The notes under the pieces were generated by a model. The model worked only from the letters and a program-made list of their open reading frames with translations, did not search any database and was not told the origin of the DNA. Made by a program: the position numbers and the translations under genes. From Gemmatimonadales bacterium (GTDB taxonomy: Bacteria; Gemmatimonadota; Gemmatimonadetes; Gemmatimonadales; GWC2-71-9), in the NCBI GenBank assembly GCA_036265815.1, contig DATAOI010000044.1:62001-126000 (forward strand): a DNA stretch of 64,000 nucleotides, read 5' to 3'. Shown piece by piece: positions 1 through 64,000 of the stretch. Each line of letters begins with the position of its first letter. Position 1 is the stretch's first letter.

Positions 1-954
1 GACGTCGTGGTCAGCGATCCGACGGCCGTGCTGGATCTCCGGGCGGAGCGGGCGCAGGACCACCTCCGCCTGGGCTACTTCACGACCGGCGCCTCGTGGC
101 GGGCGAGCTATCAGGTCGTGCTCGGCGCGAGCGAGGCCCGGGTCACCGGTATGGCGGTGCTCGAGTCGCAGGCGCTCCGGCTGGAGAATGCGGAGGTCCA
201 GCTCCTGGCGGGCGCGGTGAGCCGAGCGGAGCCGCCGCCGCCGGTCCCGCTGTACAACGAGGCGCGCGCGGCCCTCCAGGCGGCCAAAGCCGATGTCGCG
301 GGAGAGCAGCGGGTCGGCGAGTTTCATCTCTACTCGCTTCCCGGCACCAGCTCGCTCGCGCCGGGGCTCACCACCTCGGTGGCACTGTTCGAGCCGAGCC
401 GGGTGAAGTACGAGCGCGCCTACGTGGCGCACGGCGCCGCTCCGTACTGGGGGATGCTCCCCCAGCAGGGCGAGGAGACCCAAGTGCCGGTCGAGGTGAG
501 CTACACCCTCAAGCGTCCGCGTAAGACCGAGTTCGGCGATCGCCCGCTGCCCGGCGGCGTCGCGCGGCTGTTTCAGGCCGACAGCGCCGGCCGACTCCAG
601 CTGGTGGGTGAGGCCGCGCCGGACCACACGCCCGCGGGCGAGGATCTGCGGCTCTCCGCCGGCACCGCATTCGATCTCACGGCCAAACGGGTCCAGACCT
701 CCTACTCGACCAGGCGTGACAGCAGCAAGGCCGGTTGGCGCACGGTGGCCACCGCCGATTACCGGGTTACCCTGAGCAACGCACTCGACAGTGCCGTGAC
801 CATCGACGTGCAGGAAGAGCGCGGCGGGGAGTGGACCGTGGTCTCGAGCTCGGTCCGGCCGGAAAAGATTTCGTCCACCATCACGCGCTTCCGGGTGCGG
901 GTCCCCGCGGGCGGCGAATCCCTGCTCACCTACCGCCTCCGAGTCGTGTGGTGA
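1..954 (+). CDS. DUF4139-type protein, 3' part (5' end outside window)
   Basis: The reading frame is open from base 1, so the N-terminus lies upstream; about 317 codons remain. The sequence resembles the DUF4139 region: a beta-rich module with a characteristic 'YFTTGASWRASYQVVL'-like strand near the visible start, then strands ending in a conserved 'LTYRLRVVW' tail. The function of this family is unknown; related proteins are usually exported and have N-terminal coiled coils, which cannot be checked here. The stop overlaps the GTG start of the next gene by four bases, so the two are probably co-translated. Family call fairly sure, role unknown. Confidence 0.72.
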   Translation, partial: DVVVSDPTAVLDLRAERAQDHLRLGYFTTGASWRASYQVVLGASEARVTGMAVLESQALRLENAEVQLLAGAVSRAEPPPPVPLYNEARAALQAAKADVAGEQRVGEFHLYSLPGTSSLAPGLTTSVALFEPSRVKYERAYVAHGAAPYWGMLPQQGEETQVPVEVSYTLKRPRKTEFGDRPLPGGVARLFQADSAGRLQLVGEAAPDHTPAGEDLRLSAGTAFDLTAKRVQTSYSTRRDSSKAGWRTVATADYRVTLSNALDSAVTIDVQEERGGEWTVVSSSVRPEKISSTITRFRVRVPAGGESLLTYRLRVVW

Positions 955-1823
955 CCGATCCGGTCATCGCGATCGCGCACGTCTCCGACCTGCATTTCGG
1001 GGGCTACGCCGACCTGGCGCAGATCGAGGCGCTGGAAGATTTCCTGCCCACGCTGGGTGTCGGGGCCACCGTCATTTCCGGCGACCTGAGCCAGCGCGCC
1101 CGCCATGGCGAGTTTCAGGCGGCCCATGCCTTTCTCCAGCGGATTCGCCATTCGATGCCGGTGCTGGTGGTGCCGGGAAACCATGATCTCGAGTGGTGGA
1201 AGAGCCCGCTGGGGGCGTTCGGCGCCGCGCCCAAGTATGCCAAGTACGCCCGCTACTTCGGCCCGCTGACGCCGGTACTGGAGATCCCCGGCGCGATCAT
1301 CGCCGGCGCACTCAGCAGTTACGGCGTTGCCTTTGGCTCGCTCACCTGGAACCTCCGAGACGTGGCCGTGAAGGGGCACCTCCCCGCCTCGGAGACCACC
1401 CGGGTGGCCACCATCCTGGGCCAGGCGCCGCCCGGCACCGCGCGAATCCTGGCCCTGCATCACAACGTGCTGGCGGGCGGGCTCTCCCGGCGGATGGGCC
1501 TGGCCCGCTGGCGCTCGGCGCACCGGCGGCTGCTCGCGACCGGCGCCGACGTGGTCCTCTGCGGCCACGATCACCAGGAGGGCGCCGGCCAGGTGGAGGG
1601 GAGCCTCGCCATCAGCACCGCCGGCACCCACAGCTTCCGCACCCGCCACCGGCGGCCCTCGGTGTTCAATCTGGTGAAGATCGATGCCCGCGCCGTGCAC
1701 ATCCAGCATTATCGCTGGGAGCCGAGCGGCGGCCGGTTCCTCAAGTCGGATACGTACTCGTTCGCCCGCGCGGAGGCGCCCGGCCTGGCGGTCTCGGTGG
1801 CGGGTGGGGATCAGGGATCGTAA
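951..1823 (+). CDS. Calcineurin-like metallophosphoesterase
   Basis: 290-residue two-metal phosphoesterase. All family motifs are visible in order: D13-x-H15, GD at 44-45, GNHD at 76-79, HHN near 170-172 and GHDH at 205-208. These bind the dinuclear centre and the phosphate. The overall pattern is that of class III cyclic-nucleotide phosphodiesterases and related enzymes, but the substrate cannot be read from sequence. The GTG start was chosen because it overlaps the previous stop as GTGA and places the first motif at the usual distance; a longer upstream frame has no family similarity. No signal peptide, so probably cytoplasmic. Confidence 0.85.
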   Translation: MTDPVIAIAHVSDLHFGGYADLAQIEALEDFLPTLGVGATVISGDLSQRARHGEFQAAHAFLQRIRHSMPVLVVPGNHDLEWWKSPLGAFGAAPKYAKYARYFGPLTPVLEIPGAIIAGALSSYGVAFGSLTWNLRDVAVKGHLPASETTRVATILGQAPPGTARILALHHNVLAGGLSRRMGLARWRSAHRRLLATGADVVLCGHDHQEGAGQVEGSLAISTAGTHSFRTRHRRPSVFNLVKIDARAVHIQHYRWEPSGGRFLKSDTYSFARAEAPGLAVSVAGGDQGS

Positions 1824-2537
1824 GTGGACGACCTTCTGGCACAACGGCTGAAGCAGCTCGGTCTCCGGGACGTGGAACGGGTGCTGACCCACACCAATCG
1901 GACGGTCATGGTGAGCCTGACCGCGCGCCGGGTGCTCCGGCTGCACCGCGGCTACGCCGCCGCCCCGGACCGAGTGCTCCGCGCCATCGTGCGGTTCCTC
2001 GATCCCCGGCTTCGCCGCGCGCTCCGGCGTGGCGCGGAGCGCGAATTTCTCGCCTTTCCGGTCGAGGAGTACGCGCCACCGCCGGCTCGGCCACCCCGGT
2101 GCGACCGGCCACAGCCGGGTGACCTCATGCTGCTCCACCGTCTCGAGCAGCTCCACGGGCGGCTCAACGCGGAATATTTCGCGGGCTCGCTCTCGATGCT
2201 CCCGATTCGGGTGTCGGGACGGATGCGGACCCGGCTGGGCGAGCTCAGCGTGGACCTGCCGACCGGCCGTCCGATCGAGATCGCCTTGAGCCGGCGCCAC
2301 ATCCTGCGGCACGCCTGGCCCGAGGTCGAGCATACCATGCTGCACGAGATGGTGCACCAGTGGCAGGCGGAAAGCGGGCTCCGGGTGGATCACGGTCCGA
2401 CCTTTCGGGGGAAGGCGCGCGAGGTTGGCGTTTTGCCCCATGCCAAGCGGGCGGTGAGTCCCGCGGTCGACCGGGCCCGGATTCCGGAATCGTCGTTTCC
2501 CCAGGTATCTTCCGGGCCTGTCATCCGCTCCGAGTGA
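1824..2537 (+). CDS. SprT-like zinc metalloprotease domain protein
   Basis: 237-residue protein starting with GTG directly after the previous stop. The C-terminal half carries the SprT-like signature: a helix 'LHRLEQLHGRLNAEYF', then HEMVH at 174-178 (zinc ligands and catalytic Glu), then a possible third ligand, His190, in a 'DHGPTFR' segment. The N-terminal 90 residues are Arg-rich and not recognised. SprT-like proteins are thought to act on protein or DNA-protein substrates; the bacterial role is unclear. The last codons run into the region just before the acyl-CoA dehydrogenase gene, so translation is nearly continuous across the three genes from the DUF4139 protein onward. Confidence 0.78.
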   Translation: MDDLLAQRLKQLGLRDVERVLTHTNRTVMVSLTARRVLRLHRGYAAAPDRVLRAIVRFLDPRLRRALRRGAEREFLAFPVEEYAPPPARPPRCDRPQPGDLMLLHRLEQLHGRLNAEYFAGSLSMLPIRVSGRMRTRLGELSVDLPTGRPIEIALSRRHILRHAWPEVEHTMLHEMVHQWQAESGLRVDHGPTFRGKAREVGVLPHAKRAVSPAVDRARIPESSFPQVSSGPVIRSE

Positions 2538-2545
2538 GGCTCCGC

Positions 2546-3745
2546 ATGGCTACCGCTGCCGCCACATCCCAATTTGCCGGCGTCGATTTTCTCGCCTTCG
2601 ACACTCTCCTGTCGGAAGAGGAACGGGCGGTCCGCGACACCGTCCGGACCTGGGTGGACGAGAACCTCATTCCCGTCATCGGCGAGGCCTACGTCGAAGG
2701 CCGATTCCCCAAGCAGCTCATCCCCGGCATGGCCGAGCTCGGGCTGTTCGGCGCCAACCTGCCGGAGGAGTTCGGCTGCGCGGGGCTCAACAACGTCGCC
2801 TATGGTCTGATCATGCAGGAGCTCGAGCGGGGCGACTCCGGGATCCGCTCGTTCGCCTCGGTTCAGGGCGGGCTGGTGATGTACCCGATCTACGCCTTCG
2901 GATCGGATGAACAGAAGCGGCATTGGCTGCCGCTGCTGGCGTCGGGGCAGGACATCGGCTGCTTCGGGTTGACCGAACCCGACTTCGGCTCCAATCCGAG
3001 TGGCATGATCACGACCGCCCGAGAGACCAAGGACGGCTGGGTGCTCAACGGCACCAAGATGTGGATCACCAACGGTTCTCAGGCCACGGTGGCCATCATC
3101 TGGGCCAAGACCGGCGCGGTCGACGACGCCAAGTCCATCCGCGGCTTCATCGTGCCCACCGATACCAAGGGCTACGCTGCCAAGGACCAGAAGGGGAAGC
3201 TTTCGCTCCGCGCGAGCGACACCAGCGAGATCCATCTGCAGGACGTCCACCTGCCCAAGGACGCTATCCTGCCCAAGTCGGGCGGCCTCAAGAGCCCGCT
3301 CATGTGTCTCACACAGGCGCGGTACGGCATCGCGTGGGGAGCCATCGGCGCCGCCATGGCATGCTACGACGAGGCGCTGCGCTACGCCGGCCAGCGCGTG
3401 ATGTTCGACAAGCCGATCGCCGGGACCCAGATCCAGCAGGTGCGTCTGGTCGAGATGCTGACCGAGATCACCAAGGCGCAGTTCATGACGCTGCAGCTGG
3501 GCCGGCTCAAGGACGCGGGCACGATGACGCCGGACCAAGTGTCGCTCTGCAAGCGCAACAACGTGAACATGGCCTGCGACATCGCCCGGGAGGCGCGGCG
3601 GCTGCTCGGCGCCAACGGCATCCTCGCCGAATACCACTCGATGCGCCACATGGCGAACCTCGAATCGGTGTACACCTACGAGGGCACCCACGACATGCAC
3701 TCGCTCATCGTGGGGCAGGCCATTACCGGGCTGGCCGCCTTCTAG
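2546..3745 (+). CDS. Glutaryl-CoA dehydrogenase-type acyl-CoA dehydrogenase
   Basis: 399 residues, normal length for the acyl-CoA dehydrogenase family. The catalytic base is Glu379 in a 'YTYEGTHDMH' motif, and Arg101 in 'GDSGIRSFASVQ' matches the arginine that binds the distal carboxylate in glutaryl-CoA dehydrogenases. This supports oxidation of glutaryl-CoA to crotonyl-CoA, the end of lysine and tryptophan breakdown, over simple fatty acyl substrates. FAD-binding segments 'FGLTEPDFGSNP' and 'WITNG' are present. Electrons should pass to EtfAB and ETF-quinone oxidoreductase, both encoded within 13 kb downstream. The ATG start gives the standard N-terminus; the frame continues upstream without similarity. 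Confidence 0.9.
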   Translation: MATAAATSQFAGVDFLAFDTLLSEEERAVRDTVRTWVDENLIPVIGEAYVEGRFPKQLIPGMAELGLFGANLPEEFGCAGLNNVAYGLIMQELERGDSGIRSFASVQGGLVMYPIYAFGSDEQKRHWLPLLASGQDIGCFGLTEPDFGSNPSGMITTARETKDGWVLNGTKMWITNGSQATVAIIWAKTGAVDDAKSIRGFIVPTDTKGYAAKDQKGKLSLRASDTSEIHLQDVHLPKDAILPKSGGLKSPLMCLTQARYGIAWGAIGAAMACYDEALRYAGQRVMFDKPIAGTQIQQVRLVEMLTEITKAQFMTLQLGRLKDAGTMTPDQVSLCKRNNVNMACDIAREARRLLGANGILAEYHSMRHMANLESVYTYEGTHDMHSLIVGQAITGLAAF

Positions 3746-3760
3746 TTTAACTCCCCGGGC

Positions 3761-3789
3761 GTGACGAATCCCGACCTGGCGCCTATCTA
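3761..3789 (+). promoter_or_regulatory. Candidate promoter of the ECF sigma operon
   Basis: GTGACG at 3761-3766 and TATCTA at 3784-3789, 17 bases apart, end six bases before the GTG start of the sigma gene, which implies a leaderless or nearly leaderless transcript. The same two hexamers with the same spacing lie before the TonB receptor at 5007-5035. The match is read by eye; the sigma factor that uses it is inferred. Confidence 0.5.
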
Positions 3790-3795
3790 TCTGAC

Positions 3796-4353
3796 GTGAG
3801 CTCCGCTTCGCATCCCCCTCTGCCCGACGCTCGGCCTGCGCCCGCCCCGAGCGACGAGGCGCAGCTCCGCTGTCGAGCATGGTTCGAGGACCATGGCACG
3901 GCCGTCTACAACTACTTCCGATTCCACGTCCCGCTTGCCGACGTGGCCGAAGACCTCACTGCTGAGACCTTTCTCAAGGTGATCCGGGCCGCTGAGCGGT
4001 TCGATCCTCATCGGGGTTCGGCCAAGGCGTGGATCCTGACCACGGCCCGGAATGTCCTCACCGACTGGCGTCGCCGTGCCCGCCTGCGCCAGTACGTGTC
4101 GATCGGCACCATGCACGACCTCGTCCACGATGCGCCGTCGCCGGAGGAGCGCCTGCTCCGCGAGGAGCAGGTCGGGCGGCTGCTCGATGCCGTGGCCACG
4201 CTCGACCTGGCCGACCGCGAGCTGGTCGGGCTCCGGTATGGCAGCGGGCTCGATACCGCCGAGATGGCCCAGCTCCTCGGTCTCAGCGAAGGGAACGTGC
4301 GGACCCGGCTGTGGCGGGTGCTGGGGCGCCTCCGGAAGGTCCTGGCCCGATGA
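3796..4353 (+). CDS. ECF-family RNA polymerase sigma factor
   Basis: 185-residue sigma-70-family protein of the ECF type, with only regions 2 and 4. Region 2 is visible around residues 35-95 ('AEDLTAETFLKVIRA' and 'WILTTARNVLTDWRR'). Region 4 lies around 125-180 with a helix-turn-helix ('LVGLRYGSGLDTAEMAQLLG' then 'NVRTRLWRVLGRL'). It starts with GTG six bases after a candidate -10 box. Its stop overlaps the ATG of the membrane protein that follows (ATGA), a typical arrangement for a sigma factor and its anti-sigma factor. Regulon unknown; the TonB receptor downstream is the best candidate target. Confidence 0.9.
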   Translation: MSSASHPPLPDARPAPAPSDEAQLRCRAWFEDHGTAVYNYFRFHVPLADVAEDLTAETFLKVIRAAERFDPHRGSAKAWILTTARNVLTDWRRRARLRQYVSIGTMHDLVHDAPSPEERLLREEQVGRLLDAVATLDLADRELVGLRYGSGLDTAEMAQLLGLSEGNVRTRLWRVLGRLRKVLAR

Positions 4354-4955
4354 GCGACCCCTCCGATCTGCCGCCGGAGCTGGCCGACCTCGACCGCGCG
4401 CTCGGCGGGGTGCGGTTCGAACCGCGGGCGTCGCTCGGCCCCGAGATCGAAGGCCGGGTCCGGCGGGGCGAGGGGGTCGAGGACCCTGCCCGCCGGCTTC
4501 GGTTCCTTCGTGCCGCCTGGGGAGTGGCTGCATCGGTCCTGGCCGCGGTCCTCGCCGGCGGGGTGCTGCTCACGCACCGGCCGGTCCAGATCGACCGCTG
4601 CTGCTTCGATCTGGACGGCGGCGGCGCGGCCGACGATGGGGTCACGCTGGTCGCCGATCGCGATGCCAGGGTCCATCACCTACGCCTGTACGAGGACAAC
4701 GACCACTCGGGCGCCTTTTCGCCGGGCGATGTGATCCGGCTCGACCGCGGAGAGCAACCCTCGATCCTCGGTGACGCGAGCGCGGGTCTGGTCACCACCG
4801 AGCACTGCTGCCTCGATTTCGATGGCGGCGGCCCGAGTGACGATGCCCTGCTGGTCATGGGTGTGCCGCCGGATCGGGTGGTCATGGCCGCCATCTATGA
4901 GCGCCGCCCGGACCGTCCCGGTCGTCGAGCCGCCGCCGCCTTCCCGCTCCGCTGA
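4350..4955 (+). CDS. Membrane-anchored CC-D-x-DGGG repeat protein, putative anti-sigma factor
   Basis: 201 residues, family not recognised. Residues 1-53 are charged and probably cytoplasmic, 54-75 form one membrane segment, and 76-201 should be periplasmic. The outer part holds two copies of a roughly 33-residue unit beginning CC[FL]D[LF]DGGGxxDD (residues 84 and 153). Between them is an EF-hand-like acidic loop, 'DNDHSGAFSPGD', at 116-127. The start overlaps the sigma gene stop as ATGA. Position and topology suggest an anti-sigma factor that senses something outside the membrane, perhaps a metal or redox state, through its cysteine pairs. No zinc-finger anti-sigma motif is present, so this role is inference. 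Confidence 0.6.
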   Translation: MSDPSDLPPELADLDRALGGVRFEPRASLGPEIEGRVRRGEGVEDPARRLRFLRAAWGVAASVLAAVLAGGVLLTHRPVQIDRCCFDLDGGGAADDGVTLVADRDARVHHLRLYEDNDHSGAFSPGDVIRLDRGEQPSILGDASAGLVTTEHCCLDFDGGGPSDDALLVMGVPPDRVVMAAIYERRPDRPGRRAAAAFPLR

Positions 4956-5006
4956 CAATCCCTCGCTCATCTATCTGTGCTGGCGGATCCTGCTGAGCCT
5001 CGGGGT

Positions 5007-5035
5007 GTGACGCACACCGAGGTCGTGCGTATCTA
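5007..5035 (+). promoter_or_regulatory. Candidate promoter of the TonB receptor gene
   Basis: GTGACG at 5007-5012 and TATCTA at 5030-5035 with 17 bases between them, identical in both boxes and spacing to the site before the ECF sigma gene at 3761-3789. The start codon follows about 30 bases downstream with a good ribosome site (GAGGAAGG, 5050-5057). Confidence 0.5.
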
Positions 5036-5064
5036 GGTGGACAGTAAGCCTGAGGAAGGCTTTC

Positions 5065-7287
5065 ATGAGACTGACGAGTGCGCTCGTGTTCGCGGGGTTG
5101 CTCCTGGTGCCGCCGTCGATCGCTGCGCAGCAGCCCGACACGACCAAGGCCGACACCGCCGCCCATGAGCTGCCTCCGATCGAGGTGGTGGGCAGCATCG
5201 CCCCCGCCGCAGGCCCGACGATCGGTTCGGGGGTGCCGGCACGGGTGACGACGCTCGACGCGGCACAGGTCGACGCGTACGAGCCGAGGATCCTCTCGGA
5301 CGCGCTCAAGAGCGTGGCCGGCTTCTCGACCTACGACGACCTCGGCAGCCCCTACAAGCTCAACCTCTCGAGCCGGGGCTTCTATTCGTCCCCAGTGGTC
5401 GGTCTGCCCCAGGGTGTGGCGGTCTTTCTCGATGGCGTGCGCATGAACGAGCCGGAGGCATCGCAGGTCAATTTCGACCTGCTGCCGATGGACCACATCC
5501 AGCGCATCGAGATCCTCTCCGGCAACGGATCGCTGCTGGGCCGCAATGCGCTCGGCGGGGCGATCAATCTGGTCACCGCGCGCGGGACCGGGCCGACGTC
5601 GGGCACTATCGAGCTGTCCGGCGGCAGCTTCGGCGCGGCGCGAGGGGAGGCGCACGTCGGGGGACTCAGCCGGGGTGGGATGGACTGGTATGTCGGGGGG
5701 AACTACAACCGCGAGGATGGGTGGCGCGACATCACCGGAGCCCAGGGCTACCAGGGCTTCGTAAATCTCGGCAAGCTCGGTGAGACCGGCGGCATCCGGT
5801 TCCAGGGCTTCTATTCGGCTGACAGCGCGCAAACGGCCGGCTCTCTGCCCCAATCCATCTTCGAGCAGAGTCCCGATTCCAACCTGAGCGCCGGCGACTA
5901 CGAGAAGCTCTGGGCCTTTCAGGGCTCGGTCCAGGCATATAAGCAGTTCGGACTGGGCCGGGCCTCGGTGACGATGTACTTCCGGCGGCATCGCGCGGAG
6001 CGGCTCAACGTCAATCAGGAAGACGATCCGGACGCCTTCGGGATCAGCTACAACACGAGCTTCGGGTACACGGCCGACTATCGCTGGACCACCGTCATCA
6101 ACGACCGGACCGCCCTCAGCCTGCGCGGCGGCATGGACGGGGAGGTGACCCGGGTCAAGATCGATATCTTCGCGGACTCGACCAAATTCGGCGCGAGCCG
6201 GACGTTGACTACGGAGGCGCGAAGCCCGCTGTGGGACCTGGCGCCCTTCGCCGCCGCCGACCTGACGATCGGCAAGCTCACCCTGTCGGCCGGCGCGCGT
6301 TACGACTACGTCCGGATTCCGTTCGAGAACGTCCTCAATCCCCAGCGCGACACCACGGCGACGTACAAACGCTTCAATCCGCGGGTCGGCGCCAGCGTCG
6401 AGGTCGCGCCGAGCGCGTCGGTGTTCGCGTCGTGGGGGCAGGCGTTTCGCGCCCCCGCGGTGATCGAGAACGCCTGCGCCGATCCCGCGGCGCCGTGCCC
6501 GCTTCCCTTCGCCCTGGGGGACGACCCGCCGCTCGAGCCGGTCAAGGCCAGCACCGTCGAGGCCGGCGTGCGCTATGCACGCGACCGGGTCTCGGTCAGC
6601 GGGTCCGTCTATTACACCAGCGTCAAGAATGACATTTTCCTCACCCCGTTCGGCGACGAGGACGAGCCCCAGGGCAGCACCATCGACGGCTTCTTCGTGA
6701 ACTTGGACAAGACGCGGCGGGTTGGCCTGGAGGCGGGCGGGGCGTACACGTTCCCGCAGGGGCACTCACTCTACCTCAACTACTCCTACACCAAGGCCAC
6801 CTTCCAGAGCGATGCCAAGGTGTTCTCGATCCGCTCGGCTGACGAGGCCGACGGTGTGCCGGTCATCAACCCGTTCCCGACCGAGAACGACGTGACGCCC
6901 GGGAGCCGGTTCCCGCTGGTGCCCGACCACCAGATCAAGTTCGGCGGGCTGGCCCGGATCGGGCATGACGTCTCCGTGGGCGCCGACGGGCGCTACATCG
7001 GCAAGGAGTACCTCCGGGGTGACGAGGCCAACGTCACCGATCAGCTGGACGGCTACTTCGTGGCCGATGCGCGCGTTGGCGTCGAGTTCGGGCGCTGGGA
7101 GATCAACGGGATCGTCACCAACCTGTTTCAGAACAAGAGCGCCATCTTCGGCACCTTCAACCTCAACCAGGGCAACCCCGACGGCCTCACCGTCGAGCGG
7201 TTCCTGACACCGAACGCCCGGCGGGAGTTCCGGCTGGTGGTCCGGACCACGCTCGGGGGGCCGGCCGAGCACGCCCCAAATCCATGA
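5065..7287 (+). CDS. TonB-dependent outer-membrane receptor
   Basis: 740 residues, normal for the family. Residues 1-21 form a Sec signal peptide ending in an 'AAQ' cleavage site. A plug domain follows ('LSSRGFYSSPVVGLPQGV' and 'HIQRIEILSGNGSLLGRNAL' near 110-165). The rest is a 22-strand-type barrel rich in alternating strands; 'VFASWGQAFRAP' in the middle is typical of iron or vitamin receptors. The C-terminus has the 'NARREFRLVVRTTLG' last-strand pattern. It should import a large ligand such as a siderophore or cobalamin; the ligand cannot be read. It has its own ribosome site, and its promoter is shared in sequence with the ECF operon just upstream. Confidence 0.93.
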   Translation: MRLTSALVFAGLLLVPPSIAAQQPDTTKADTAAHELPPIEVVGSIAPAAGPTIGSGVPARVTTLDAAQVDAYEPRILSDALKSVAGFSTYDDLGSPYKLNLSSRGFYSSPVVGLPQGVAVFLDGVRMNEPEASQVNFDLLPMDHIQRIEILSGNGSLLGRNALGGAINLVTARGTGPTSGTIELSGGSFGAARGEAHVGGLSRGGMDWYVGGNYNREDGWRDITGAQGYQGFVNLGKLGETGGIRFQGFYSADSAQTAGSLPQSIFEQSPDSNLSAGDYEKLWAFQGSVQAYKQFGLGRASVTMYFRRHRAERLNVNQEDDPDAFGISYNTSFGYTADYRWTTVINDRTALSLRGGMDGEVTRVKIDIFADSTKFGASRTLTTEARSPLWDLAPFAAADLTIGKLTLSAGARYDYVRIPFENVLNPQRDTTATYKRFNPRVGASVEVAPSASVFASWGQAFRAPAVIENACADPAAPCPLPFALGDDPPLEPVKASTVEAGVRYARDRVSVSGSVYYTSVKNDIFLTPFGDEDEPQGSTIDGFFVNLDKTRRVGLEAGGAYTFPQGHSLYLNYSYTKATFQSDAKVFSIRSADEADGVPVINPFPTENDVTPGSRFPLVPDHQIKFGGLARIGHDVSVGADGRYIGKEYLRGDEANVTDQLDGYFVADARVGVEFGRWEINGIVTNLFQNKSAIFGTFNLNQGNPDGLTVERFLTPNARREFRLVVRTTLGGPAEHAPNP

Positions 7288-7317
7288 TCGGGCGCCCGGG
7301 TTGGCCGGGCGTCCGAT
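7287..7317 (+). terminator. Hairpin after the TonB receptor
   Basis: A 13-base-pair stem with one G-U pair (7287-7299 with 7305-7317) and a five-base loop begins at the last base of the stop codon. No run of T follows, so it may act as a Rho-assisted terminator or as a 3' end stabiliser. Confidence 0.5.
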
Positions 7318-7439
7318 GCGCTTCAGAGCGACACCTGGCGAGCCGGCTCGAGCGTGCAGACCTGCTGGCATCGGACCCCGGGCGCGACTAGGTTTGCCGC
7401 CAGTTGGCGGGACTCGAAACCTCCATCGGGAGCGTGGGT

Positions 7440-8192
7440 TTGAAGATCGCAGTGTGCGTCAAGCGTGTGCCGGATATGGAGCTGCGGTTTGCTATCGCGG
7501 GCGATCGCAAGTCGTTGGATCAGGGCGGCCTCAAATACGACATGAGCGACTTCGACGGCTACGCGCTCGAGGTGGCCCTCCGGTTGGTCGAAAAGCAAGG
7601 GTCGGGCGAGGTGGAGCTGTTGTGTCTGGGTCCAGATGGCGTCCAGGAGATACTGCGCAAAGGCCTGGCGATGGGCGCCGCCCGCGCGATTCAGCTCAAG
7701 GCCGACACCGTTCCGGTCGACGGCCTGGCCATCGCCCAGGCACTGGCCGCCGAGCTCGGTACCGGCGGGTACGATCTGATTCTCTTCGGACGAATGGCGA
7801 CCGACACCGCCAGCGGCACCGTTGGCCCCATGGTGGCCGAGCTGCTCGGTCTCCCCTGCGTCACGTCCATTTCCCATCTCGAGCTGGACGTGGGGCGCGG
7901 CATGGCCCGGCGCGATCTCGAAGGCGCCACCGAGACCGTGCGGTTCCCGCTGCCTGCCGTGCTGACCATCGACGAAGGCATCGCGCGTCCGCGTCTGGCC
8001 ACGCTCAAGGGCATCATGGCGGCCAAGAAGAAGCCGCTCGAGGTGAAGCCCGCGGCACTCGGCGAGGTGCGGCTCATCGTCGAGACGATGGCGCTGCCGC
8101 CCGAGCGCAGCGGCCCCAAGTTCATGGGTGAAGGCGCCGACGCGGTGCCCGAGCTGGTACAGCGACTCCACACCGAAGCGAAGGTGCTGTGA
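7440..8192 (+). CDS. etfB: Electron transfer flavoprotein beta subunit
   Basis: 250 residues. The N-terminus 'KIAVCVKRVPDMELRF' and the internal 'FGRMATDTASGTVGPMVAELLG' stretch identify EtfB, the AMP-binding half of the EtfAB flavoprotein that carries electrons from acyl-CoA dehydrogenases to the quinone pool. The TTG at 7440 was chosen as start because it gives the conserved N-terminus and has GGGAG seven bases upstream. A GTG two codons earlier is possible. The stop overlaps the etfA ATG by one base. The 152 bases before it contain the hairpin described above and no other clear gene. Confidence 0.93.
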   Translation: MKIAVCVKRVPDMELRFAIAGDRKSLDQGGLKYDMSDFDGYALEVALRLVEKQGSGEVELLCLGPDGVQEILRKGLAMGAARAIQLKADTVPVDGLAIAQALAAELGTGGYDLILFGRMATDTASGTVGPMVAELLGLPCVTSISHLELDVGRGMARRDLEGATETVRFPLPAVLTIDEGIARPRLATLKGIMAAKKKPLEVKPAALGEVRLIVETMALPPERSGPKFMGEGADAVPELVQRLHTEAKVL

Positions 8193-9181
8193 TGGCCGCA
8201 CTGCTGGCGTTCGCCGAGTCCAGGAGCGGGGAGCTCCGCAAGGTGGCCTTCGAAGCGGTAACGGCGGCGCGCGCTGCGGCCGACTCATCCGGCGGTGGCG
8301 AAGTCCACGCGTTGCTCATCGGCGCGCCGGGAATCGCCGGGCGGGCCGAGGAGCTGGGGCGATTCGGCGCCGACGTCGTCATCGTGGTGGAGCATCCGGC
8401 GCTCGATCGCTACAGCCCCGAAGTGTTCGCCGCCACGGCCGCCGACCGGCTCCGCGCGGGAGGCTACCGTGCCGCGTTCTTCGCGGCGTCGGCGCAGGGC
8501 CGTGACCTAGCTCCGCGGGTCGCCGCCAGGCTGGGGGTGAGCCTCGCCTCGGACGCGACGGAGGTCGAGCTTCAGAGTGGTGCCGTGGTTGCGCGCCATC
8601 CGGCATACACCGGCAAAGTCATCGTCACCCTACGGCTGACCGGCGAGCCGGCGCTCCTCTCGCTCCGTCCCGGCGCCATCACCCCCAGGGAGACTCCCCG
8701 CCCGGGGCGCGTGGAGGCGGCCGCCCCGGCGATGGATCCGGCCTCGGCGCGGGTGGTGGTCACCGAACTCACCCAGAGCGCCGGGGCCAGGCTCGACATC
8801 GGCGAGGCGCCGGTCATCGTGAGCGGCGGGCGGGGACTCCGGGCGCCGGAGAACTTCAAGCTGGTCGAAGATCTGGCCGCGGCCATCGGGAACGCAGCCG
8901 TCGGCGCGACCCGCGCGGTCACCGACGACGGCTGGCGGCCGCCCACCGACCAGATCGGGCAGACCGGGCGACTGGTGAGTCCGGATCTCTACATCGCCGT
9001 CGGTATCTCCGGCGCCATCCAGCATCTCGCCGGCATGCGTACGGCCAAGACCATCGTCGCCATCAACCGGGACAAGGACGCGCCGATCTTCAAGATCGCC
9101 GATTACGGCATCGTCGGTGATCTATTCGAGGTGGTACCCCGCCTGACGGCGGAGATCCGGAAGGTCCGCGGCACCCAGTAG
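8192..9181 (+). CDS. etfA: Electron transfer flavoprotein alpha subunit
   Basis: 329 residues, standard length. The C-terminal FAD domain shows '[20 protein letters not shown]' around residue 210, 'TRAVTDDGW', '[20 protein letters not shown]' and '[20 protein letters not shown]', all diagnostic of EtfA. It holds the catalytic FAD of the heterodimer. Translation is coupled to etfB through a TGATG junction. The likely partners are the glutaryl-CoA dehydrogenase at 2546-3745 and ETF-quinone oxidoreductase at 15138-16784. No bifurcating-type partner such as a FixCX pair is nearby, so a standard, non-bifurcating ETF is the simpler reading. Confidence 0.94.
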
Positions 9182-9207
9182 CGTCACCTTCACATCCGGA
9201 GTGGCCC

Positions 9208-10560
9208 GTGGTCGCTCTCCCAGAGACGGTCCCCGTCGCCCCGCGGCAAGGTCGACTGCTGAGGGTGCTCGGCGTGGCGTTCGGCCTCGCCATCATCATC
9301 GGCAACAGCATCGGTGTCGGGATCCTGCGCACCCCGGGAGACATCGCCGCCCGCCTGCCGTCGGAGCCGCTCTTCCTCGGCGTCTGGATCGCAGGCGGAA
9401 TCTACGCGCTGCTTGGGGCGCTCTCGCTGGCGGAGCTGGGTGCGATGATCCCGCGTTCCGGCGGTCAGTACGTCTTCGTCCGCCGTGCGCTGGGTGCGTA
9501 CCCGGGCTTCATCGTGGGCTGGAGCGATTGGGTCTCAACCGCCGGGACGACCGCAGCCGTGTCGATCGTGCTGGGCGAGTACTCCGGGGTGCTCTTTCCG
9601 GCGCTGGCCGGCCGTGAGACCGCGACCGCCGTAGCGACGGTGCTCGCGTTCGCCGCGATCCAGTGGGGAGGGATTCGCTGGGGGGACGGCGTCCAGCAGC
9701 TCACCAGCCTGGCCAAGACGGTGGGCTTCGCCGGACTGATCCTCGCCTGCTTCCTGCTCGTCGGCACGCACGGGCCCTCGGCGCCGACACACGCTCCCAC
9801 GGGCGCCGCGCTCTTCGTCGCAGTGACCGTGTCGCTGCAAGGTGTCATATACACCTACGACGGCTGGAACGGGATCTTCTATTTCAGCGAGGAGGTACGC
9901 GATCCAGGGCGGGACATCGTGCGTTCGACCCTCATCGGGGTACTGATGCTGATCAGCATCTACCTGCTGGTGAATCTCGCCTTTCTCCACGTCCTCTCGA
10001 TCGGAGGAATGGCCGGCGACCCGTTCGTCGCCGGTGCCGCCGCCAAGGCAATCTTCGGGGCACGAGGCGACACCGTGATCCGCAGCCTGATGCTGGTCTC
10101 CATGCTCAGCACCATCAACGCGACACAGCTCATGGCTTCCCGCGTCCCCCTGGCGATGAGCCGGGATCGCCTGCTGCCCGCCCGAGTGGCCAGCGTGAGC
10201 GCCGCCGGCGCGCCGCGGGTGGCCCTGCTCGCCACCACGGCCGTGGCGGTCCTGCTGCTCCTCACCGGTACCTTCAACCAGGTGCTCGCACTGCTCGCGT
10301 TCTATTTCGTGCTGAACTACTTGCTGTCGTTCACCTCGATCTTCGTCCTCCGGGTGCGCGAGCCCGACGCCGAGCGGCCCTACCGGGTGTGGGGCTACCC
10401 CTGGACCACCGGGATCGCGCTGCTCGGCTCCATCGGCTTCCTGGTCGCGAGCGTCGCGGGAGATACCCGGAACAGCCTCCGGTCGCTCGCCATCCTGGCC
10501 CTGAGCTTCCCGGTGTTCCTCCTGGTCCAGCGGGGGATCAGGGCGACGCCGGCCCGCTGA
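9208..10560 (+). CDS. APC-family amino-acid permease (first of three)
   Basis: 450-residue inner-membrane transporter with about 12 hydrophobic segments. The first helix has the 'GLAIIIGNSIGVGILRTPG' pattern and helix 2 the 'LSLAELGAMIPRSGGQYVFV' pattern of the amino acid-polyamine-organocation family. The loop 'YDGWNGIFYFSEEVRDPGRDI' is also typical. Substrate unknown, probably amino acids. It starts with GTG at 9208 behind a CGGAG ribosome site, 26 bases after etfA. The 3' end overlaps the convergent aminotransferase gene by 23 bases. Confidence 0.88.
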   Translation: MVALPETVPVAPRQGRLLRVLGVAFGLAIIIGNSIGVGILRTPGDIAARLPSEPLFLGVWIAGGIYALLGALSLAELGAMIPRSGGQYVFVRRALGAYPGFIVGWSDWVSTAGTTAAVSIVLGEYSGVLFPALAGRETATAVATVLAFAAIQWGGIRWGDGVQQLTSLAKTVGFAGLILACFLLVGTHGPSAPTHAPTGAALFVAVTVSLQGVIYTYDGWNGIFYFSEEVRDPGRDIVRSTLIGVLMLISIYLLVNLAFLHVLSIGGMAGDPFVAGAAAKAIFGARGDTVIRSLMLVSMLSTINATQLMASRVPLAMSRDRLLPARVASVSAAGAPRVALLATTAVAVLLLLTGTFNQVLALLAFYFVLNYLLSFTSIFVLRVREPDAERPYRVWGYPWTTGIALLGSIGFLVASVAGDTRNSLRSLAILALSFPVFLLVQRGIRATPAR

Positions 10561-11818
10561 CCGCGGCGGCGCGCACCAGCTCCTGGATGCGGCGCACGCC
10601 CTCGGCGACGGACCGCTCCTCGGGGCCAAAGGAAAAACGGACGTAGTTCCGGAAGCGGGAGGGCCGGCCGCTCCGGCGCTTGCCCGGGTTCACGTCGAAG
10701 AACTCTCCCGGCACGCAGATGACCTGTCGCTCGAGGGCGGCACGAAAGAATGACATGCCCGCGTTGATCGCCGGCGGCAGCCCGGACACGTCTCCCCACC
10801 AGTAGAAGGTGCCCTCGGGCTCCAGGTCGAATCGCACGCCCGCCGCTGCGAGTCCCTCCCCCAGAACCCGCCGCTTCCGCATGAATGCCTGCCGGATCGC
10901 TGCCGCCTCGGCGCAGGCCACGGCCGGCGCCAGAAGCGGGATGGCCGAGCGCTGCAACGGCTTGCTGCCACCGCCGTCGAGGAACGAGCCGCTGCTGGAG
11001 ACCGCTTCGATCACCGGCTGGGGACCGACGATCCAGGTGGTGCGCCAGCCGGGATAGCGCCAGTTCTTGGTGAGGCCGTCGAACAGCACCACCGGATCGG
11101 CGTCCACGTCCTCGACGTGACGCGCGGCGGAGACCATCCCGAAGCCGTCCTCGCTCCCGGTCCAGAGGTAATGGGAGTAGAACTCGTCGATCAGCAGCGT
11201 GCACCCCACCTCGCGCGCCACCCCGACCCAGCCCTCGAGCTCGGCGCCCTGAATCACCTTGCCGGTAGGATTGCAGGGATTGGAGAGGAGCAGTGCCGAG
11301 AGCCCGCGGCCGGTGATCTCGCGCTCCAGCTGCTCGAGGCTGAAGTGGTAGCCGGTCTCGCCCTCGAGCAGGATGGGGATCGAGGTGAAGAGCTTGAAGA
11401 TGTCGAGCAGCTCCTCGTACGCGGTGTAATCGGGCAGAAAATGACCCAGGTTCACCTCGCCCAGCGCGGCAACGGCGCGGGTGAGCGACGCCCGCCCGCC
11501 ACCGCAGATGCAGACGTTCCGCTCGCTGTACTGCGAGCGCTTTCCCTTCCGATATAACTCGTTGTACAGCTCGGCCACCGCCCGGCGCAGCTCCCAGATG
11601 CCGGGGATCGGCGCGTACTCCTGGTCGTCCACGCCGATCTCGACCTGGTGGACCCGGGGTGGGGCCCCAGGCAGCGGGCCGGTCTCCGGCTGTCCCTGGC
11701 CCAGATTGCACCAGTCGGGGTGACCGTAGCGGAAGCCACGCCGCGCCGCTTCGGCCATGACGAAGATGACGCCGGTGAAGGGGACCGGCCGGAAGCCTGG
11801 GATGACGGGACTGGTCAT
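10538..11818 (-). CDS. PLP-dependent class I/II aminotransferase
   Basis: 426-residue fold-type I aminotransferase. The PLP lysine is Lys251 in 'DGLTKNWRYPGWR'. Asp211 and Tyr214 in 'LLIDEFYSHY', the NPCNPTG motif at 180-186, and the C-terminal 'YVRFSF' arginine that binds the substrate carboxylate are all present. The amino donor and acceptor are unknown. One appealing job is N-succinyl-LL-2-amino-6-oxopimelate amination, the one step missing from the lysine operon at 17.4-23.7 kb, but nothing in the sequence proves this. The ATG at 11818 is preferred; a GTG at 11881 is in frame but would cover the divergent padR promoter. Confidence 0.85.
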   Translation of the reverse strand: MTSPVIPGFRPVPFTGVIFVMAEAARRGFRYGHPDWCNLGQGQPETGPLPGAPPRVHQVEIGVDDQEYAPIPGIWELRRAVAELYNELYRKGKRSQYSERNVCICGGGRASLTRAVAALGEVNLGHFLPDYTAYEELLDIFKLFTSIPILLEGETGYHFSLEQLEREITGRGLSALLLSNPCNPTGKVIQGAELEGWVGVAREVGCTLLIDEFYSHYLWTGSEDGFGMVSAARHVEDVDADPVVLFDGLTKNWRYPGWRTTWIVGPQPVIEAVSSSGSFLDGGGSKPLQRSAIPLLAPAVACAEAAAIRQAFMRKRRVLGEGLAAAGVRFDLEPEGTFYWWGDVSGLPPAINAGMSFFRAALERQVICVPGEFFDVNPGKRRSGRPSRFRNYVRFSFGPEERSVAEGVRRIQELVRAAAVSGPASP

Positions 11819-11872
11819 GGGCGTGAAAACTAGCGGCGCCGGGAAGCGGCGGCAGGCGGAGAGCAGCTCCCC

Positions 11873-11900
11873 TTGCGTCACGATGGGAGCGTGCTAGACT
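11873..11900 (+). promoter_or_regulatory. Candidate housekeeping promoter of padR-permease
   Basis: TTGCGT at 11873-11878 and TAGACT at 11895-11900, 16 bases apart, lie 26 bases before the padR start codon, which has GGAG at 11918-11921. Confidence 0.4.
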
Positions 11901-11926
11901 CCGGGAGATCCCGAGCCGGAGCGCCC

Positions 11927-12274
11927 ATGGACGACCTCGATGTCAGCCTGATGCGCGGCACACTGGACCTGCTCATCCTCAAGGCGCTGAGCTGGGGCCC
12001 GCGGCACGGCTACGCCGTCGTCGAATGGATCCAGCAGGCCACCGACGCCACGTTCCTCATCGGGGAGGGTACGCTGTATCCGGCGCTCCACCGGCTCGAG
12101 CGACGCGGGTGGATCACCGCGGAGTGGGGCGTGTCGGACAACAACCGCCAGGCCAAGTATTACAGCATCGCGAAGGCCGGCCGGGCCCGCCTCCTGGCCG
12201 GCACCACGTCGTGGCACCGCTTCGTCGAGCTCGCCGGACGCGCGCTTCGCGCCACGGCTGCGGTGCCGACCTGA
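11927..12274 (+). CDS. PadR-family transcriptional regulator
   Basis: 115-residue winged-helix repressor. The family core is visible: 'LMRGTLDLLILKALSWGPRHGYAV' leads into the helix-turn-helix, followed by 'GEGTLYPALHRLERRGWITAEWG' and the wing 'NRQAKYYSIAKAGR'. PadR proteins of this short type usually repress the adjacent transporter gene. Its stop overlaps the permease ATG by one base (TGATG), and this PadR-permease pair is a very common cassette in Acidobacteriota and Gemmatimonadota. Start supported by a GGAG ribosome site. Confidence 0.92.
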   Translation: MDDLDVSLMRGTLDLLILKALSWGPRHGYAVVEWIQQATDATFLIGEGTLYPALHRLERRGWITAEWGVSDNNRQAKYYSIAKAGRARLLAGTTSWHRFVELAGRALRATAAVPT

Positions 12275-15027
12275 TGGCCGGCTTCCGGCTGCAGCATGGC
12301 CCCCAGCGCGTCGCGCGGGATGTCGAGGCGGAGCTCGCCTTTCACCTCGATATGCGGGTCCAGCGGCTGATCGAGCGCGGCCTGGACCCCGCAACGGCTC
12401 GGGCTCAGGCGCTCCGGCAGTTCGGCGACTGGGACCAGGTCCGCGGCGAGCTGCTCGCCATCGACGCCCAACGGGAGAAGACCCTGCGGCGCGCCAACTA
12501 CCTCGCCGAGTTGCGGCAGGACACCGTGTACGCCGTGCGCGCGCTGCGTCACAACCTCGGGTTCGCCCTGGTCGTGGTGCTCTCACTGGCCATCGGAATC
12601 GGGGCCAATACGGCGATCTTCACTCTGATCGACGCGCTGCTGCTCCGGCCGCTGCCGGTGCCTGACGCCGATCAGCTCGTCGTCATCGGCGATCCGCGCC
12701 GCACCAACAGCGTCTCGGACGGCTCACTCCGCACCGACCTCTTTTCCTATCCGGTCTACACCGACCTGAGCCGCGACCCCCAGCTTCTCCGGGGCCTGGC
12801 CGCGACGGGCAGGACCGGCCGACTCGACCTGACCGACGCGACTGCATCAGGCCCGCCGGGAGCTGGCTCGGAGTCCGCGGAGGCCGAGCACCCCCGGGGC
12901 CGGCTGGTGAGCGGCAACTACTTCGCCGTGCTGGGTGTCCCCACCTTGATCGGCCGGCCGCTCACCGTGGACGACGACCGGGCCGCCGGCGGCTCGCCGG
13001 TGGCGGTCATCAGCTACGCCTACTGGCAGCGCCGCTTCGACGGCGACCGGGGTGTCCTGGGGCGGTCGCTCACGATCAATCACGTCCCCGTCACCGTCGT
13101 CGGGGTCACGCCACCGGGCTTCCACGGCGAGGTGGTGGGCCGCATGACCGATATCTGGATGCCGCTCACGATGCAGCCGGCGCTCGCGAAGCAGGACTGG
13201 CTGGCCGCGCCCAACCAGAGCTGGCTGCTGCTGGTCGGCCGTCGCTCTCCCGACGTCACCCTGGCGCAGGTGCGGGCCGCGTATCCGACGATCGTCCGCC
13301 GCGCGCTCGCCGCATCGGACCCGTCCGCCGCCGCGGCCGCCGGCCTCGCGGAGCAGGAGGTCTCGGTCGACGCGGGCGCGCGCGGGCTGTCACCCATCCG
13401 GGAGCTCTACGCCGAGCCGCTGGCGACGCTCATGGCCGCGGTCTGCCTCGTGCTGCTCGTCGTCTGCGCCAACGTGGCCAACCTGCTCCTCGCCCGCGGC
13501 GCCGCGCGCGAGCGCGAGCTCAGCGTCCGGATGGCGCTCGGCGCCGGCCGGGTCCGCCTGGTACGACAGCTCCTGACCGAGAGTCTGATCCTGAGCACCC
13601 TCGGCGGCGCCGCGGGGCTGCTACTAGCGATCTGGGGCAGTGAAGCCCTCCTCAAGCTCGCCGCCAACGGCGCCGGCGCGATCCCGCTCGACGTTCGGAT
13701 GGACTGGCGCGTGCTTGGCTTCACCGCTCTGGTGACGGGCGTAACCGCCGTTCTCTTCGGCCTGGCGCCGGCGCTCCGGGCGACGCGGGTCGAGCTGGGG
13801 ACCAGTCTGCGCGCCGGTGGCCGCGGGACCACGGGCGGCCTGCTCGGCGGGCCGGGCCGGATCGGCGCCGGCAAGCTGCTCGTGGTGCTCCAGGTGGCGC
13901 TCTCGGTCATCCTGCTGGTCGGAACCGGCATGCTGATCCGGAGCACGCGCGCGCTCACGAACGTCGACCCGGGACTGGCGCGCGACCGGCTGCTCATCGT
14001 GACCGTGGACGCGGCGCCCACCGGCCTCGAGGGGGAGCGGCTCGCCCAGCTGGCTCGGGTGCTGCTCGAAAGGGTCCGCTCCATCCCCGGCGTGGCCGCG
14101 GCAACCTTCTCGGAGAACGGGATCTTCAGCGGGACCGAGTCGGCCGTCACCTTTCAGGTAGCCGGGTTCACCCCGCGCACGGAGGACGATACCACGGCCA
14201 ACTACGACCGGGTCGGCCCGGGCTACGTCACGGCCGTCGGTGCCCGGCTCCTTGCCGGCCGTGACTTCACCGATCGCGACGACGAGCGCGCGCCGCGCGT
14301 GGCTATGGTCAACGCGACCATGGCCGCCTTCTACTTCCCGCACGGCGAGGCGATCGGCCGCCGCATCCGCGTGGACAGCGCCGACTACGAGATCGTCGGC
14401 GTCGTGGCCGACACCAAGGACCATCAGCTGCGCCAGGTTCCCGCCCGCCGGATGTATCTGCCGGCGTACCAGGTTGCGCCAATGCCGCTGGAATTCAACT
14501 TCGAATTGCGAGCGACCGGCGACCCGGCCCAGCTCGCGGCCACGGTGCAGCGGGAGCTGTCGTCCGTCAACGCCTCGCTGCTGGTGCTCAACAACGACCC
14601 GCTCACGACGCTGATGCGCCAGTCAATCAGCCAGGATCTCCTGGTGGCCCGGGTGGCCAGTTTCTTCGGCGCGCTCGCGCTGGGGCTGGCCGCGCTGGGG
14701 TTGTACGGGGTCACGATGTACGCGACCCTGCGCCGGACGGGTGAGTTCGGGCTGCGCATGGCGCTGGGTGCCGACGGCGCGCGGGTGCGGGCCATGGTCC
14801 TGAGGGAGGCGCTCACTCTGGTGGCCGGCGGAACCCTGGTTGGCGTGCCGCTCGCGCTCTTGGCATCGCGCCTGCTGCGGAACCAACTGTACGGGGTCGA
14901 GCCGATCGACCTGCCCTCCATCGCGGCCGCCCTGGGCGTGCTGGCGGTGTGCGCGGCGATCGCCGGATACCTGCCTGCGGCTCGGGCCGCGCGGGTCGGT
15001 CCGCTGGAGGCGTTGCGCGCGGAGTGA
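12274..15027 (+). CDS. MacB-like ABC permease of the ADOP type
   Basis: 917 residues, about twice a simple MacB/FtsX permease. Residues 1-85 form the soluble prefix domain ('VARDVEAELAFHLDMRVQRL'). A membrane helix then begins at 'FALVVVLSLAIGIGANTAIF', followed by a large periplasmic MacB core, three helices with an 'ANVANLLLARGAARERELSV' motif, a second periplasmic core and a final helix group with 'GEFGLRMALGADGARVRAMV'. This is the duplicated permease called ADOP. No ATPase is encoded beside it, which is normal for this group, so its energy source and cargo are unknown. Probably controlled by the PadR gene before it. Confidence 0.9.
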   Translation: MAGFRLQHGPQRVARDVEAELAFHLDMRVQRLIERGLDPATARAQALRQFGDWDQVRGELLAIDAQREKTLRRANYLAELRQDTVYAVRALRHNLGFALVVVLSLAIGIGANTAIFTLIDALLLRPLPVPDADQLVVIGDPRRTNSVSDGSLRTDLFSYPVYTDLSRDPQLLRGLAATGRTGRLDLTDATASGPPGAGSESAEAEHPRGRLVSGNYFAVLGVPTLIGRPLTVDDDRAAGGSPVAVISYAYWQRRFDGDRGVLGRSLTINHVPVTVVGVTPPGFHGEVVGRMTDIWMPLTMQPALAKQDWLAAPNQSWLLLVGRRSPDVTLAQVRAAYPTIVRRALAASDPSAAAAAGLAEQEVSVDAGARGLSPIRELYAEPLATLMAAVCLVLLVVCANVANLLLARGAARERELSVRMALGAGRVRLVRQLLTESLILSTLGGAAGLLLAIWGSEALLKLAANGAGAIPLDVRMDWRVLGFTALVTGVTAVLFGLAPALRATRVELGTSLRAGGRGTTGGLLGGPGRIGAGKLLVVLQVALSVILLVGTGMLIRSTRALTNVDPGLARDRLLIVTVDAAPTGLEGERLAQLARVLLERVRSIPGVAAATFSENGIFSGTESAVTFQVAGFTPRTEDDTTANYDRVGPGYVTAVGARLLAGRDFTDRDDERAPRVAMVNATMAAFYFPHGEAIGRRIRVDSADYEIVGVVADTKDHQLRQVPARRMYLPAYQVAPMPLEFNFELRATGDPAQLAATVQRELSSVNASLLVLNNDPLTTLMRQSISQDLLVARVASFFGALALGLAALGLYGVTMYATLRRTGEFGLRMALGADGARVRAMVLREALTLVAGGTLVGVPLALLASRLLRNQLYGVEPIDLPSIAAALGVLAVCAAIAGYLPAARAARVGPLEALRAE

Positions 15028-15065
15028 CCGCTCGACGGTAACCTGCGTTGGACCGTGCGGTTGCG

Positions 15066-15093
15066 GCGCCGGGGACTCGCGAGTCTCCGGCGC
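15066..15093. repeat. 28-base near-perfect palindrome before ETF-quinone oxidoreductase
   Basis: Two 14-base arms (15066-15079 and 15080-15093) pair fully except for one G-T position. It sits 38 bases after the permease stop and five bases before a TATATT box at 15098-15103. It may be the permease terminator, or an operator next to the promoter of the following gene. Confidence 0.5.
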
Positions 15094-15137
15094 TGTGTAT
15101 ATTGTGCCTGCCGCCAGCCAGCCCACGAGGAGCCGTC

Positions 15138-16784
15138 GTGTCCAGCATCCTTCCGGTCATCCACCAGGTCCCGCTGCCGCTCGATCGGATCATCCTGCGG
15201 GACCCCCCGAGCGCCGAAGCGATCGAGATGGACGTGCTGATCGTAGGAGCCGGGCCCGCGGGGCTCTCCTGCGCCATCGAGCTGGCCCGGCTGGCCAAGC
15301 AGGACGGCCAGGAGGCGGCGGAGCTCAACATCGGCGTGCTGGAGAAGGCAGAGAGCCTCGGCGAGCACAGCCTCTCGGGCGCGGTCGTCAACCCGAGTGC
15401 CTTTCGCGAGCTCTTTCCGGACGGCGTGGCCAGCAGCCTGCCATTCCGTCAGCCGGTGGGTGAGGAAGCGGTGTACTTCCTCACCGAGCGGCGGGCGCAG
15501 CGGATCCCCACACCGCCTACCATGCACAACAGCGGTTACTACACGGCGTCGATCTGCGAGATCGTCCGCTGGCTGGGGGAGCGAGCGGAAGAGCTGGGGG
15601 TCAATCTGTTTCCCGGCTTTCCGGTGGACGCGCTGCTGGTGGAGGGAGAGCAGGTGCGCGGCGTCCGCACGGCGCCGTCCGGCCTCGACCGCGAGGGCAA
15701 GCCGACGGCGGCGTTCGCCGAGCCAACCGACCTCACGGGGCGGGTGACGGTGGTGGCGGAGGGCACCCGCGGGGCATTGGGCCAGGCCTGGCGCCAGTGG
15801 CAGCGGGTCGGGTCGCCCAACCCGCAGATCTTCGCGCTCGGCGTCAAGGAGGTATGGGAGACCAGACGTCCGCTGGACCGGGTGATCCATACCCTGGGGT
15901 GGCCGTTGCCGACCGATGCGTTCGGCGGCAGCTGGATGTATCCGATGGGGCCGAACCAGGTGTCGCTCGGTCTCGTGGTCGGACTGGACTACCACGACGC
16001 GAGCCTCGACGTGCACGAGCTGCTGCAGGGGATGAAGCTCCATCCGCTGTTCCGGGCGCAGCTGGAGGGCGGCCAGCTGCTCGAGTGGGGAGCCAAGACG
16101 ATTCCCGAGGGCGGCTACCACGCGCTGCCCGAGCGGCTGAGCGGCGACGGCGTGCTCTTCGTGGGCGACACGGCGGGACTGGTGGATGTGCCCTCGCTGA
16201 AGGGGATCCACTACGCCATGCAGTCGGGCATCTTCGCCGCCCGCGCGGTGTACGCCGCGCTCAAGCGTGGCGACGTGGGCCGGGGTGCTCTCGCGAGCTA
16301 CGATCGGATGGTGCGCGAGAGCTACATCGCGGGAGACCTGTACCGTACGCGGAACATGCGGCTGGCGTTCAAGGACGGGCTGTATGCGGGGGGGATCAAG
16401 GCCGGGCTGATGACCGTCACCGGAGGCAGGTTTCCGGGCGGCAAGATCGACATGCCGGAGGACGCCGCGATACCGAGGAGAGTGAGCGCCGAGCGGGCGT
16501 TCGTGCCGGACGGAACCCTCACGTTCAGCAAGATGGACGCGGTGTTCAAGTCGGGCAATGCGACGCGCGACACCATTCCCTCGCACTTGCTCGCCGGCTC
16601 CGATATCAGCGCGGAGGTGGCCGAGTTCTATGCGCACGTCTGCCCGGCGGGCGTCTACGAGCGGGTGGGCGACGGCCTCAGGGTCAATCCGCCCAACTGC
16701 GTCGACTGCAAGGCGACCGACGTGGTCGGCCCTCGGTGGACACCGCGCGAAGGCGGCAGCGGGCCCAAATACCGGGGGATGTAG
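15138..16784 (+). CDS. Electron transfer flavoprotein-ubiquinone oxidoreductase
   Basis: 548 residues, the full length of ETF-QO. It has an N-terminal FAD site 'VLIVGAGPAGLSCAIELA' near residue 33, the family segments 'GEHSLSGAVVNP' and 'KGIHYAMQSGIFAA', and a C-terminal ferredoxin-like domain. It passes electrons from EtfAB to the quinone pool at the membrane. The cluster site is odd: Cys502 (CPAGVYE), Cys521 and Cys524 are kept, but the fourth ligand position is Thr527 ('NCVDCKATD' where CVxCKTCD is usual). The GTG start at 15138 follows GAGGAG at the right spacing. Likely substrate chain: glutaryl-CoA dehydrogenase, EtfAB, this enzyme. Confidence 0.9.
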   Translation: MSSILPVIHQVPLPLDRIILRDPPSAEAIEMDVLIVGAGPAGLSCAIELARLAKQDGQEAAELNIGVLEKAESLGEHSLSGAVVNPSAFRELFPDGVASSLPFRQPVGEEAVYFLTERRAQRIPTPPTMHNSGYYTASICEIVRWLGERAEELGVNLFPGFPVDALLVEGEQVRGVRTAPSGLDREGKPTAAFAEPTDLTGRVTVVAEGTRGALGQAWRQWQRVGSPNPQIFALGVKEVWETRRPLDRVIHTLGWPLPTDAFGGSWMYPMGPNQVSLGLVVGLDYHDASLDVHELLQGMKLHPLFRAQLEGGQLLEWGAKTIPEGGYHALPERLSGDGVLFVGDTAGLVDVPSLKGIHYAMQSGIFAARAVYAALKRGDVGRGALASYDRMVRESYIAGDLYRTRNMRLAFKDGLYAGGIKAGLMTVTGGRFPGGKIDMPEDAAIPRRVSAERAFVPDGTLTFSKMDAVFKSGNATRDTIPSHLLAGSDISAEVAEFYAHVCPAGVYERVGDGLRVNPPNCVDCKATDVVGPRWTPREGGSGPKYRGM

Positions 16785-16804
16785 CAGGGGCGGGATTCAC
16801 GCGG

Positions 16805-16836
16805 GGCGGGGTGTATCCTGCCGGCGTCGCCCCGCC
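16805..16836 (+). terminator. Possible hairpin terminator after ETF-quinone oxidoreductase
   Basis: A seven-base GC stem (16805-16811 with 16830-16836) with an 18-base loop lies 20 bases after the stop codon. No T-run follows. The rest of the 256-base gap to the next gene shows nothing else clear. Confidence 0.3.
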
Positions 16837-17040
16837 AGGGCCGGCCCCAGGACGCGGATCGAACGCTGCCGCGGCTTGCAGCGCCTCAACCGACGCTCGG
16901 CGAGCAGGTTGGCGGCTCGTGCCGAGGGCCCTCAGCCGGTCGATGACAGAAACTGGACGGCGTCTGCTTCCTGCGGATTGCGTGGCACGGGGATGATGGA
17001 CAAACTGGACATGAACCCCCGCTCCTCACCGGAGAAACGG

Positions 17041-17457
17041 ATGCATTCGCGTCGAGGTTTCACCGCAGGATCGCTGCTGGTGCTGCTATCGCTGGCGCTT
17101 CCCGCGCCGGCGCAGGGCCAGACCACGACGGCGGCCTCCTGGCAGACGAGCCCCGCCTCGCTGCTCAAGAATACGCTCCGGGCAGTGGGCGCCGCACAGG
17201 CGCGTTTCCGTCTCTCCAACCGGACGTACGCGCCGTCCGCCGAGGTGCTCGAGCTGCGGCCGGAGTCGGGGGTGCGGGTGGAGATCCTTGCCGCGAGCGC
17301 CACCGGCTGGCAGGCCAAAGCCACCTACCAGGGGCAGCCGGGGCGGAGCTGCGTGATGTTCGCAGGCTCCGTCGATGGCGCCGAGGCGCCGAGGACCGAC
17401 GAGGATCACGAGATGGCGGGCGAGGAAGGCGTGCCGCTCTGCGATTGGATGCGCTAA
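17041..17457 (+). CDS. Exported pilin-like hypothetical protein
   Basis: 138 residues. The N-terminus '[18 protein letters not shown]' fits a Tat signal (S-R-R-x-F) and also resembles a type IV prepilin leader, but the glutamate expected five residues after the cleavage site is Ser11. The mature part has '[25 protein letters not shown]', very like the start of a minor-pilin globular domain, and two cysteines (104 and 134) that could form a disulfide. The ATG at 17041 is chosen because GGAG lies six bases upstream and the signal begins there; ATGs at 16996 and 17011 are in frame. Its 3' end overlaps the convergent yjbQ by four bases. Confidence 0.6.
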
Positions 17458-17876
17458 CTGTCCCCCAGCACCTTGATGATCACCCGCTTCCGCCGCTGCC
17501 CGTCCCACTCGCCGTAGAACACCCGCTGCCAGGGGCCCAGATCCAGCTTGCCCGCGGTGACCGGCACGATCACCTCGTGTCCCACCGTCAGGCTCCGGAG
17601 GTGGGCGGCCGCGTTGTCCTCGCCGGTTTCGTTGTGGTGATAGCGGTCGGGATCCCACGGCGCGACCGTCTCCTCCAGCCAGGCGAGAATGTCCTGCCAG
17701 AGGCCCGACTCGTGGTCATTGACGAAAACCGACGCGCTGATGTGCATGGCGGAGACCAGGACGAACCCTTCCGTCACTCGACTCACCCGCACCTGCTCCG
17801 CGACCTCGTCGGTGATGTCGATGATCTCCTGGCGCTTCCTGGTCTCGAACCAGAGATAGTGGGTGTGGGCAACCAT
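17454..17876 (-). CDS. yjbQ: YjbQ / UPF0047 family protein
   Basis: 140 residues, whole-family length. Conserved UPF0047 segments are visible: '[20 protein letters not shown]', the '[18 protein letters not shown]' stretch with several metal-binding-type histidines, and '[14 protein letters not shown]' near the end. Members have weak thiamine-phosphate synthase activity in assays, but the true role is unsettled. It is the last gene of the lysine operon, its ATG overlapping the dapD stop by one base. No functional link to lysine synthesis is evident. Confidence 0.9.
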
Positions 17877-18730
17877 CAGCGCAGCAGCTCCTCCAGCCGG
17901 ACCGCCGTCTCGGTTCGCTCGTCCCGGTACTTGATGATCACCGGCGTGTAGAGTCCGATCCCCGCCTCCCGCCCCGCGCCCACTTTGACCGGCCGGGTGC
18001 CTGGCACCACCACCGCACCCGCGGGGATCTCGAGCGGGCGGTCGCCGTCCCGGCGGTAGACCCGGTCATGCACCAGGTCGAACACGGCCGTCCCGCCCGT
18101 CAGGATCGTACCCGGCGCTAGCACGGCCCGCTCCCGCACGATGGTTCCTTCGTACACTCCGCAGTTGCCTCCCACCAGCACCTCATCCTCGACGATCACC
18201 GGGAGCGCCCCGGCCGGCTCCAGCACCCCGCCGATCTGCGCGGCCGCGGAGAGATGCACCCGGCGGCCGATCTGGGCGCACGAGCCCACCAGTGCATGTG
18301 AGTCCACCATGGTGCCCTGGTCCACGTAGGCCCCGACGTTGATGTACATCGGGGGCATGCAGACGACGCCCGGGGCCACGTAGCACCCATCTCGGATGGC
18401 CGAGCCGCCCGGCACGATCCGGACGCCGTCGGCAGGGCCGATGGGCCGGAGCGCGAAGGTGTCCTTGTCATAGAAAGGAAACGGCCCGCCGGTGGCGGCC
18501 GGCTGGATGCTTCCCAGCCGGAAGCCGAGGAGAATACCGGCCTTGACCCATGCGTTGACCCGCCAGGTGCCATCGGCCGCGCGCTCGGCAGCGCGTACTG
18601 TCCCGGCGTTGAGCGCGGACCTGAGCCGGACGAACGCGGCGCGCGCGGCCGGCTCCTCACCCTTCGGCACGCCAGCCGTGTAGCGCTCGATCTCCTCACG
18701 CAGCGCCGAGCGCTCAGACACCCTCGACAC
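17876..18730 (-). CDS. dapD: Tetrahydrodipicolinate N-succinyltransferase
   Basis: 284 residues. The N-terminal helical part and '[17 protein letters not shown]' are typical of DapD, followed by a left-handed beta-helix of hexapeptide repeats from about 105 to 225 ('[20 protein letters not shown]', '[18 protein letters not shown]'). It transfers succinate from succinyl-CoA to tetrahydrodipicolinate, committing the operon to the succinylase branch of lysine and diaminopimelate synthesis. GTG at 18730 overlaps dapA by 17 bases; a second GTG at 18721 would reduce this to eight bases and is equally possible. Confidence 0.93.
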
Positions 18731-19601
18731 CAGCCACCCGAAGCGCGGCGCCCAGTGCCGCGCTGGTCTCGGCGCTCACCGGCACCAGCGGAAGGCGGAG
18801 CGCGTTCCGCACCCGGCCCATCAGGTGCAGCCCGGCCTTGACCGGCGATGGATTGGTCTCCAGGAAGTTGGCATCCATCAACGGAAGCAGCCGGTAGTGC
18901 CACTCGCGGGCCCACTCGAGGTCGCCCGAGAGCGACAGATGGACCAGGCCGGTCATCGATGCTGGCACCTGGTTAGAGACCACCGAGATGAGCCCATCGC
19001 CACCGGCGCTGATCAGCGGCAGCGCGAGCCAGTCGTCTCCCGAGAGCACCGAGAAGTCTGCCGGCCGCCCGCGGAGCAGGTCCATGATCTGCCGGAGATC
19101 GCCACTGGCCTCCTTGATCCCCATGATGTTGGGATGCTCCGCGAGCCGGAGCGCCGTCGCCGGCTTCAGGTTCACCGCGGTGCGGCCCGGCACATTGTAG
19201 AGGCAGACCGGCCTGGTGGAGGCGTCGGCCACCGCCATGAAGTGGCGGTACAGGCCGTCCTGGGTGGGCTTGTTGTAGTAGGGAGTTGCGCTAAGGATGT
19301 AATCGACACCGAGCCCGCACATTCGCCGGGTCTCCTGCACCGCGCGGGCGGTATCGTTGCTGGTGGCGCCCGCCATGATGGGCACCCGGCCGGCGCCAAC
19401 CTCGACCACCAGCGCCACCACCCGCTCGCGCTCCGTGTCATCCAGCGTCTGGGCCTCGCCGGTCGAGCCGCAGGGCACCAGGAAGTCGATGGCCTCGGTG
19501 ATCTGCCATTCGACCAGTGCGCGGAGCGCATCCAGATCGAGCTCACCGGCCTCGGTGAATGGAGTGACCAGCGCCGTACCACAGCCCTGGAACCGGGTCA
19601 T
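18714..19601 (-). CDS. dapA: 4-hydroxy-tetrahydrodipicolinate synthase
   Basis: 295-residue aldolase-type TIM barrel. The Schiff-base lysine is Lys163 in 'GIKEASGD', the catalytic tyrosine is Tyr135 in 'YNVPGRT', and 'PCGSTGEAQTL' near 43 binds pyruvate. It condenses pyruvate with aspartate semialdehyde. The ATG at 19601 overlaps the dapB stop by four bases (ATGA) and gives the classic 'GCGTALVTPF' N-terminus; the longer frame upstream has no similarity. Standard length. Confidence 0.95.
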   Translation of the reverse strand: MTRFQGCGTALVTPFTEAGELDLDALRALVEWQITEAIDFLVPCGSTGEAQTLDDTERERVVALVVEVGAGRVPIMAGATSNDTARAVQETRRMCGLGVDYILSATPYYNKPTQDGLYRHFMAVADASTRPVCLYNVPGRTAVNLKPATALRLAEHPNIMGIKEASGDLRQIMDLLRGRPADFSVLSGDDWLALPLISAGGDGLISVVSNQVPASMTGLVHLSLSGDLEWAREWHYRLLPLMDANFLETNPSPVKAGLHLMGRVRNALRLPLVPVSAETSAALGAALRVAGVEGV

Positions 19602-20305
19602 CCGGGCTCTCCGAAGAGCATTGCCTCGAACGTGTGTACACCAGGGTGGCCCGGCAGCCATTCCGCCGCCGCGAGGGCCCCCGCCGCGAACCCTTCGCGG
19701 CTCCGCGCCACGTGGGAGAGCGACAACGTCTCATAGGGCCCGTCATACGTCACGGCATGGGTGCCAGGAATGGCGCCCGCGCGTACCGAGGTGATCGGGA
19801 ACGGACGGGACGGATCGCTCTGCCGGAGTCCCTCCTGAAGCACGTGGGCGGTGCCCGACGGCGCGTCCCGCTTCGTCGCGTGGTGCTCCTCCAGTATAAA
19901 GGCATCGAACTGGGGGTGCCCGGCCAGCCAGCGGCCCAAGTCGCGGGCGGCGCGGAGGAAGAGGTGAACGCCGACGGAGAAGTTGGCGGCGTGGAGCAGT
20001 GCGCCACCCCGGCGCTCGGCCAGCGCGGCGATGCGGGGCAGGTCTGCTGTCCAGCCAGTGGTGCCGGTGACAGTTGGGATGCCGGCCTCGATGAGCCGCT
20101 CCAGGTTGGCCGGCGCGGCGTCGGGCCGGGTGAACTCGACAGCCACGTCGGCTCCCGCGACCGCGGCCGCCGTGAGGGCGCGGCCACCCGCGTTGTCCGT
20201 GCTCTGGATGATCCGGTGTACCGTATGGCCCCGCTGGTCGGCCAACGCCGCCACCGCTCGCCCCATCCGTCCGTTGCCCACGATCAGGATGCGCATCGAC
20301 GTCAT
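19598..20305 (-). CDS. dapB: 4-hydroxy-tetrahydrodipicolinate reductase
   Basis: 235 residues, slightly short for the family. The Rossmann start 'RILIVGNGRMGRAVAALA' binds NAD(P)H. The signature 'EEHHATKRDAPSGTA' near 140 holds the catalytic His and Lys, and 'RAGAIPGTH' is the second conserved block. It reduces the DapA product to tetrahydrodipicolinate. The ATG at 20305 or the one three codons later at 20296 could be the start. A 21-base gap separates it from lysC, the only junction in this operon without a stop/start overlap. Confidence 0.94.
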   Translation of the reverse strand: MTSMRILIVGNGRMGRAVAALADQRGHTVHRIIQSTDNAGGRALTAAAVAGADVAVEFTRPDAAPANLERLIEAGIPTVTGTTGWTADLPRIAALAERRGGALLHAANFSVGVHLFLRAARDLGRWLAGHPQFDAFILEEHHATKRDAPSGTAHVLQEGLRQSDPSRPFPITSVRAGAIPGTHAVTYDGPYETLSLSHVARSREGFAAGALAAAEWLPGHPGVHTFEAMLFGEPG

Positions 20306-20326
20306 TGGCTCCGGTGATGTGCTGGA

Positions 20327-21679
20327 TCAGCAGGTGCCGAAGAACTCCTGGTGCAGCCGCTGGACGACGCCCGGCCCGTCCTCCTCCCGGACCACGAAGG
20401 TCATGTTGATCGCAGAGGCGCCCTGGGAGATGACCTCCACGTTGGCCGGCTGCACCGCGCGGAAGAGCCGCGCCGCGAGCCCGGCCGTGTGCCGCAGTCC
20501 GACGCCCACCACCGCGATCACGGCGCGCCCATTATCCACCGACACCTCACCCAGCTCCGCCAGGTCGCGCACCACGGCGCCGAGATGGGAGCGCTCCTCG
20601 ACCGTGAGCGAGACGCTGACCTCGCTGCTCGCGAGCACGTCCACTACCACCTCGTGCCGCTCGAACACCTCGAACAGCGCTCGGAGGAAGCCGAAGGCAC
20701 CCAGCATCCGGGGCGCGCGGATGTTGATCACGGTGATACCCCGCTTCCAGGAGATGGACCGGACCGGCGAGTCGCCCATCCGCTCCAGGATGGCGGACGG
20801 CTCGATGGTCGTCCCGGGCCGCCCCGGCTGGGTCGAGTTGAGCACCACGATCGGGATTCCCGCTCGCACCAGCGGCTGCGCGGTGGCCGGATGGAGCACC
20901 GTGGCGCCGAAGGTTGCCAGCTCCGCCGCCTCCTCGTAGCTCGCCTCCGCCAGCGTGCGGGCCGACGGAACGATGCGCGGATCGGCCGTCATGAGGCCGT
21001 CCACGTCGGTCCAGATCTCCACTCGCTCGACCTCCAGCGCGGCGCCCAGCAAGGCCGCCGTGAAATCCGAGCCGCCCCGGCCGAGGGTGGTGGGAATGCC
21101 GGCCGCGGTCGCGCCGATGAAGCCCTGGGTGACGGGAATCCGGCCCGACGCCGTCAGCGGCTGGAGACAGGCCCGCGCGCGCTCGGTGACCACCCGTACA
21201 TCGGGCGCGGCCCGGGTGAACCGCTCGTCCGTGATCATGATCGTGCGCACGTCGACCCAAGTGGCGGGGAGCCCGGCGTTCTCTAGCGCCGCCGCCACCA
21301 GCCGGGAGCTCCAGAGCTCGCCCCGGCCGGCGAGCGCGTCCAGCTCCTGGGGCCGGAGCTGCCGGCCCAGCGCCGGGTGGAGCTCGTCCCGCAGGGCGGC
21401 GGCGTCCTTGGTGATTTCCACCAGCGCGGCTCCGGTGCCGCCGAGGTCCTGGGGGATGTCGTTGTGGCGCGCGAGCAGGCGGCCGATCGCCGCGTCCAGC
21501 CCGCCCGCGTCTCCGCTGAGCACGGGACGGGCGAGGTCCAGCAAGCCATCGGTCACGCCGCCCAGTGCGGAGACCACTACCACCGGACGCTCCTCCTGCC
21601 GTCCCCTGACGATCTCGACCAGCCGCCCGATGGCCGGCCCATTGCCCACCGAGGTTCCCCCGAACTTGGCAATGATCAT
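20327..21679 (-). CDS. lysC: Aspartate kinase
   Basis: 450 residues, the single-function length. 'KFGGTSVGNG' at 5-14 is the kinase signature; 'GFIGATAAGIPTTLGRGGSD' and 'WTDVDGLMTADPR' follow in the catalytic domain. Two ACT domains occupy roughly residues 300-450 ('VINIRAPRMLGAFGFLRALF' and 'VIAVVGVGLRHTAGLAARLF') and are expected to mediate feedback control by lysine or threonine. It makes aspartyl phosphate, the first step to lysine, threonine and methionine. The start overlaps the asd stop by four bases. Confidence 0.95.
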   Translation of the reverse strand: MIIAKFGGTSVGNGPAIGRLVEIVRGRQEERPVVVVSALGGVTDGLLDLARPVLSGDAGGLDAAIGRLLARHNDIPQDLGGTGAALVEITKDAAALRDELHPALGRQLRPQELDALAGRGELWSSRLVAAALENAGLPATWVDVRTIMITDERFTRAAPDVRVVTERARACLQPLTASGRIPVTQGFIGATAAGIPTTLGRGGSDFTAALLGAALEVERVEIWTDVDGLMTADPRIVPSARTLAEASYEEAAELATFGATVLHPATAQPLVRAGIPIVVLNSTQPGRPGTTIEPSAILERMGDSPVRSISWKRGITVINIRAPRMLGAFGFLRALFEVFERHEVVVDVLASSEVSVSLTVEERSHLGAVVRDLAELGEVSVDNGRAVIAVVGVGLRHTAGLAARLFRAVQPANVEVISQGASAINMTFVVREEDGPGVVQRLHQEFFGTC

Positions 21680-22737
21680 GACCCGCGCGTCACCCGTCCC
21701 TCGGCTACCAGGAGCTCCGCGATCTGTACCGCCTGGCCCGCGGCTCCCCGGATGGTATTGTGGCCCAGCAGGACCAGCCGGAGATCGAGAATGGGACAGG
21801 GCCGTACCCGGCCGACCGTCACCGCCATGCCCCGGCCCCGCTCCAGATCGAGCCTCGGCTGCGGCCGGTCAGGGCGCGACTCGACCTCGATCGGGAGCGC
21901 CGGCGAGCTGGGAAGGCAGGCCACCCGTTCGGGGGCACGGAACGCGCTGAGCGCCGCGAGGGCCTCGTCGGGAGTCACCCGGCGACGGAACCCCACGCTG
22001 ACCGCCTCCAGATGCCCGTCCACCACCGCCACCCGGTTGGTGTGCGCGCTCACCCCGAAGGCGGCCGGCGTGACCACGCCGTTTTCCAGCGTGCCCAGGA
22101 TCTTCCGGCTCTCCCGCTCGATCTTCTCCTCCTCGCCGCCGATGTACGGCACCACGTTGCCCACGATGTCCAACGAGGCCACGCCGGGATAGCCCGCTCC
22201 GGAGACCGCCTGCATCGTGGAGACGAACAGCTTTTCGATGCCGAATGCCCGGTGCAGTGGCGCCAGCGCCAGCGTCAGCGCCGCCGTAGAGCAGTTGGGG
22301 TTGGCCAGGATCGCGCCGGACCAGCCGCGGGTCTCCTGCTGCCGCTCCAGCAGGCGAAGATGGTCGAGGTTGGCTTCCGGGATGAGCAGCGGGACGTCCG
22401 GATCCATCCGGTGGCTCCGGGCGTTGGTCACCACCTGAGCGCCGGCCCGCGCAAACGCCTGCTCGATCGGGCCCGCCACCTCGGCGTCGAGCGCCGAGAA
22501 GGCGATCGGGCCGGCAAGGGGGGGAGTACACTCCTGCACCGTGAGCTCCGCAATGCGCTGGGGCAGCGGCACCGCCTCTCGCCAGCGCACCACCTCACCG
22601 TAGCGTTTGCCCGCGCTGGTGGAGGAGGCGGCCACCGCCCCCACCTCGAACCAGGGATGCTCGGCCAGGAGGCGCACGAACTTCTGTCCGACGGTGCCGG
22701 TGGCACCCAGAATCGTGACCGGGATCTTGGCTGTCAT
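21676..22737 (-). CDS. asd: Aspartate-semialdehyde dehydrogenase, archaeal/fungal type
   Basis: 353 residues. 'VTILGATGTVGQKFVRLL' is the NADP site, Cys149 in 'ANPNCSTAALTLAL' is the catalytic nucleophile, and 'SGAGYPGVASLDIVGNVVPY' with 'GEEEKIERESRKILG' are diagnostic of the archaeal and fungal subfamily, not the usual E. coli-type enzyme. Use of this subtype in a bacterial dap operon is known from several phyla. The ATG at 22737 overlaps the previous stop (ATGA). It reduces aspartyl phosphate to the semialdehyde used by DapA. Confidence 0.94.
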   Translation of the reverse strand: MTAKIPVTILGATGTVGQKFVRLLAEHPWFEVGAVAASSTSAGKRYGEVVRWREAVPLPQRIAELTVQECTPPLAGPIAFSALDAEVAGPIEQAFARAGAQVVTNARSHRMDPDVPLLIPEANLDHLRLLERQQETRGWSGAILANPNCSTAALTLALAPLHRAFGIEKLFVSTMQAVSGAGYPGVASLDIVGNVVPYIGGEEEKIERESRKILGTLENGVVTPAAFGVSAHTNRVAVVDGHLEAVSVGFRRRVTPDEALAALSAFRAPERVACLPSSPALPIEVESRPDRPQPRLDLERGRGMAVTVGRVRPCPILDLRLVLLGHNTIRGAAGQAVQIAELLVAEGRVTRGS

Positions 22738-23738
22738 GCCGCCTCGGAGGCGAGGAGATCGGTGGCCAGTCGCACGTAGAGCTCCACGCCGCGCAAGAGG
22801 TCGGCCTTGAGGATATGCTCCTGCGCGGAGTGGGCGACCCGGATCGAGCCGGGCCCTAGCTGATAACCCTCGCCCCAGGCAGCGAGAAACGGGAGATCGC
22901 TGGCGAAGCTCACCACTGTGGTGTCCCACCCGGCCGGAATGACCGACGCCCGGTGGCTGGGCAGCTCGACCGGAAAGGTGACGGAGACGCCGGGTGAGGC
23001 CAGTGCGCGGACGGTTGCCTTGAGTCCCTCGGTGGGCTCTACCGTGCGAATGAGGATCTGTGCGGTGGCATGCGGAGCCAGCACGTTGGGCGCCACGCCG
23101 CCGCCGATGAGTCCGATGTTCAGCGTGGAGGCGCCCAGCAGCGGATCGATGGCCAGCGGCATCCGCCGGATCCGCTCGATGGTATCGAGCAGCATCGCCG
23201 TCGCGCTCACGCCCTCGTCGGGATAGGCCGAGTGCGCCGGCTGTCCGCTGGCCTCGAGATCGACTCGGAGCGAGCCCTTCTGTCCGATGGACAGCCGATT
23301 CTCGGTCGGCTCGCCGTTGATGACGAACCGGCCCCGCGGCCCCAGGTCGGCTGCCACGCGGGCACCATCGGAGCCATTCTCTTCCCCTACGAGGAAGAGG
23401 AGCCCGATCCGGCGCTCCCCCGCAGCGGCCAGTCGCTCAGCCGCCGCCACCATCGCCGCCGCGATGCCCTTGGCGTCGCAGCTTCCCCGACCCCGAATCG
23501 CCTGGTCGTCCTCGCTCAGCGGGAGGTAGGGAGGCACGGTGTCGACGTGGGTGCTGAAGACCAGCGCCGGGGGCTCACGGTAGGCCAGGAGATTGTCCCG
23601 CCCGGCCGTGACCCGCTGGCGAGCGACCCGGTATCCGGCCCCCCGAAGCGCGCTTTCCAGCAGATCGGTGGCCGGACCCTCGGCCCCGGTGGGGGTCTCG
23701 AGAGCCACGAGGGCCCGGGTCAGCTCCAGTGCGTCCAT
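22734..23738 (-). CDS. M20-family deacylase, likely succinyl-diaminopimelate desuccinylase
   Basis: 334 residues, first gene of the lysine operon. M20 metal ligands are all visible: His in 'STHVDTVPP' near 64, Asp in 'RGSCDAKG', catalytic Glu in 'GEENGSDG', Glu in 'NGEPTENRL', and the final His in 'VAHSAQEHI'. A dimerisation lid lies between. Family members include DapE, ArgE and LysK; the presence of dapD in the same operon favours DapE. No strong ribosome site precedes the ATG, and a GC-rich hairpin ends only 12 bases upstream, so translation or transcription into this gene may be regulated. Confidence 0.8.
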   Translation of the reverse strand: MDALELTRALVALETPTGAEGPATDLLESALRGAGYRVARQRVTAGRDNLLAYREPPALVFSTHVDTVPPYLPLSEDDQAIRGRGSCDAKGIAAAMVAAAERLAAAGERRIGLLFLVGEENGSDGARVAADLGPRGRFVINGEPTENRLSIGQKGSLRVDLEASGQPAHSAYPDEGVSATAMLLDTIERIRRMPLAIDPLLGASTLNIGLIGGGVAPNVLAPHATAQILIRTVEPTEGLKATVRALASPGVSVTFPVELPSHRASVIPAGWDTTVVSFASDLPFLAAWGEGYQLGPGSIRVAHSAQEHILKADLLRGVELYVRLATDLLASEAA

Positions 23739-23749
23739 GGAATGAAAGC

Positions 23750-23777
23750 GCCCCGCCGGCGTGGTGCGCGGCGGGGC
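23750..23777 (-). terminator. Leader hairpin of the lysine operon, possible attenuator
   Basis: Nine-base GC stem (23769-23777 with 23750-23758) and a 10-base loop. In the operon transcript it is followed by GCTTTCATT just before the dapE start codon, so it looks like a weak intrinsic terminator or a start-site blocker. Confidence 0.45.
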
Positions 23778-23804
23778 TCCTGGTCGAGGGATAGGCGGGA
23801 CTCC

Positions 23805-23837
23805 TTACGCCGACCGAGCTCCGCTCGTAATAGTCAT
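23805..23837 (-). CDS. Possible leader peptide MTITSGARSA
   Basis: A ten-codon frame lies in the leader of the lysine operon, 30 bases after the predicted start of transcription and 27 bases before the hairpin. It encodes two Thr codons around an Ile codon right after Met, reminiscent of threonine-operon leader peptides. A GTG three codons earlier would add another Thr. There is no strong ribosome site. Chance occurrence of such a short frame is quite possible. Confidence 0.3.
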   Translation of the reverse strand: MTITSGARSA

Positions 23838-23873
23838 CGCCGTCACGCTCGCCGTAGAATTGAGTGAGTGCGC

Positions 23874-23902
23874 AAGTTAGGATAGGGAGTATCGGCGGGC
23901 AA
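23874..23902 (-). promoter_or_regulatory. Candidate promoter of the lysine operon
   Basis: On the minus strand TTGCCC (23902-23897) and TAACTT (23879-23874) are 17 bases apart, predicting a transcript that begins near 23867 with a leader of about 130 bases before dapE. A weaker plus-strand pair, TTGAGT at 23860-23865 and TAGGGA at 23883-23888, could serve the divergent lipoprotein gene, so the two promoters would overlap. Confidence 0.42.
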
Positions 23903-23929
23903 GTGGTTTCCCGCGGAGAGGAGGACCCT

Positions 23930-24559
23930 GTGACCCGTCTCCCATCGGTGCTGCCATTCCTGTTCTGCGTCGGGACCGGCGTGGCGTGCGAATCCGCCTT
24001 CTCTGTGTCTTCTGACGGCATCCTCCACGTCCTCGTCACCTCGTCCGGTTCCGGCTCCGATTCAGACGGCTTCATCCTCACGGTGGACGGCGGCGTGACC
24101 CGCGACATCTCCGCCGGCGGAAACATCGCGCTCGAGGGTCTGTCTCCGGGGACTCATACGGTGCTCCTCTCGGGCATCGCGTCGAACTGTGCGGTGCAGG
24201 GGGAGAATCCGCGTTCGGTAGAGGTGGGTACAGACGGAGGAGCGGCGGTGAGCTTCACCGTGACCTGCCAATCCGTCCCGGCCGACGGATTTCGGATATT
24301 CGTCAGCACGACGGGAGATGCTCCCGACCGGGATGGCTACCGCCTGGCGGTGGCCGGTGTTCCCATCCGGTCGATTCCGATCCAGGCTGAAGAGACGTTC
24401 GTTGGGCTCACGCCCGGGGGACACCTCATCTCGCTCAAGGACATGGCCGAAGGCTGCGTACTGCAGGGCGGAAATCCCCAGCTCGTCGAGGTGCGCCCGG
24501 GGAGGATGGTGGAGGTTCGGTTCGATGTCCTCTGCGGAAACGCCGACCTTACGCCGTAG
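23930..24559 (+). CDS. Lipoprotein with two Cys-paired beta repeats
   Basis: 209 residues. A lipobox 'TGVAC' puts the lipid-bearing cysteine at residue 20. The mature protein is two repeats of about 85 residues (33-113 and 120-202), each with a D-x-DG[FY] strand, an 'LxPGxH' turn, an [NG]C[AV][VL]QGxNP segment and a closing Cys (Cys87/113 and Cys176/202), probably a disulfide. The same module occurs twice in the lipoprotein at 29831-31384. It weakly recalls PEGA or Ig-like modules but no known family was recognised. The GTG start has an excellent GAGGAGG site. Function unknown, likely cell-surface. Confidence 0.7.
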   Translation: MTRLPSVLPFLFCVGTGVACESAFSVSSDGILHVLVTSSGSGSDSDGFILTVDGGVTRDISAGGNIALEGLSPGTHTVLLSGIASNCAVQGENPRSVEVGTDGGAAVSFTVTCQSVPADGFRIFVSTTGDAPDRDGYRLAVAGVPIRSIPIQAEETFVGLTPGGHLISLKDMAEGCVLQGGNPQLVEVRPGRMVEVRFDVLCGNADLTP

Positions 24560-25892
24560 CCTGGTCGGCCGCCCGGGCCTGGCGCCGCCCCTCTTCGAGG
24601 TTCACGAAGGTGAGGATGGCCGCCCCCACCGCGAAGAAGGCGATGACCGACAGGATCGCGTTCCGGCTCGACCCGGTAGCCGCGATCGTCCCGGCGAAGA
24701 TCAGCGGCCCGAAGATCCCGGCGAACTTCTCGAAGACGCTGAAGAAGCCGAAGAACTCCCCCGACTTGTGGTGCGGGATCATGCTCGCGAAGAGCGAGCG
24801 GCTGAGCGCCTGGGTGCCTCCCTGCACCAACCCCACCAACCCCGCCAGCACATAGAAGTGCAGGGCCGTCTTCATGAAGAACCCCAGAACGCTGATGGCC
24901 GCGTAGACCAGGAGGCCCAGGAAGAGCGACCGCTTCGCCCCGATCCGCCCCGCCAGCATGCCGAAGAGGAAGGAGCACGGAATGCCCACGAACTGCACCA
25001 GGAGAATGGCGCCGATCAGCGCGCTCTGCTCGATCCCCAGCTCGGTGCCGTAGGCCGTTGCCATCTTGATGATCGTCTGGATGCCGTCGTTGTAGATCAG
25101 GAAGGCAAGCAGCATCAGAAATGCCTGCCGGTATCCGCGCAGCTCGCGGAACGTCTCGGCCAGGCGGACGAATGCCGCCCGGATCGGCGTCTCGTCCCGC
25201 CGTTCGTCCGGCTCGAGCTTGCGGGGCGGCTCGGGCACCCGGCGGAACAGCGGGATCGAGAACACCAGCCACCAGGCCGCGACCGAGAGGAAGGCGAGCC
25301 GGGCCGGCAGCGTGGCCGCCGGCTCGTCGAGCCCCGGACCGGAGGGGAGTCCGAACCAGCCCGGCCGCTGAATCCAGGCGAGATTGAGCGCAAGCAGGAG
25401 CCCGCCGCCAACGTAGCCCATGGCGTAGCCGGCGGTGGAGACCCGATCGATCTCCCGCGGCCCCGCGATATGCGGTAGGAGCGATTCGTAGAACACGAAG
25501 CTTCCGGTGACCCCAATGAGCGCCAGCACGAAGAGCCACGAGGCGAGCGCCAGGTCGCCGGTATGCACGAAGAAGAGTCCGGCCACCGCCGCCACGCCCA
25601 CGGCCATGAAGACCGCCAGGAGCGGCTTCTTCATCCCGCTGTAGTCCGACACCGCTCCCAGTATCGGCGATGCGATCGCAATGAGCACCAACGCCACCGT
25701 GTTCACGGTGGCCAGCTGCTGAGTCGCGCGGCTCTGAGCCAGGTGGGCGCCAGCCACCTTGACGAAGTAGATCGGGAAGACCGCCACCATGACGGTGGTC
25801 TGCATGGAGGAGGCGGCCCAGTCGTACATGGCCCAGGCGCGGAGCTCGGGCCGATCGAGGCCCAGGCGGGCCAGAAAGGGAAGACGGGGCAT
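24549..25892 (-). CDS. MFS transporter of the UMF1 / Atg22-like type
   Basis: 447 residues with about 12 membrane segments. The N-terminal 'RAWAMYDWAASSMQTTVMV' motif and the 'DYSGMKKPLL' loop identify the UMF1 group, related to fungal Atg22 vacuolar effluxers. 'GTQALSRSLFASMIPHHKSG' in the second half is also typical. It probably exports small solutes, perhaps amino acids, but the substrate is unknown. ATG at 25892 gives the family N-terminus; no clear ribosome site is visible. The 3' end overlaps the convergent lipoprotein gene by 11 bases. Confidence 0.88.
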   Translation of the reverse strand: MPRLPFLARLGLDRPELRAWAMYDWAASSMQTTVMVAVFPIYFVKVAGAHLAQSRATQQLATVNTVALVLIAIASPILGAVSDYSGMKKPLLAVFMAVGVAAVAGLFFVHTGDLALASWLFVLALIGVTGSFVFYESLLPHIAGPREIDRVSTAGYAMGYVGGGLLLALNLAWIQRPGWFGLPSGPGLDEPAATLPARLAFLSVAAWWLVFSIPLFRRVPEPPRKLEPDERRDETPIRAAFVRLAETFRELRGYRQAFLMLLAFLIYNDGIQTIIKMATAYGTELGIEQSALIGAILLVQFVGIPCSFLFGMLAGRIGAKRSLFLGLLVYAAISVLGFFMKTALHFYVLAGLVGLVQGGTQALSRSLFASMIPHHKSGEFFGFFSVFEKFAGIFGPLIFAGTIAATGSSRNAILSVIAFFAVGAAILTFVNLEEGRRQARAADQATA

Positions 25893-25977
25893 CGGGAGAA
25901 GATACAACTCTCGGGCGGCGCGGCGTGTCCAACGGGAGTCCCCGCGCCGCCTGTCTTCTCTCTGAGCGGAGTCCTCC

Positions 25978-27639
25978 GTGCTTCGTCGCTCGACCGCGCT
26001 GTTGCTGGCGGCCCTCGCCGGCGTCCCGTTCATCCGCCCCGGGTACGCGCAAGACGCGCCCCTCGATAGTGCCGCCGTGGCGGCCTGGCGGCAGGACCTC
26101 CGATACATGGCCGGTCAGATGCCCGAATGGCACCGGAATCTCTATCACACGATCTCCAAACCATCGTTCGACAGCGCTGTGGCCTCGCTCGACGCCCGGT
26201 TGCCGACGCTGCGGCGCGAGCAGGTCATCCTGGAGCTGGCCCGCATCGTCACGCGGGTGGGTGACGGTCACACCAACGTCGCTCCGACCCGCGATCCCAG
26301 GATCGGCTTCCGTACCTATCCCATCGCCCTCTACTTCTTCAGCGACGGTCTCTACATCCGGGCCGCCGACTCGGCGCACGCGGGGCTGATCGGGGCGCGC
26401 GTCGTCCGGATCGGCGGGCACTCCGTGGAGGAAGCGTATGCGGCGGTGCGGCCGCTCATCGGCCGGGACAACGAGATGGGGGTCAGGTTCTTCGCCCCAT
26501 TTCTGCTGGTGATGCCCGAGATCCTCCAGGGCACCGGACTCATCCCGGACATGGAGCGTGCCGAGCTCACCCTCGAGCGCGAGGGACGCCGATTCAAGGC
26601 GGCGCTCGCGCCCGCCGGTCCGGCGCCGATGATGGCACCGGAAACTGATCGGAGCTGGGTCGTTCCTCAGGGCTGGACCGACGCCAGGCAGGGTGCCGGC
26701 CGTCCCGCGCCGCTTTGGCTGGAGGATCCTTCGGAGAAATTCCGCTACCGTTACCTGCCCGATTCCCACACCCTCTACGTCCAGCTCAACGAGGTGGGCG
26801 ACAAGCCGGACGAGACGCTGGAACGGTTCTGCCAGCGGCTCTTTGCCTTCGCCCGGCGCCGGCCGGTCCGGCGCTTTGTCCTTGACCTGCGGCTCAACGG
26901 CGGCGGCAACGGGGCGCTCAACCGGCCGCTCCTGCTCGGCATCATCCGGGCGAAGAGCCTGGACGTGCGGGGCCGGCTTTTCGTCATCACCGGCCGGCGC
27001 ACCTGGTCGGCCGCGCAGTTTCTGGTGACCCTGCTGGAGAATTTCACCAATGCCATCTTCGTCGGCGAGCCGACCGCGTCGCGCGGCAATGCCTACGGCG
27101 ACTCGCACCGGATCACGCTCCCCAACAGCGGGATCACCGTGCGGGTATCGACCCTCTGGTGGCAGCTCTCCGACCCGCGGGACACGCGGCCCTGGACCGC
27201 TCCGGAGATCGCCGCGGACCTCTCTTTCGAGGACTACCGGAGGAATCGGGATCCTGCCATGGAAGCAATCCTGACCTACCGGAACACTCCACCGCTGGCG
27301 GAGCAGCTGGACCAGAGCCTTCGCCAGGGAGGGCTCGCGCGTGCCCTGGAGAGGTACCACGGCTACAAGGCGGACCCGCGCACCCGTTGGGTGGATACCG
27401 AGGCCGCACTGAACGGGCTCGGCTATCGCCTGCTGGAGCAGCAGCAGCTGAACGACGCGATCGTCGTCTTCAAGCTGAACGCCAGCGAGCACCCCGATTC
27501 CTGGAACGTCTACGATAGCCTGGCGGAAGCGTATCTGAAGGCGGGACAAGTGGATCTGGCCATCCGCAACTATGAGCGCTCGGTCGCCCGCAATTCGGGC
27601 AACCACCAGGCAATCGACGCGTTGAGGAGCCTCCGGTGA
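25978..27639 (+). CDS. Exported S41-like peptidase with C-terminal TPR
   Basis: 553 residues. Residues 1-24 form a signal peptide ending 'GYAQ'. A PDZ-like middle part ('GARVVRIGGHSVEEAYAAV') precedes a tail-specific-protease fold with 'FVLDLRLNGGGN' and a likely catalytic Ser in 'TGRRTWSAAQFLV'. The expected catalytic lysine region reads 'EPTASRGNAYGDS' and has no lysine there, so activity is uncertain. Residues 470-553 contain two tetratricopeptide units. It should act in the periplasm. GTG start with GGAG nearby. Confidence 0.78.
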   Translation: MLRRSTALLLAALAGVPFIRPGYAQDAPLDSAAVAAWRQDLRYMAGQMPEWHRNLYHTISKPSFDSAVASLDARLPTLRREQVILELARIVTRVGDGHTNVAPTRDPRIGFRTYPIALYFFSDGLYIRAADSAHAGLIGARVVRIGGHSVEEAYAAVRPLIGRDNEMGVRFFAPFLLVMPEILQGTGLIPDMERAELTLEREGRRFKAALAPAGPAPMMAPETDRSWVVPQGWTDARQGAGRPAPLWLEDPSEKFRYRYLPDSHTLYVQLNEVGDKPDETLERFCQRLFAFARRRPVRRFVLDLRLNGGGNGALNRPLLLGIIRAKSLDVRGRLFVITGRRTWSAAQFLVTLLENFTNAIFVGEPTASRGNAYGDSHRITLPNSGITVRVSTLWWQLSDPRDTRPWTAPEIAADLSFEDYRRNRDPAMEAILTYRNTPPLAEQLDQSLRQGGLARALERYHGYKADPRTRWVDTEAALNGLGYRLLEQQQLNDAIVVFKLNASEHPDSWNVYDSLAEAYLKAGQVDLAIRNYERSVARNSGNHQAIDALRSLR

Positions 27640-27701
27640 CGCTGCCACTCGGAGGGCGCGCCGTCATCCGAGTGCCGCGCTCAACATCAGCGCCCCCGGC
27701 A

Positions 27702-28637
27702 TCAGGCCCTTTGCCGGACCTCCCGCGCGCTCCGCCAGACCGAGAGCGCGATGGCACCGGCCAGCAGAGAGACCACCACCGCGAGCGACGCGACCGTGGG
27801 CAGGTGGAACCAGTGGCTCAGCCCCATCTTGAGCCCCACGAAGATCAGGATCAACGCGACGCCGGGCTTGAGGTAGACGAACTTGTCGATCATCCCGGCC
27901 AGCACGAAAAAGAGCGCGCGCAGACCGAGGATGGCGAAGACGTTCGAGCTGTAGACCAGGAAGGGGTCGCGGGTCACCGCGAAGATGGCCGGGATGCTGT
28001 CGATCGCGAAGACCAGGTCCGACCATTCGACCACCAGCACCACCAGCAGGAGCGGCGTGGCGAGCAGCCGACCGCGGCTGGTGCGGCAGAAGAAACGGCT
28101 GCCGTCGTAGGAGTCGGAGAACGGCAGCAGCCGGCGCGCCAGGCGGACCACCGGGTTCTTCTCCGGCTGGATCCGCTCCTCCTTTCCGCCCAGCATCCGG
28201 ATGCCGGTCAGCACCAGGATACCGCCGAAGAGGTACACGACCCACTCGAAGCGCTGCAGCAGCAGCGCGCCGAGCGCGATCATCACGAACCGCATCACGA
28301 TCGCGCCGAGAATGCCCCACTTGAGCACCTTCGCCTGCGCGGCCGCCGGCACGCCGAAGTAGGTGAAGATCAGGAGGAAGACGAAGAGATTGTCGACGCT
28401 GAGGGACAGCTCGATCAGATAACCGGTGTAATATTCGAGGGCGTGCCGCGATCCCTCCCGCCACAGGATGAACAGGCCGAATCCGAGGGCGAGGGCGATG
28501 AGCCCGAGACTCCAGCTCATCGCCTCCTTGAAGCCCAGCGCGTGGGAGCGCCGGTTGAGCACCCCGAGGTCGAGGACCAGCAGCCCGACCACCAGCGCGG
28601 TGAACCCGAGCCAGACGGCGGTCGGGTGGTGTCCCAT
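27702..28637 (-). CDS. TerC/Alx-family membrane protein, likely Mn2+ exporter
   Basis: 311 residues with about nine membrane segments. The TerC signatures 'ELSLSVDNLFVFLLIF' near 77 and 'VEWSDLVFAIDSIPAIFAVT' near 205 carry the conserved acidic residues thought to bind metal. Alx-type proteins export manganese. The ATG follows the htpX stop with no gap, so both are one transcript, and that transcript begins with a yybP-ykoY manganese riboswitch. This regulatory link strongly supports a manganese role. Three-base-perfect neighbours and normal length; no oddities. Confidence 0.92.
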   Translation of the reverse strand: MGHHPTAVWLGFTALVVGLLVLDLGVLNRRSHALGFKEAMSWSLGLIALALGFGLFILWREGSRHALEYYTGYLIELSLSVDNLFVFLLIFTYFGVPAAAQAKVLKWGILGAIVMRFVMIALGALLLQRFEWVVYLFGGILVLTGIRMLGGKEERIQPEKNPVVRLARRLLPFSDSYDGSRFFCRTSRGRLLATPLLLVVLVVEWSDLVFAIDSIPAIFAVTRDPFLVYSSNVFAILGLRALFFVLAGMIDKFVYLKPGVALILIFVGLKMGLSHWFHLPTVASLAVVVSLLAGAIALSVWRSAREVRQRA

Positions 28638-29474
28638 TTACCGGCCCGCGGCCATCGCCTCGAGCCGGGCCACCCGCTCCTCCGTCGGGGGATGGGTGCT
28701 GAAGAGCCCGGACACTCCGCCCCCGTGCGCGGCCAATGGATTCACCTGCGCCAGTGGCGCCGCGGCCGGGGCCACCTCCATCGGGATCCGGTGCGCTAGC
28801 GCGTCCAGCCGCCGGAGCGCGTTGGCCAAGGGCAGCGGGCGTCCCAGGATCTCCGCGCCGACCCGGTCGGCCTCGAACTCCCGCTGGCGGGACACCGCGA
28901 ACTGGATCAGCATCGCTCCGATCGGCGCCAGGAGCAGCAGGCCGAGCCGGGCAAAGGGGTGACCGCCCTCCTCATCCCGGCCGCCGCCGAACATGATGAG
29001 GTAGGGGAGATTACTGATCGCGCCCGCGACACCGGCGGCAAGCGTGGTGATGAGCATGTCCCGACTCTTCACGTGCGCCAGCTCGTGCGCCAGCACGCCT
29101 TCCAGCTCGTCCTGGGGCACGTACTTGAGGATCCCGGTCGTCACCGCCACCACCGCGTGCTCCGGGTTCCTCCCGGTGGCAAAGGCGTTCGGCTGCTCGT
29201 GCGGCGCCACGGCCACCCTGGGCATCGGGAGGCCAGCCCGCTGGCGCAGCCGGTCCACCATCCGGTAGAGCTCAGGCGCCTCCGCCTCGGTGACCACGTG
29301 GGCGCCGTACATCCGCAGCACCATGCGGTCGGAGAAGAAGTACATGATGAAGTTGAACGCGCCGCCCAGCAGCAGCGCGAGCAGCAGCCCCTGGGAGCCG
29401 CCCAGCAGCTGGCCCGCCAGCAGGAAGAGCCCCATGAGCCCGGCCATGAGGACCATTGTCTTGATGTTGTTCAT
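28638..29474 (-). CDS. htpX: HtpX-type membrane zinc metalloprotease
   Basis: 278 residues. Two membrane segments at about 5-20 and 28-46 precede the soluble domain with HELAH at 130-134 and the third-ligand region 'SRQREFEADRVGA' near 200; another hydrophobic pair lies around 140-195. HtpX degrades damaged membrane proteins during envelope stress. It is the first gene behind the manganese riboswitch and is directly followed by terC, which ties membrane quality control to manganese load here. GAGGAG lies just before the ATG. Call is secure. Confidence 0.94.
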   Translation of the reverse strand: MNNIKTMVLMAGLMGLFLLAGQLLGGSQGLLLALLLGGAFNFIMYFFSDRMVLRMYGAHVVTEAEAPELYRMVDRLRQRAGLPMPRVAVAPHEQPNAFATGRNPEHAVVAVTTGILKYVPQDELEGVLAHELAHVKSRDMLITTLAAGVAGAISNLPYLIMFGGGRDEEGGHPFARLGLLLLAPIGAMLIQFAVSRQREFEADRVGAEILGRPLPLANALRRLDALAHRIPMEVAPAAAPLAQVNPLAAHGGGVSGLFSTHPPTEERVARLEAMAAGR

Positions 29475-29503
29475 ACGCTCCTCACACCCTCAGTGGGGTC
29501 TAA

Positions 29504-29559
29504 CAAAAAGAGCGAGACCCCGTCCGCTCCGCTTTCGCGTTGGACGAAGGTCTCGCTCT
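29504..29559 (-). terminator. Riboswitch expression-platform terminator
   Basis: On the minus strand an 11-base perfect stem (29559-29549 with 29519-29509), extended inside by CGTCC/GGACG (29546-29542 with 29525-29521), is followed by TTTTTGTT. It lies 30 bases before htpX. Its 5' arm contains the last bases of the aptamer P1 helix, so aptamer and terminator exclude each other. Confidence 0.85.
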
Positions 29560-29672
29560 GGTGCGCGGGCAGGCGCTTGGCGCCACCCCGACCCTGCTGG
29601 ACCGTGCTCGCGCGGGCGAGCAGTCTTGACGATCCAGACGTCCGCCATCCGGCGGATAAGCTACTCCCCTTC
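29546..29672 (-). promoter_or_regulatory. yybP-ykoY manganese riboswitch aptamer
   Basis: Read on the minus strand, the aptamer starts with GAAGG (29672-29668) followed by the hallmark GGAGTAGC, giving the GGGGAGTAGC loop. It continues through a CGTCAAGACTG element, a GC-rich arm, and ends in GCGAGACCTTC, whose CCTTC (29550-29546) closes the P1 helix with GAAGG. These are the conserved blocks of the yybP-ykoY class, which binds Mn2+. The genes downstream are htpX and a TerC/Alx exporter, the latter a classic target. Binding metal should stabilise P1, block the terminator and turn expression on. Confidence 0.88.
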
Positions 29673-29682
29673 TTGTGCCGAA

Positions 29683-29711
29683 AACTTAGTCAGTTTCGAG
29701 GGGCCGGTCAA
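29683..29711 (-). promoter_or_regulatory. Promoter of the htpX-terC riboswitch transcript
   Basis: On the minus strand TTGACC (29711-29706) and TAAGTT (29688-29683) are 17 bases apart. Transcription would start near 29676, just before the aptamer. The remaining 120 bases up to the divergent lipoprotein gene hold nothing else clear. Confidence 0.6.
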
Positions 29712-29830
29712 CTCTCGCCGGACTTGAGCGCGGCTCGGGAGTGTGCGGCTGGACACGGCAGCGGCCGGGAGCGAGTGAAAGCTTATAGCCATCAGCGTAT
29801 TTCAATGCTTGTTCTCATTCGGGCCAGGTC

Positions 29831-31384
29831 GTGAGCCAGCCATTCTTCGTCCGTTTCGTTCTCGGGTCCGTCCTTGCTGCCCTGGGGGTGGTCGCGTGCA
29901 GCGACCGCGACACCGGCGTGGAGGTTCCCGACCTCCAGGTCACCACCGCTACCTCCGGCATCGATCTCGATCCCGACGGCTACTCGCTGAGCATCGATGG
30001 CGATTCGGGCCGGGCGATGAAGCTCACCGATACCGTCCAGGTCGCCGATCTCACCCCGGGCGACCATGCCGTGGGGTTGGACGGCGTCAGCGCCAACTGC
30101 GCGGTCCAGGGGGCCGACCCCCGAACCGCGCATGTCGTCTCCGGCAGCACCGTCGAGACCGACTTCCAGATCGTCTGCCAAGCCGTGAAAGCCACCGTGA
30201 TCGTTACCACGACGACCACTGGTGAGGCGCCGGATCCCGACGGGTACGAGGTGACGATCGATGAGGCTCCCGGCCGCCCGGCCGCCGCCAACGATACGGT
30301 GATCATCAGCGGGCTGACCGACGGTGCCCATCCGGTCGCGCTCGGTGGGATCGCCGCGAACTGCAGGGTGCAGGAAGACAACCCCCAGACCGTCACCCTC
30401 GCCGAGGGCGACACCGTGACGGTGCCATTCACGCTCGACTGCCCCACGCCGACCGTGTCCCGGTGGACCCCCATGACCAGCGGAACCCGGCAGTCCCTGG
30501 TGGATGTCTGGGGCACGTCCGGCTCGGATGTCTTCGCGGTGGGTCAGTCGGACGAGACGTTCGAATCCATCATCCTGCACTACGACGGCAGCGCCTGGTC
30601 CAGCCAGCTGGACCGGAACGACATCGTGCTCGACGCCATCTGGGGCGCCTCGGGGTCGGACGTCTACGCGGTGGGGTTTGACGCGTTCGCGTCGAACCCC
30701 GCGTTGGTGCTGCACTTCGATGGACACGAGTGGCATGATGTTCCGGGGCTCCCCACCGATCCCGACACCCCCATCTTCTTCCAGTCGGTCTGGGGCACCT
30801 CCGCCACCGATGTGTTCATCGTGGGCGCCTTCAATGCCAGCCCCGAGTTCAACGGCTCCGTCCTGGTGCACTGCGACGGCAGCCAGTGCGGCTTCATGCG
30901 AGACCTGGAACCGGACTTCCTGAGCCTGATGGATGTCTGGGGCAGCTCGCCGACCGACGTGTACGCCGTCGGCAACGCCATCGTCCCAGGTGAGGAGGGG
31001 GGCACCGGCAAGATCATTCACTACGATGGGCAGACCTGGACCACCGTGCTGGAGCGCCCCGGAGTGGGCTTCACCAGTATCTCGGGAAGCGGGGCCGGGG
31101 ACGTGGTGGCCGTGGGATGGGATGGGGCAATCTTCCGGTACGACGGGACCGCATGGGGGTCCGAGCGGGGGACGACGCGGTTCATCTACGGGGTATGGAG
31201 CCACTCGCAAGCCGACGCGTTTGCAGTGGGGCAGAGCGGTCTCACCCTCCACTCGACCGGCCCCGGAACCCGCTGGAAGTCCACCATTCTGCACTCCGAC
31301 AATCTGCTTGGCGTCTGGGGCAGCTCCGGGGCCGACGTGTTCGCGGTCGGTGTCGGCGGGAAGATCTTCCACGGCACCCCCTGA
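29831..31384 (+). CDS. Lipoprotein: two Cys-paired repeats plus seven-unit beta-propeller-like region
   Basis: 517 residues. The lipobox 'GVVAC' gives Cys23. Residues 35-116 and 121-204 are two copies of the same module found in the lipoprotein at 23930, with paired cysteines (90/116 and 178/204). From about 210 to the end come seven units with the pattern [VI]WGxSGxDVFAVG followed in most by an 'ILHYDGxxW' strand, as expected for a seven-bladed propeller. Similar W-G-S-S-x-x-D-V repeats are common in myxobacterial and Gemmatimonadota surface proteins of unknown role. GTG start. Probably a surface-exposed binding protein; ligand unknown. Confidence 0.75.
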   Translation: MSQPFFVRFVLGSVLAALGVVACSDRDTGVEVPDLQVTTATSGIDLDPDGYSLSIDGDSGRAMKLTDTVQVADLTPGDHAVGLDGVSANCAVQGADPRTAHVVSGSTVETDFQIVCQAVKATVIVTTTTTGEAPDPDGYEVTIDEAPGRPAAANDTVIISGLTDGAHPVALGGIAANCRVQEDNPQTVTLAEGDTVTVPFTLDCPTPTVSRWTPMTSGTRQSLVDVWGTSGSDVFAVGQSDETFESIILHYDGSAWSSQLDRNDIVLDAIWGASGSDVYAVGFDAFASNPALVLHFDGHEWHDVPGLPTDPDTPIFFQSVWGTSATDVFIVGAFNASPEFNGSVLVHCDGSQCGFMRDLEPDFLSLMDVWGSSPTDVYAVGNAIVPGEEGGTGKIIHYDGQTWTTVLERPGVGFTSISGSGAGDVVAVGWDGAIFRYDGTAWGSERGTTRFIYGVWSHSQADAFAVGQSGLTLHSTGPGTRWKSTILHSDNLLGVWGSSGADVFAVGVGGKIFHGTP

Positions 31385-31395
31385 CCGACGCGCCC

Positions 31396-32649
31396 TCAGA
31401 AGGCCGGGTCGGCCTGATGAATAGGATCGTCCAGGCGGAGCGCCTGCACCATCGCCCCTGAGGGGGTCTCGAACTGGCCTTCCGGAATCACCAGCAGCGC
31501 GTTGGCCAGCATCATCGACGTGAGAATACCCGAGCCCTGCGGCCCGGTGAGCTTGGCCTCGGCCCCGCCCGCTTCCTCCCTGACGACGGCCCGCAGGAAA
31601 TGCTGCAGCTTGGGCTTGAGGCTGATCGGCTCGCCGACGCGCACCAGAGCGCTGCGACGGAAGGGCAGGGTGCGGCCCGACATCTTGCGGATGGCGGGGC
31701 GGACGAAGAGCTCGAACGTCACCATCGTGCTGACCGGGTTGCCCGGGAGGCCGATCCAGGGAATGTCCCCCAGCAGTCCGAACCCCACCGGCGCGCCCGG
31801 CCGCATGCGTAGCTTCCAGAACCGCTGCTCAGCGCCGAGCTCGTCGAGCACCGCGCGGACGTAGTCGTGCTCGCCCACGCTGATGCCGGCCGTGGTCACC
31901 AGGAGATCGCACTCGAGTGCACGCCCGAGGTGCTCCCGGAGGCTCGCGGGCGTGTCCCGCGCGATGCCCAGGTTGACCGGCTCTCCCCCCGCCAGGCGCA
32001 CCAGCGCGGCCAGCGTGTGGGTATTGCTGCTCGCGATCTTCCGCCCGCTGAGGATCTCCTCGGGCTGGTCCACGTCCACGATCTCGTCCCCGCTGCCCAG
32101 GATCCCCACCCGGGGCCGGCGGTAGACCATGGGGTGGGCCACCGCGAGCGAGGCCAGCACGCCGAGGTGCGCCGGCCCCAGCTCCCTGCCCGGCACGAGC
32201 ACCGTGCTGCCCTTCCGGATGTCCTCGCCTGCCCGGCGGATGTTCACCCCGATGTCCCGGTCACGCACGACGGTCACGATGTCGGCGCCGTAGTCCGTAT
32301 CCTCCTGCCGGATGACCGTGTCGGCGCCGTCCGGCAGCGGAGCGCCGGTATAGATCCGGGCCGCCTCGCCCGGCGCCAGCGATCGGGTGGGGAACGCGCC
32401 GGCCGGCAGCTGCTCCACCACCCGGAGCCGCACCGGGTCGGCCTCGGAGGCGCCGCGCACGTCGGCGGCTCGCGCGGCGTAGCCGTCCATCGCAGAATTG
32501 GTCCAGGCGGGAATGTCCAGCGGCGCGATGATCGACTCGGCCAGGACACTGTCGAGCGCGTCGTCGAGCGGCACCCGGAGCGCGGGCTGGCGGCGCACCT
32601 GGGAGAGGATCCGCCGGGCCGCGTCCGCCGCGGCCAGCGGCTCCGTCAC
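31396..32649 (-). CDS. moeA: Molybdopterin molybdotransferase
   Basis: 417 residues, the normal MoeA/gephyrin E-domain length. 'PAWTNSAMDGYA' near 45, 'IYTGAPLPDGADTVI', 'GILGSGDEIV', 'TTAGISVGEHDYVRAVL' and 'GLPGNPVSTMVTFE' are all family blocks. It inserts molybdenum into adenylylated molybdopterin. The GTG start at 32649 overlaps the mobB stop by four bases. With mobA and mobB upstream it forms the end stage of molybdenum-cofactor synthesis; the early moa genes are not in the window. Confidence 0.94.
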   Translation of the reverse strand: MTEPLAAADAARRILSQVRRQPALRVPLDDALDSVLAESIIAPLDIPAWTNSAMDGYAARAADVRGASEADPVRLRVVEQLPAGAFPTRSLAPGEAARIYTGAPLPDGADTVIRQEDTDYGADIVTVVRDRDIGVNIRRAGEDIRKGSTVLVPGRELGPAHLGVLASLAVAHPMVYRRPRVGILGSGDEIVDVDQPEEILSGRKIASSNTHTLAALVRLAGGEPVNLGIARDTPASLREHLGRALECDLLVTTAGISVGEHDYVRAVLDELGAEQRFWKLRMRPGAPVGFGLLGDIPWIGLPGNPVSTMVTFELFVRPAIRKMSGRTLPFRRSALVRVGEPISLKPKLQHFLRAVVREEAGGAEAKLTGPQGSGILTSMMLANALLVIPEGQFETPSGAMVQALRLDDPIHQADPAF

Positions 32650-33179
32650 GGATCGAGTACCAGCGCCCGATCCCAGGCCAGGTTGGCCAGGAGCTGCAGC
32701 CACATCGTATCCTGGAACCGGAGCACCATGCAGGCGGCGTCGAACTCGGAATCGTCGGTGACGATCGCGGCCCACAGGGAGGCCTCGGCGGAGTCGGCGG
32801 CGTAGAGCGGATGGGCGGAGACCGCCGGGCGGAAGACTTCGATCTTGGGCAGCGGCGCTCGTTTGAAGCCCTCGACCAGCACGATGTCGGCGTCCGCCAG
32901 ATAGCGCCGCGCCAGGCCGATGGGATCGTAGTCGTCGGGGGTCCGCTCGAACAGCACCCGCAGGTCCGGTGCGGCGATGAGCACCCGTTCCGCCCGGCCT
33001 TCGTGAAAGTGGCGCCAGCTGTCGGACCCGGGGCGATCGACGTCGACCAGGTGGTGCCCGTGCTTGATCGTCATCACCCGCCGGTTCCGTCGCGCGAGCT
33101 CGCTGGCGAGCGCCACGGCCAGTGTGGTCTTGCCCGCGTTCTTCCGGCCGACTATGGAGATGATCCGTGTCGCCGCCAA
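32646..33179 (-). CDS. mobB: Molybdopterin-guanine dinucleotide biosynthesis adapter
   Basis: 177 residues. The P-loop 'SIVGRKNAGKTTLAVALA' near 8-25 and 'VLVEGFKRAPLPKIEVFR' near 105 identify the MobB GTPase, which assists MobA in making the guanine-dinucleotide form of the cofactor. The start is uncertain: TTG at 33179 gives the right N-terminus and overlaps mobA by 28 bases; no ATG or GTG is suitably placed, while the frame runs on upstream without similarity. Confidence 0.85.
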   Translation of the reverse strand: MAATRIISIVGRKNAGKTTLAVALASELARRNRRVMTIKHGHHLVDVDRPGSDSWRHFHEGRAERVLIAAPDLRVLFERTPDDYDPIGLARRYLADADIVLVEGFKRAPLPKIEVFRPAVSAHPLYAADSAEASLWAAIVTDDSEFDAACMVLRFQDTMWLQLLANLAWDRALVLDP

Positions 33180-33760
33180 AGTTCGTCCGCCCTCGCGAGA
33201 TCGTCCGCGGTGTTGACGTTGAAGAACAGGAACGCGGGGTCGCCGAAAGTCCGGATTTCGGCCAGAGGGAGGATACCGACAGAGATGCGCGGGTGGAAGG
33301 CGATGGCCCTGAGATCGCCGGCGTCGAGCCGCTCGGCGATTGGCTGGAGGCAGGCCGACCCATACGCCGCGCAGAGCGGCTCGACTGCGCGACGACCGTC
33401 GCTCTCGGGGAGCACCGCATCGTGGCGGGCGAGCCCATCGGCCAGGGCCCGCACCAGGGCGGCGGGGACGAACGGCATGTCCCAGGCAACGCAGACTACG
33501 GGCGCGGGCGCCGCGGCCACCGCCGTGTAGATGCCGCCCAGGGCGCCGAGGCCGGGCCGGAGGTCGGAGGTCACCCGCAGGTCCGGGCGCCAGGAGGCGG
33601 CGTCCGGGGCATTGGCCACCAGCAGCGGTGGCTCGCCCAGCGCCGCCCGCATGGTTCGCTCGAGCCGGTCCAGGATCCGCTCCCCGCCCACGATCTCCAG
33701 GCCCTTCGGTCTGCCGCCGAATCGGGTCGCCCCCCCGCCCGCCAGGATGGCGCCCCGCAC
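33152..33760 (-). CDS. mobA: Molybdenum cofactor guanylyltransferase
   Basis: 202-residue nucleotidyltransferase. The start 'RGAILAGGGATRFGGRPKGL' is the family nucleotide-binding loop, 'VVCVAWDMPFVPAALVRAL' carries the metal-binding aspartate, and 'FFNVNTADDLARADEL' closes the domain. It joins GMP to molybdopterin. GTG start, 11 bases after the stop of the outer-membrane protein gene upstream. Confidence 0.92.
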   Translation of the reverse strand: MRGAILAGGGATRFGGRPKGLEIVGGERILDRLERTMRAALGEPPLLVANAPDAASWRPDLRVTSDLRPGLGALGGIYTAVAAAPAPVVCVAWDMPFVPAALVRALADGLARHDAVLPESDGRRAVEPLCAAYGSACLQPIAERLDAGDLRAIAFHPRISVGILPLAEIRTFGDPAFLFFNVNTADDLARADELWRRHGSSP

Positions 33761-33771
33761 GACTGGGCCGC

Positions 33772-34572
33772 TCAGTAGCGTCTCCCGCGCTGCCGCTCCA
33801 GGATGACATCCACCCCGACGTGCACGCTCCAGAGCGACTTGTAGGTGTTGTCGTGCGGAGGGATCTGGGCGATCGTGGGCTTCACCCCGGTGACCTGCTC
33901 GATGCCCACGATGTTGTCGCGGACCTCCACCCGGAGATGGTACGCCTTCCCCAGGGCGACGGTGGCGCCGGCCCCCAGCCGGAAAGCGGGCCGGATCCTG
34001 GTCCGGTTGTCGTCGTCGTACAGCACGAACTCACCCGTCTCGGTGGCGGTACTGACGAACCCGGACGTCAGGATCGAGCTCACATTGTTGAAGAGAAAGC
34101 CGGCGCCGGCGCTGACGAATGGCGAGATGAACTCCCGGCTGGCCACCCGGTAGATGCCCCCGACCGAGAAGGCCACCGACGCCGCGGAGCGGTCCCGCCG
34201 ATCGATGGCCCGGCAGAGGGAGACGTTCCGGGCATTCTGGCCCGGAGGCGGGAGCAGGCGACAGGTATCTTCGTATCCCAGACCGATGAGGAACGCCTCG
34301 ACGGAGAGCCCCAAGTGGGCGCCCGGATAGTAGCTGCCCGCGAACCCCGCGCCGAAAGTTCGCTTGATGCTTCGGCTCAGGAAGAAGGTGTCGGCCGGCA
34401 ACTGGTCCTCGACGGGCTGCACGGGAACCGTCCACAGACCGGCGCCGCCGATGTAGGCGCCCGACACGGTGAACACCAGCCGCGCGCGGTCGCCGGTCCG
34501 CTGGGCGGTGGCGGGTGCGGCGCTGAGCGCCAGCCCGGCAGCGATGACTGCGGCGCACGCTCGGAGGTGCAT
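33772..34572 (-). CDS. Outer-membrane beta-barrel-type protein
   Basis: 266 residues with a signal peptide ending 'APATAQ' at about 24. The mature chain is rich in alternating aromatic and glycine strands ('GFAGSYYPGAHLGLSVEAFL', 'FISPFVSAGAGFLF', 'RPAFRLGAGATVALG'), as in eight- to ten-stranded barrels. No specific family or ligand was recognised. Two cysteines at about 104 and 120 may form an extracellular disulfide. Lies just before mobA on the same strand, but there is no functional tie. The 138 bases upstream of it contain only GC-rich sequence without a clear signal. Confidence 0.65.
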   Translation of the reverse strand: MHLRACAAVIAAGLALSAAPATAQRTGDRARLVFTVSGAYIGGAGLWTVPVQPVEDQLPADTFFLSRSIKRTFGAGFAGSYYPGAHLGLSVEAFLIGLGYEDTCRLLPPPGQNARNVSLCRAIDRRDRSAASVAFSVGGIYRVASREFISPFVSAGAGFLFNNVSSILTSGFVSTATETGEFVLYDDDNRTRIRPAFRLGAGATVALGKAYHLRVEVRDNIVGIEQVTGVKPTIAQIPPHDNTYKSLWSVHVGVDVILERQRGRRY

Positions 34573-34710
34573 CAGCCCCCCAGTGATTGGTGGTCAGTGG
34601 AGACGGCGCCGCAGCCCGATGCCAACACAGGCCGCCGCGCCTCGGCCTGCGCCGCTGCCGCGTTGTCCGGCGGGACCTCCCCCCACCCCCGCTGGGCGGG
34701 GCGAATCACC

Positions 34711-35133
34711 TCAGGGGAGGCCGGTGCAGTCGGCATAGAGCGTCGGGTCCTCCAGGATACGCACCCGCTCCAGCTCGACTCCGGCCGGCAGCCTGGCGGA
34801 GATGCGGGGGTAGACGTACGCGGCGATCGCCTCGCAGGTCGGGAGCATCCGCCCGCCGGCAAACACGGGCACATCCTGATTCAGGTTGGCTCCCTCGAAC
34901 GGCGCCACCACTTCGTCGTGGAGGATCCGGTCGAGCAGCGTCAGGTCGAGCACCATGCCGCGGGAGTCGTGGATCGGGCCGCGGACCGTCACGGCGCACC
35001 GGTAGTCGTGCGCGTGCCCCGGCGGGTCGGAGAGCGGTCCGAACGCTTCGCGGTTCTGCGCGTCGGTCCAGTCGGCTCGGAAGAGCCGGTGAACGGCATG
35101 AAATCCGACGACGCGCGTCAGAGAAGTGGACAT
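34711..35133 (-). CDS. 6-pyruvoyl-tetrahydropterin synthase-like protein lacking the catalytic Cys
   Basis: 140 residues, family length. Zinc ligands are His15 in 'FHAVHRL' and His40/His42 in 'PPGHAHDY'; Glu128 in 'ILEDPT' matches the pterin anchor. The cysteine expected six residues before the first zinc histidine of the second motif is Leu34 ('FGPLSDPPGHAH'). Canonical PTPS and QueD enzymes need that cysteine, so this one may use another chemistry or have a different role, as PTPS variants in folate synthesis do. It sits three bases after the next outer-membrane gene on the same strand. No queuosine or folate genes are adjacent. Confidence 0.8.
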   Translation of the reverse strand: MSTSLTRVVGFHAVHRLFRADWTDAQNREAFGPLSDPPGHAHDYRCAVTVRGPIHDSRGMVLDLTLLDRILHDEVVAPFEGANLNQDVPVFAGGRMLPTCEAIAAYVYPRISARLPAGVELERVRILEDPTLYADCTGLP

Positions 35134-35136
35134 CGC

Positions 35137-35856
35137 TCAGGGAGAAAAGGAGTACCCCAGCCCTACCTGCAGCCAGGAGCTCGTCGTCCATTCGCTCAGG
35201 TTGCCGTCGGTGATCACCGCGTTCGGGCTATCCACCGTGCCCGGCTCGAGAGTGGGCTCCTCGGTGAAGCTGGTCGGGTATTTCAGCTTCCAGAAGGTGG
35301 TCCGGGCCTCGCCGCGGAGGTGGAGGCGGTCGGTGAGAAAGATGCGCAGCCCCGCCGACGGGATGAAATAGAGCTTGTGACCGAACTTGAACCCGCTGGT
35401 GTCCTGGGCTGTGCCGCTGGGAAGGGTGAGCCCGACCCCGGCCCCGACGAAGGGGGCGAGGCGGTGCCAGGTCTTGCCGCCGGTCAGGTTGAGCTGCAGA
35501 TCGAACTCCGCGAACGTCACCGTCTGCTTGACCGGACCGGAGACCCGGTTCGCGAGAGTCTCGTCCGGATTCACGATCAGCCGCTCCAGCGAGCCGCGGG
35601 CGAAGCCCAGACCCATCTCGAGCGCGGTGGCCGTGCGGATGTCGTAGCGGAACCCGTAGACCCCGCCGCTGTGCGGCGCGATCCCGAAACGGCCCCCGTC
35701 CCCGCTGAAGTATCCTCCCAGCGGGACGAACGTGTGACCCCGGCGGATATCGTGGTACGGCGAGGCGTTGGGCGGATGCCCCACCTGGGCCCGGGCTTCC
35801 GCGGGCAGGCCGAGCAGAAGGAAGCCGGCCGCCACGATGCTCCACATGCGCGCCAT
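35137..35856 (-). CDS. Exported outer-membrane-type protein
   Basis: 239 residues with a signal peptide 'WSIVAAGFLLLGLPAEARAQ' ending at about 24. Strand-like segments 'FVPLGGYFSGDGGRFGIAPH', 'HRLAPFVGAGVGLTLPSG' and a C-terminal 'SSWLQVGLGYSFSP', ending in an aromatic last residue region, suggest a small barrel. No named family. The ATG at 35856 is chosen because the signal peptide begins there; an in-frame GTG at 35880 would overlap gpmI by 20 bases. Follows gpmI by four bases. Confidence 0.65.
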   Translation of the reverse strand: MARMWSIVAAGFLLLGLPAEARAQVGHPPNASPYHDIRRGHTFVPLGGYFSGDGGRFGIAPHSGGVYGFRYDIRTATALEMGLGFARGSLERLIVNPDETLANRVSGPVKQTVTFAEFDLQLNLTGGKTWHRLAPFVGAGVGLTLPSGTAQDTSGFKFGHKLYFIPSAGLRIFLTDRLHLRGEARTTFWKLKYPTSFTEEPTLEPGTVDSPNAVITDGNLSEWTTSSWLQVGLGYSFSP

Positions 35857-35860
35857 GCGT

Positions 35861-37411
35861 TCAGATCTCACGAAGATCACATCCGGTCATCTCGGCCGGC
35901 GGGGCCATGTCGAGCAGCCGGAGCACGGTGGGCGCGACGTCCCGAAGGGAGCCCCCGGAGCGAAGCGCATCGGCGTCGGACCGGACCGCGACGAAGGGCA
36001 CGGGACTGGTGGTATGCGCGGTGTGCACCCCGCCGGTGACCGGGTCGATCATCATCTCGCAATTTCCATGGTCGGCAGTGATGAGGACGCTGATGCCCGC
36101 CTTCTCCGCACTGCTCAGCACCCGGGCCAGGCAGCGGTCTACCGTCTCCACGGCCCGGATCACGGCGGGAAGCACACCGGTATGTCCCACCATGTCGGCG
36201 TTGGCGAAATTGCAGAGGAGGAAATCATGCTGCCCGGACTCGATGGTGCGGCAGAGCGCCTCGGTGATACCGGCCGCGCTCATCTCGGGCGCCAGATCGT
36301 ACGTGGCCACGCGTTGCGAGGGGATCAGGCAGCGCTCCTCTCCGGGGAACGGCGGCTCGTGGCCGCCATTGAAGAAGTACGTGACGTGCGGGTACTTCTC
36401 CGTCTCCGCGGTCCGGAACTGGGTCCGGCCCGAACCGGCCAGCACCTCCGCCAGTATCCGTGCGAGCGTGAACGGCGGGAACGCCTGCGGAATGGGAAAC
36501 GTCTGGTCGTATTGCGTCATGGTGACGCAGGATAGCCTCGGCCGGTTGCCCAGGTCGAATTCGGCGAACCCGTCGATCGCCAGCGCGGCGACGATCTGCC
36601 GCATCCGGTCGCTGCGATAGTTGAAGAACAGCACTCCGTCGCCGTCGTGCATCGTCGCCACCGGCCGGCCCTGCCGGAAGTGGACCAGCGGCTTGATGAA
36701 CTCGTCGGTCTCCCCCCGCTGATATGCCGCCTGCACCGCCTGCACCGGATGCTCGACCGGTGTGCCCACCCCGTGGACCATGGCATCGTAGGCGACCTGG
36801 GTGCGGTTCCACCGGTGGTCCCGGTCCATGCCGTAGTAGCGGCCGGTGAGCGAGGCGATGTCCACCCGGGGTCCGGCGATGCGCCGCATGTCCTGAAGCA
36901 GGGTGCGCACCACTTCCGCACCCAGCGTCGGGGCGGAGTCGCGCCCATCGAGGAAACCGTGGATCGCGATCGCCGGCACCCGGTGGCGGACGCCCAGCTC
37001 GACGCAGGCGAGGAGATGCCGGTCGAGCGCATGCACCCCGCCGGGTCCGAGCAGGCCGACGAGATGCAGGGTACCGCCGCTCTGGCGCAGTCCGCCGCAC
37101 AGCTCCACCAGCGGCGGCAGCTGGTAGAAATCGCCCCGCTGAATGCTCTGGGAGATCCGCACCAGGTCCTGCGGCACCACCCGCCCGGCGCCCAGGTTGA
37201 GATGACCGACTTCGCTGTTGCCCATCTGCCCTTCGGGAAGCCCTACGGACAGGCCGCTGGCATCGAGGAGGGTGTGGGGGAAGGAATCCCAGAGCCGGTG
37301 CCAGACCGGGGTGGCGGCGAGCTCGATGGCGTTCCCCTCACGCTCGGGACGATATCCCCAGCCGTCCAGAACCACCAAAACGACCCGGTTCCGGGCGTTG
37401 CCGTTTGACAT
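35861..37411 (-). CDS. gpmI: 2,3-bisphosphoglycerate-independent phosphoglycerate mutase
   Basis: 516 residues, the normal length. Asp16 in 'VVLDGWGYR' and Ser66 in 'GQMGNSEVGHLNLGAGR' are the metal ligand and the phosphorylated serine. 'IHGFLDGRDSAPT', 'GRYYGMDRDHRWNR' and the late 'ITADHGNCEMM' and 'HTAHTTSPVPF' metal motifs complete the active site. It interconverts 3- and 2-phosphoglycerate with two Mn2+ ions. Its start codon overlaps the -35 box of the divergent promoter at 37405. Confidence 0.96.
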   Translation of the reverse strand: MSNGNARNRVVLVVLDGWGYRPEREGNAIELAATPVWHRLWDSFPHTLLDASGLSVGLPEGQMGNSEVGHLNLGAGRVVPQDLVRISQSIQRGDFYQLPPLVELCGGLRQSGGTLHLVGLLGPGGVHALDRHLLACVELGVRHRVPAIAIHGFLDGRDSAPTLGAEVVRTLLQDMRRIAGPRVDIASLTGRYYGMDRDHRWNRTQVAYDAMVHGVGTPVEHPVQAVQAAYQRGETDEFIKPLVHFRQGRPVATMHDGDGVLFFNYRSDRMRQIVAALAIDGFAEFDLGNRPRLSCVTMTQYDQTFPIPQAFPPFTLARILAEVLAGSGRTQFRTAETEKYPHVTYFFNGGHEPPFPGEERCLIPSQRVATYDLAPEMSAAGITEALCRTIESGQHDFLLCNFANADMVGHTGVLPAVIRAVETVDRCLARVLSSAEKAGISVLITADHGNCEMMIDPVTGGVHTAHTTSPVPFVAVRSDADALRSGGSLRDVAPTVLRLLDMAPPAEMTGCDLREI

Positions 37412-37433
37412 GGCTCTCCGCGTGTTCTACAAT
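37405..37433 (+). promoter_or_regulatory. Near-consensus promoter for a leaderless gene
   Basis: TTGACA at 37405-37410 and TACAAT at 37428-37433, 17 bases apart: a perfect -35 and a five-of-six -10. The predicted transcription start falls on or next to the GTG at 37442, so the SH3 protein should be made from a leaderless mRNA. Confidence 0.75.
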
Positions 37434-37441
37434 GTCGGACT

Positions 37442-38503
37442 GTGAGTTACGCGCCGCAATCTAGTCCGGGCCTGCTTCGGCTACCAGCCTGCGTCATCGC
37501 CTGCCTGCTGCTCGCCGCGCCGCTTCGGGCGCAGGAGGAGCAGCCCCTCTCCACGCCGGCCGACCTGCAGCGCGAGCCCGACGGACCGCCCCTCGTCTCC
37601 CTTCCGGCCGGCGCGCCGGTCGTGCCTGGCCGGCCTCGCGGGGACTGGCATCAGGTAACGGTCGAGGGCTGGATCACCACCTCGTCCACTTCGCCGACCC
37701 GGCGCGACGGCTTCGATCTGGTCGTGACGCCCGACCGGGGAGAGAACCTGCGCCGAGCCCCGAACGGGCCCGTGCTCGGCCGAGTGCGCGAGGGCACCCT
37801 GCTCAAGCGGGTAGGCGTGAACGGCCGCTGGACCCGCGTCAAGCGCGCGGGATGGGTGCCGCGCCGTGCCGTCGGCTCCGCCGCGCGTCCCCAGCCGGTG
37901 CAGGGGAAAGCGCCCCAGGCCCGCGCGCCGGGGGCCGCTCCGTCGGCATCGAAAGGCGATGCCTCCAAAGCGGATGCTCCCGCGACCGACGAGCGGGTCG
38001 AGACCGCGAGAGAGACCAATCTCAGCGCCGTCCCCGAGGGTGGCGCCCTGGCCACGCTCCCGAGCGGCACACCCGCCCGGGTGGTGAGCCGCTCCAACGG
38101 CTGGGCCAGGGTGCAGCTCGAAGGCTGGGTCAAGGAGGACGACCTGAAGGCGAGCGACGGCGGGACGCTGGTCGGCGTGAGCGCCGCCGAGGTCCGCGCG
38201 GCGCCGGACCGGTACGTGGGGCAGACCATCGACTGGCGGCTGCAGCTCATCGCGGTGCAGACCGCCGACGAGCTCCGGACGGAGATGCCCGCCGGGCAGC
38301 CGTACCTGCTCACCCGCGGGCCGCTGCCCGAGCCGGGCTTCGTCTACGTCACCATTCCCGCCGGCCGGATCGCCGAGTTCCGGGCCCTGCCGCCGTTGAC
38401 CGAGGTGGTCTTGCGGGTCACCGTGCGGGCGGCCCGTTCCAAGTATCTCACCACCCCAGTGACCGAGTTGGTCTCCGTGGTATCCGGGCTCGACGGAAAG
38501 TAG
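37442..38503 (+). CDS. Exported protein with three bacterial SH3-like domains
   Basis: 353 residues. A signal peptide ends near 'APLRAQ' (residue 30). Three SH3-type units follow at about 33-80, 92-142 and 190-234, each with a 'GWxxxxx' strand ending ('VTVEGWITT', 'VKRAGWVPR', 'VQLEGWVKE'). A 45-residue Ala/Pro-rich linker separates units two and three. The C-terminal 115 residues form an unrecognised domain. Bacterial SH3 repeats often bind peptidoglycan. Start GTG eight bases after the -10 box; no ribosome site, as expected for a leaderless transcript. The next gene begins 10 bases after its stop. Confidence 0.75.
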   Translation: MSYAPQSSPGLLRLPACVIACLLLAAPLRAQEEQPLSTPADLQREPDGPPLVSLPAGAPVVPGRPRGDWHQVTVEGWITTSSTSPTRRDGFDLVVTPDRGENLRRAPNGPVLGRVREGTLLKRVGVNGRWTRVKRAGWVPRRAVGSAARPQPVQGKAPQARAPGAAPSASKGDASKADAPATDERVETARETNLSAVPEGGALATLPSGTPARVVSRSNGWARVQLEGWVKEDDLKASDGGTLVGVSAAEVRAAPDRYVGQTIDWRLQLIAVQTADELRTEMPAGQPYLLTRGPLPEPGFVYVTIPAGRIAEFRALPPLTEVVLRVTVRAARSKYLTTPVTELVSVVSGLDGK

Positions 38504-38513
38504 AGGTCCTCCG

Positions 38514-38864
38514 ATGAACGACTTGCTGAAGCAGCGGATCGCGCGCCTGCTGGACAATCTGGGCGACGAGCGCGGCTACCAGATCCTGGACTACATCGAG
38601 TTTCTCGACAGTAAATACGCGGAGCGGTCCCGGCCGGGCGGGATCTTCGCCCGGCTCACGGAGACGGTCGAGGACACCATGCGGGCCGGCAAGATCCCGA
38701 TCCAGGCGATCAGCGGCACCATGGGCCTGATGGACAGTGCCGCCAAAGTCATGAAAGGTCTGGCCGCCGCGGGGCAGGCGGTGGTGGAGGAGGCGGTGAA
38801 AGCGGCCGAGCGTCCTCCCAAGGCCATCGAGCCCGCCAAGCCGCAGTCCGACACGGGCAGCTGA
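38514..38864 (+). CDS. Conserved small hypothetical protein
   Basis: 116 residues, cytoplasmic by composition. The N-terminal 'ARLLDNLGDERGYQILDYIEFLDSKY' stretch resembles short helical proteins with a 'DYIEFL' motif; the C-terminal half is an Ala-rich amphipathic helix. No function known. An exact GGTCCTCCG run precedes the ATG and the stop is followed at once by the GTG of the permease gene, so it may be translated with it. Confidence 0.6.
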   Translation: MNDLLKQRIARLLDNLGDERGYQILDYIEFLDSKYAERSRPGGIFARLTETVEDTMRAGKIPIQAISGTMGLMDSAAKVMKGLAAAGQAVVEEAVKAAERPPKAIEPAKPQSDTGS

Positions 38865-40346
38865 GTGGTCGCCCCCGCGAAGGCACCGGCGGCCGCCGGC
38901 CAGTCTCCCGAGTTCATCCGCGGCATCGGTCCGCTGGCCGCCATCTCCCTGGTGGTCGGCTCGATGATCGGCTCCGGGATCTTCATCGTCTCGGCCGATA
39001 TCGGGCGGCAGGTGTCGGCCTGGGGGCCGGGGGCGCTGCTGATCGTCTGGGTCGTCACTGGCGCGATGACCGTGGTGGCCGCGCTGGCCTATGCCGAGCT
39101 TGCGGCGATGATCCCCAAAGCCGGCGGGCAGTACGTCTTTCTCCGGGAGGGACTCTCGCCGCTGGCGGGGTTCCTCTACGGATGGACCCTGTTCACCGTC
39201 ATCCAGACCGGGACCATCGCCGCCGTGGCGGTGGCGTTTGCCAAGTTTCTCGGCGTCCTGGTCCCGCTTTCGCCCGACGTGTTCCTGCGGCTCGGCCAGG
39301 TGCACCTGCCGGGGAGCAGCGAGGCGATCCAGCTCGGGCTCTCGCCCCAGCGGATCGTGGCGATGCTGATGATCGCGGTCCTCACCGTCACCAACATGCG
39401 CGGCGTGACCCTCGGCGCGGCGATCCAGACGGTCTTCAGTGTCGCCAAGATCGGCGCGCTCGCGGCCATCGTGCTGCTGGGGCTCACGCTGTTCCGGCAG
39501 CCCGACATCGCGGCCACCAATTTCTCCAACTTTTGGGGCACCGGGAGCTGGAGCCTCGCGGTGGTGCCGGTGATCGGGGCCGCCATGGTGGGCTCGCTCT
39601 TTTCGAGCGACGCCTGGAACAACGTGACCTTCGCCGCCGCCGAAGTGCAGGATCCGACCAGGAACCTGCCGCGGGCCCTCGCCATCGGCACCGGGACGGT
39701 GAGCCTGCTCTACATCCTGGCCAACGTGGCTTATCTCAACATCCTGCCGTTCTACGGCGAACCCAACGGCACCGACGTGCTGGCCCGCGGGCTCCAGTAC
39801 GCGGCGCAGGACCGGGTAGGCACCGCCGCAATCGAAGTGGCGATGGGTGCGGGCGCGGCGACGGTGATGGCGGTCGCGATCCTGCTGTCCACCTTCGGGT
39901 GCAACAACGGGCTGATCCTCTCGGGCCCGCGAGTCTACTATGCCATGGCGCGCGACGGGCTCTTCTTCGAGCGCGCCGGGACGCTACACCCGATCTATCG
40001 CACGCCGATATTCGGGCTCATAGCCCAGGCGGTCTGGGCCGCGGTGCTCTGCATCAGCGGGACCTACAACCAGCTGCTCGACTACGTCATCTTCGCGGCG
40101 CTGGTCTTCTATTTTCTCACCACGGTGGCGCTCTTCCGTCTGCGGCGGATCCGGCCGGACCTCCCGCGTCCGGTGAAGGCGTTCGGGTACCCGGTGCTGC
40201 CCGCGCTCTACCTGGTGGCGGTGGGCGGATTGATGGTGATTCTGCTGTTCGAGAGGCCGCTCTATACCTGGCCGGGGCTGCTGATCGTGGCCCTCGGGAT
40301 CCCGGTGTACCTTCTCTGGCGCAGAACCGGGACCCCGACAGGGTGA
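38865..40346 (+). CDS. APC-family amino-acid permease (second of three)
   Basis: 493 residues with about 12-13 membrane segments. Helix 1 has '[20 protein letters not shown]', helix 2 '[21 protein letters not shown]', and '[18 protein letters not shown]' lies in the middle, all as in the LAT/APC group. Substrate not known. GTG start directly follows the previous stop. The protein is close in pattern to the permease at 9208 but longer at the C-terminus. Confidence 0.88.
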
Positions 40347-40522
40347 GGGGCGGGCTCAGAAGGTACTCGATCAGCGGACAATTCGACCTGTCCGCCAGCC
40401 CGCTCTCGTTGACGCTCTCGAGTGCCACCACCCAGGTATTTCGCGACGGGAGCGCCAGCGCTCCGGTGTTCGCCACCTGCACTCAGACGGAGAGCTTCGC
40501 GGGGACCCGGACGGGCGACTGA
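40343..40522 (+). CDS. Possible short gene coupled to the permease
   Basis: A 59-codon frame starts with a GTG that overlaps the permease stop as GTGA, a junction type used repeatedly in this genome. The product has a serine/threonine-rich strand-like stretch and one cysteine, with no known family and no signal peptide. The 349-base gap between the permease and guaB holds only this, a promoter at 40564 and a leader. It may also be a decayed fragment or chance. Confidence 0.22.
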
Positions 40523-40563
40523 GGCCGTCCTCCAGGCGACCCTTTCGGCGGGCCGGAACGCGC

Positions 40564-40592
40564 TTGATTTCCCCGGGCCCGCCCCCTACACT
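40564..40592 (+). promoter_or_regulatory. Promoter of guaB
   Basis: TTGATT at 40564-40569 and TACACT at 40587-40592 with 17 bases between. The start codon of guaB follows about 100 bases later, leaving a GC-rich leader without a recognised riboswitch. Confidence 0.55.
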
Positions 40593-40695
40593 TGGAGATG
40601 GACCCCTGCGCTCCCGGCCTGCCGACCGCCCTCGAGAGGGCTCGGTGGGCCGTCGTGCATCGAGGTGTGCTTCCCCGCGCCGTCTCGCCGAACGA

Positions 40696-42153
40696 ATGAC
40701 CGTTATTCGCCCCAAGCCCGGCCTCACCTTCGACGATGTGCTTCTGGTGCCGCGATATGCGGCCATCCACCCGCGCGAGGTCTCGACCGCCACCCGCTTC
40801 ACCCGCAGCATCTCGCTCAACATTCCGCTGATCTCCGCCGCCATGGATACCGTCACCGAGGCCGACATGGCCATCGCCATGGCCCGGGGCGGCGGCATCG
40901 GCGTGCTGCATAAGAACATGTCCCCCGAGCGGCAGGCGGCCGAGGTGGACCGGGTGAAGCGCAGCGAGAGCGGGATGATCCTCAATCCCACCACGCTCGG
41001 GCCCGACCGGCCGCTCCGCGAGGCCTACCAGCTCATGCGCCGCTTCAAGATCTCCGGCGTTCCGATCGTGGACGGCCAGGGGAGGCTCATCGGGATCATC
41101 ACCAACCGCGATCTCCAGTTCGAGCGGAACCTCGACCAGCCGATCCGCGAGGTGATGACCAAGGAGAATCTGGTCACGGCCCCGGTGGGTACCAGCCTGG
41201 ATGACGCCGAGCGGATCCTCGCCCGGCACCGGATCGAGAAGCTCCCGGTGGTGGACGCCCAGGGCATCCTCAAGGGCCTCATCACCGTCAAGGACATCTT
41301 CAAGCGCCGCGAGCACCCCAACGCCAACAAGGACCAGCACGGCCGGCTCCGGGTCGCGGCAGCCGTGGGCGCCGGTCCCGACGCCCTCGCCCGGGCGCGA
41401 GGGCTGGTCGATGCCGGCGTCGACGTGGTGGTGGTGGACTCGGCGCACGGTCACAGCGAGGGGGTGCTGAGCACCGTCGGACAGCTCCGGGAGAGCTTCC
41501 CCGACATCCAGCTCGTGGCCGGCAACGTCGCCACCGAGGCTGGTGCGCGCGAGATGGTGCGCCGCGGGGTGGACGCCGTGAAGGTCGGGATCGGCCCAGG
41601 CAGCATCTGCACGACCCGGGTGGTCACCGGCGTCGGCGTCCCCCAGGTCACCGCCATCATGGACGCGCTCCGGGGGGTGGACGACGTGCCCGTAATTGCC
41701 GACGGGGGCATCAAGTACTCCGGGGACGTGGTGAAAGCCCTGGCCGCTGGAGCGTCTTCGGTCATGATGGGGTCGATGCTGGCCGGCACCGAGGAGAGCC
41801 CCGGCGAGTCGGTGCTGGCCGAAGGCCGCCGCTACAAGATGATCCGCGGCATGGGCAGCCTCTCCGCCATGCAGGACGGCTCGGCCGACCGCTACTTCCA
41901 AGAGGGGGAGATGGCACCCTCCAAGCTGGTGCCGGAAGGCATCGAGGGCCGCGTGCCCTACAAGGGCCCCGTGGCCGACGTGCTCTATCAGATGGTCGGG
42001 GGTCTCCGGAGCGGCATGGGGTATTGCGGGGTCGGCAGTGTTCCTCAGTTGCAGTGCGACGTGGAGATGATTCAGATCACCTCGGCCGGCCTCCGCGAGT
42101 CGCACCCGCACGATGTGACCATCACGCGGGAAGCACCGAACTACAGCGCCTAA
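40696..42153 (+). CDS. guaB: Inosine-5'-monophosphate dehydrogenase
   Basis: 485 residues. The catalytic Cys305 lies in '[11 protein letters not shown]', the N-terminus '[12 protein letters not shown]' is diagnostic, and a pair of CBS domains occupies about 92-205, the site of ATP/GTP control. The late segment '[11 protein letters not shown]' and the '[20 protein letters not shown]' flap are also present. It makes XMP, the first committed step to GMP. ATG at 40696 gives the standard N-terminus. Confidence 0.97.
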
Positions 42154-42229
42154 GCAGCGGCAACAAGCAGGGCCGAACGTATGTGCCGCCTCGCCGGCGG
42201 ACGCGCTCCCTTCCAAAGAGGATCACCCT

Positions 42230-43753
42230 ATGAACTTATGGGCCACTAAGTCCATCACGGTCCTGCGCGCCGAGGCCGAGGCGACGGGCGAGCGCTCGCT
42301 CAAGCGGTCACTGGGGGCACTCAACCTGACCATGCTTGGTATCGGGGCCATTATCGGAGCGGGCATCTTCGTGCTCACCGGGCTGGCTGCCGCGCTGCAT
42401 GCAGGCCCGGCCGTGCCGATCTCCTTCATCGTCGCCGCCGTCGCGTGCGGACTGGCGGGCCTCTGCTACGCGGAGATGGCGAGCGCGGTGCCGGTTGCCG
42501 GGAGTGCGTACACCTACTCCTACGCCACCATGGGCGAGTTCGTCGCCTGGATCATCGGGTGGGACCTGGTACTGGAATACGCCATGGGCGCGGCCACGGT
42601 CGGCGTCGGCTGGTCCGGCTATTTCGTGAGTCTGCTCGACTATCTCGGCATTCACCTTCCGGAGGCTGTGACCTCTGCGCCGCTCCGCTTCTGCAGCGCG
42701 GCCGATGTCACCAATGCCGTGGCCCATTGCGTCCAGCCGGGATGGAACAACACGGGCGCGCTGGTGAACCTTCCGGCGATGGCGATCGTACTCCTGGCCA
42801 CCACGGTGCTGACCATCGGCATCGAGGAATCCGCCAAGGTCAACAACCTGATCGTCATCCTGAAGATCGCCGTGGTGCTCATGTTCCTGGTCTTCGGCTG
42901 GCGGTACGTGACCCCGTCCAACTGGCATCCCTTCATCCCGCCCAACACCGGCACCTTCGGCGAGTACGGGTGGAGCGGGGTGTTCCGCGGGGCCGGGCTC
43001 ATCTTCTTCGCCTATATCGGATTCGACGCCGTCAGCACGGCGGCGCAGGAGGCCCGCAATCCGCAGAAGGACATGCCGACGGGTATTCTGGGATCGCTGG
43101 GCATCTGCACCGTTCTCTACATCCTGGTGTCGCTGACCCTCACCGGACTGGTGAAGTACGATCGGCTCAACGTGGCGCACCCGGTGGCCTACGCGGTGGA
43201 GCAGATTCCTCAGCTCACCTGGCTGCGTCCGTTCATCAACGTCGGCGCGGTGCTCGGGCTCGGGTCGGTCGTGCTGGTCATGCTCCTGGGCCAGAGCCGG
43301 GTCTTCTACTCGATGTCTCGGGACGGCTTGATCGGAGCCTGGGCGGGGAAAGTGCATCCCCGCTTCCGTACCCCGTACCTCTCGACCATCGGCGTCGGTC
43401 TCATCGTCGCGGTCATCACCGGCACCTTCCCGATTCAGATTCTGGGTGAGCTGGTCAACATCGGAACCCTCCTCGCCTTCGTGCTGGTGTGCGGCGGCGT
43501 ATGGATCCTGCGGAACAAGCGGCCCGATCTGGAGCGGCCGTTCCGCACTCCCCTGGTGCCCCTGGTCCCCATCCTGGGTATCCTGGCGTGCTTCGGGCTG
43601 ATGGCCACGCTTCCCGGCGACACCTGGCTCCGCTTGTTCGTTTGGCTGGTGATCGGGTTCGGCATCTACTTCGGGTACAGCCGCAAGCACAGCGTGCTGC
43701 AGCAGGAGATCGCGGAATCGCCGGCTCCGGTCCGGGAGCCGGTGGGACGGTAG
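42230..43753 (+). CDS. APC-family cationic amino-acid transporter-type permease (third of three)
   Basis: 507 residues with 12-14 membrane segments. 'LGIGAIIGAGIFVLTG' in helix 1, 'AEMASAVPVAGSAYTYSYAT' in helix 2, 'FFAYIGFDAVSTAAQEARNP' and the C-terminal extra helices fit the CAT subfamily (as in YhdG/YfnA). It probably takes up amino acids such as arginine or branched-chain species. ATG start with AGAGGAT upstream. It ends before a strong terminator at 43781. Confidence 0.9.
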   Translation: MNLWATKSITVLRAEAEATGERSLKRSLGALNLTMLGIGAIIGAGIFVLTGLAAALHAGPAVPISFIVAAVACGLAGLCYAEMASAVPVAGSAYTYSYATMGEFVAWIIGWDLVLEYAMGAATVGVGWSGYFVSLLDYLGIHLPEAVTSAPLRFCSAADVTNAVAHCVQPGWNNTGALVNLPAMAIVLLATTVLTIGIEESAKVNNLIVILKIAVVLMFLVFGWRYVTPSNWHPFIPPNTGTFGEYGWSGVFRGAGLIFFAYIGFDAVSTAAQEARNPQKDMPTGILGSLGICTVLYILVSLTLTGLVKYDRLNVAHPVAYAVEQIPQLTWLRPFINVGAVLGLGSVVLVMLLGQSRVFYSMSRDGLIGAWAGKVHPRFRTPYLSTIGVGLIVAVITGTFPIQILGELVNIGTLLAFVLVCGGVWILRNKRPDLERPFRTPLVPLVPILGILACFGLMATLPGDTWLRLFVWLVIGFGIYFGYSRKHSVLQQEIAESPAPVREPVGR

Positions 43754-43780
43754 CCGCTCCCGCGAGATCGCAGGCAGACC

Positions 43781-43830
43781 AACGCGGACGGAAGGCCGGC
43801 TGACGGCCGCTCCGTCCGCGTTGTTCTATT
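43781..43830 (+). terminator. Intrinsic terminator after the CAT-type permease
   Basis: A 12-base perfect stem (43781-43792 with 43811-43822), extended inward by a GGCCG/CGGCC-type helix, is followed by GTTCTATT. It ends only 12 bases before the next start codon. Confidence 0.8.
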
Positions 43831-43841
43831 AGTATTTCCCC

Positions 43842-44870
43842 ATGCCGTTCGTGCTCGCTCCCGACCGGATCGCCGCCGCGCGGTCCCTCGCCACCGTGCT
43901 GACGCCCGGCCGCCGGGTCTGCCTGATCACCCACGTCAATCCCGACGGCGATGGGCTCGGCAGCGAGGCAGGCCTCGCCCACCTGCTGCGTGACCGCGGG
44001 ATCGAGGCGGTCGTGACCAACCCCACCCCGACGCCGCCCAGGTTCGAGTTCCTGTTTGAGGACTTGCCTTCTGTCGATCGCACCCGCGAGGCCGTGCGCG
44101 AGCTCCGACGTGCCGACGCGATCGTAGTGCTCGATATCTCCGATCTCGGCCGCCTCGGCATGCTGGGTGAGACGGTCCGCGCCAGCCGGGTGCCGGTGGC
44201 CTGCGTCGACCACCATGTGAGCGAAGGCATACTTCCCGATGGGCCGCGCTACCTGGATGCCAGTGCCGCCGCGACTGGCGAGCTGGTCTTCGAGCTGGCG
44301 CTCGCGAATGGCTGGAAGCTGACCGAGCAGGCCGCGCGCGGGCTCTACGTCGCCATCCTCACGGACACGGGAGGGTTTCGTTTCAGCAACACCCGGCCGC
44401 GCACGCTGCGAATCGCGGCGGAGCTGCTGGAAACCGGGGTGGACCCGGAGGAGATCTATCTCGAAGTGTACGCCCGCGCGCCCGAGGGACGCCCCCGTCT
44501 CTTCGCCGAGGCGCTGCAGACCCTGGTGGTCGAGCCGCAGCACGGCCTGGCGTGGGTGACGGTGCCCTCGGGAGCCATCGAGCGGTTGGGCGTGTCCTCG
44601 GATGACCTCGACGGCGTGGTGGAGTTTCCCCGCTCGATCGAGGGGGTGAGGATGGCCCTCCTGTTCCGGGAGGTGAGCCAGGGACGAGTCAAGGTCTCGC
44701 TTCGGTCGGTGGGCGCCGTGGATGTGGCGGCGTTTGCCAACAAGTTCGGCGGCGGGGGACACACCAAGGCGGCCGGCTTAGCCTTGCCGGGCACCCTCGC
44801 CGAAGTCCAAGCCACCGTGCTCGGCGCTGCGCGGACCTATCTCGGCGGCAATGGGGGGAAGCAGCGCTGA
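43842..44870 (+). CDS. DHH-family phosphoesterase, NrnA-like oligoribonuclease / pAp phosphatase
   Basis: 342 residues. The DHH domain has 'THVNPDGDGLGSE' near 30, 'VLDISDLGRLG' and 'CVDHHVSEG'; the DHHA1 domain ends in 'KFGGGGHTKAAGLALPG'. These are the Mn2+-binding and RNA-end-binding motifs of NrnA-type enzymes, which degrade two- to five-base RNAs and dephosphorylate pAp. The ATG lies 12 bases after a terminator and has no ribosome site, so its mRNA is probably leaderless. Confidence 0.9.
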   Translation: MPFVLAPDRIAAARSLATVLTPGRRVCLITHVNPDGDGLGSEAGLAHLLRDRGIEAVVTNPTPTPPRFEFLFEDLPSVDRTREAVRELRRADAIVVLDISDLGRLGMLGETVRASRVPVACVDHHVSEGILPDGPRYLDASAAATGELVFELALANGWKLTEQAARGLYVAILTDTGGFRFSNTRPRTLRIAAELLETGVDPEEIYLEVYARAPEGRPRLFAEALQTLVVEPQHGLAWVTVPSGAIERLGVSSDDLDGVVEFPRSIEGVRMALLFREVSQGRVKVSLRSVGAVDVAAFANKFGGGGHTKAAGLALPGTLAEVQATVLGAARTYLGGNGGKQR

Positions 44871-44874
44871 CGTG

Positions 44875-44902
44875 TTGACCGAGGTCTCTGGTATCCTATA
44901 TT
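44875..44902 (+). promoter_or_regulatory. Promoter of nfu-mrp with overlapping dyad
   Basis: TTGACC at 44875-44880 and TATATT at 44897-44902, 16 bases apart. A small dyad TCCTA/TAGGA (44894-44898 and 44910-44914) straddles the -10 and start site and could be an operator for an iron-sulfur regulator; that is speculative. Confidence 0.55.
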
Positions 44903-44936
44903 CCGAGTTTAGGAGTAGGAATTCCCTCTGAGGACC

Positions 44937-45167
44937 ATGGATACCATCGATCGGATCGAGAAAACACTCGACACCCTGCGTCCCTACATCGCGTCCCATC
45001 GCGGTCATGTGGAGGTCGTCGACTTCGACGAAAGCGAGGGCCTGCTGCTGCTTCGGCTGGGCGGCACCTGCCACGGCTGCGCCGCGTCCACCATCACCCT
45101 CAAGCAGGGCATCGAGACCCGGCTGCGGGCAATGGTGCCCGAGGTGAAGCAGGTGGAGGCCGTCTAG
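44937..45167 (+). CDS. NifU C-terminal-domain iron-sulfur scaffold
   Basis: 76 residues: just the Nfu domain. The cluster-binding CxxC is in 'GGTCHGCAASTITLKQGIE' near 44-47, and the N-terminal helix 'RIEKTLDTLRPYIASHRG' is typical. Two such chains bind a 4Fe-4S cluster and pass it to target proteins. The stop overlaps the GTG of the Mrp gene by one base, so scaffold and carrier are made together. ATG with TGAGGACC upstream. Confidence 0.9.
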   Translation: MDTIDRIEKTLDTLRPYIASHRGHVEVVDFDESEGLLLLRLGGTCHGCAASTITLKQGIETRLRAMVPEVKQVEAV

Positions 45168-46279
45168 TGGCGGACTCGATCGAGGCCCGGGTCGCCGCGG
45201 CCCTCGCGGCCATCCGCAACCCGCGGGTGGACAACGACCTGCTCTCCGCTGGGATGATCCGGGACCTCACTACCACCGAGGACGGGAAGGTGAGCTTCAC
45301 CTTCCTGCTGGCCCCGGAAGATCCGGCTACCCTGGTGCGTCAGGCGCGGGCCGCCGTGCAGGCAGTCGAGGGAGTGCGGCGGGACGAGGTCAAGATCACG
45401 GTCACCAATCCGGCGGGACCCGCGCGGGTGACCCATGCGGCGCCCACCGGTGCGGCCCCGCCCGCTCCGGAGCCGGCCCCCACGGCTGCGGAGCAGCCCA
45501 ACCTCGGCCGGATCATCGCGGTGTCCTCCGGCAAGGGTGGCGTAGGGAAGTCCACGGTGGCGGTGAACCTCGCCGTGGCGCTTGCCCAGGCCGGACTGCA
45601 GGTCGGGGTCATGGACGCGGACATCTACGGGCCCAATGTGCCGCGCATGTTCGGCGTCTTCGAGAAGCCCCCGGTTTACGGCGGAAAGATCCAGCCGCTC
45701 GAGGCGCACGGCGTCCGGCTCATGTCGCTCGGCTTCCTGGTCGAGCGAGATGCCCCTGCCATCTGGCGTGGCCCCATCATCATGAAGATCGTGCAGCAGT
45801 TTCTCCGCGATGTGGAGTGGGGGCAGCTGGATTATTTCATCGTGGACATGCCGCCCGGAACCGGCGATGCCCAGCTCTCCCTCGTGCAGGCCACCCACGT
45901 CTCCGGCGCAGTGATCGTGACCACCCCGCAGGAGATGGCCGTGGGTGATGCGCTCCGCGGCGCCAAGATGTTCGAGCGGGTAGGGGTGCCGGTGGTCGGG
46001 GTGATCGAGAACATGAGCGGCTTCACCGATCCGGAGACCGGGCGCCGCTTCGAGCTGTTCTCCTCGGGTGGCGGTCAGCGCCTGGCCGAGGAGCTGGGCG
46101 TGCCGCTGCTGGGCAGCGTGCCGCTGCAGCCGCGCCTGGCGGAGCTGGCCGATGCCGGAAACCCGGTGGTGGTCGCGGAACCGGAGAGCGCCGCCGGGCT
46201 GGTCCTGCGTCAGATCGCCGAGCAGCTTCAGGCCAAGACCGCCGGCCGGAGCGTCGCGCTGCCGATCCTTCGGGGTTGA
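45167..46279 (+). CDS. Mrp/NBP35-type iron-sulfur carrier ATPase without the CxxC
   Basis: 370 residues. Residues 1-90 are a MIP18/DUF59 domain, followed by an Ala/Pro linker and a deviant-Walker ATPase ('SSGKGGVGKSTVAVNLAVAL' near 124). 'VDMPPGTGDAQL' is the Walker B-like block. The usual CxxC after the 'ENMS' motif is absent: the sequence reads 'ENMSGFTDPETGRRFELF'. Such forms exist in other phyla, for example in actinobacteria. Still, the dimer may bind the cluster differently here, perhaps with help from the Nfu protein encoded just upstream. TGATG junction with the next gene. Confidence 0.88.
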   Translation: MADSIEARVAAALAAIRNPRVDNDLLSAGMIRDLTTTEDGKVSFTFLLAPEDPATLVRQARAAVQAVEGVRRDEVKITVTNPAGPARVTHAAPTGAAPPAPEPAPTAAEQPNLGRIIAVSSGKGGVGKSTVAVNLAVALAQAGLQVGVMDADIYGPNVPRMFGVFEKPPVYGGKIQPLEAHGVRLMSLGFLVERDAPAIWRGPIIMKIVQQFLRDVEWGQLDYFIVDMPPGTGDAQLSLVQATHVSGAVIVTTPQEMAVGDALRGAKMFERVGVPVVGVIENMSGFTDPETGRRFELFSSGGGQRLAEELGVPLLGSVPLQPRLAELADAGNPVVVAEPESAAGLVLRQIAEQLQAKTAGRSVALPILRG

Positions 46280-47037
46280 TGCCGCTCATTACCCTGCTCA
46301 CCGATTTCGGTACCACCGACTCCTACGTAGCCGAGATCAAGGGGGTACTCCTCAGCGCCGCTCCCGAGGCGGTGCTGGTGGACGTGACCCATCAGGTGCC
46401 CCCGGGAGAGGTGCGGGCCGGCGCCTATCTCCTGGGCCGCGCCTGGCATCGCTTCCCTGCGGGTACCACCCACCTGGCGGTCGTCGATCCGGGAGTGGGC
46501 ACCAGCCGGGCCGGCCTGGCTCTCCGGGCGCACGGCCACTGGTTCGTCGGACCAGACAACGGCCTCTTCACCCCGGTCATCCGCGACACCGAAGTCGAGA
46601 TCGTCGAGCTCAGGATCCCCCGCGGTGCCTCGCCGACGTTCCACGGGCGCGACCTCTTCGCTCCAGCAGCCGCGATGCTGGCGTGCGGCGAGCCGCTGCC
46701 GTCGCTGGGACGGCCGTTCGCGGGGGTTCCCCACCGCCTGGTCTACGCCGAACCGCACTACGAGGGGAAGTCGGTGCTGGGGGAGATCGTCTACGTCGAT
46801 CGCTTCGGCACTCTGGTGACGAACCTCGACACCGATCTGGTCCCGCCCTACGCCACGATGGAGGTCGAAGGCCTCGACCTGGGGCCGCTCCGCCGCACGT
46901 TCGGGGACGTGCCCACCGGCGGGCTCCTGGCCTACGTCGGATCGGGCGGAGCGGTCGAGGTGGCGGTACGCGACGGCTCGGCCGCGCGGCGGCTCGGGTT
47001 GGGGGTGGGGGGGAGGGTCCGGGCGAGGCTGGGGTAG
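46279..47037 (+). CDS. SAM hydrolase of the DUF62 / hydroxide adenosyltransferase family
   Basis: 252 residues. The family core is visible: 'TLLTDFGTTDSYVAEIKGVL' at the N-terminus, 'AVVDPGVGT', 'WFVGPDNGLF' and the triad region 'TFHGRDLFAPAAAML'. These proteins split SAM with water into adenosine and methionine; true fluorinases and chlorinases belong to the same fold but are rare and carry a loop not seen here. Translation is coupled to mrp. Role in the cell is unclear, possibly SAM homeostasis. Confidence 0.9.
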   Translation: MPLITLLTDFGTTDSYVAEIKGVLLSAAPEAVLVDVTHQVPPGEVRAGAYLLGRAWHRFPAGTTHLAVVDPGVGTSRAGLALRAHGHWFVGPDNGLFTPVIRDTEVEIVELRIPRGASPTFHGRDLFAPAAAMLACGEPLPSLGRPFAGVPHRLVYAEPHYEGKSVLGEIVYVDRFGTLVTNLDTDLVPPYATMEVEGLDLGPLRRTFGDVPTGGLLAYVGSGGAVEVAVRDGSAARRLGLGVGGRVRARLG

Positions 47038-47060
47038 GGGCGGCAGGGTGAGGTAGGGAG

Positions 47061-47090
47061 GGGCAAGGTGGGGCAAGGTGGGGCAAGGAT
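47061..47090 (+). repeat. Three tandem 10-base G-rich units
   Basis: GGGCAAGGTG is repeated three times (last copy ends AT) within a G-rich 60-base stretch right after the SAM hydrolase gene. The many GGG runs could form a quadruplex. No gene is seen between 47038 and 47173. Confidence 0.6.
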
Positions 47091-47123
47091 GGCACGGAAA
47101 CGAGGCAGGCGCCTTATACGCTG

Positions 47124-47168
47124 GCGCTCCTCGGGATGACAGCGTGGCGCCGCTCTTCGGGATGACAG
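47124..47168 (+). repeat. Two copies of a REP-like CGGGATGACAG element
   Basis: CTCCTCGGGATGACAG at 47127-47142 and CTCTTCGGGATGACAG at 47153-47168. The core is found again, inverted, at 55054-55088. Similar intergenic elements are widespread in bacterial genomes. Confidence 0.5.
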
Positions 47169-47173
47169 GGCGG

Positions 47174-47794
47174 TTACGACCTGCTTCCCACTACCGCCTC
47201 TCCCGAGCCCCTTTCCCCCGTCCCCGCCACCAGCCGCCGGAACAGCCCGAAGAACCGCCAGATCACCAGCACCGCCGCGATTACCAGCGCGACGACGAGC
47301 ACCGCCGTCACAATGGGATGCGTTGCCGCCAGCCAGGCGAGGAACACCGCGAAGGCGTCCTCCACCGTGCTGAGCGTCCAGTTGCTGAACGGCTCCGGGC
47401 TCGCGTTCACGGCCGCGCGGGTTGTGGCCTTGGCGCCGTGCGAGGTGAGGGCCACGCCGCCCGCGAGCAGTCCGGCTCCGATTCGCCACTCTTCCGGAAC
47501 GTTTCCCGAGAACGCGCTGTAGGAGAGAAAGGCAGCCGCGGGTGGGCGGATGAAGGTGTGCACCGCGTCCCACACCGAGTCGACGTAGGGGACCTTGTCC
47601 GCGACGAATTCGATCACGAACAGCGCCGTCGCCACCCCCACCACCAGCGGGTTGCTGAGGACGTGCAGCGGCTCGGGAAGCTGGACCAGACCGAAGCGCT
47701 GGAGCAGTCCAGCCGCCGCGACCGTCGCATAGAGATTGAGTCCGGAAGCGAAGGAGGTCCCGAGAACGTAGCCCAGCGTTTCGAGCGGCGTCAT
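47174..47794 (-). CDS. DUF4126 membrane protein
   Basis: 206 residues with four to five membrane segments. 'TSFASGLNLYATVAAAGLLQRFG', 'VIEFVADKVPYVDSVWDAVHTFIRP' and 'GAKATTRAAVNASPEP' are the conserved DUF4126 stretches. Function unknown; related proteins are found widely in bacteria. The ATG at 47794 is preferred over a TTG two codons earlier. It is downstream of the sigma/anti-sigma cassette, with a 43-base gap after the toastrack-like gene end, and may be independent. Confidence 0.82.
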   Translation of the reverse strand: MTPLETLGYVLGTSFASGLNLYATVAAAGLLQRFGLVQLPEPLHVLSNPLVVGVATALFVIEFVADKVPYVDSVWDAVHTFIRPPAAAFLSYSAFSGNVPEEWRIGAGLLAGGVALTSHGAKATTRAAVNASPEPFSNWTLSTVEDAFAVFLAWLAATHPIVTAVLVVALVIAAVLVIWRFFGLFRRLVAGTGERGSGEAVVGSRS

Positions 47795-47837
47795 GACCAA
47801 ACCTAGCCCTCTGCCGCGCGAGGCGGTGTGAGTCGCC

Positions 47838-48686
47838 TCACTCCACCCAGTCGATCTTCACCCCGCCGACCGCCGTCCTGAGCGAGATGTCCAGATGCCG
47901 CGCCGCTGTCTCGTACCCCGCCGTCACGTAGCCGGACCCGCTCCGCTGGAGTCCCTCCGGCTGGAAGCTCGCGAGAAAGTTGTCGGGGGTGATACGGACG
48001 CCCACCCGGCGCGGCAGGCGGAGCGTCAGCTCACCCAGCGCCATGCTCACGTCCACCCGGGAGCTCGAGGTCCAGACCCCCGCGAAATCGAGCAGCACCT
48101 TCCCCATGCCGCCCTCGAACGTAATCCGGTCGCACCGGCTGTTGCCCAATCCGAGCACCGACACCTCGGCCGCTCCCGCCGTGAGCGACGCCGACCGGCA
48201 GCGGGTGCCGTTGGGCTGGGAGAAGCGCACCACCGTCCTGCTCGCTCCGGTGGAGAGATGGAGATCGGTGAGCCGCAGGCCTCCCAACTCGAGGTCGCCG
48301 TCCACGGCGCCCAGCGCCACGTCCAGCGCGAGGTCGGTCCGGGGGGAGAACGCGACCTCGGCGGACTGCCGAAGCTGGTGCTGGGAGACCACCCTGATGC
48401 CGCCGCCGCCGGCCGCTCGAAATCCGAACGTCAGTCCGCCGCTGCCGGCGTCGTAGTCACTCAGGGGAAGGAAGCGCTCGCTGTCGTACGAGGCGTCCAT
48501 CCGGTACAGCTCGTTGGGCCGGCCGGCGGCGAGCCGAAGCGAGCCCGCGGCATAGTCGAGCCGCGCGGTGAGGCGGGTCTCACCATGCCACTGACGATAG
48601 GTGCTGAAGGGCCGCATGCTCTGGGCCGATGCGGCTTCCGCGCCGAGGCTCGACGCGAGAGTGAGCAGCAGAAGGCAGACCCGCAT
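47838..48686 (-). CDS. Exported beta-repeat protein, toastrack / DUF4097-like
   Basis: 282 residues with a signal peptide ending 'AEAASAQ'. The mature chain is a stack of short strands with frequent 'LDVALGAVDGDLELGGLRLTDL' and 'RVDVSMALGELTLRLP' patterns, as in the C-terminal adhesin-like toastrack fold of LiaF and DUF4097 proteins. These often occur with anti-sigma modules. It starts two bases before the bactofilin-like gene ends on the same strand and belongs to the sigma cassette. Exact role unknown. Confidence 0.65.
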   Translation of the reverse strand: MRVCLLLLTLASSLGAEAASAQSMRPFSTYRQWHGETRLTARLDYAAGSLRLAAGRPNELYRMDASYDSERFLPLSDYDAGSGGLTFGFRAAGGGGIRVVSQHQLRQSAEVAFSPRTDLALDVALGAVDGDLELGGLRLTDLHLSTGASRTVVRFSQPNGTRCRSASLTAGAAEVSVLGLGNSRCDRITFEGGMGKVLLDFAGVWTSSSRVDVSMALGELTLRLPRRVGVRITPDNFLASFQPEGLQRSGSGYVTAGYETAARHLDISLRTAVGGVKIDWVE

Positions 48687-48688
48687 GC

Positions 48689-49981
48689 TCAAAGCCCGCG
48701 GGTGGGCGTCCGGCCTCCCGGGCGCCGGGCAGCGGTGACCCCGAACTGCGGCGTCGCCCAGAGGTACTCGTCGGTGAGTGCCTCGGGGGGAATGAGGCGG
48801 CCCGCGAAGTTCTCCCGAATGCCCGCCCGGCTGAGCAGGGCTGCCCCGAAGCCGGCAGTTGCGAGCAGCCATGTCACCAGGAACGCCACACCCCGGATCA
48901 GATTGCCCGCCACGGGCACCCAGCCGAAGAGGGCCCAGGCGAGCCAGAACGCCGCCAGGCTTCCCAGCCCGACCAGCAGATAGCGATAACTATTGGGGGA
49001 GCCGATCATGCCCTGCGCCAGGCGGCGCCGAGTGTAGGTCTCGCCCATGGCGTGCGCCACCGCGAGATAGCCTCCAAGGGCGCCCACCACCACGAGCAGC
49101 CCGTAGACCACCACGGCGAACGGCAGCAGCAGGATCCCGGCGACGCTGAGCACCAGTCCCACTACCAGCATGCCGAAGGTGGGGAGCAGGAGGATCTGGC
49201 CCACCAGCCCGGTGACGAACGCTCGACCGAACGAGTGCGACACCGTATCCGAGACCACCTCGAGATTGGGGCGGCCGAACAGGACCAGCCCGAACCCGAG
49301 CGCGCCTAACGTGAGAAAGACGCCGACCACGCCCGAGACTCGGTGAAACACGGTCTCCAGCGCGCCGGGCGCCGGTGCTTCTCTGGCGGTGGGCCCTTCC
49401 GGAGCGGCGGCGCGGAGGCTGCGCACCTCTCCGCCGATCTCGCCGCCCTGATCGCGCACCTCGCCCCCGAGCGTCAGGATGTCGCCGCTCACCAGACCTC
49501 CGGGGTGCAGCACGACGTCACCGTCCACCGTCACCAGGTTGCCCATCAGCTTGCCGTACACATCGGCCGTGCCGTCCACCACCAGAAGGTGCCCCGGCAC
49601 GCTCTCGTTGGATCCAACGCTGAAGTCGCCCAGCCGGGCCGTGCCGCTCGGCACGGTGAGGCGCACGGCTCCATCATTCGTGCGCAGCGCCCGGCGCAGC
49701 TTCGATTCGATGACTGTGGGTTTGCTCAGGTCGCTGATGTCGACGGTGTGGTCCTCCGACTGCGCGGGCGCGATGGCCTGGGGACGCGGCCGGGGGCCAG
49801 GCTCCTGTTGAACGGCCTTGCGCATACTGGAGACGCCCGACACCAGCGCCCAGAAGTCGTGCACCAGCGTCACCGTGCACGAACTGCACGTCCCCGGCCG
49901 AGTGCCGGCCGAGGCTGGACGCGCCGCCGCGGCCAGCAGGAGCACCAGAAGGAGCCGGGCCGGGGCGCTAGACGCTGGCAT
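48689..49981 (-). CDS. Bactofilin-like domain fused to a multi-helix membrane part
   Basis: 430 residues. A signal peptide ends near 'ARPASAG' (residue 26). A Cys pair 'CSSC' follows. Residues 115-185 have the short-strand repeats of polymer-forming bactofilin-like proteins ('NESVPGHLLVVDGTADVYGK', 'GGLVSGDILTLGGEVRDQGG'). Residues 215-385 hold four or five membrane segments. The C-terminus is soluble. The ATG at 49981 overlaps the anti-sigma gene by 14 bases. The set sigma, anti-sigma, bactofilin-like, toastrack suggests an envelope-stress unit. Confidence 0.68.
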   Translation of the reverse strand: MPASSAPARLLLVLLLAAAARPASAGTRPGTCSSCTVTLVHDFWALVSGVSSMRKAVQQEPGPRPRPQAIAPAQSEDHTVDISDLSKPTVIESKLRRALRTNDGAVRLTVPSGTARLGDFSVGSNESVPGHLLVVDGTADVYGKLMGNLVTVDGDVVLHPGGLVSGDILTLGGEVRDQGGEIGGEVRSLRAAAPEGPTAREAPAPGALETVFHRVSGVVGVFLTLGALGFGLVLFGRPNLEVVSDTVSHSFGRAFVTGLVGQILLLPTFGMLVVGLVLSVAGILLLPFAVVVYGLLVVVGALGGYLAVAHAMGETYTRRRLAQGMIGSPNSYRYLLVGLGSLAAFWLAWALFGWVPVAGNLIRGVAFLVTWLLATAGFGAALLSRAGIRENFAGRLIPPEALTDEYLWATPQFGVTAARRPGGRTPTRGL

Positions 49982-50576
49982 GGGCCACCTGCTGGGTCGG
50001 AAGCGCCAGAAGGCGGCGGAACGCAAGAACACCGCCGATATAGGCCAGGGAGGCGAGCGCGGAGGCGAGGCCAAGACGCGCCGGATGGGCCGCCAGGCTG
50101 CGCAGGGCGGCGTACCATGGCTGCTCGATGAAGTTCGAGGCCACCCCACGCAGGGTCAGCCAGGCCGCGCGGCCCGCTTCGCCTGCCAGCCACGATCCCA
50201 AGGCGGCGAGGGTCTGCTGATGCCCGAGAGTCCAGACGATGCTCGCGGTCATGGAGCAGGCCAGCAACAGCGCAACACTCGCCGCCAGCGCCGCCGTTTT
50301 CCGGTTGGCGAAGAGACGACGCCGCGTTGATTCCAGCGAGCGGAGAGCGAACGGGTCCGGCACCGCCACCGATTGCATGACCCGGTCGGCGAAATCGGCG
50401 GAGGGACTCATCAGCGGAAGCGCGGACAGCAGGGTCACCAGCTCCTGCTCCGCCTGGGTCCGCTCGAGACACTCCGGGCACCGCTCCAGGTGGGACTGCG
50501 CGTCTGGTGAGAGCGCGCCGTCGAGCCACGCGTCGAGGTCTTCGGCGGACAGATGCCGTCCGGGTGCAGGGGTCAT
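49968..50576 (-). CDS. Zinc-finger anti-sigma factor
   Basis: 202 residues. His29, Cys33 and Cys36 in 'SHLERCPECL' form the zf-HC2 anti-sigma motif, with 'LDAWLDGALS' just before it. One membrane segment lies at about 92-113 and a second at about 170-190. Such proteins hold the cognate sigma factor at the membrane until a signal arrives. The cognate gene is 40 bases upstream on the same strand. Confidence 0.87.
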   Translation of the reverse strand: MTPAPGRHLSAEDLDAWLDGALSPDAQSHLERCPECLERTQAEQELVTLLSALPLMSPSADFADRVMQSVAVPDPFALRSLESTRRRLFANRKTAALAASVALLLACSMTASIVWTLGHQQTLAALGSWLAGEAGRAAWLTLRGVASNFIEQPWYAALRSLAAHPARLGLASALASLAYIGGVLAFRRLLALPTQQVAHASV

Positions 50577-50616
50577 AAGTGGACCCTCCTACGCTGGGGA
50601 ATCGGGGAAGGTTTCA

Positions 50617-51216
50617 TCATTTGAGGTGGGCCAGGAGCTGGCGCAGCTCGTTGCGGGCCCGGTGGATGTACGTCTTGACGGTGCCGAGCGGGAGATCCAG
50701 CATTTCGGCGATCTCCTCGTAGGCGCGCCCCTCGACGTGACGCAACAGGATGCAGGACCGGTACTCCGGCCGGAGCCGTCCGATCGCCGCCTCGATCGCG
50801 CCGCCCAGCTCCTTCGCCTCGACCGCATCGAGGGGCGACTCCTGCCGCGCGCCGATCTGCAGGGCCGTGGCCTGCATCGCCTCCGGTGTCTCCGCGTGGG
50901 GCGAGCCATCCAGCGAGAGCGTGTCCAGCTCCCGGCGCCGCAGATGGTCGATTGCGGCGTTGTTGGCGATCTTGAAAATCCAGGACGAGAACTTGAACTC
51001 GGGGCGGTAGGACTCGATGGCGTTGAGCGCCTTGACGAAGGTCTCTTGCGAGAGATCCTCCGCCAGCTCCCGGTCCCGCACCATGCGAAACAGCAGGGCG
51101 AAGATCGGGCGCTCGTACCGCCGGATCAGCTCACGATACGCGGCATCCTTTCCGCCGCGGGCGAGCAGCACGACCTCCTGATCGCTGAGTCGTGCCCACT
51201 CGGGCCCGCTAGGCAT
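50617..51216 (-). CDS. RpoE-like ECF sigma factor
   Basis: 199 residues. Region 2 ('RELAEDLSQETFVKALNAIE' and 'FSSWIFKIANNAAIDHLRRR') and region 4 ('LLRHVEGRAYEEIAEMLD' then 'GTVKTYIHRARNELRQLL') are clear, and close in pattern to sigma-E/SigW. It heads the cassette with the zinc-finger anti-sigma factor, so it is probably released by an envelope signal. The ATG at 51216 was chosen by homology; divergent menG starts 50 bases away. Confidence 0.92.
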   Translation of the reverse strand: MPSGPEWARLSDQEVVLLARGGKDAAYRELIRRYERPIFALLFRMVRDRELAEDLSQETFVKALNAIESYRPEFKFSSWIFKIANNAAIDHLRRRELDTLSLDGSPHAETPEAMQATALQIGARQESPLDAVEAKELGGAIEAAIGRLRPEYRSCILLRHVEGRAYEEIAEMLDLPLGTVKTYIHRARNELRQLLAHLK

Positions 51217-51228
51217 CGCCCCGTCGCC

Positions 51229-51258
51229 TTGCCAAGGATCTCGCCGCGGGACTACATT
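51229..51258 (+). promoter_or_regulatory. Candidate promoter of the menaquinone genes
   Basis: TTGCCA at 51229-51234 and TACATT at 51253-51258 with 18 bases between. The ATG of menG follows eight bases later, again implying a leaderless transcript. Confidence 0.5.
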
Positions 51259-51266
51259 GAGCGCCT

Positions 51267-52034
51267 ATGTTAGCCTCTGATCGTGAGTTACCCGTCGCCG
51301 GCGGTCCCGAAAAGCGGGCCTACGTCAAGCAGATCTTCGGGGCGATCGCGCCCACCTACGATCGGCTCAACCGCATCATCAGCCTGCGATTCGATCAGCG
51401 CTGGCGGCGTTGTGCGGTCGCTCAGCTGAACTGGGAGCGGATACCGGAGGGAATCTATCTAGATATCTGCGCCGGGACCCTCGATTTCGGGGCTACGCTG
51501 GCCCGCCAGCCCGGCTTTCGGGGACGGGTGATCGGCGCCGACTTCGTTCTGGCGATGCTCCGCCTGGGCCGCGGCAAGGCAGCCCGTCTGGCGCCGGTGG
51601 GAGCCGACGCCCTCGAGCTGCCCTTCGGGGATGCGGCATTCGATGGTGCCATGGTGGGATGGGGACTCCGGAACCTGGTCGACCTGGACGCCGGGCTGGC
51701 CGAGGCCGCCCGCGTGCTCCGGCCGGGCGCCAGGCTGGTGATACTGGACATGGCATTGCCGCCGGAGCCCTGGCTCCGGGCGCTCTATCAGTTCTACTTC
51801 CGCCGGGTGCTTCCTCTGATCGGCCGGCTGATCTCCCGGCACGCGACGGCGTACACCTGGCTGCCGGCCTCGACTCAGACCTTTCCCGCGCCGCCCGAGC
51901 TCGCGCGCCGGATGGCCGGCCAGGGCTTCACCGCCGTCTCCTACCGCCTGTTCATGGGCGGCGTCTGCGCGATGCACGTGGGCACACGGGGTGATCGTTC
52001 GGTGGGCGGCCGGTCGGCGCTCGGCCGCTCGTGA
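51267..52034 (+). CDS. Demethylmenaquinone methyltransferase
   Basis: 255 residues of the UbiE/MenG family. 'FGAIAPTYDRLNRIISL' near 25 and 'GWGLRNLVDLDAGLAEAARVLRPGG'-type motifs are diagnostic; the SAM-binding loop reads 'LDICAGTLDFGATLA', where G-T-G-D is more usual. It performs the last methylation in menaquinone synthesis. Followed one base later by the UbiD-family gene, so the role is menaquinone and not ubiquinone. Start ATG eight bases after a candidate -10 box. Confidence 0.9.
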   Translation: MLASDRELPVAGGPEKRAYVKQIFGAIAPTYDRLNRIISLRFDQRWRRCAVAQLNWERIPEGIYLDICAGTLDFGATLARQPGFRGRVIGADFVLAMLRLGRGKAARLAPVGADALELPFGDAAFDGAMVGWGLRNLVDLDAGLAEAARVLRPGARLVILDMALPPEPWLRALYQFYFRRVLPLIGRLISRHATAYTWLPASTQTFPAPPELARRMAGQGFTAVSYRLFMGGVCAMHVGTRGDRSVGGRSALGRS

Positions 52035-52035
52035 C

Positions 52036-53550
52036 ATGCACGCGCAGCTGAACCTGACCACAACGGACCCCATGGCCCTGGACAACCTGCGGCAGTTCAT
52101 CAAGGCGATCGAGCAGCTCGGCGAGCTGGTACGCATCACCCACCCGGTGCGAGCCCACCTGGAGATTGCCGAGATCGCCGATCGCTGTATGAAGAGCCCC
52201 GGAGGTGGTCCGGCGCTGCTGTTCGAGCACGTCCTGCTGGAGGATGGGCGCAGGAGCGCGGCCCCCGTCGCCATCAACCTCTACGGCTCCATGCGGCGCA
52301 TGGGCCTCGCCCTCGGTGTGGAGGACCTCGACGCCATCGGTGGCCGCATCTCCGAGCTGCTCAATCTCAAGGTGCCGGAAGGACTGTTCGGAAAGCTGGC
52401 GATGCTGCCCAAGCTCGCTGAAGTCGGGAAGTTCCCGCCCAGGGTGAAATCCGGACGCCCGCCCTGCCAAGAGGTGGTCCTCCGGGGCGAGGCCGTCAAC
52501 CTCGACCAGATCCCCTTTCTCACCACCTGGCCCGGCGACGGCGGCCGCTACATCACCTTGCCGATGGTTATCACCACCGATCCCTCGCGGGGGATCCGGA
52601 ACGTCGGCATGTACCGGGTCCAGGTGCTTGGGCGCGACACCCTGGCGATGCACTGGCAGCGTCACAAGGTGGGTGCCGCCCACTGGCGCGAGATGGCGGA
52701 GAAAGGGCAGCGCATGCCGGTGGTCATCGCCCTGGGCGGCGATCCGGCGAGCATCTACAGCGGCTCGGCGCCGCTGCCGCCCACTATCGACGAGTTCCTC
52801 TTCGCCGGATTCCTGCGCCGCGAGCCCGTGGAGCTGGCACGGGCCATCACCTGCGAGCTGGAGGTGCCCGCGGAAGCCGAGCTGGTGCTCGAGGGGTACA
52901 TCGATCCGGCGGAGCCGCTGGTGCTGGAAGGTCCCTTCGGGGACCACACCGGGTTCTACTCGCTGGCCGACTACTATCCCAAGGTGCACGTCACCGCGCT
53001 GACCGCTCGGCGGGACCCGATCTATCCGGCGACCCTAGTTGGCCGGCCGCCGATGGAGGACTACTACCTCGGCCATGCCACCGAGCGGATCTTCCTTCCT
53101 CTGCTCAAGCTGACCGTGCCCGAGATCGTCGACTACCACATGCCGGCGGCAGGCATCTTCCACAACCTGGTCTTCGTCTCGATCGATAAGCAGTACCCCG
53201 GACAGGCGTACAAGGTGATGAACGCGCTCTGGGGCCAGGGGCTCATGTCGCTGGCCAAGCTGCTGGTGGTGCTGGACAAGGAGGTCAACGTCCGGAATCC
53301 GGACGAGGCCTGGTGGGTGACGCTCAACAACATCGACCCCGAGCGCGACGTGCGCTTCACCATGGGACCCATGGACGTGCTCGACCACTCCAGCAGGGGC
53401 TTCACCTACGGCAGCAAGATGGGGATCGACGCGACCCGGAAGTGGAAGGAAGAAGGATTCACCAGGGAATGGCCCGAGCCGATCACCATGGACCCCGACA
53501 CCAAGCGGCGGGTAGACGAGATGTGGAGCCAGCTGGGGATCCGACTGTGA
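52036..53550 (+). CDS. UbiD-family decarboxylase, probably MqnL-type
   Basis: 504 residues. Key segments: 'NLYGSMRRMGLALG', 'RNVGMYRVQVLGRDTLAMHW' with prenyl-FMN and metal contacts, 'EGPFGDHTGFYSLADYYP' with the conserved acidic triad, and 'PGQAYKVMNALWGQG' near the end. UbiD enzymes need prenylated FMN from UbiX, encoded two genes on. Placed with an UbiA-type transferase and menG, it should decarboxylate the prenylated naphthoate of the futalosine route. An ATG at 52072 is an alternative start with more typical spacing to the family N-terminus. Confidence 0.85.
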   Translation: MHAQLNLTTTDPMALDNLRQFIKAIEQLGELVRITHPVRAHLEIAEIADRCMKSPGGGPALLFEHVLLEDGRRSAAPVAINLYGSMRRMGLALGVEDLDAIGGRISELLNLKVPEGLFGKLAMLPKLAEVGKFPPRVKSGRPPCQEVVLRGEAVNLDQIPFLTTWPGDGGRYITLPMVITTDPSRGIRNVGMYRVQVLGRDTLAMHWQRHKVGAAHWREMAEKGQRMPVVIALGGDPASIYSGSAPLPPTIDEFLFAGFLRREPVELARAITCELEVPAEAELVLEGYIDPAEPLVLEGPFGDHTGFYSLADYYPKVHVTALTARRDPIYPATLVGRPPMEDYYLGHATERIFLPLLKLTVPEIVDYHMPAAGIFHNLVFVSIDKQYPGQAYKVMNALWGQGLMSLAKLLVVLDKEVNVRNPDEAWWVTLNNIDPERDVRFTMGPMDVLDHSSRGFTYGSKMGIDATRKWKEEGFTREWPEPITMDPDTKRRVDEMWSQLGIRL

Positions 53551-54440
53551 GCGGCGAGGGGCAGACGTTCGCCGGAGAGTCGCTGCTGATCCGCTACATC
53601 AACCTGGTGAAGCTGCCGCACACGCTTTTCGCCCTGCCGTTTGCCCTGCTCGGCGTACTCGCCGCGTCGCGGGTGGCACCGGTGCGGCCGCGCACCGTGC
53701 TGCTGGTGATGCTCGCCTTTTCGGCGGCCCGCTGGGCCGCGATGGCCTTCAATCGCATCGCCGACCTCCGGTTCGACGCTCGGAATCCGCGGACCCGCAA
53801 CCGCGAGCTGCCCCGGGGTTCCCTCACGACCGCCCAGGCGTGGAGGTCCGTCGTCATCGCCGCGATGCTCTTCATCCTGGCGTCGGGCGGCCTCAACCGG
53901 CTCTGCCTCGCGCTGAGCCCGGCCGCCCTGGTCTGGGTGCTGACCTACAGCCTCTCGAAGCGATTCACCTGGTGGCCCCACCTCTGGCTCGGCATCAGTC
54001 TCGCCATCGCGCCGGTCGGAGGATACCTCGCGGTGACCGGGCGGTGGAGCCACCCGCCCTGGCTGCTTTTCTCCGTGGCCCTCGCGGTCGCCACCTGGGT
54101 CGCTGGGTTCGACATCTTCTACGCCCTGCCGGACGCCGGATTCGATCAAGCCGAGGGCTTGCGCAGCGCCGTCGTGCGGCTGGGTGAGCAGCGGGCCATC
54201 ATGCTGGCCAAGCTCCTGCACACGGTCACCATCCCCGCGCTCGCGCTGTTCGGTTACGGGGCGGGTTTCGGTGCCTGGTATTACGTGGGGCTGGCCGTCG
54301 CGACCGGCATTCTGGCCTACGAGCACCGGCTGGTGCGGCCGGGGGACCTCTCCCGGCTGGATGCCGCGTTCTTCACCATGAACGGCGTCATGAGCGTGAC
54401 GGTGTTCGCCTTCGCCCTGCTGGACCGGGCGGTCGGTTGA
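53547..54440 (+). CDS. UbiA-family prenyltransferase, probably MqnP-type
   Basis: 297 residues with eight or nine membrane segments. Both Asp-rich motifs are visible: 'FNRIADLRFDARNPRTRNRE' near 70 and 'DIFYALPDAGFDQAEGLRS' near 190. They bind the polyprenyl diphosphate through Mg2+. It should attach the side chain to the 1,4-dihydroxy-6-naphthoate ring. GTG start overlaps the UbiD stop by four bases (GTGA). Confidence 0.88.
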   Translation: MSGEGQTFAGESLLIRYINLVKLPHTLFALPFALLGVLAASRVAPVRPRTVLLVMLAFSAARWAAMAFNRIADLRFDARNPRTRNRELPRGSLTTAQAWRSVVIAAMLFILASGGLNRLCLALSPAALVWVLTYSLSKRFTWWPHLWLGISLAIAPVGGYLAVTGRWSHPPWLLFSVALAVATWVAGFDIFYALPDAGFDQAEGLRSAVVRLGEQRAIMLAKLLHTVTIPALALFGYGAGFGAWYYVGLAVATGILAYEHRLVRPGDLSRLDAAFFTMNGVMSVTVFAFALLDRAVG

Positions 54441-54445
54441 GCTCC

Positions 54446-55036
54446 ATGAGCGGGCATCCCATCGTTCTCGCGCTCACCGGGGCGTCCGGCGCGCCCTACG
54501 GGCTTCGCCTGCTGGAGGTGCTGGCCCATCGCCGGGTGCCGGTCTGGCTCATTCCCTCGAGCCACGGGATGCGGCTGCTGCAGCACGAGTGCGGCATCGA
54601 TTCGATCGAGTCGCTCCAGCGGGCCGTGGGCGACTGGTCGTCCGTCACCGTCTTCCCCGACGACGACCGCGGCGCGCTGCCCGCGTCCGGCTCCCAGCGG
54701 ACCGGCGGCATGGTGGTCTGCCCCTGCTCGATGGGCACGGTGGCCGCGATCGCCGGAGGCACCAGCCGGTCGCTGGTGGAGCGCGCGGCGGACGTGACGC
54801 TCAAGGAGCGCCGCCGTCTCATCCTGGTGCCGCGGGAAACGCCGCTGTCGCTGGTGCATCTCAGGAACCTGGTGGCGGTCACCGAAGCCGGCGCGGTGGT
54901 GATCCCCGCGGCCCCCGGGTTCTATCATCGCCCCACCCGCATCGCCGAGCTGGTGGATTTCGTCGTACAGCGGGTCCTCGATCACCTCGAGCTGGACATC
55001 GATATCGCCCGGCGCTGGACGGGGGACGACGGATGA
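54446..55036 (+). CDS. Flavin prenyltransferase, UbiX family
   Basis: 196 residues. 'VLALTGASGAPYGLRLLEVL' at the N-terminus binds FMN, 'MVVCPCSMGTVAAIAGGTSRSL' and 'LVPRETPLSLVHLRNLV' are the dimethylallyl-phosphate site. It makes the prenyl-FMN cofactor for UbiD. The ATG at 54446 is used; an in-frame TTG at 54437 overlaps the previous stop. Last gene of the menaquinone set. Confidence 0.93.
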   Translation: MSGHPIVLALTGASGAPYGLRLLEVLAHRRVPVWLIPSSHGMRLLQHECGIDSIESLQRAVGDWSSVTVFPDDDRGALPASGSQRTGGMVVCPCSMGTVAAIAGGTSRSLVERAADVTLKERRRLILVPRETPLSLVHLRNLVAVTEAGAVVIPAAPGFYHRPTRIAELVDFVVQRVLDHLELDIDIARRWTGDDG

Positions 55037-55053
55037 TCCACCGCATGACATCA

Positions 55054-55088
55054 CTGTCATCCCGGGCGGAGCGAGGGATCCTCTCCCC
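55054..55088 (+). repeat. REP-like GTCATCCCGGGCGGAGCGAGGGATC element
   Basis: A short intergenic element reading CTGTCATCCCGGGCGGAGCG and continuing to 55088; its inverted core CGGGATGACAG also occurs twice at 47127-47168. The 94-base gap holds nothing else. Confidence 0.55.
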
Positions 55089-55130
55089 CGGGGGTCGACC
55101 TCTCGCGCGGATAACCCGGCGGTAGGGGAC

Positions 55131-55622
55131 GTGCGGATCGGCGTCATCTCGGACACCCACGGGCTGCTTCGGCCCGAAGTCTTCGAGGCGTTTCGCGAGG
55201 TGGATCACATCCTCCACGGTGGCGACGTGGGACCGGCCGCGTTGCTGGACGAGCTGGCGGCGATCGCGCCGGTGACCGCCGTCTACGGCAACACCGACGG
55301 GGCGGAGGTCCGGCACCGGCTGCCGCGGGTGGCCGTGGTCCAGCTCGACGGGTTCGACATCGTGGTCACCCACGGCGACCAGTTCGGCTCTCCCACGCCG
55401 GAACGGGTGCACGCCGCATTTCCGGAGGCGGAGATCATCGTCTTCGGCCACACCCACCGGCCGCTGCTCACTCTGGTGGACGTGGTGGTCACGGTGATGA
55501 ACCCGGGGGGCGCCGGCCGCCGCCGTTTCGATCTGCCCGCGTCGGTGGGCATTCTGGAGCTCGAGCCCGGCATCCCGCCGCGGGGCCGTCTCGTCCCGCT
55601 CACCCCATTCGACGCGGAGTAG
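55131..55622 (+). CDS. YfcE/MJ0936-type metallophosphodiesterase
   Basis: 163 residues. 'IGVISDTHGLLRPE' (D-x-H), 'LHGGDVG' (GD), 'VYGNTDG' (GN), 'VVTHGDQFG' (H) and 'VFGHTHRP' (GHxH) form the full two-metal site of this compact phosphodiesterase family. Physiological substrate unknown. GTG start. It ends just before, and partly overlaps, the N-terminal coding of the next gene in another frame. Confidence 0.9.
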   Translation: MRIGVISDTHGLLRPEVFEAFREVDHILHGGDVGPAALLDELAAIAPVTAVYGNTDGAEVRHRLPRVAVVQLDGFDIVVTHGDQFGSPTPERVHAAFPEAEIIVFGHTHRPLLTLVDVVVTVMNPGGAGRRRFDLPASVGILELEPGIPPRGRLVPLTPFDAE

Positions 55623-55650
55623 CCGGCTGCTCGCGTCGCTGCTCGCGGCG

Positions 55651-56283
55651 TTGTCGATCTCTCTCCAGGCGCTCCCGCCAGGGGGCCCGCCAACCGACAC
55701 ACTCCACCTCCACGACCTCGTCGCGCCGCCGCCGGCAGATGGGCGGATCGACAGCGTTGCGTGGGGCCCGCCGCAGGTGCGGATCCCCACGCGGCAGGGC
55801 ACGGCGTCGATCTGGCTGCTCCGTGCGGCGGATACGGTGTTCGTCGCGGCATCGATTCCGGACAGCACCCGTTCGTGGGCGGATGCGCTCGCCATCTGTT
55901 TCGACCTGGCGGGCACCCGCGCCGACGCGCCCGGCCACGAGGACTTTCAGTGGTCGCTTCAGCGGGTGCTCGACAGCAGCGTGGTGTATCGGGGACGGTC
56001 CGGTCGCTGGGAGCCGCCGCTCGGCGACCCCGACTGGCGGGTGGGCCGAGCTCGCGAAGGAGGTGGTTGGGCGGTCGGCGGCGTGGACGGCGCGCGGGGC
56101 TGGAGCCTGGTGCTCCGCCTCGATCCGGCGTGGCTCGCCGGGGCGCCGGGCCGCCGCCCGACCATGGCATTTCAGGTGCACGACAATGATCCCAACGGGT
56201 GGTACAGCTGGCCGGCCCCAACCACGAGCGCCGGTGCCACGCTGCTGGAGCGGACGCCGGCGTTGTGGGTACCGGTCGAGTAG
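55651..56283 (+). CDS. Exported CBM9/DOMON-like domain protein
   Basis: 210 residues from the first standard start (TTG). Strand pattern and motifs 'DSVAWGPPQVRIPT', 'FVAASIPDSTRSWADALAIC', 'DFQWSLQRVLDSS' and 'HDNDPNGWYSWP' resemble carbohydrate-binding module 9-like or DOMON sandwich domains. The frame continues upstream with a hydrophobic 'LLASLLAALSIS' stretch, so the true N-terminus is probably earlier; a CTG at 55627 has GGAG seven bases before it and would complete a signal peptide. Ligand unknown. Confidence 0.6.
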   Translation: MSISLQALPPGGPPTDTLHLHDLVAPPPADGRIDSVAWGPPQVRIPTRQGTASIWLLRAADTVFVAASIPDSTRSWADALAICFDLAGTRADAPGHEDFQWSLQRVLDSSVVYRGRSGRWEPPLGDPDWRVGRAREGGGWAVGGVDGARGWSLVLRLDPAWLAGAPGRRPTMAFQVHDNDPNGWYSWPAPTTSAGATLLERTPALWVPVE

Positions 56284-56347
56284 ACGGAGGCAGGCGCGCC
56301 AGGCCAGGGCCCCGGGATGCCAGATGGTCTCTGGTCGATGGCCCAGC

Positions 56348-56968
56348 CTACAGCCCGAGCCGCACGCCCGCGCTCACCGCCCAGTTGTGCGTCGTCTTGC
56401 TGCCCACGTTGAGACCCGTCGCCTCTTTCGCGTCGAACTTGCCGATGTAATCCTTCACCATGAGCTGCAGGCCGAACCGGCGGGCGAGGGCCACGTCGGC
56501 ACCGGCCCCGACGTTGTACGCAAAGTTGGTCGAGTGGGTGGAGGCCGGGCCGACATCGAACGATTGGCGCATCGCGCCGGCGCCACCTTGCACGAACGGC
56601 GAGATCGGGAGTCCGCCGGTCAGCGGCACTCGGAGCCGGAGCGCGGCGTCGTACAGCAGCATCGAGCTGCTTCCCACGGACACGCCGCCGATCAGCGGCA
56701 CGCCCACCTCGAGCGCCGGCTGTGAATACGCCACATTCCCCACCAGCGCGATCCCGCTGGTGAGCCCCAGCGCCGCCTCGGCGCCATAGACCGCCGCGCC
56801 CGCATCCCGGAGACTGGTGCCGAGCGGCCCGGAAGCCAGATTGCCGAACTTGATGTAGCCAGCATAGGGTGTGATGCCGAACGAGGGACCCGCGGAGCGC
56901 TGTGCGGCTAGGGGCGTCGTCAGAGCGAGGCCGGCGAGGATGCCGGCGCAAAGGGTGTTCTTCAGCAT
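56348..56968 (-). CDS. Small outer-membrane barrel-type protein
   Basis: 206 residues with a signal peptide ending 'TTPLAAQ' near residue 23. Glycine- and aromatic-rich alternating strands ('FGITPYAGYIKFGN', 'SPFVQGGAGAMRQSFD', 'FAYNVGAGADVALARRFG') and the C-terminal 'TTHNWAVSAGVRLGL' last strand indicate an eight-stranded OmpW/OmpX-size barrel. An excellent GGAGG site precedes the ATG. Ligand and partner unknown. The 179 bases up to the next gene show no clear feature. Confidence 0.7.
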   Translation of the reverse strand: MLKNTLCAGILAGLALTTPLAAQRSAGPSFGITPYAGYIKFGNLASGPLGTSLRDAGAAVYGAEAALGLTSGIALVGNVAYSQPALEVGVPLIGGVSVGSSSMLLYDAALRLRVPLTGGLPISPFVQGGAGAMRQSFDVGPASTHSTNFAYNVGAGADVALARRFGLQLMVKDYIGKFDAKEATGLNVGSKTTHNWAVSAGVRLGL

Positions 56969-57147
56969 GTGACCTCCCGCATGTCGGTGAATGGTGCGCT
57001 GGCGCGCGACGGCAGCGGGTGAAGGCACGGTCGGTGCCACAATCTGCAGGTAGTCAAGTCCCAGTGAACAAGTGGCTTACCGGAGAGGGCCGCCAGGCCT
57101 GTCCTCCTGTGCGGACGATTGGAGCTGGATCCTGTCCCCAGGGTCCT

Positions 57148-58254
57148 TCAGGCGGCCCAGTCGGAATAGCTGGAAGTGCGTCGCAGGGCCTCCGGATGGG
57201 CCCGGAACCACGACATGAGGAGGAGGATCTCGTCGATCGAATCGGGTGGGAGCGGCCCCACCGGCGGCGTCGGCCGGGCGGCCTCTTCCGCGACCACGGC
57301 CCGAAAGGCCTCGTGCTCGATGGGGGTCGAGGGGTAGGCGAACGAGGCACGCACCACGCCCTGGCGGACGAGATAGACCCGGTCGTCGCCGAAGTCACCG
57401 GGATCGTGATACACGAACGTGAGGAGGTCTCGCGCCGACCGGGCGCGGCTGGTGGCCGCCAGCAACCACTCCAGCTGCTCGAACTTCTCGCGCCAGCGCG
57501 CCGCCACCTCGAAGCGCGCCTCGGCCGCGGCCTGCTGCATCGCGTGCACCACCCGATCGACCGGCTGAATCGTCCGGCCCTCCAGGAACGCCCGCGCCGT
57601 CTCCACCCGCTGCCGGTACTCTCGCTCCGCCACGAAGCCGGCGCAGGGACCGGAGCAGAAGCCGAACTGATGCCGCATGCAGCCGGCCTGGCGCGGCTCA
57701 TCGAACAGATCTCCCTGGCCCGCGAACACCACCGGCATCGTCGGCGCACAATCCCGGAGCTGGAGCAGATCGTTGAGCGTGCGCACTGCCTCCAGGGTCC
57801 GGCCGAGGGAGTGGAACGGTCCGTAGCACCCGATGTCACCGCGGGTCACCGTGCTGCCGGCGTACACTCGGGCCGCCGATTCGCCCGAGATCTTGATTAG
57901 CACGCATCGGCGGGTGACGTTGCCGCGATGGTTGAAGTACGGCCGACACTTTCGGATCTGACGCAGCTCGCTGAGGTAGGCGGCGAACTCGCTGGGCACG
58001 TAATCCCAGGTGATGTCGCTCGCCGCATAGAGAATGCGCGCGGCCTTGTCCTCGGGATAGTCCGCCCGGAAGTAGCTCAGCAGCCGGGTCCGGAGCCGCT
58101 TGGCCTTGCCCACGTAAATGATCCGACCCAGGCTGTCGACCATGCGATACACGGCGGGCCGGTTCTCGGAGAGCGCCCGCACCCGCTCGCGGAGCTGGTC
58201 GAGATCGGTCGATGGGAGCGGGGCGGCTCGCTGGGCGCGGCGGCTTCGGCTCAC
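57148..58254 (-). CDS. UvrC-like GIY-YIG nuclease, N-terminal half only
   Basis: 368 residues. A GIY-YIG domain at about 35-115 ('AVYRMVDSLGRIIYVGKAKR'), then the UvrC cysteine set 'LRDC', 'GCMRHQFGFCSGPC', likely an iron-sulfur site, and a UVR-type helix pair near 245-285 ('ARFEVAARWREKFEQLEWLL'). The RNase H-like 5' nuclease and HhH domains of full UvrC are missing, as in Cho-type repair nucleases, though the cysteines make it more UvrC-like. It should cut 3' of a lesion. GTG start overlaps the fpg stop by four bases, so it is co-expressed with a glycosylase. Confidence 0.82.
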   Translation of the reverse strand: MSRSRRAQRAAPLPSTDLDQLRERVRALSENRPAVYRMVDSLGRIIYVGKAKRLRTRLLSYFRADYPEDKAARILYAASDITWDYVPSEFAAYLSELRQIRKCRPYFNHRGNVTRRCVLIKISGESAARVYAGSTVTRGDIGCYGPFHSLGRTLEAVRTLNDLLQLRDCAPTMPVVFAGQGDLFDEPRQAGCMRHQFGFCSGPCAGFVAEREYRQRVETARAFLEGRTIQPVDRVVHAMQQAAAEARFEVAARWREKFEQLEWLLAATSRARSARDLLTFVYHDPGDFGDDRVYLVRQGVVRASFAYPSTPIEHEAFRAVVAEEAARPTPPVGPLPPDSIDEILLLMSWFRAHPEALRRTSSYSDWAA

Positions 58255-59075
58255 GACTGGCAGTGGTGGCAGAACACGGTGATGCGGCCATCGATTTCGT
58301 GGGTACCCGTGAGGCGGGTGCCGCACCGCCGGCAGGGCTCGCCTTCCCTCCCGTAGACCAGCAGCTCGAGCTGGAAGCTGCCCGACTCTCCCGTGCCGGT
58401 CCGGTAGTCGCGCACGGTCGAGCCGTTCGAGGCGATGGCCGCCCTGAGAATTCGCTGAAGCTCCACGTGCAGCCGTTGATGGTGCTCCGGCGTCAGGTGA
58501 TCGCCGGGCTTCGAGGGGTCGATGCCGGCCGCGAACAACGCCTCGTTGGCGTAGATGTTTCCCACCCCGGCCAGGTGCCGCTGGTCCATCAGGATCTTCT
58601 TCACCGCCTGCCGGGAGCCGCCCAATGCGCGGCCCAGACGCGCAGGGGTGAAGCTCGGGTCGAGCGGCTCGGGTCCGATGGCGGCGGTATAGCGCTCCCA
58701 GCCGCGGCGATCGAGCAGGAGCAGGGTGCCCAGGCGACGGACGTCGCGGTACACCAGCTCGCCACCGTCATCCAGCGCGGCGCGGAGCACCGCGTACTGC
58801 GTCTCCTCGCCGGTGAGCGGCCGGTCGGAGACGACGAGGGATCCCGTCATGCCGGGCTGAACCACCAGGCGGCGCTCGCCCAGATCCAGCACAGCGTGCT
58901 TGGCTCGCCGGAACACATCCCGCACGGAGGCGCCAGTGAGGTCCCGCAAGAGGCGCCGCCGAGTCACCCCGCGGAGGACGTCGGTGTGGCTGAGGGAGAC
59001 CTGGCGGAGCTGGCGGCCGACGAGAGCGGGACGGATGTCGCGGACGATGGTTTCGACTTCGGGAAGCTCGGGCAT
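58251..59075 (-). CDS. mutM: Formamidopyrimidine-DNA glycosylase
   Basis: 274 residues. The N-terminal 'PELPEVETIVRDI' gives the catalytic proline and glutamate. 'QAVKKILMDQRHLAGVGNIYANEALF' holds the lysine and helix-two-turn-helix, and the C-terminus has the four-Cys zinc finger ('CRRC' and 'CHHC'). It removes oxidised purines. The ATG at 59075 begins exactly at the conserved N-terminus. Paired with the UvrC-like gene, it forms a small repair operon. Confidence 0.95.
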   Translation of the reverse strand: MPELPEVETIVRDIRPALVGRQLRQVSLSHTDVLRGVTRRRLLRDLTGASVRDVFRRAKHAVLDLGERRLVVQPGMTGSLVVSDRPLTGEETQYAVLRAALDDGGELVYRDVRRLGTLLLLDRRGWERYTAAIGPEPLDPSFTPARLGRALGGSRQAVKKILMDQRHLAGVGNIYANEALFAAGIDPSKPGDHLTPEHHQRLHVELQRILRAAIASNGSTVRDYRTGTGESGSFQLELLVYGREGEPCRRCGTRLTGTHEIDGRITVFCHHCQS

Positions 59076-59141
59076 CGCACTGCAATCTAACTCGAGGGTC
59101 TTACGCACTGTGATCCCGAGCCAATCGCTGCGCTCCGCTAG

Positions 59142-60449
59142 CTAACGCAACAGCGGCGCGGGCACCTCTCCAGCAGACCGTCGGGCCGCCTCCCGCCAGC
59201 CGATATCCCGGCGGAAGACCTTCCCCTCGAACTCGATCCCTTCGGCGGCACCCCGGCTCAGGCGCTGCGCCTCGCCGAACGTCGGGGCTACGGCCGTCAC
59301 CGTGAGGACGCGCCCGCCGCTTGCTCGCAGGACGCCGTCCGGTCCGCGGGTGGTGCCCGCGTGAAAGACCGTCACTCCGGCCGGCAAGACATCCGGAATG
59401 GTGATGGCCGCTCCCTTCTCAGGGGTGTCCGGGTAGCCGCGGGAGGCGAGCACCGTGGTGACCGAGGCGTGATCCCGTCGCTGGACGACGGGCGAGACCC
59501 CCTCGCCCCGCGCGACCCGAAAGACACACTCGGTGAGTCCTTCCGACACCAGCGGCAGCACCACCTGCGCTTCCGGATCTCCCAACCGGCAGTTGAACTC
59601 CACGACCGAAAGCTCTCCTGTCGGGTCCACCATGAGGCCGGCGTACAACACGCCAGTGAAGGGAGTGCCCTGACTGCGGAGCTGTTCGAGGGTGGGGTGT
59701 AGCACCCGCCGGCGCACCTGCTCGAGCAGGGCAGGGGTGGCCAACGACACGGGGCTGTAGGCCCCCATGCCGCCGGTGTTGGGGCCGCCATCGCCCTCGA
59801 GCAGCCGCTTGTGGTCCTGAGCCACCGGGAGGAGCTCGACGTCCATGCCATCGGTGAGGGCGAGGACCGAGATCTCCTCACCCTCGAGAAAGTCCTCCAC
59901 CACCACGGTCCGCCCCGCCTCGCCGAACTTTCCCTCACCCAGCATCGCCCGCACGACCGCCGCGGCATCTCCCCGGGTGGCGCAGACTACGGCGCCTTTC
60001 CCGGCCGCCAGGCCCGAGGCCTTCACCACCAGAGGCTCGGAGTGCCGGTCGACGTACTCCAGTGCGGAGGGGAGGTCCTGGAACGTGCGACTTCCGGCGG
60101 TCGGCACGCCGGCGGCCGCCATGAGCTCCTTGGAGAATGCTTTCGACGCCTCGATCTGGGCGGCCGCGGCACTGGGCCCGAAGACCGCGCGCCCTTCCGC
60201 TCTCAGACGATCGGCCAGCCCGCGCGCGAGTGGAACCTCGGGGCCGATCACGGTGAGATCGATCCCGTGCATGTCGGCCGCGTCGGCCAGCCGGTCGAGG
60301 TCGTCGGCGGGGATCGGGAGGTTGACCGCCAGCTCCGCGGTGCCCGGATTTCCCGGTGCGCAGTAGAGATCGGAGTCTGGGTTCTCCCGGCGGAGGGACC
60401 AGCAGATGGCGTGCTCCCGGCCCCCGCCGCCGACGACCAGAAGCCTCAC
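59142..60449 (-). CDS. purD: Phosphoribosylamine-glycine ligase
   Basis: 435 residues. '[15 protein letters not shown]' is the N-terminal fold start, '[15 protein letters not shown]' the ATP-grasp loop, and '[12 protein letters not shown]' and '[18 protein letters not shown]' the catalytic blocks. It makes glycinamide ribonucleotide in purine synthesis. GTG start overlaps the M48 protease stop by four bases. guaB, another purine gene, is elsewhere in the window (40.7 kb). Confidence 0.96.
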
Positions 60450-61462
60450 GGTTTCTGCGCGTTCCGAAAGGCGTCGCGGGCCCGCTCGGCGGCTCGCTTG
60501 GCTGCCTCGGCCACCTGGGTGGCGAGCTCACGGGCCTCGCCCGCGTAATAGCTCCTCGCCGCGCCCAGGTCGTCCCGCAGCGGGCGCTCCTCGGCGTCGG
60601 GTCCGCGCCGGACGTACTCGCCCCGGAGGATCCGCTCGTATTCGCCGCTGGTGACCCAGCGCTGCAGCTCCGCGGCACGCACGGTGTGCATCGGGTGGGT
60701 GAGCGCCAGGGTGCTGAGGACTTTGTAGACCACGTCCAGGCCTTCGCCGCTGGCGGCATACTCATGGGCCTGCTGCATGAACGCGTCGACGTTGAGCTGG
60801 GCGGTGAATCCCTCGCCCCGGCCGCCGCCGGCCATCTTCATGTCCAGGCTCTGTGCGGCCACCACGTCCTGGGCGCCCAGCAGACCCGCCCGGTCGGAGG
60901 AGAGCTCCGACTTGCGCGACCACTCGAGAAAAGCGAGTCGCACCGGTAACACCGCGATGCTCGCCAAGACCGGGAGCGCGCCCAGGCTGATGAGCGCGAG
61001 AATGGCCGCGATGGTCCGGTACAGCGCGTGGCCGCTCATCACGTGTCCCATCTCGTGCGCCAGGAGGACCCGCAGCTCGTCGTCGTTCAGCAGCTCGACG
61101 GCCGCGGAGTGGATCACGATGAACGGCTTGTCGATGCCGTACGCGCCGGCGTTGAAGAAGGGGGTCTGGGAGACGTACAGCTCGGGCACGGTGGGCCAAT
61201 CGAAGGTGGTGACCACCTCGTTGTGCATGTGCCACAGCTTGGGAAACTGCGCCGGGCCGATCCGGACGGCGTTCCCCTGAAAGAGCAGCCGCACCCCGCG
61301 CTCGCCACCGATGAGCGCCAGCACCTTCCTGATGATCTCGTCGACACCAGGGACGGAGCGGAGGGTCTGCAGTGCCGCCCGGTCCGCCGGGTGCTCCCAT
61401 GAGACCGCCGCGATCTGGGCGAAGCTCTGGCGCGGGCGTACGGCGGGAACGGAAGTGCTCAT
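60446..61462 (-). CDS. M48-family zinc metallopeptidase
   Basis: 338 residues. HEMGH at 136-140 gives the zinc site, with the third ligand in 'RKSELSSDRAGLLG' near 185. One or two membrane segments follow the motif ('AAILALISLGALPVLASIAV'), so it is membrane-bound. The C-terminal 70 residues are an Ala/Glu-rich helix. Many bacteria carry this YjeP/loiP-like form; its substrates are unknown. Coupled to purD only by the overlapping junction. Confidence 0.87.
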   Translation of the reverse strand: MSTSVPAVRPRQSFAQIAAVSWEHPADRAALQTLRSVPGVDEIIRKVLALIGGERGVRLLFQGNAVRIGPAQFPKLWHMHNEVVTTFDWPTVPELYVSQTPFFNAGAYGIDKPFIVIHSAAVELLNDDELRVLLAHEMGHVMSGHALYRTIAAILALISLGALPVLASIAVLPVRLAFLEWSRKSELSSDRAGLLGAQDVVAAQSLDMKMAGGGRGEGFTAQLNVDAFMQQAHEYAASGEGLDVVYKVLSTLALTHPMHTVRAAELQRWVTSGEYERILRGEYVRRGPDAEERPLRDDLGAARSYYAGEARELATQVAEAAKRAAERARDAFRNAQKP

Positions 61463-61538
61463 GGTATGACTCAGGTTAGAGGAGCTCGCCGTACGGGAAC
61501 AGTATCAGATAGTTTCACATTGAGACACGCGCGTCAGC

Positions 61539-62714
61539 TCACCCGGCGCTCGCCGCGAAGGCCCGGTCCAGGTCCTCGATCAGGTCCTCCGCGTCCTCCA
61601 CGCCGCAGCTCAGCCGGACCAGACTGTCGGTCAGTCCCAGCTTCTGGCGCAACGCCGGCGGCACCGATGCGTGAGTCATGCTGGCGGGATGGCCGATCAG
61701 GCTCTCGACCCCGCCAAGCGACTCGGCGAGGGCGAACACGCGGGTCCGCTCGACGAAGCGCCGGGCTCGGGCGGCATCGCCCAGATCGAGCGAGATCATC
61801 CCGCCGAAGCCGGACATCTGGCGGCAGGCCAGCTCGTGCTGCGGGTGGGAAGGCAGTCCCGGATAATAGAGCCGCGTCACGTCGGAGCGCCGGCTGATCC
61901 ATTCCGCGATGCGACGGCCGTTGGCGTCGTGCTGCCGCATGCGGAGCGGCAGGGTCTTGAGCCCCCTGAGCGCCAGCCAGCAGTCCATCGGGCCGGGCAC
62001 TCCACCCGCCGCGTTCTGGAGGAAACCCAGCCGTTCGGCCAGATCGTCCCGCGAGGTGATCAGCAGGCCTCCGACCATGTCGCTATGGCCGTTGAGGTAC
62101 TTGGTGGTGGAGTGCAGCACGATGTCCGCGCCGTGCTCGAGCGGGCGCTGGAAGAACGGCGTGGCGAAGGTGTTGTCCACCACGTAGAGATAGCCGTGGG
62201 CCCGGGTCAGGTCTCCCACCGCGGCGAGGTCGACCAGATTCATCATCGGATTGGTCGGAGTCTCGCAGTAGATCATCCGTGTGGCCGGGGTGAGCGCGGC
62301 CTCGATGGCATCGATCCCCCGCATGTCCACGAAGCTGAATCGCACCCCGAACTCGCCGTAGACCCGCTCCATCAGCCGGTGGGTGCCGCCGTAGACGTTG
62401 TCCCCGCAGACGACGTGATCGCCCGAACGCAACAGCTTGAGCACGTTGTCGAGCGCGGCGAGCCCGGAGCCGAAGGCGAACCCATGGGTCCCGCCCTCCA
62501 GACTGGCGACGTTGCGCTCGAGCGCCTCGCGGGTGGGGTTCTGGGTCCGCGCGTACTCGTAGCCTTTGTGCACTCCGAGCGCGGACTGCACGTAGGTCGA
62601 GGTCTGGTAGATGGGCGTCATGACGGCGCCGGAGAGCGGCTCGGGCACCTGGCCCGCGTGGACCGACCGGGTGGCGAATCGGTGCTGGGGATCTGTCGGG
62701 AGAATCCGGGTCAT
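61539..62714 (-). CDS. Cystathionine gamma-synthase/lyase-type PLP enzyme
   Basis: 391 residues of the Cys/Met metabolism family. Lys205 in 'LHSTTKYLNGHSD' binds PLP; 'YARTQNPTREALERNVASLE' and 'ETPTNPMMNLVDLAAV' are the family signatures, and 'ESLGGVESLIGHPASMTH' closes the active site. It could be MetB, a cystathionine gamma-lyase or an O-acetylhomoserine-type enzyme; sequence alone does not separate these. ATG at 62714 divergent from the response regulator. Regulatory sequence in the 87-base gap was not resolved. Confidence 0.9.
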   Translation of the reverse strand: MTRILPTDPQHRFATRSVHAGQVPEPLSGAVMTPIYQTSTYVQSALGVHKGYEYARTQNPTREALERNVASLEGGTHGFAFGSGLAALDNVLKLLRSGDHVVCGDNVYGGTHRLMERVYGEFGVRFSFVDMRGIDAIEAALTPATRMIYCETPTNPMMNLVDLAAVGDLTRAHGYLYVVDNTFATPFFQRPLEHGADIVLHSTTKYLNGHSDMVGGLLITSRDDLAERLGFLQNAAGGVPGPMDCWLALRGLKTLPLRMRQHDANGRRIAEWISRRSDVTRLYYPGLPSHPQHELACRQMSGFGGMISLDLGDAARARRFVERTRVFALAESLGGVESLIGHPASMTHASVPPALRQKLGLTDSLVRLSCGVEDAEDLIEDLDRAFAASAG

Positions 62715-62801
62715 CAGGGCCGGCGCCAGTGAGGGTGGCAGAAGCGTAATGGCGCGCCCCGCTCGGTTGAAGAGGGGGTGTGCCGCGGTTAGCTTCGGTG
62801 C

Positions 62802-63848
62802 GTGATCTCCCCGACTTCCAGCGTCGTCACCGCGCGCTGCCTCGTTGTCGACGACGATGCCTCGGTCCGGCGCGCGCTCGCTCGCGTCGTCGAGTCCCAC
62901 GGACTGGCCACCCTGGAAGCATCGTCCGGCGCCGAAGCGCTCGCGCTGCTGCAGCGCGATGGCGAAGTCCCCATCTGCATCAGCGACATCTACATGCCGG
63001 AGATGGACGGGGTCACCTTCCTGCGGGAGGCGCTGCGACTCTATCCGGACATGGCCATCATCATGCTCACCGGCGTGGCCGAGGTCACCACGGCGGTCGA
63101 GTGCCTCCAGCTCGGCGCGCTCGACTACATCTCCAAGCCGGTGCTGATCGAGGAGGTTCGGGCGCGGGTCGACAAGGCGCTGGAGAAGCGCGACCTCGTG
63201 CTGCAGAACCGGTTCTACCAGCAGAACCTGGAGGGCCGGGTCCGGGAGCTCGACCGCCGCAACAAGCAGTCGCTCATCAACGGAGTGCAGACGCTGGTCC
63301 ACGCGCTGGAGGCGAAGGACGCCTACACCAGCGGCCATTCCACCCGGGTGAGCCGATACGCCGTCAAGACCGCCGTGCAGCTCGGCTACACCGGCGAGCG
63401 GCTGGAGCAGATCCGTCTGGGCGGGGAGCTGCACGACATCGGGAAGATCGGAACCCGGGAGGACATCCTGAACAAGCCGGGGCCGTTGAGTCCCGAGGAG
63501 TTCGAGCACATCAAGGGTCACGTGACGCTGGGCGAGAGGATCCTGGCGCCATCCCTCGCCGAATCGCCCATCGTCCTGCAGATCGTCCGCTCGCACCACG
63601 AGCGGCTCGACGGCGGCGGTTTTCCCGACGGGCTCCAGGCCGAGGACATCCCGGTCGAAGCGAGAATCGTCGCGGTGGTGGATGCGTTCGACGCCATGAC
63701 CACCAACCGGGCGTACCGTCCGTCCCGCACGCCGGCCGACGCCGTCGACGAGCTCAAGCGCTGTGCCGGTACCCACTTCTACCCGCCGGCCGTGGACGCC
63801 TTCCTGCGGGCGTTCAGCGACGTCTCCGCTCTTCCCATCTCCCTCTGA
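62802..63848 (+). CDS. Response regulator with HD-GYP output domain
   Basis: 348 residues. The receiver has Asp62 in 'ISDIYMPEMDG', Lys112 in 'DYISKPV' and the acidic pocket 'VVDDD'. A coiled linker at about 125-160 leads to the HD-GYP domain with 'LHDIGKIG' (His211/Asp212), 'HHERLDGGGFPDG' at 265-277 (Phe in place of the usual Tyr in GYP) and 'DAFDAMTTNRAY'. It should hydrolyse cyclic di-GMP when phosphorylated. No partner kinase is nearby. GTG start. Confidence 0.93.
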   Translation: MISPTSSVVTARCLVVDDDASVRRALARVVESHGLATLEASSGAEALALLQRDGEVPICISDIYMPEMDGVTFLREALRLYPDMAIIMLTGVAEVTTAVECLQLGALDYISKPVLIEEVRARVDKALEKRDLVLQNRFYQQNLEGRVRELDRRNKQSLINGVQTLVHALEAKDAYTSGHSTRVSRYAVKTAVQLGYTGERLEQIRLGGELHDIGKIGTREDILNKPGPLSPEEFEHIKGHVTLGERILAPSLAESPIVLQIVRSHHERLDGGGFPDGLQAEDIPVEARIVAVVDAFDAMTTNRAYRPSRTPADAVDELKRCAGTHFYPPAVDAFLRAFSDVSALPISL

Positions 63849-63865
63849 CAGTCGAGCCGCCGCCC

Positions 63866-64000
63866 GTGCCGATCTCAGACACGCTCATGATCAGCGTCTC
63901 CGGCATGCGGGGGCACGTCGGCACCGACCTCACACCCGAGCTGGTGGCACGCCACGCGGCGGCACTGGGCGCCTGGGTGCGCACGTCCCCGCTGGGACAG
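63866..64000 (+). CDS. Phosphohexomutase (GlmM/ManB-like), 5' end only
   Basis: 45 codons before the window ends. 'ISVSGMRGHVGTDLTPELVARHAAALGAW' type sequence (residues 9-37, in two blocks) is the conserved N-terminus of phosphoglucosamine and phosphomannomutases ('S[GI]xRG..G..LTPE'). Start GTG, 17 bases after the response regulator stop. Which sugar phosphate it uses cannot be told from this part. Confidence 0.8.
   Translation, partial: MPISDTLMISVSGMRGHVGTDLTPELVARHAAALGAWVRTSPLGQ

Follow-up and report, generated by a model that had tools for sequence, protein, structure and literature searches.

A leader of the yybP-ykoY manganese riboswitch class ahead of htpX-terC, and htpX as a recurrent target of this class in Gemmatimonadota

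In this study, we analysed a leader ahead of htpX-terC in a 64 kb stretch of Gemmatimonadales DNA (here called the window), which is very probably a transcriptional ON switch of the yybP-ykoY Mn2+ riboswitch class that wires Mn2+ excess to TerC and HtpX. Homology supports the assignment of the leader to this class, and a survey of the phylum indicates that htpX is a recurrent target of the class in Gemmatimonadota. The RNA class is already known; what appears to be new, as far as the literature shows, is the finding that the output of a Mn2+ sensor is repeatedly, and sometimes solely, a membrane quality-control protease. In our literature search, outside which most subscription papers lay, we found no report of htpX as a target of this riboswitch, nor of SPFH or OmpH genes as targets.

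Results

Layout of the leader and the genes behind it

The leader and the two genes that follow it comprise these features, all on the minus strand of the window:

29505-29673 (read 29673-29505), minus: leader with yybP-ykoY (Mn2+) aptamer and intrinsic terminator, ahead of htpX-terC
29683-29711, minus: promoter-like element, TTGACC (29711-29706), 17 nt, TAAGTT (29688-29683), based on conservation in relatives
29546-29673, minus: aptamer with four-way junction (98.7 bits with model R2, covariation, minimum free energy (MFE) fold)
29668-29672, minus: 5' strand GAAGG of P1 (the P1.1 switch helix), pairing with CCTTC at 29550-29546
29660-29669, minus: GGGGAGTAGC block, formed by the end of P1, the 5' strand of L1 and the start of P1.2 (GGGAGTA in 94/94 leaders checked)
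29641-29656, minus: P2 hairpin (7/7 pairs vary, with both-side changes)
29597-29637, minus: arm of P3.1, L3 and P3.2 (both-side changes in 5/8 pairs of P3.1 and 6/6 of P3.2)
29621-29631 (read 29631-29621), minus: CGTCAAGACTG block, located by sequence
29622-29629, minus: L3 loop UCAAGACU (CGTCANNAC in 90/93 leaders)
29560-29596, minus: P4 hairpin region, of variable length and sequence (part of the predicted aptamer MFE fold)
29546-29556, minus: GCGAGACCTTC block, formed by the 3' strands of P1.2, L1 and P1 and common to the terminator (GCGAGAC in 67/67 leaders)
29510-29558, minus: intrinsic terminator stem-loop (-34.8 kcal/mol, formed in the full-leader MFE)
29505-29509, minus: T5 tract of the terminator, located by sequence
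28638-29474, minus: htpX, a membrane M48 metalloprotease of 278 aa with the motif HELAH (PF01435, Peptidase_M48, 8.4e-35)
27702-28637, minus: terC/alx, 311 aa, adjoining htpX without a gap (PF03741, TerC, 8.1e-51)

A preliminary description of this DNA had reported the three blocks, P1 and the terminator with its T5 tract, and each was found where it had been placed. The window TerC is 46% identical to E. coli Alx, and the nearest relatives of the window htpX, from Gemmatimonadales MAGs, are at most 88% identical to it. The genome contains two M48 genes and a single aptamer match; the second M48 gene (40% identical) is without such a leader. A promoter had also been proposed just before the aptamer. 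The element is too weak for a consensus promoter scan, which returned no site; the same element with unchanged spacing (TTGAN / TANNNT) precedes the aptamer in relatives, and the pattern TTGA-N(19-22)-TANNNT is found in 22 of 67 leaders versus 0.25 in shuffles.

Stability and covariation

When folded, the 201-nt leader is more stable than shuffled versions of itself (z = -4.85). Across nine related loci that carry the leader ahead of htpX, the blocks are kept while the helices vary and the flanks diverge, and among nine sequences seven pairs have changed on both sides. The first model had collected 67 leaders, in which 24 of the 30 pairs of P1-P3 show both-side changes, including 4 of the 5 pairs of P1. 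Among these leaders 96.1% of the cells paired, versus 73.1% after shuffling and at most 41.8% with the 3' strands slid, and the covariation value was 0.542 versus 0.155 in shuffles and no more than 0.099 with slid strands. These values come from an alignment (A4) that was fitted to the structure and therefore favours it; we do not take the result as an artefact of the fitting, because the slid controls and the invariant blocks, which are unpaired, speak against this. Within the four-way junction, P1-P3 are backed by covariation and P4 by folding only. A chance origin of the leader element is excluded.

Assignment to the yybP-ykoY class

The Rfam model of the class, RF00080, did not match the window leader at any threshold, an outcome that the preliminary description had counted as a refutation. 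The same model also missed the E. coli alx leader (no match at E <= 10) and placed the E. coli mntP leader at 41.6 bits, under the gathering cut-off of 45, and both of these leaders are known Mn2+ switches. The negative result is uninformative for this reason, and a search judged by the Rfam gathering cut-off or E-value was dropped as the deciding test, since the two E. coli leaders fail it likewise. The printed RF00080 consensus stops short of GCGAGACC and the 3' strand of P1; the relative L006 reached 28.2 bits (E 7e-4) with this model. The results also show that the current Rfam model overlooks a large branch of the class that is rich in GC.

We used a covariance model, R2, made from the 67 Gemmatimonadota leaders only and containing no E. 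coli leader. R2 finds the mntP leader with 44.9 bits (E 5.5e-10) and the alx leader with 33.1 bits (E 7e-7), with noise reaching at most about 19 bits. The window leader, itself part of the model, scores 98.7 bits versus 17.5 bits for the next best match in the 64 kb; the latter, on the plus strand at 39307-39413, is a weak second match at noise level (E 0.017). The placement of the leader in the Mn2+ class, supported by homology, follows from the recognition by R2 of two E. coli leaders that it had never been shown and from the presence in the phylum of genes of Mn-exporter type (terC/alx, CDF efflux and P-type ATPase) under this RNA. A plain attenuator or terminator hairpin that resembles a riboswitch by chance might have been suspected from the lack of a match above the Rfam cut-off and from the strong GC bias, which makes hairpins common; such an origin is refuted, and to us scarcely conceivable, given covariation far over the controls, the invariance of the unpaired L1 and L3 and the recognition of the E. 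coli switches.

The metal core

The conserved L1 (GGGGAGUAG ... GCGAGA) and L3 (CGUCA..AC) of the class are both present in the window leader. The published metal core depends on L1 and L3 together with an invariable adenosine of L3, which makes an inner-sphere contact through its N7 (PMC6754395), and the sequences kept in the surveyed leaders (L1 94/94, L3 90/93) agree with this core. The candidate for this Mn2+-binding adenine is A29624, which would be equivalent to A48 in X. oryzae and A41 in L. lactis; the assignment is an indirect one because the window L3 falls short of the 9-nt form. This L3 is two bases shorter than that of mntP and of the Rfam consensus, and in this it is like that of alx.

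Deviating leaders were also seen in the phylum. In L159 (G071:C99:3046-3152), which precedes a gene for an SNF-family transporter, P1, L1 and P3 are intact and L3 is changed from CGUCAANAC to CGGCUAUGCC, possibly reflecting a switch of ligand or a loss of Mn2+ sensing. In the remnant leaders L173 (before terC) and L206 (before htpX), L1 and the strands of P1 are kept and the P3/L3 arm is gone; these may have decayed to an unregulated terminator or to read-through.

The short form of L3, together with the altered L3 of L159, could be read to mean that the lineage has kept the fold and senses another signal with it, either a different divalent ion or pH, as has been discussed for alx. We consider this unlikely, as the L1/L3 core is nearly invariant, R2 recognises both E. 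coli leaders, and the RNA lies ahead of genes for CDF, P-type ATPase and TerC proteins. In the window organism we infer Mn2+ as the ligand.

The switch

The unconstrained MFE structure of the aptamer alone (-63.4 kcal/mol) contains P1.1, L1, P1.2, P2, P3 and P4, while in the MFE structure of the full leader with its terminator (-90.2 kcal/mol) P1 is opened and the terminator is built; these energies leave out Mn2+, tertiary contacts and co-transcriptional kinetics. The 5' arm of the terminator is GAGCGAGACCUUCGUCC, which contains the whole 3' strand of P1, and this strand is re-used downstream in 67/67 leaders. The preliminary description, in which the CC of this strand was within the terminator stem, was right about the overlap and understated it, as the 5' arm takes in the complete P1 3' strand as well as the whole of GAGCGAGACC. 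In the L. lactis switch, Mn2+ stabilises P1.1, and otherwise the terminator takes the 3' segment of P1.1 (PMC11087558). Because the platform of the window leader matches that of L. lactis, the most likely action is that high Mn2+ turns the genes on. This ON logic, already proposed in the preliminary description, is supported by the folding and by the overlap kept in all 67 leaders, and we expect the same direction in cells.

The E. coli alx gene is described as translationally controlled, and by analogy the window switch might act as an OFF switch or mainly on the translation of htpX. The terminator, T tract included, stops 30 nt short of the start codon of htpX, and throughout the 67 leaders the 5' arm of the terminator coincides with the P1 3' strand, which makes an OFF-acting or translational switch very improbable.

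Leaders of this type in the phylum

We scanned 288 genomes from the order and 395 from the phylum and read the neighbourhoods, which gave 105 usable leaders. All counts are lower bounds, as strict filters lost some leaders; in the genome-wide scan with model R1, re-reading of 20 htpX genes recovered five full aptamers that had been missed and one remnant (L206). The tallies omit the weak matches L174, which precedes a different gene and has none of the blocks intact, and L171, which lacks the 3' block. First genes were assigned to families by Pfam and are htpX in 51 of the 105 leaders, terC in 29, an SPFH/Band-7 gene in 9, an OmpH/Skp-like gene in 5, an unnamed exported protein in 4, and a Usp, an SNF transporter, a CDF cation efflux and a P-type ATPase gene in one each; three loci were too short for a call, and for L264, L265 and L269 another gene may come before the named one in the unit. 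Genes of Mn2+ homeostasis were found directly downstream of the RNA in the form of terC, CDF and P-type ATPase genes. The view that htpX is unusual as first gene did not survive this survey, the arrangement being common in the phylum. The suggestion that htpX lies within the response gained ground, since htpX is so often the first gene and frequently has no terC behind it.

The window belongs to one family of the order (f1), in which terC comes after htpX in 19 leaders. As the two genes also adjoin in the window and terC/alx is the classical target of the class, htpX could be a mere passenger between the switch and terC. Against this, in 22 leaders, 19 of which belong to a second family (f2), no terC follows htpX for about 700 nt or more. 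In L012 the genes beyond htpX are convergent, which leaves htpX as the sole gene of the unit, and in the genomes G207, G392, G400 and G442 htpX and terC each have a switch of their own. That the switch serves terC only is thus largely refuted already by the single-gene htpX units, and we regard it as quite unlikely. In G419, terC is under the switch with htpX further down. At htpX genes outside the switch-bearing set (67 loci, 416 kb, mostly Proteobacteria and Nitrospirota) no aptamer was found, with R2 scores of at most 13.1 bits; as htpX of other phyla is without the switch, the link between htpX and the switch is lineage-specific.

Further leaders precede other genes. A Mn-type leader lies before a gene for an SPFH/Band-7 lipoprotein-like protein in nine cases (L156, L161, L166, L167, L169, L261, L262, L263 and L152), often as a second leader in genomes in which htpX is switched as well. 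Leaders with a GCGAGACCAC-type P1 lie ahead of or close to a gene for an OmpH/Skp-like periplasmic chaperone (L170, L265, L267, L268 and L269), and in L082, L172, L266 and L264 the leader precedes a gene for an exported protein that belongs to no Pfam family and shares the motif QTVINAPSxDQTPKGRVFALHESQ.

Discussion

On the basis of these results, the following sequence of events can be proposed. The leader RNA would be transcribed from its own promoter and fold to the four-way junction. When plentiful, Mn2+ would bridge L1 and L3 and lock P1.1 (29672-29668 with 29550-29546), so that the P1 3' strand is unavailable to the terminator and htpX-terC is transcribed; at low Mn2+, the strand would be pulled into the terminator (29558-29510) and transcription would halt. 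TerC would then serve in the export of Mn2+ or in its delivery to exported enzymes, and HtpX probably acts beside TerC in the quality control of membrane proteins and of proteins undergoing translocation.

In B. subtilis, SecDF, FtsH, HtpX and flotillins have been reported to co-purify with the TerC protein MeeF, and FtsH to be essential in a strain without both MeeF and MeeY (PMC10550928). YqgP-FtsH, another pair of membrane proteases, deals with a metal transporter, and there are links to Mn2+ excess (PMC7231995). HtpX may clear mismetallated proteins, as the preliminary description had suggested, may relieve the translocon or may obtain its own metal via TerC. That genes for SPFH, OmpH and HtpX proteins share this RNA would fit an output in envelope proteostasis. 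We put forward, as a proposal with about an even chance of being correct, that Gemmatimonadota control the quality of their envelope proteins through a regulon of several genes under Mn2+ riboswitches, in which HtpX, the SPFH/Band-7 lipoprotein-like protein, the OmpH/Skp-like chaperones and TerC are switched jointly or separately. If this is true, Mn2+ excess would be treated as a threat to membrane and exported proteins, beyond being an ion to pump out. With htpX, SPFH and OmpH targets on the one hand and the MeeF co-purification on the other, the so far loose idea of a connection between Mn2+ homeostasis and secretion quality control becomes directly testable.

Several known systems resemble parts of this arrangement. 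In the quality control of MgtE by YqgP-FtsH in B. subtilis, a system of membrane proteases is likewise important when Mn2+ is in excess, although the proteases are different ones and no riboswitch of a protease gene is reported in that study (PMC7231995). MeeY (YkoY) and MeeF of the same organism bring TerC and HtpX into one neighbourhood, and meeY is under a Mn riboswitch, while htpX is not reported to be under one there (PMC10550928); the link is however physical in B. subtilis and genetic in the window. The E. coli alx leader shares with the window leader the short L3 (CGUCAUUACG), the AAGGGGAGUA and GAGACCUU blocks and the control of a TerC protein, but its unit is without htpX and its platform is built differently. 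The closest known system is the yybP-ykoY riboswitch (RF00080) of the transcriptional type, as in L. lactis, from which the window leader stands apart as a GC-rich member of the class with a short L3, lying under or outside the reach of the Rfam model and with htpX as its first gene.
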